Shown piece by piece: positions 1 through 13,684 of a stretch of 13,684 bases of DNA; position 1 is the first letter of the stretch; every line of letters starts with the position of its first letter. A program made the position numbers and the translations under genes. The notes beneath the pieces were generated by a model, which was not told the origin of the DNA, searched no databases, and worked only from the letters and a program-made list of their open reading frames with translations. The DNA comes from Methylococcaceae bacterium. GTDB lineage: Bacteria > Pseudomonadota > Gammaproteobacteria > Methylococcales > Methylomonadaceae. The stretch covers positions 1 to 13,684 of the forward strand of contig RFQK01000020.1 in the NCBI GenBank assembly GCA_009925045.1, written 5' to 3'.

Positions 1-18
1 AGCCGGCTTAAGCCGGCT
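1..18 (-). terminator. Palindromic hairpin just past thrC, probable terminator
   Basis: The first 18 bases are a perfect palindrome: a 7-bp GC-rich arm AGCCGGC, loop TTAA, arm GCCGGCT. It lies 22 bp beyond the thrC stop codon on the minus strand, where a terminator for the alaC-hom-thrC group is expected. The T-tract that would complete an intrinsic terminator on the minus strand would lie left of the window, so it cannot be seen. On the plus strand the hairpin is followed by TTTAAAAAC, so a bidirectional terminator serving an unseen convergent gene is equally possible. Confidence 0.5.
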
Positions 19-40
19 TTAAAAACAAATCTGGCATAAA

Positions 41-1135
41 TTAAATTTTATCCAGAATAGCTTTTTTAACGGCATCCAAGGACGCATCGATTGTGACCGG
101 CGTAGCGTCTTTACACTGGTTGATCGCAATATCGGGATCTTTAATACCATTGCCCGTTAATGTACAGACAATACGGCTACCTTCCGGAATTTTACCCGTT
201 TGAATATCTTGCAGGGCGCCAGCCAGTGATGCGGCTGAAGCGGGTTCACAAAAAATACCTTCATGTTGCGACAAAAGCTTTTGTGCATAAAGAATTTGTT
301 CATCGGTTTGTGAATCAAACCAGCCGTTGGATTCTTTTTGTACATTCCAGGCCAGATCCCATGATTGCGGATGACCAATGCGGATTGCCGTTGCAATAGT
401 TTCGGGATTATCGACCATTTTGCCAATAACAAATGGCGCAGCACCTGCAGCTTGATATCCACACATAACCGGTCTTTTACTGGTCACTGCTTGATGGGTG
501 GCGCTGTCGGTCGCATATTCGCTATACCCTTTCCAGTAAGCCGTGATGTTACCGGCATTACCGACGGGTAAACAATGATAATCAGGGGCAGTACCTAATT
601 CATCAACAATTTCGAAGGCAGCGGTTTTTTGACCTTCCAGACGAAATGGATTAATAGAATTCACGATGGTGACAGGCGCATGATCGGCCACTTGTTTCAC
701 CAATGACATCCCAGCGTCAAAATTGCCATTAATCTGAATAATTTGCGCACCGTACATCAAAGTTTGCGCCAATTTACCTAGTGCAATTTTACCTTCGGGG
801 ATTAAAACAAAAGCCTTAATACCTGCACGAACCGCATAAGCCGCTGCTGCTGCCGAGGTATTACCGGTAGACGCACAAATAATAGCCTGACTGCCTGCTT
901 CAACGGCCTTGGTCACCGCCATGGTCATGCCACGATCTTTGAATGAACCGGTAGGATTTAAACCTTCAAACTTTACAAAGATCTCAACATCTTTACCAAT
1001 TAATCGCGGAATGTTTTGAAGCTGAATCAAAGGGGTATTGCCTTCACCCAAGCTAATCAGTCGTGTAGTTGGAGAAACAGGCAAACGATCCCGATAATGT
1101 TCGATTAAGCCTGTGTAACGGGTATGTTGTGCCAT
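41..1135 (-). CDS. thrC: Threonine synthase
   Basis: This PLP enzyme converts O-phosphohomoserine to threonine and phosphate, the last step of threonine synthesis, in the cytoplasm. The 364-residue protein has the fold-type II signature: GSFKDRG with the PLP-binding Lys at residue 66, an [14 protein letters not shown] substrate/phosphate loop near residue 89, PVGNAGN near 191 that cradles the PLP phosphate, and LTGNG near the C-terminus. At about 360 residues it is the short type of ThrC (as in Bacillus and Mycobacterium), not the longer enterobacterial type of about 430. The ATG is preceded by AGGA six bases upstream, inside the last codons of hom, and the genes are separated by only 3 bp, so translation is probably coupled. 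The sequence is intact; the family call is secure. Confidence 0.96.
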
Positions 1136-1138
1136 TTC

Positions 1139-2449
1139 TTATCCTAATGTTTCTAAACGTATACGAGCAACCTGTCCTGTCACGGTTGCTAATGCTTCAA
1201 TTTCCGCGATCGCGGCATTCATTTCTTTTTCAGAGGTTAATTGCGTCAACATGATGATGGAGACTGAAGTCTGATCTTTGAGCGGCTCTTTTTGTATCAA
1301 GGCTTCGATACTAATATTATGGCCAGCCAAAATACGGGTTACATCGGCCAAAACCCCAGGTTTATCTTCGGCGGTGAGACGCAAGTAATAGGCAGTGCGA
1401 ATTTCTTCAGCAGGCAGTATGGGCAAATCAACAATGGCGTCAGCGTGGAATGCCAGATGCGGGACACGATTTTCCGGATCACTGGTCATTGCTCTGACCA
1501 CATCAACCAAATCAGCCACCACAGCAGACGCAGTGGGTTCGGCGCCGGCACCGGCACCATAATACAAGGTAGGTCCGACCGCATCACCGCAGACTAAAAC
1601 GGCATTCATAACGCCGTTGACGTTGGCAATTAATCGGCGATTAGGAATCAAGGTCGGATGCACACGTAATTCAACCCCTTGTTCAGTGTTGCGCGCAATA
1701 CCCAAGTGTTTAATTCGATAGCCAAGTTCTTCAGCATACTCGACATCCAACCGGGTAATGCGTGTAATACCCTCGGTAAAAACCTTATCAAATTGCAATG
1801 GAATACCAAAAGCAATCGAGGCCAAAATAGTCAATTTATGACCCGCATCAATGCCTTCCACATCAAAGGTAGGATCAGCTTCTGCGTAACCCAGTGCCTG
1901 TGCCTCAGCCAGGACATCTGCGAAATCACGCCCCTTATCCCGCATTTCTGTGAGGATGAAGTTACCTGTGCCATTAATGATGCCAGCCAACCATTTAATT
2001 CGGTTACCACTTAATCCTTCGCGGATGGCTTTAATGATGGGAATACCGCCAGCAACAGCGGCCTCAAATAAAACCATAACCCCTTTTCGACTTGCCGCAG
2101 CGAATATTTCATTCCCATGTAAAGCAATTAAGGCCTTATTGGCAGTCACGACGTGTTTACCATTTTCTATAGCCGTCAGGACGAGTTCACGCGCAAGCGC
2201 GTAGCCGCCCATTAACTCGACAACCACATCGATATCGGGGTCGTTGACTATCAAGAATGGATCAGTGGTTAAATCAATACCGTGTGTATCACAAATACGT
2301 GGTTGATCTAAATTGCGTGCAGCCGCACGACTTACAACAATTTCACGTCCAGCACGACGCGCTATCTCTTGTGCATTTCTTTTAAGTACGTTGACAGTGC
2401 CGCCACCTACAGTACCTAAACCGATAACACCCACTTTAACAGGCTTCAA
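1139..2449 (-). CDS. hom: Homoserine dehydrogenase with C-terminal ACT domain
   Basis: Catalyses NAD(P)H-dependent reduction of aspartate semialdehyde to homoserine, the branch point to threonine and methionine. Visible in order over 436 residues: Rossmann motif GVIGLGTVGGG (residues 7-17), VVTANKAL with the conserved Lys at 105, EAAVAGGIPIIKAIREGL (129-146), GIINGTGNFIL (156-166), AEADPTFDVEGIDAGHKL with Lys 205, and a C-terminal ACT domain from about residue 353 (LTAEDKPGVLADVTRIL) that usually mediates feedback inhibition by threonine. It is the stand-alone type, not fused to aspartokinase. The start is a TTG codon; it is supported by GGGAG six bases upstream and by the Rossmann strand beginning immediately after it. 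It lies 36 bp after alaC and 3 bp before thrC, so the three genes are likely one transcript. Confidence 0.96.
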   Translation of the reverse strand: MKPVKVGVIGLGTVGGGTVNVLKRNAQEIARRAGREIVVSRAAARNLDQPRICDTHGIDLTTDPFLIVNDPDIDVVVELMGGYALARELVLTAIENGKHVVTANKALIALHGNEIFAAASRKGVMVLFEAAVAGGIPIIKAIREGLSGNRIKWLAGIINGTGNFILTEMRDKGRDFADVLAEAQALGYAEADPTFDVEGIDAGHKLTILASIAFGIPLQFDKVFTEGITRITRLDVEYAEELGYRIKHLGIARNTEQGVELRVHPTLIPNRRLIANVNGVMNAVLVCGDAVGPTLYYGAGAGAEPTASAVVADLVDVVRAMTSDPENRVPHLAFHADAIVDLPILPAEEIRTAYYLRLTAEDKPGVLADVTRILAGHNISIEALIQKEPLKDQTSVSIIMLTQLTSEKEMNAAIAEIEALATVTGQVARIRLETLG

Positions 2450-2485
2450 AATTGACTCCCAGCAATTGATCCGAAAAACCAGCGA

Positions 2486-3670
2486 TTATACAACGTTGTC
2501 TTTCTTCAGCATATTGCGGATGCTACGCAATGCCTGTCGGGTTCTGTGTTCATTCTCAATCAGACTGAAGCGAATGTGATCATCACCGTATTGACCAAAA
2601 CCAATACCCGGAGAAACAGCCACCTTAGCATCAATGATCAGCTTTTTAGCAAATTCAATCGAACCCATGGCCTTGTAGGCCTCTGGAATTGGCGCCCAGA
2701 CAAACATTGTCGCTTTGGGCTTTTCGACATGCCAACCCATGGCATTTAATCCGTCACAAAGCACATCACGACGAACACGGTACATGTCACAAATTTCTTG
2801 CACACACTCCTGTGGACCCTCTAAGGCAGTGATGGCCGCAACCTGAATCGGAGTAAAGGTTCCATAATCCATGTAAGACTTAATTCTTGTTAAAGCAGCC
2901 ACTAGTTGAGGATTACCGACCATAAAGCCAACCCTCCAACCCGGCATATTGTAACTTTTGGACAAAGAGAAAAACTCAACCGCAATTTCCTTTGCACCCG
3001 GAACCTGAAGAATGGAAGGCGCCACATAGCCATCGAAAACAATATCAGCATACGCAATATCATGGACAATCCAGATATTGTGCTCTTTACAGATGGCGAC
3101 CACTTTCTCAAAAAAATCCAGTTCTACACATTGACTTGTGGGGTTACCTGGAAAATTAAGAATTAACATTTTGGGGCGTGGCCAACTTTCGGCAATTGCC
3201 TTTTTTAATTCTTCAAAAAAATCACTGCCCGGAATAAGCGGAATATGTCTGAGGTCTGCGCCCGCAATAACAACACCATAGGGGTGAATGGGATACGCTG
3301 GGTTAGGGACTAAAACCACATCACCCGGACCTAAAGTTGCGAGCGCCAGATGAGACAAACCTTCTTTGGAACCTATAGTGACAATCGCTTCTGTTAAAGG
3401 ATCCAGATCAACATCAAAACGGTTTTTGTACCAATTACAGATCGCTTTACGCAAACGAGGAATACCTTTCGACACCGAATAACGATGACTATCACCCCGT
3501 TGAGCCACTTCCAGCATTTTGTTCACGATATGCGCTGGAGTCGGTTGGTCTGGATTACCCATGCCAAAATCAATAATATCCTCACCATCCGCTCGGGCTT
3601 TGGCTTTTAATTCGTTAACAATATTAAAAACATAGGGTGGCAGACGGCTTATACGATGAAATTCTTCCAT
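2486..3670 (-). CDS. alaC: AlaC-type class I aminotransferase (alanine transaminase)
   Basis: A PLP-dependent class I/II aminotransferase of 394 residues that best resembles AlaC, the glutamate-pyruvate transaminase making alanine. Visible features are [10 protein letters not shown] near residue 37, [12 protein letters not shown] near 63, NFPGNPTSQ with the conserved Asn at 176, Asp 204 and Tyr 207 in HDIAYADI, the PLP Lys at 238 in [14 protein letters not shown], and Arg 367 (DHIRFSL) as the likely carboxylate-binding Arg. Length and motifs are complete. It is the first gene of the alaC-hom-thrC block, an arrangement seen in many gammaproteobacteria and betaproteobacteria. That neighbourhood has led some annotators to call such proteins aspartate or methionine-related aminotransferases, so the exact donor and acceptor are inferred rather than shown. 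The Shine-Dalgarno sequence is weak (a GAG seven bases before ATG). Confidence 0.87.
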
Positions 3671-3717
3671 TTTGACTCGTTGGGCAAATTTATAATAATG
3701 TCTTAAAAATATGGTCT

Positions 3718-3746
3718 AAGGTACTGGTATTGCTGAATATTGTCAA
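3718..3746 (-). promoter_or_regulatory. Candidate sigma-70 promoter for alaC-hom-thrC
   Basis: Reading the minus strand there is a perfect -35 hexamer TTGACA (3746-3741), followed 17 bases later by a poor -10, TACCTT (3723-3718). An alternative -10-like TATTAT lies nearer the gene. The position, 50-75 bp upstream of the alaC ATG and between it and the preceding small ORF, is right, but the weak -10 keeps this tentative. Confidence 0.3.
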
Positions 3747-3761
3747 TTTGTAACAGGGATT

Positions 3762-3935
3762 TTATTGCCCAACATCGCTCGATTGATTCGCTTGATCCAC
3801 GGATTCCTTAACAGGTTTTTTGTCACTCTGTTGATGAATATAGGAACCGCCCACTAAAAAAGCCATCACGACAAGATACAAAATTGCTGCAATATTTTTG
3901 ACTCTTCGGCTACCATCATCGGGTGATTTTTGCAT
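3762..3935 (-). CDS. Small single-span membrane protein, unknown function
   Basis: A 57-residue peptide I do not recognise. It has a charged N-terminus (MQKSPDDGSRRVKN), one hydrophobic helix of about 20 residues (IAAILYLVVMAFLVGG), then a hydrophilic, Lys/Gln/Ser-rich tail. The Arg/Lys cluster before the helix suggests an N-in orientation with the tail in the periplasm. I chose the ATG at 3935, preceded by GGA eight bases upstream, over an in-frame TTG 13 codons earlier (3974) that has no comparable ribosome site and adds an uninformative extension. It lies 91 bp upstream of alaC on the same strand and is divergent from the PfkB kinase gene. The membrane segment and position make a real gene likely, but no function can be inferred. 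Confidence 0.6.
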   Translation of the reverse strand: MQKSPDDGSRRVKNIAAILYLVVMAFLVGGSYIHQQSDKKPVKESVDQANQSSDVGQ

Positions 3936-3996
3936 AATTAAATTCCAGCTCAATACTGTTAAAGCGGGTTGCAAGAACCCATTCCAAGCACCGTCC

Positions 3997-4006
3997 TATA
4001 ATTATA
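3997..4006. promoter_or_regulatory. Palindromic -10-like element between divergent genes
   Basis: TATAATTATA is a perfect 10-bp palindrome, so a consensus TATAAT -10 hexamer can be read on both strands: 3997-4002 toward the PfkB gene and 4006-4001 toward the small membrane-protein gene. The distances to the two start codons (about 20 and 60 nt of leader) are sensible. No good -35 hexamer sits 16-18 bp away on either strand, so this remains a suggestion. Confidence 0.3.
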
Positions 4007-4027
4007 AGCCTTAAGACATATTCCGAC

Positions 4028-4963
4028 ATGAGAAATCCATCATCTGACCAAGATCAAGCCCTGGATGTTTTTTGTCTTGGTCATGCCAGCTACGATCAAG
4101 TGATGTGCGTTGCCCACCATCCTTCAGCTGACGAAAAACAGCTTGCTACTCAACTTATCACATGTGGAGGTGGTCCGGCGGCAAATGCAGCCGTATGTGT
4201 CGCCAGACTCGGTTTGACATCCGGTTTTGGCGGTTATCTGGGACAGGACAATTATGGCAGTACTCACTACCAGGAACTGATTAATGAAGGCGTCAATACG
4301 GCATATGTTGTGCGAGGCAATCAACCTACCCCACTTTCAGTGGTGCTAGCCAAGCCCAATGGTGACCGCACGCTAGTCAATTTCAAGGGCAACACGCAGG
4401 CATTAAGCTCAGAAACACTCGATTTCCGTTCACTGAATACCCGCATTATTCTGATTGACGGACATGAACCCGCACTATCTCTGAAGCTGTTACAACAACA
4501 CAGCAATACGCCCAGTGTGTTGGATGCGGGTTCACTAAATCCCGGAACCGAATTATTGATGACAAGCGTAAGCGATTTGGTCTGCTCTGAAAAATTCGCG
4601 GTTCAATTTGGTGGTTCACCCTCAGAAGCTTTAGAAAAGCTGGCGATGATACACCCCAAAGTAGTCATTACCTTGGGAGATAAGGGATTGATTTGGCGAC
4701 GGGGTAATGAACACGGCCGCATGAGTGCCCCGTTGGTGAAAGCTCAGGACACTACAGGTGCTGGCGATGCTTTCCACGGTGCCTATGCTGCTGCGCTCGC
4801 ACTTGAGATGAATTGGCTCGATACCCTTCGCTACGCTAGCGCCGCTGGCGCTCTTGCCTGTTGCCAACTGGGTGCCAGAACCAGTCTTGCTCATCAAGAA
4901 CAACACCAACATTTGCTGATGCAAACCCAATTCGAGATCCAGACCTCTCAAGTAACGCCTTAG
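4028..4963 (+). CDS. PfkB-family carbohydrate kinase
   Basis: A 311-residue ribokinase/PfkB-fold kinase, expected to phosphorylate a sugar, sugar acid or nucleoside with ATP in the cytoplasm. The N-terminal substrate region has VFCLGHASYDQV (14-25) and the glycine-rich signature GGGPAANAAVCVARLG (47-62). The C-terminal signature DTTGAGDAFHGAY (241-253) contains the catalytic base Asp 247 and the anion-hole glycines. VVITLGDKGLIW (212-223) is the usual strand-turn leading to the ATP site. All key residues are present. The substrate cannot be read from sequence: the neighbours (a divergent small membrane protein and a convergent response regulator) give no pathway, and family members include ribokinase, fructokinase, KDG kinase and sulfofructose kinase. 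The ATG has no strong Shine-Dalgarno. It ends 6 bp from the convergent regulator gene. Confidence 0.9.
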   Translation: MRNPSSDQDQALDVFCLGHASYDQVMCVAHHPSADEKQLATQLITCGGGPAANAAVCVARLGLTSGFGGYLGQDNYGSTHYQELINEGVNTAYVVRGNQPTPLSVVLAKPNGDRTLVNFKGNTQALSSETLDFRSLNTRIILIDGHEPALSLKLLQQHSNTPSVLDAGSLNPGTELLMTSVSDLVCSEKFAVQFGGSPSEALEKLAMIHPKVVITLGDKGLIWRRGNEHGRMSAPLVKAQDTTGAGDAFHGAYAAALALEMNWLDTLRYASAAGALACCQLGARTSLAHQEQHQHLLMQTQFEIQTSQVTP

Positions 4964-4969
4964 GAAAAA

Positions 4970-5692
4970 TCACCTCAGTTCTGGCCAATTATCCTGAACA
5001 ACACGGATCAACTTGTATCCATAACCATGGATGGCAACCAGTTTCACATGACTCGTACGACTGTCCAATTTAAGTTTTTGGCGTAAACACCTGATATGAA
5101 CATCTAGGGTACGGCTTAACAAAGTGTTCAGCTCAGATTGATTCCTACCCCATACCGCCAAGACGAGCTGTTTACGAGAAAGTGGACGCTGAAAATTATT
5201 AAAAAAGTAATACGCTAACTCAAATTGCTTAACCGATAAGACTATTTGCTCATTGCTATATCGGACAATTCTTTCAGCGGGATCAAATTGATAACCATGA
5301 AACTCTTTTACAGATCCATAGCCATTCTGAGCATTTGCTCTGCGGTAAATAGCCTCCACCTTAGCCAGAAATATATCGGCTTTGATTGATTTATGCAGAT
5401 AATCATCAGCACCAGCATCAAGCGCCTCTATCATTTCGCACTCAAGAAAGTTATTGACCAAAAACAGAACCGGATCTGGACTAAACAATTTTTCGCGGAT
5501 AAAACGTAAAACATCCAGACTATGGATGCATTGGGTTGTCCATTCCATGATGTAGAAATCATAGTTTGTCTTCGTCAACTCATTCATGAGCGCCGAATTG
5601 GATACAAAACAATACACTCGATGTCTTGGGCACAACAGATCAATCAAAGCAGACGCAACTAATAGATCTGACTCTACTACTGCAATTTCCAT
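4970..5692 (-). CDS. OmpR-family response regulator with degenerate receiver
   Basis: A 240-residue DNA-binding regulator: receiver-like domain (about 1-118), then a winged-helix Trans_reg_C domain (about 130-232). The output domain is intact, with the typical LSVKQFELAYYF (152-163), LSRKQLVLAVWG (171-182), SRTLDVHIRCLRQKL (193-207) and AIHGYGYKL (220-228). The receiver keeps the overall fold (LDAGADDYLHK, conserved Lys 101), but the phosphoacceptor position reads IMEW, placing Glu 50 where Asp is normal. One of the N-terminal acidic pair is Ser 8 (VVESD), the switch Thr/Ser is Val 79, and the Pro after the Lys is Ser. It may therefore act without phosphorylation or be locked in an active-like state; that is inference. 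No histidine kinase is adjacent. The ATG at 5692 has AAGGA six bases upstream. Its target genes cannot be read from the window. Confidence 0.88.
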   Translation of the reverse strand: MEIAVVESDLLVASALIDLLCPRHRVYCFVSNSALMNELTKTNYDFYIMEWTTQCIHSLDVLRFIREKLFSPDPVLFLVNNFLECEMIEALDAGADDYLHKSIKADIFLAKVEAIYRRANAQNGYGSVKEFHGYQFDPAERIVRYSNEQIVLSVKQFELAYYFFNNFQRPLSRKQLVLAVWGRNQSELNTLLSRTLDVHIRCLRQKLKLDSRTSHVKLVAIHGYGYKLIRVVQDNWPELR

Positions 5693-5803
5693 CCAATGTC
5701 CTTATGCATGAAATCACTTCCAAATAAACTTGCTAAGTTTACGATTTTAAGTTTTTACGCTTTCAAGCCCATACTATAAACAATCATCAGAAAATAAAAA
5801 ATT

Positions 5804-5819
5804 AAAATTTGTTAATTTT
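5804..5819 (-). terminator. Weak AT-only stem and T-tract after miaA
   Basis: On the minus strand, past the miaA stop, AAAATT and AATTTT can pair across a 4-base loop and are followed by AATTTTTTATTTTC. The U-tract is good but the stem is short and has no GC pairs, so termination here would be weak. It lies in the 149-bp gap between miaA and the response regulator gene, which otherwise is AT-rich leader for that regulator with no convincing promoter hexamers. Confidence 0.25.
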
Positions 5820-5841
5820 CAAGTATTGCTGACTTGTTGGA

Positions 5842-6774
5842 CTATCCAAGCAGCGCGTTAATCGATGCAAGTACTGAGGGCAGTTGATTTTGGGCATGAT
5901 CTAACCAGATCGCGTCTTCAATTTTACGCAACCAGGTGAGTTGACGCTTAGCCAGTTGACGACTGGCAAAAATGCTTTGATCGATCATTTCAGGAAATTT
6001 AATATCACCTTGTAAATATTGCCATACCTGTCTGTACCCCACACTCCGCATAGCGGGCATGGACAAATCTAAATCCCCGCGATTGCGCAACTGCATCACT
6101 TCCTCAATCAAGCCATCATTGAGCATGGTATGAAAACGCTGCTCTATTCTGCGGTGTAAAACACTGCGATCGGTGGGCGATAATATGATTTTTAAAAACC
6201 GATAAGGTGATTCATGTTGCTGTTTGAAAAAACTTGATAAAGGCTGTCCGGTAATTGCATACACTTCAAGCGCACGCTGAATACGCTGTGGATCATTCAT
6301 ATGAATTCTGGCAGCAGATTCAGGGTCAATTTGTTGCAAACGCTGATGCAAGGCCTGTTTGCCATCCACCTGCATCTGCTGCTCGAGTAAGGCACGTATT
6401 TCAGGATTACCAGGCGGTAATTGTGCTAAGCCCTCAGTCAATGCGTTAAAGTACAACATCGTACCGCCAGTCAATAGCGGGATTTTATTTTGCGCTAGCA
6501 GAGTTTCAATTAAAGGCATAGCCTGATCCCGAAACTGCCCGGTTGAAAACGATAGACTAGGATCGATGATGTCGATCAAATGATGCGTCAGCCTTGATCT
6601 TTCTGCCAGACTAGGCTTAGCAGTGCCTATATTCATTTCGCGATAGACCAGGGCGGAATCCACGCTGATAATCTCTGTTTGTAGCGCTTCAGCCAAGTCT
6701 AATGAGAATGCTGTCTTACCAGAAGCAGTCGGCCCCATTAATAAAACCACCAAGGGTTTTTGCGACAGTGTCAT
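5842..6774 (-). CDS. miaA: tRNA dimethylallyltransferase
   Basis: Transfers a dimethylallyl group to N6 of A37 in tRNAs reading UNN codons, the first step toward ms2i6A, improving codon reading. The 310-residue protein is of standard length. It has the P-loop GPTASGKT (14-21), the substrate-binding DSALVYREMNIGTAKP (38-53), HHLIDIIDP (64-72), TGGTMLYFNALTEGLA (102-117), NDPQRIQRALEVY (160-172) and the tRNA-binding SVGYRQVWQYL near residue 244, followed by ASRQLAKRQLTWLRK. The start codon overlaps the mutL stop by one base (TAATG), with GGGGA just upstream in mutL, so the two are translationally coupled. The mutL-miaA order is the classical gammaproteobacterial one, but hfq, which usually follows miaA, is absent; the next gene is a response regulator. 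Confidence 0.96.
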   Translation of the reverse strand: MTLSQKPLVVLLMGPTASGKTAFSLDLAEALQTEIISVDSALVYREMNIGTAKPSLAERSRLTHHLIDIIDPSLSFSTGQFRDQAMPLIETLLAQNKIPLLTGGTMLYFNALTEGLAQLPPGNPEIRALLEQQMQVDGKQALHQRLQQIDPESAARIHMNDPQRIQRALEVYAITGQPLSSFFKQQHESPYRFLKIILSPTDRSVLHRRIEQRFHTMLNDGLIEEVMQLRNRGDLDLSMPAMRSVGYRQVWQYLQGDIKFPEMIDQSIFASRQLAKRQLTWLRKIEDAIWLDHAQNQLPSVLASINALLG

Positions 6775-8372
6775 TATTTTCCCCGCATGAAAAAACGGTC
6801 TAACTCTTGATGATTTAACTTAATCCAGGTGGGTCGGCCATGATTACATTGACCGCTACGCTCAGTCAGCTCGATATCACGCAACAAGGCATTCATTTCT
6901 TCAATCGTTAATCGACGCTTAGCGCGCACTGAACCATGACAGGCCATGGTCGCTAACACAGCATTCATGGTTTCCTCAGAGCGGCGACTGCTACCCTCTA
7001 CTGACAAATCAGCCAAGATGTCACGAATTAATTTTTCAACATCAGTTTTACTCAATAAAGCAGGCACCGCTCTTAAAATTAAAGCAGTTGGACCGGAACG
7101 GTTGAGTTCAAACCCCAAGTTCAGCCAAAATTCCGGGTCCTGTTCAACCATTTCTGCTTCACTGGGGTTAACTGCCAACTTGAGTGGCAACAGCAATGGT
7201 TGCGAAACCATGGTTTGCTGGGCGTACTGATGTTTGAGCCGCTCATAACTAATCCGCTCATGCGCAGCATGGGTATCCACCAAGATAATGCCATCAGCCG
7301 TTTCGGCTAAAATGTAAATATTGTGAATATGCGCGATTGCCAATCCCAAAGGTGGGATTGCCTGAACTGCCGATGCCACAACCTCCGTCTCGGGGATTAA
7401 TCTAGAATAGGCCTGCATCTGTTCGGCGATTTGAATTTTGGAAAGCGGATCAGCTCGACCTTCCCTGCTAAAGCGCTGTTGCTGGTAAGCAGCAGGGGCA
7501 TTAATACTTCGCTCTGTACTAAGAGGCAGTTCGGTCTGCTGAATATTGACCTGTTCCAGAATTGGGGAATCAACCGCTAATTCCAACGCACTATTGGGGC
7601 GTTGATCGGCTAATCCTCGATATAAGGCCTGAAATAAAAAATCATGAACTGAACGCCCTTCACGAAAACGCACTTCCATTTTTGTCGGATGAGCATTGAC
7701 ATCAACACTGGCGGGATCCATTTCAAGATATAAGACAAATAAGGGATGGCGACCATGGTAGAGCACATCCTGATAAGCCTGTTTAACGGCATGGGCAATC
7801 AACTTATCTCTGACTAAACGCTGATTCACATAAAAAAACTGCATATCGGCCTGACTACGTGAAAAAGTAGGTTTGGCAACCCAGCCTTTAAGTCGCAAAC
7901 CAGATGCTGAAAATTCAATCGCGATGGCATGTTGCTGAAACTCAGGACCTAAAATCGCTGCCAGACGTTCCAGATGTTCAGCTTCATTTCTGACTGGCTT
8001 TAAATTGAGAACTTCACGTTGATTATGCTGCACCACAAAGCCAATGTCGGTTCTCGCCAAAGCCAAGCGATGAATAAGATTCTCGATATGAGCATATTCA
8101 GTTTTATCTGTTTTTAAGAATTTTCGCCGAGCCGGCGTGTTATAGAAAAGATCACGCACCTCGACCGTTGTGCCTTGTGGATGCGAAGCAGGACTGATTT
8201 CGAATAGCTGCTCACTGCCATCTGCACTCACGCTCCAACCAAGATAGATCTGAGTGGCACCTGCATCAAAGCAGTTTTCGACCAATTCCTTCACCACAGA
8301 AGCCGGTCTTTCAACAACTTCTCCAGCAGCGATCTGGTTAATTAATTGCGGTGGTAATGCTTTTATGCGCAT
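6774..8372 (-). CDS. mutL: MutL with in-frame deletion in the ATPase domain
   Basis: DNA mismatch-repair protein MutL, which couples MutS recognition to downstream excision. The reading frame is open for 532 residues, but family members of this type are near 610. The N-terminus is normal through ELVENCFDAGATQI (29-42), with the ATPase Glu 29 and Asn 33, then jumps at about residue 43 to sequence matching E. coli residues near 119 onward (GWSVSADGSEQ). Roughly 75 residues are missing, including GHKL motif DxGxG, the ATP lid with ATSKI, and GFRGEAL. The rest is complete: LFYNTPARRKF (75-85), the Lys 231 of HPTKMEVRF, a clamp-binding-like QPLLLPL (391-397), and the C-terminal ACHGSVRAKRRL and CNHGRPT. 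There is no endonuclease motif, as in methyl-directed systems. The protein can probably dimerise but should not bind ATP. A true deletion or an assembly error are both possible. Confidence 0.93.
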   Translation of the reverse strand: MRIKALPPQLINQIAAGEVVERPASVVKELVENCFDAGATQIYLGWSVSADGSEQLFEISPASHPQGTTVEVRDLFYNTPARRKFLKTDKTEYAHIENLIHRLALARTDIGFVVQHNQREVLNLKPVRNEAEHLERLAAILGPEFQQHAIAIEFSASGLRLKGWVAKPTFSRSQADMQFFYVNQRLVRDKLIAHAVKQAYQDVLYHGRHPLFVLYLEMDPASVDVNAHPTKMEVRFREGRSVHDFLFQALYRGLADQRPNSALELAVDSPILEQVNIQQTELPLSTERSINAPAAYQQQRFSREGRADPLSKIQIAEQMQAYSRLIPETEVVASAVQAIPPLGLAIAHIHNIYILAETADGIILVDTHAAHERISYERLKHQYAQQTMVSQPLLLPLKLAVNPSEAEMVEQDPEFWLNLGFELNRSGPTALILRAVPALLSKTDVEKLIRDILADLSVEGSSRRSEETMNAVLATMACHGSVRAKRRLTIEEMNALLRDIELTERSGQCNHGRPTWIKLNHQELDRFFMRGK

Positions 8373-8390
8373 AGTGTGAGGTATTCCAAG

Positions 8391-8993
8391 TTAAACAATA
8401 TAGGGACGACGTAATTCGTCCCGATGAATGTATAACCATTGTATGGCGATAATCGGAATGGCCGAGTTTATTGCACCTGATTGCAGCAACTCATAAACTT
8501 CATTAAAACTGAGGGTCGAGACCCGTATATCTTCGTCTTCTTCAAGCAAACCATAAATCCCGCCTATATTGGCGCTATTGACTCGCCCATAAAACAAGCT
8601 CAGCCACTCTGAAGATCCACCCGGTGTGGTAAAAAACTGTTGAATCTGAGTTAATTCCAAAATTTCGCAACCGGCTTCTTCCCTTGCTTCCCGATACGCC
8701 ACCTCTTCAGCGGTTTCACCCTCTTCTATGGCGCCTGCAACAATTTCCAACAACCAAGGATGCTCAACATGCAACAAAGCCCCGACCCTAAACTGCTCGA
8801 TCAACACCACACGATCAAGCACTGGATCATACAACAACACCGCCACACAGGTGCCACGTCTGAACAACTCACGTTTTAGGGGCTTACTCCAACCACCAGC
8901 AAACAGACTGTGTTGCAAAGTAAATTGTTCTAAGGTAAAAAAACCCTTATAGGTTTCTGATCTTTCAAGTATTTTAACGACTAACTGTTTCAT
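8391..8993 (-). CDS. nudF: ADP-ribose pyrophosphatase (Nudix)
   Basis: Hydrolyses ADP-ribose (and related ADP-sugars) to AMP and ribose 5-phosphate, a cytoplasmic housekeeping function. The 200-residue protein has a perfect Nudix box at residues 87-109 (G-x5-E-x7-REAREEAGC), where the Glu residues bind Mg2+. Outside it are the NudF-type N-terminal strand region, EQFRVGALLHVEHPWLLEIVAG before the box, and FFTTPGGSSEWLSLFYG (120-136) after it, the last being characteristic of ADPRases. The ATG overlaps the TGA of the upstream dehydrogenase gene by four bases (ATGA), and the stop is 18 bp before mutL, so it belongs to the dehydrogenase-nudF-mutL-miaA operon. There is no strong Shine-Dalgarno of its own, consistent with coupling. 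Confidence 0.92.
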   Translation of the reverse strand: MKQLVVKILERSETYKGFFTLEQFTLQHSLFAGGWSKPLKRELFRRGTCVAVLLYDPVLDRVVLIEQFRVGALLHVEHPWLLEIVAGAIEEGETAEEVAYREAREEAGCEILELTQIQQFFTTPGGSSEWLSLFYGRVNSANIGGIYGLLEEDEDIRVSTLSFNEVYELLQSGAINSAIPIIAIQWLYIHRDELRRPYIV

Positions 8994-10096
8994 GGTTGAT
9001 ACTGAACTCGGTAAATGGCACCGGCTTTATCATCACTAATTAATAAACTGCCATCATTAAGTTGTAATAAATCCACCGGGCGTCCCCAAGCCTCGCCAGA
9101 ATGACTTAACCAACCACTGATAAAAGTTTGTTCCGCTACCGGTTGGCCGTTTTCAAATTTAATTAACGCAAGCTGATATCCCATAGGATCCTCACGGTTC
9201 CAAGAGCCATGTTGAGCCACCAGTAATTGATGGTGGTATGACTTTGGAAATTGCTTACCGGTATAAAAACGCATCCCTAAAGGCGCAATGTGAGCCTTGT
9301 ATTTCCAAACCGGTGCAGTAGTCTGATCGCAAGCTTTAGTGCGCTTTATATCGGGATCGGGTATGTTGCCGGCATGGCAATATGGATAGCCAAAATGTTC
9401 ACCCCGGAAATGCCATTGATTTAATTCTTCTGGTGGCAGTTCATCCCCCAAGTAATCGCGTCCATTATCATGAAAAAACAGATAACCGGTATTGGGTTGC
9501 CAATCAAAACCAACACTATTCCGAATACCATTGGCCAAAATTTCAAAATCACTTCCATCCGGATTCAGACGCACTAATGAACCGTAGATTGCCTCTTTCG
9601 GTTCACAAATATTACAAGGCGCGCCCACTGCGGTATATAACTTGCCATCCAAACCAAAACGTAAGTACTTCCAACCATGATGTTTATCACTGGGAAATTG
9701 ATCAAATACCACTTTCGGTGTGCTTGGAGTGGCTAAGTGTTGATCAATATTATCAAAACGGATAATGCGATTAACCTCTGCCACATACAAGGTTTTGTTC
9801 TTGTAAGCGACACCATTGGGCAGATAGAGATTTTCAGCCAATACGAAGTGTTGTTCAGCAACTCCGTCCCCATCCCCATCTTTAACAGCATAGACTTTGC
9901 CATCCCGACTACCCAGATAAACCACACCCTCATCACCTAAGGCCATACTGCGGGCGCTCGGCAAATTATCGGCATACAGACTAATTTTAAAGCCCGATGG
10001 CAGTTGTAATTGCCGCAAGCGCGCTTTAAGTTCCTCGGTATCAGCATATAACGGGGTTGATATCAGACTGATTAAAACCAACAAAAGCTTGGGCAT
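8990..10096 (-). CDS. Exported PQQ-dependent sugar/sorbosone dehydrogenase family protein
   Basis: A predicted periplasmic six-bladed beta-propeller oxidoreductase of the GSDH/sorbosone dehydrogenase type, 368 residues. I start it at the ATG at 10096, not at the upstream in-frame candidate (10165), because GGAGG lies six bases before it and the first 18 residues are a clean signal peptide (MPKLLLVLISLISTPLYA, cleavage before Asp 19). Visible family features are LYADNLPSARSMAL near 40-53, an acidic DGDGDG Ca-binding-like loop (73-78), YLPNGVAY (91-98), KHHGWKYLRFGLDGKLY (138-154) with a candidate active-site His, a C-x2-C pair (161/164), NGIRNSVGFDWQP (189-201), LVAQHGSWN (292-300) and WGRPVDLL (337-344). 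Substrate and PQQ use are inferred from family. It is the first gene of an operon with nudF, mutL and miaA, and is divergent from htpX. Confidence 0.85.
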   Translation of the reverse strand: MPKLLLVLISLISTPLYADTEELKARLRQLQLPSGFKISLYADNLPSARSMALGDEGVVYLGSRDGKVYAVKDGDGDGVAEQHFVLAENLYLPNGVAYKNKTLYVAEVNRIIRFDNIDQHLATPSTPKVVFDQFPSDKHHGWKYLRFGLDGKLYTAVGAPCNICEPKEAIYGSLVRLNPDGSDFEILANGIRNSVGFDWQPNTGYLFFHDNGRDYLGDELPPEELNQWHFRGEHFGYPYCHAGNIPDPDIKRTKACDQTTAPVWKYKAHIAPLGMRFYTGKQFPKSYHHQLLVAQHGSWNREDPMGYQLALIKFENGQPVAEQTFISGWLSHSGEAWGRPVDLLQLNDGSLLISDDKAGAIYRVQYQP

Positions 10097-10139
10097 GCAC
10101 AACCTCCAAAAATTTTTAGGGCATATTAACACCGACTGA

Positions 10140-10167
10140 CTTGTTTTTAACTCAGCTATCCCCAATC
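10140..10167 (+). promoter_or_regulatory. Candidate sigma-32 (heat-shock) promoter for htpX
   Basis: Between the divergent dehydrogenase and htpX genes is CTTGTTT (10140-10146), then a 13-base spacer, then CCCCAATC (10160-10167). This resembles the sigma-32 consensus (TTGAAA, 11-16 bases, CCCCATNT). It would start transcription about 25 nt before the htpX ATG, just ahead of its Shine-Dalgarno. In enterobacteria htpX is heat- and envelope-stress-induced, so the site is plausible; the -35 match is imperfect. Confidence 0.4.
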
Positions 10168-10197
10168 ATAGGCTTATCTTTTAATGAGGACTGATAT

Positions 10198-11073
10198 ATG
10201 AAACGCATCTTGCTCTTCTTAGCCACTAACCTAGCCATTATGATCGCTATCAGTGTTCTGTTTAGCGTGTTAGGTTTGGGTCATGCATTGGATCAACAAG
10301 GCATTAATCTCAATCTAAATGCTTTGCTAGCCATGTCGGCTGTCATTGGCATGACCGGTTCTTTAATTTCGCTGTTGCTTTCGAAATGGTCGGCGAAAAA
10401 TGCCATGGGTGTCCACATCATTGATCAGCCGCAAAATCAAACTGAACAATGGTTGTTGAACATCGTAGCCGCGCAAGCTCAACAGGTTGGTATTGACATG
10501 CCAGAAGTTGGCATTTTTGATAGCCCAGACGCTAATGCCTTCGCTACAGGGGCTGACCGAAATAACGCACTCGTAGCGGTAAGCACGGGTTTATTACGCC
10601 AGATGAACAGTGATGAAGTCGAAGCGGTTGTCGGCCATGAAATCAGTCATGTCGCCAATGGTGATATGGTTACCATGGCGTTAATGCAGGGAGTGGTGAA
10701 CACTTTTGTTTACTTCTTTGCTTCCGTAATTGGTTATGTTGTCGATCGTACAGTGTTCAAAACGGAACGCGGTTATGGACCAGCCTATTATGTCGTGCAA
10801 ATGCTAGCGCAAATCGCCCTCTCACTGCTGGCTTCGATGCTTGTGATGTGGTTTTCGCGTTATCGGGAATTTCACGCTGATGCCGGTGGTGCCCGTTTAG
10901 CCGGTAAAGAAAAAATGATTGCTGCCTTACAAGCTTTGCAGCGCACTCATGAACCGGCACAATTACCGGGTGAACTGGCTGCGTTTGGCATTAATGGCGG
11001 GGGCGTGCAACGCTTATTGATGAGTCATCCTTCATTAGATGAACGCATCGCAGCTCTTCGAGCCCTCAATTAA
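10198..11073 (+). CDS. htpX: Membrane zinc metalloprotease HtpX
   Basis: An inner-membrane M48 protease that degrades misfolded membrane proteins alongside FtsH. The 291-residue protein has two N-terminal membrane helices (about 4-26 and 41-62), the zinc motif HEISH at 147-151 with catalytic Glu 148, a hydrophobic pair (about 163-183 and 196-219), and the third zinc ligand Glu 224 in REFHADAGGARLAG. It ends with the usual SHPSLDERIAAL. Length and order match E. coli HtpX closely. The ATG has a strong GAGGA seven bases upstream. It is monocistronic, divergent from the dehydrogenase operon and convergent with mobA, overlapping it by four bases. The upstream region holds a possible heat-shock promoter. 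Confidence 0.95.
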   Translation: MKRILLFLATNLAIMIAISVLFSVLGLGHALDQQGINLNLNALLAMSAVIGMTGSLISLLLSKWSAKNAMGVHIIDQPQNQTEQWLLNIVAAQAQQVGIDMPEVGIFDSPDANAFATGADRNNALVAVSTGLLRQMNSDEVEAVVGHEISHVANGDMVTMALMQGVVNTFVYFFASVIGYVVDRTVFKTERGYGPAYYVVQMLAQIALSLLASMLVMWFSRYREFHADAGGARLAGKEKMIAALQALQRTHEPAQLPGELAAFGINGGGVQRLLMSHPSLDERIAALRALN

Positions 11074-11684
11074 GGGAAGGTAGCCGGGTCATTGAAATTG
11101 ACCCGGCCTTCAAGCGTCAGTAACTCAATCTCAGTATTGATATTGGCAAATAGATTATTAGGCTCTTTAAACTCCACCATAACCCCTGCCTGTTGCGTCA
11201 CCCATTCTTGAACACGTCTTCCATTCGCCGCTAAATAGGCATCTAAACTATCGCGTAATCGGGTTTTTAAAACCATAAACACTGGATGTACTCTCTGACC
11301 ATCACTGGCAATAACAACATCCACATCATCGGATAAAGCCTCTAGCATTTGCTGCAAATGAACTGCATTAAAAAAAGGGGAATCACACGGCATGACCAGC
11401 ATAATATCGGCATCAATGACTCTGCAGGCCTCAGCAATACCAGCGAGAGGACCTAAATAATCGCCCCCACTATCGGATATCACTGGATACCCCCAAGCCT
11501 GATACTGGTCTAAATGACGATTGGCGCTAATGACAATCTGCGGGGTAATCTTCTCCATTGACTTAATCGCGTAGTCAATTAAGGGGCGACCTGCGAATCG
11601 GATCAAGCCTTTATCCTGGCCACCCATTCTACGTGCCATGCCGCCTGCAAGAACCACACCTGCAATTTTGTTTTGCTCGGTCAT
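11070..11684 (-). CDS. mobA: Molybdenum cofactor guanylyltransferase
   Basis: Joins GMP from GTP to molybdopterin-Mo to make the MGD cofactor used by DMSO-reductase-family enzymes such as nitrate reductase and formate dehydrogenase. The 204-residue nucleotidyltransferase shows LAGGMARRMGGQDKGLI (12-28) as the GTP-binding loop with Lys 25, ISDSGGDYLGPLAG (69-82), and MPCDSPFF (98-105) with the metal-binding Asp 101. It is a complete MobA with no MobB fusion, and no molybdoenzyme is in the window. The last four bases (TTAA) are shared with htpX, giving TAA on both strands. The start is only 17 bp from the divergent DUF302 lipoprotein gene, so the promoters must overlap the coding starts. No clear Shine-Dalgarno precedes the ATG. 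Confidence 0.94.
   Translation of the reverse strand: MTEQNKIAGVVLAGGMARRMGGQDKGLIRFAGRPLIDYAIKSMEKITPQIVISANRHLDQYQAWGYPVISDSGGDYLGPLAGIAEACRVIDADIMLVMPCDSPFFNAVHLQQMLEALSDDVDVVIASDGQRVHPVFMVLKTRLRDSLDAYLAANGRRVQEWVTQQAGVMVEFKEPNNLFANINTEIELLTLEGRVNFNDPATFP
11083..11107. terminator. Stem-loop in the mobA 3' end at the htpX/mobA junction
   Basis: GCCGGGTCA (11083-11091) and TGACCCGGC (11099-11107) form a perfect 9-bp GC-rich stem with a 7-base loop. It starts 10 bp after the htpX stop and lies inside the final codons of mobA. On the minus strand the stem is followed by TACCTTCCCTT, on the plus strand by CTTCAAG, so there is no proper U-tract on either side. It could end htpX transcription or pause both transcripts, but its efficiency as an intrinsic terminator is doubtful. 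Confidence 0.45.
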
Positions 11685-11701
11685 AATGGTAAGCTTTTAG
11701 T

Positions 11702-12160
11702 ATGTTAAAAAGATTCCTTATTCTCGCAGGCTGTTGCTTGATTGCAAGTTGTAGCCTATTTCCTGTTGACCAGGAAACTGTAAGCTACTATCAATTGGAA
11801 ACGACGAAAGCCTATGATGAAGTCTTGGCAGAAACTGAGGTGGCTATAGCCGAACACAATTTCAGAATTACTGGCCATAGTCGTGTCGGTAAAGTGATAC
11901 GCGAACGAGGCGCTGAGAATTTTCCGGAATACGACACCATACAATTTTGCAATCTCACCTTGGCCAAGCAAGTTTTAGAAATTACTCCGCATGCAATTAC
12001 CTATATGCCTTGCAACATTGTTTTGTACCAATACGAGGGCAAAACAATTATCAGAACCCACTTACTGCCTGAAACAACCGACAATAGCCAACTAAATGCG
12101 TTTGCCAAAATTATGAACCCGCAGTTAAAAGCTATTTTAGAATTCGCTGCTGAAAAATAA
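11702..12160 (+). CDS. DUF302-domain lipoprotein
   Basis: A 152-residue predicted lipoprotein. The N-terminus MLKRFLILAGCCLIASC is a lipoprotein signal with lipobox IASC and acylated Cys 17; Ser at +2 favours the outer membrane. After it, residues about 35-150 match the DUF302 pattern as I know it: an N-terminal helix-strand (YDEVLAETEVAIAEHNFRI), a central IQFCNLTLAKQVLEITPHAITYMPCNIVLYQYEGKT core written here as the stretch 80-115, and a C-terminal helix. The central part carries Cys 83 and Cys 103, which might form a disulfide. DUF302 proteins have no agreed biochemical function. It is the first of three plus-strand genes, 22 bp before the next, and diverges from mobA. No strong Shine-Dalgarno is visible. 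Confidence 0.8.
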   Translation: MLKRFLILAGCCLIASCSLFPVDQETVSYYQLETTKAYDEVLAETEVAIAEHNFRITGHSRVGKVIRERGAENFPEYDTIQFCNLTLAKQVLEITPHAITYMPCNIVLYQYEGKTIIRTHLLPETTDNSQLNAFAKIMNPQLKAILEFAAEK

Positions 12161-12182
12161 TCACTAACCATTACCACTGACC

Positions 12183-12569
12183 ATGAAAAAAATTCTATTA
12201 CTCTTAAGTCTTATCACTATCAATGCTTGTGCAAATTTGGACACACAGGTGGAAAATTCTGAAAACGCCCAAGTCTTGGCTCGCGTCAATGATTTTCCAA
12301 CCCGTGATCGTGTGGATTACGTATTGGAATGTGTCGCAAAACATGGTGGACTCAGCTATATCAATCAATACGCCTGTGGTTGCAAAATCGATAAAATTGC
12401 TGAACAGCTCAGTTTTGAAGAGTTTGATGCCGCCAGAACTTTCGTGCAAATGCAAAAAACTCCAGGTGAACAAGGCGCAGCTTTTCGTGATCCGCAACAA
12501 TCAAAAGACTTGCGTAACAAACTAAAAGAAGCTGATGCAGCTGCTGAAAAGGCCTGCTTCGTCCAATAA
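12183..12569 (+). CDS. Small Cys-rich probable lipoprotein, unknown function
   Basis: A 128-residue protein I do not recognise. The N-terminus MKKILLLLSLITINAC looks like a lipoprotein signal with Cys 16 in a slightly imperfect lipobox (INAC). The mature part holds four further cysteines: Cys 50 (VLECVAKHGG), Cys 65 and Cys 67 in a Cys-x-Cys-x-x-Asp motif (YACGCKID), and Cys 125 near the end, enough for two disulfides in the periplasm. In between, residues 77-124 look helical and charged (SFEEFDAARTF, then KDLRNKLKEADAAAEK). A metal- or haem-binding role is conceivable from Cys-x-Cys, but there is no CxxCH haem motif. It sits between the DUF302 lipoprotein and the membrane-protein gene, probably co-transcribed. 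The ATG lacks a clear Shine-Dalgarno. Confidence 0.75.
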   Translation: MKKILLLLSLITINACANLDTQVENSENAQVLARVNDFPTRDRVDYVLECVAKHGGLSYINQYACGCKIDKIAEQLSFEEFDAARTFVQMQKTPGEQGAAFRDPQQSKDLRNKLKEADAAAEKACFVQ

Positions 12570-12571
12570 CC

Positions 12572-13120
12572 GTGACAAGGTACAACAAAGCGATGTTCAA
12601 AACTCTGACTCAACTACCCAATGGCAAACTCAGAATCGCCATAGCGTCATTGTTAACCTTAAACGCAGTCCTTTATGCGTTATTGGACAGCTTGGTTGCT
12701 GCTACCGACGCCTTTGCATGGCTGGCTTTATTGTTTTCGTTTGAACTCGAGACTGCCGGACTGCCATCATCAATTCAGGAAAAGTCTTTACATAAATTTC
12801 GTAATGCACTGCTCATCATTATTGGATTAGTGACATTGGCTTATTTGGTTATGGGAGACCCGCTCAATTTTGCCAACTCTATCCTTTGGATAGGTTTAAT
12901 TGGCCTTCTGGAAATGGAAGTCCGCGCGCCGACTACGGTCGAGAACCACAGCAAACTATACTGGTTAGCGTCTGTCTTGGTTTTCACTGGCTTGATTAGC
13001 ATGGTCGCCCTGTCTTTCTGGTTAGGGGCGGTACTAGATGGCTTTAATAATATGCTTTGGATTGTCGCCTTTGCCTTGATCGAAGTGGATTTATTCAGTT
13101 TTCTCAAGTTTAAAAAATAA
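12572..13120 (+). CDS. Six-helix membrane protein made of three hairpin repeats, unknown function
   Basis: A 182-residue integral membrane protein I cannot assign. It contains three copies of a two-helix hairpin of about 56 residues. Each second helix carries Trp-x7-Glu-x-Glu/Asp: W50/E58/E60, W106/E114/E116 and W163/E171/D173. In the first two copies a Lys lies exactly 31 residues before the Trp (K19, K75); in the third it is 35 (K128). Hydrophilic loops separate the copies, and the C-terminus is basic (FLKFKK). The periodic acidic residues at helix ends suggest a symmetric bundle that might bind or conduct cations, but this is speculation. The start is uncertain: GTG at 12572 follows the upstream stop by 2 bp, and ATG at 12593 has AAGG 12 bases upstream. 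It is the last gene of the three-gene envelope cluster and converges on the AlkB-like gene. Confidence 0.78.
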   Translation: MTRYNKAMFKTLTQLPNGKLRIAIASLLTLNAVLYALLDSLVAATDAFAWLALLFSFELETAGLPSSIQEKSLHKFRNALLIIIGLVTLAYLVMGDPLNFANSILWIGLIGLLEMEVRAPTTVENHSKLYWLASVLVFTGLISMVALSFWLGAVLDGFNNMLWIVAFALIEVDLFSFLKFKK

Positions 13121-13684
13121 TCATTCCCCCGCATAAATCTGTCGAAAAGTCAGATTTATGCGGGCTTGTTTAGCTTGGCGGGTTTTAGGTAACTGATGTT
13201 GCCAGTGTTCCTGAATACAACCTGACATCCATAACAGGTCACCGTGCTCTAACAGCAGATCGAGTTTTTCAGCTGTGAGCTTATGTTTGAATTTTAGAAT
13301 CCGGCTATCACCAAAGCTCAAAGAGATAATACAAGGATTGGGGCCTAACTCTTTTTCATTGTCTGCGTGACAACCCATAGAATCACGCCCATCCCGATAT
13401 AAATTTGCCAGCACACTATTAAAGCCTAATCCTGTAAACGATTCGATATCTTTCCTTAATGTCAGCAAATGCGGAATCCAGGCTTTCGGTTCATGAATGA
13501 CCCGTGAATATTGATAAACTGCGTTTGGATCACCATACCAAGCCATTAAACGAGGAACTTCAAGCCATTTGCCGTATATAAACAATTTTTCATGTTGCCA
13601 TTCAATTGCATGGATTAAATTGTTAAAAATTTGGTCTGCCTGTGCCTGGCTATAGAAGCGCTTAAACAAAAACAATTCACCATC
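13121..13684 (-). CDS. alkB: AlkB-like 2-oxoglutarate/Fe(II) dioxygenase, 5' end outside window
   Basis: A DNA/RNA alkylation-repair dioxygenase of the ALKBH2/3-like type, which oxidatively removes methyl groups such as 1-methyladenine and 3-methylcytosine. Visible in the stretch: PRLMAWYGD substrate lid, FNSVLANLYRDGRDSMGCHADNE with the iron ligands H-x-D, IISLSFGDSR, LLEHGDLLWM, WQHQLPK with the distal iron His, and C-terminal RINLTFR whose Arg residues bind 2-oxoglutarate. All catalytic residues are present. No proper start is seen: a TTG at 13675 has no ribosome site, and the frame stays open upstream to the edge (encoding DGE), so I treat the gene as 5'-partial, missing perhaps 10-20 residues. 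It converges on the membrane-protein gene with adjacent stop codons. Confidence 0.92.
   Translation of the reverse strand, partial: DGELFLFKRFYSQAQADQIFNNLIHAIEWQHEKLFIYGKWLEVPRLMAWYGDPNAVYQYSRVIHEPKAWIPHLLTLRKDIESFTGLGFNSVLANLYRDGRDSMGCHADNEKELGPNPCIISLSFGDSRILKFKHKLTAEKLDLLLEHGDLLWMSGCIQEHWQHQLPKTRQAKQARINLTFRQIYAGE
13128..13164. terminator. 14-bp perfect stem-loop inside the alkB 3' end
   Basis: CCCGCATAAATCTG (13128-13141) and CAGATTTATGCGGG (13151-13164) are perfect inverted repeats with a 9-base loop. The stem begins 8 bp after the stop of the plus-strand membrane-protein gene and is followed by CTTGTTTAG, giving a modest U-rich tail for plus-strand termination. On the minus strand it is followed by GGAATGATTATTTTTT, so the T-run comes nine bases late. 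It most likely ends the 11702-13120 operon and perhaps alkB too. It occupies the codons of the alkB RINLTFR region. Confidence 0.65.

Follow-up and report, generated by a model that had tools for sequence, protein, structure and literature searches.

The mutL gene of a fragmented methanotroph draft genome is recorded without the segment that encodes the ATP-binding core of its product, and this gap is very likely a local assembly error of a kind that is widespread in the draft, with a mechanism that we infer from sequence comparison. The main ground for this reading is that like cuts hit genes of the draft that have nothing to do with mutL, an essential one included, and appear in none of the comparisons among its relatives. 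The 225 bp gap is thus real in the record but most likely absent from the organism and not a real feature, and the ATP-binding motifs are most likely missing from the record and not from the organism. Throughout, the window means the whole stretch of DNA that was analysed (13,684 nucleotides), which is contig 102 of the draft.

Without its stop codon, the coding part of mutL occupies window positions 6777-8372 on the minus strand and encodes 532 aa (Table 1). The reference for comparison is P0001, a near-identical intact MutL of 607 aa from public metagenome data, in a cluster of 12 member sequences. Window residues 1-44 correspond to the same residues of P0001 and window residues 45-532 to P0001 residues 120-607, with nothing between, and tblastn places the junction at 8241|8240. 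The solved MutL chain 7p8v_A shows the same jump, with query residues 1-44 aligned to chain residues 1-44 and query residue 44 onward to chain residue 119 onward. The first-pass annotation, which had described an in-frame loss of about 75 residues, was right as to size, since exactly 75 residues (45-119) are gone, although its start was off by one or two residues. It had also assigned DxGxG and GFRGEAL, which we take to be GHKL ATP-binding motifs, to the missing piece; the 75 residues of P0001 do include DNGCG and GFRGEAL, and neither motif occurs in the window MutL translation. P0001 is annotated with PF02518 and PF13589, and no Pfam match to the ATPase domain was found in the window protein, which scores 138.5 bits for PF01119 (cut-off 26) and 153.8 bits for PF08676 (cut-off 25). 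The general MutL model TIGR00585 gives 442.7 bits, above its cut-off of 180 and split over two stretches, and the closer model NF000949 gives 685.3, below its cut-off of 750. A motif read by eye in the translation, DTHAAHERISYE, is presumably an endonuclease motif of the DQHAxxExxxxE type. In gene and flanks alike the window MutL resembles the endonuclease-type MutL of Methylomonas and its relatives, P0001 among them, and it differs from the P0001 type in lacking residues 45-119 with their ATP-binding motifs. The remainder of the gene and miaA are intact, as had been annotated. A search of the same draft for a second mutL copy, or for the missing segment elsewhere, found none.

Table 1. Features of the window and of other contigs of the draft, with the DNA lost at each deletion site and the test that detected it
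Feature	Location	Strand	DNA lost	Test	Remarks
mutL reading frame	window 6774..8372	minus	225 bp	1	532 codons and stop; without 75 codons of the ATPase domain
MutL residues 1-44	window 8241..8372	minus			KELVENCFDAGA, presumably the first GHKL motif, kept; 44/44 identical to P0001
mutL junction	window 8240..8241	minus	225 bp		P0001 residues 45-119 gone; edges can share at most 2 nt
Remaining MutL	window 6777..8240	minus			P0001 residues 120-607, 482/488 identical; PF01119 and C-terminal dimerisation domain PF08676
miaA	window 5842..6774	minus			full length by profile match (1-287 of 288); lies immediately downstream of mutL
OmpR-type response regulator	window 4970-5692	minus
mutS	contig 436, 1554-3652	minus	about 320 and 176 bp (two sites)	1	out of frame
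murA	contig 69, 2886-4063	minus	85 bp	1	out of frame
gltB-like gene			262 bp (250 by one relative)	1
gltD-like gene	contig 1, near 5072		147-153 bp	2	in frame
RND-type transporter			365 bp	1	one relative; family with close paralogues
TolC-like protein			154 bp (146 at DNA level)	1	one relative; DNA anchors poor, 18/45 and 22/45
Substrate-binding protein			94 bp	1	one relative
Large membrane protein			316 and 125 bp (two sites)	1	one relative
Unnamed gene			72 bp	2	one relative
Stretch with few matches	contig 180, 1-11932

The named close homologues of this MutL are mostly from Methylomonas, and 24 of the 40 relatives drawn belong to the same genus, which makes a Methylomonas-type methanotroph the most likely host. 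The first-pass annotation had raised the question of a deletion common to close relatives. Such sharing is contradicted by the other genomes of the genus, since in 35 of 36 the MutL match runs across residues 45-119 with enough length to contain them; in the one remaining genome (G043) the match starts only at residue 242 and the segment is not assessable. The closest full-length MutL among the genus genomes is 71% identical (G002), and genome_contigs yields 68% at best.

The source draft comprises 1,998,120 bases in 478 contigs and is rated 83.06% complete with 0.61% contamination. The survey sampled 41 of its contigs (466,908 bases), of which nine read N throughout, leaving 32 readable contigs with 449,960 bases; within these 32, no N was found. 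Besides the window and the mutS contig, contigs were chosen by index (19) or by expected length (20). Open reading frames of at least 120 aa, 477 in all, from stretches of five relatives (G002, G003, G006, G022 and G023) were aligned to the contigs, and the comparable coding sequence came to 88,384 non-overlapping bases on 12 of the 41 contigs. The first test recorded stretches of 75 bp or more lost between one aligned segment and the next, and misses in-frame losses bridged within one alignment; the second recorded gaps of at least 20 residues within one alignment. Gene names other than mutL, mutS and murA were read from the sequences and their neighbours.

In the draft itself, the first test returned 24 rows in 155 comparisons, representing 10 distinct sites, and the second returned seven rows in 160 comparisons, representing two. 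Together these are 12 internal deletions of 72-365 bp in 10 genes, three in frame and nine out of frame, where the second test can by its design return only multiples of three. Excluding the window and the mutS contig leaves nine sites in 73,534 bases, a density of approximately one cut for every 8 kb of coding sequence compared. The same tests applied to the relatives against each other gave no losses, neither in 247 comparisons by the first (73, 68, 37, 34 and 35) nor in 253 by the second (77, 70, 35, 34 and 37); G002 and G003 are likewise drafts and neither shows such cuts. A caveat of faulty assembly, entered in the first-pass annotation, is thereby supported, since the draft shows 11 or more further deletions of this kind, spread over nine other genes, and the five relatives show none. 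In 20 kb of contig 1, picked regardless of content, all five relatives carry 247-262 bp more than the draft at one place and 147-156 bp more at another. There the in-frame loss in the gltD-like gene adjoins the cut gltB-like gene, and a gene caller would keep one gene.

Essential genes were surveyed with 88 E. coli K-12 queries, three of which (proS, murA and alaS) were found on contigs of the draft at the identity asked, and one of the three, murA, is cut; in the control, 16 were found on the G003 stretches with none cut, and none was found on the other four relative sets. The first committed step of peptidoglycan synthesis is catalyzed by MurA, an enzyme that Gram-negative bacteria cannot live without. 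One murA copy was found in the draft, and its loss of 85 bp is 79 bp when measured with the E. coli protein. An intact public MurA of 421 aa, P0121, matches its flanks at 99.1% over 223 residues and 99.4% over 172 residues. If the record were correct, the frameshift in the middle of this single essential gene should leave a walled bacterium unable to live. The ways out are a second murA in the unassembled 17%, which the draft at 83% complete could be missing, or a wall-less lineage, against which P0121 speaks. Both P0001 and P0121 come from other assemblies, and one population could hold both alleles.

The edges of the mutL gap bear on its origin. The codon that follows residue 44 is GGT in the window but encodes D (GAy) in P0001, and the codon that precedes P0001 residue 120 encodes H (CAy), opposite CTT in the window. 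Because these codons differ, the edges can share at most 2 nt if the source strain has the same residues there. The short direct repeat at the deletion ends that the first-pass annotation had proposed to look for is not in evidence by this measure, and a scan of 8100-8400 found no direct repeats, in a region where one copy would have gone with any deletion. Estimates of the mutL edges at the DNA level, made against diverged relatives, give ties of 6 and 10 nt. At that level, eight of nine other sites are fixed within 0-2 nt and one has a 14-nt tie. Since so little is shared at mutL and at those eight sites, repeat collapse, or slippage in the cell, is unlikely. In the proposed mechanism, assembly pieces would have been joined across unassembled stretches, either by a scaffold gap wrongly closed or by placeholder bases dropped, and the bases of those stretches would thereby have vanished from the record. 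The mutL frame would then have been preserved by chance, three of the 12 sites being in frame, and the living organism would most likely carry an ordinary full-length MutL. As stated in the portions of a published account of metagenome-assembled genomes on which we draw, uncorrected gaps and local assembly errors leave public databases with incomplete or incorrect protein-coding genes, and such errors are recognised by joins whose sequence no reads support (PMC7111523). Errors of this class are the closest match to the present case, although clean losses of 72-365 bp are not the pattern described in those portions.

A recent natural in-frame deletion of 225 bp, which would make the strain a mutator with a null and perhaps dominant-negative mutL allele, is a very unlikely reading of the gap, even though the frame is kept and the remaining gene is intact. 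If MutL had truly lost its ATPase core, a mutator would be expected, and the cuts in mutS of the same draft fit a lost mismatch repair system. The search for MutS returned three pieces with parts missing between them and almost no DNA separating them; both losses are seen against six relatives, their sizes agree at 320 and 176 bp by five, and mutS is intact in eight of the eight relatives searched. Loss of mismatch repair as a pathway was accordingly considered, and was dropped once unrelated genes showed like cuts. Eight further genes besides mutL and mutS are cut, murA among them, and a recent natural event of the kind first suggested is also opposed by the scant sharing at the mutL edges and by the intact relatives and P0001. 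The proposal of a mutator strain is unsupported, as like cuts occur elsewhere in the same assembly. Known natural mutL and mutS mutators differ from this case, in which nothing indicates that the living organism has the loss and unrelated genes of the assembly are damaged alike. It is hardly to be expected that a wild methanotroph population maintains a standing mutator with a MutL devoid of its ATP core, an intact nuclease domain and a broken mutS.

True genome decay, for example in a host-bound lineage in which mutL, mutS and the others are real pseudogenes, would suit a small draft (2.0 Mb) with many cut genes, but it is extremely improbable. Neither the draft nor any of the five relatives showed a small frameshift, and the cut genes have well-preserved flanks. 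Internal stops number 6 in 52,361 residues of best alignments, which is not clearly raised against the relatives: the rate lies above that of four (G003, 2 in 30,567; G006, 1 in 20,473; G022, 0 in 20,041; G023, 0 in 20,370) and below that of G002 (7 in 31,673), and some of the draft's stops may come from alignments whose ends extend beyond a cut. Intact MutL and MurA of near-identical sequence are on record, and neither of two small relatives, G002 at 2.3 Mb and G003 at 2.8 Mb, has such cuts. That the short MutL is a working variant without an ATP-binding core is scarcely conceivable, for all that its PF01119 and dimerisation domains are complete and its frame is open, given that the lost segment carries the ATP-binding motifs of the family and is present in 35 of the 36 other genomes of the genus, and that the 120 homologues listed (the best 120 of 8000 scored) are all 598-646 aa long.

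If the cuts are assembly errors, as we consider very probable, claims of gene loss made from this draft would be wrong, and its completeness and contamination ratings do not reveal the cuts. In-frame cases such as mutL are the most deceptive, since gene calling still reports a single gene. A quick test before a loss is accepted from a draft genome is to seek like cuts in other genes of that assembly, both unrelated and essential ones, and to use relatives as the control.

Two minor observations concern other parts of the draft. The OmpR-type response regulator of the window has a receiver domain that scores 27.6 bits, just below the Pfam cut-off of 30.2, and by eye its residue 50 is Glu in place of the expected phosphorylated Asp. 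Contig 180, one of those picked by index, is represented over 11.9 kb by short DNA matches only, in two of five genus relatives, and might be an island specific to its lineage or a contig binned in error.
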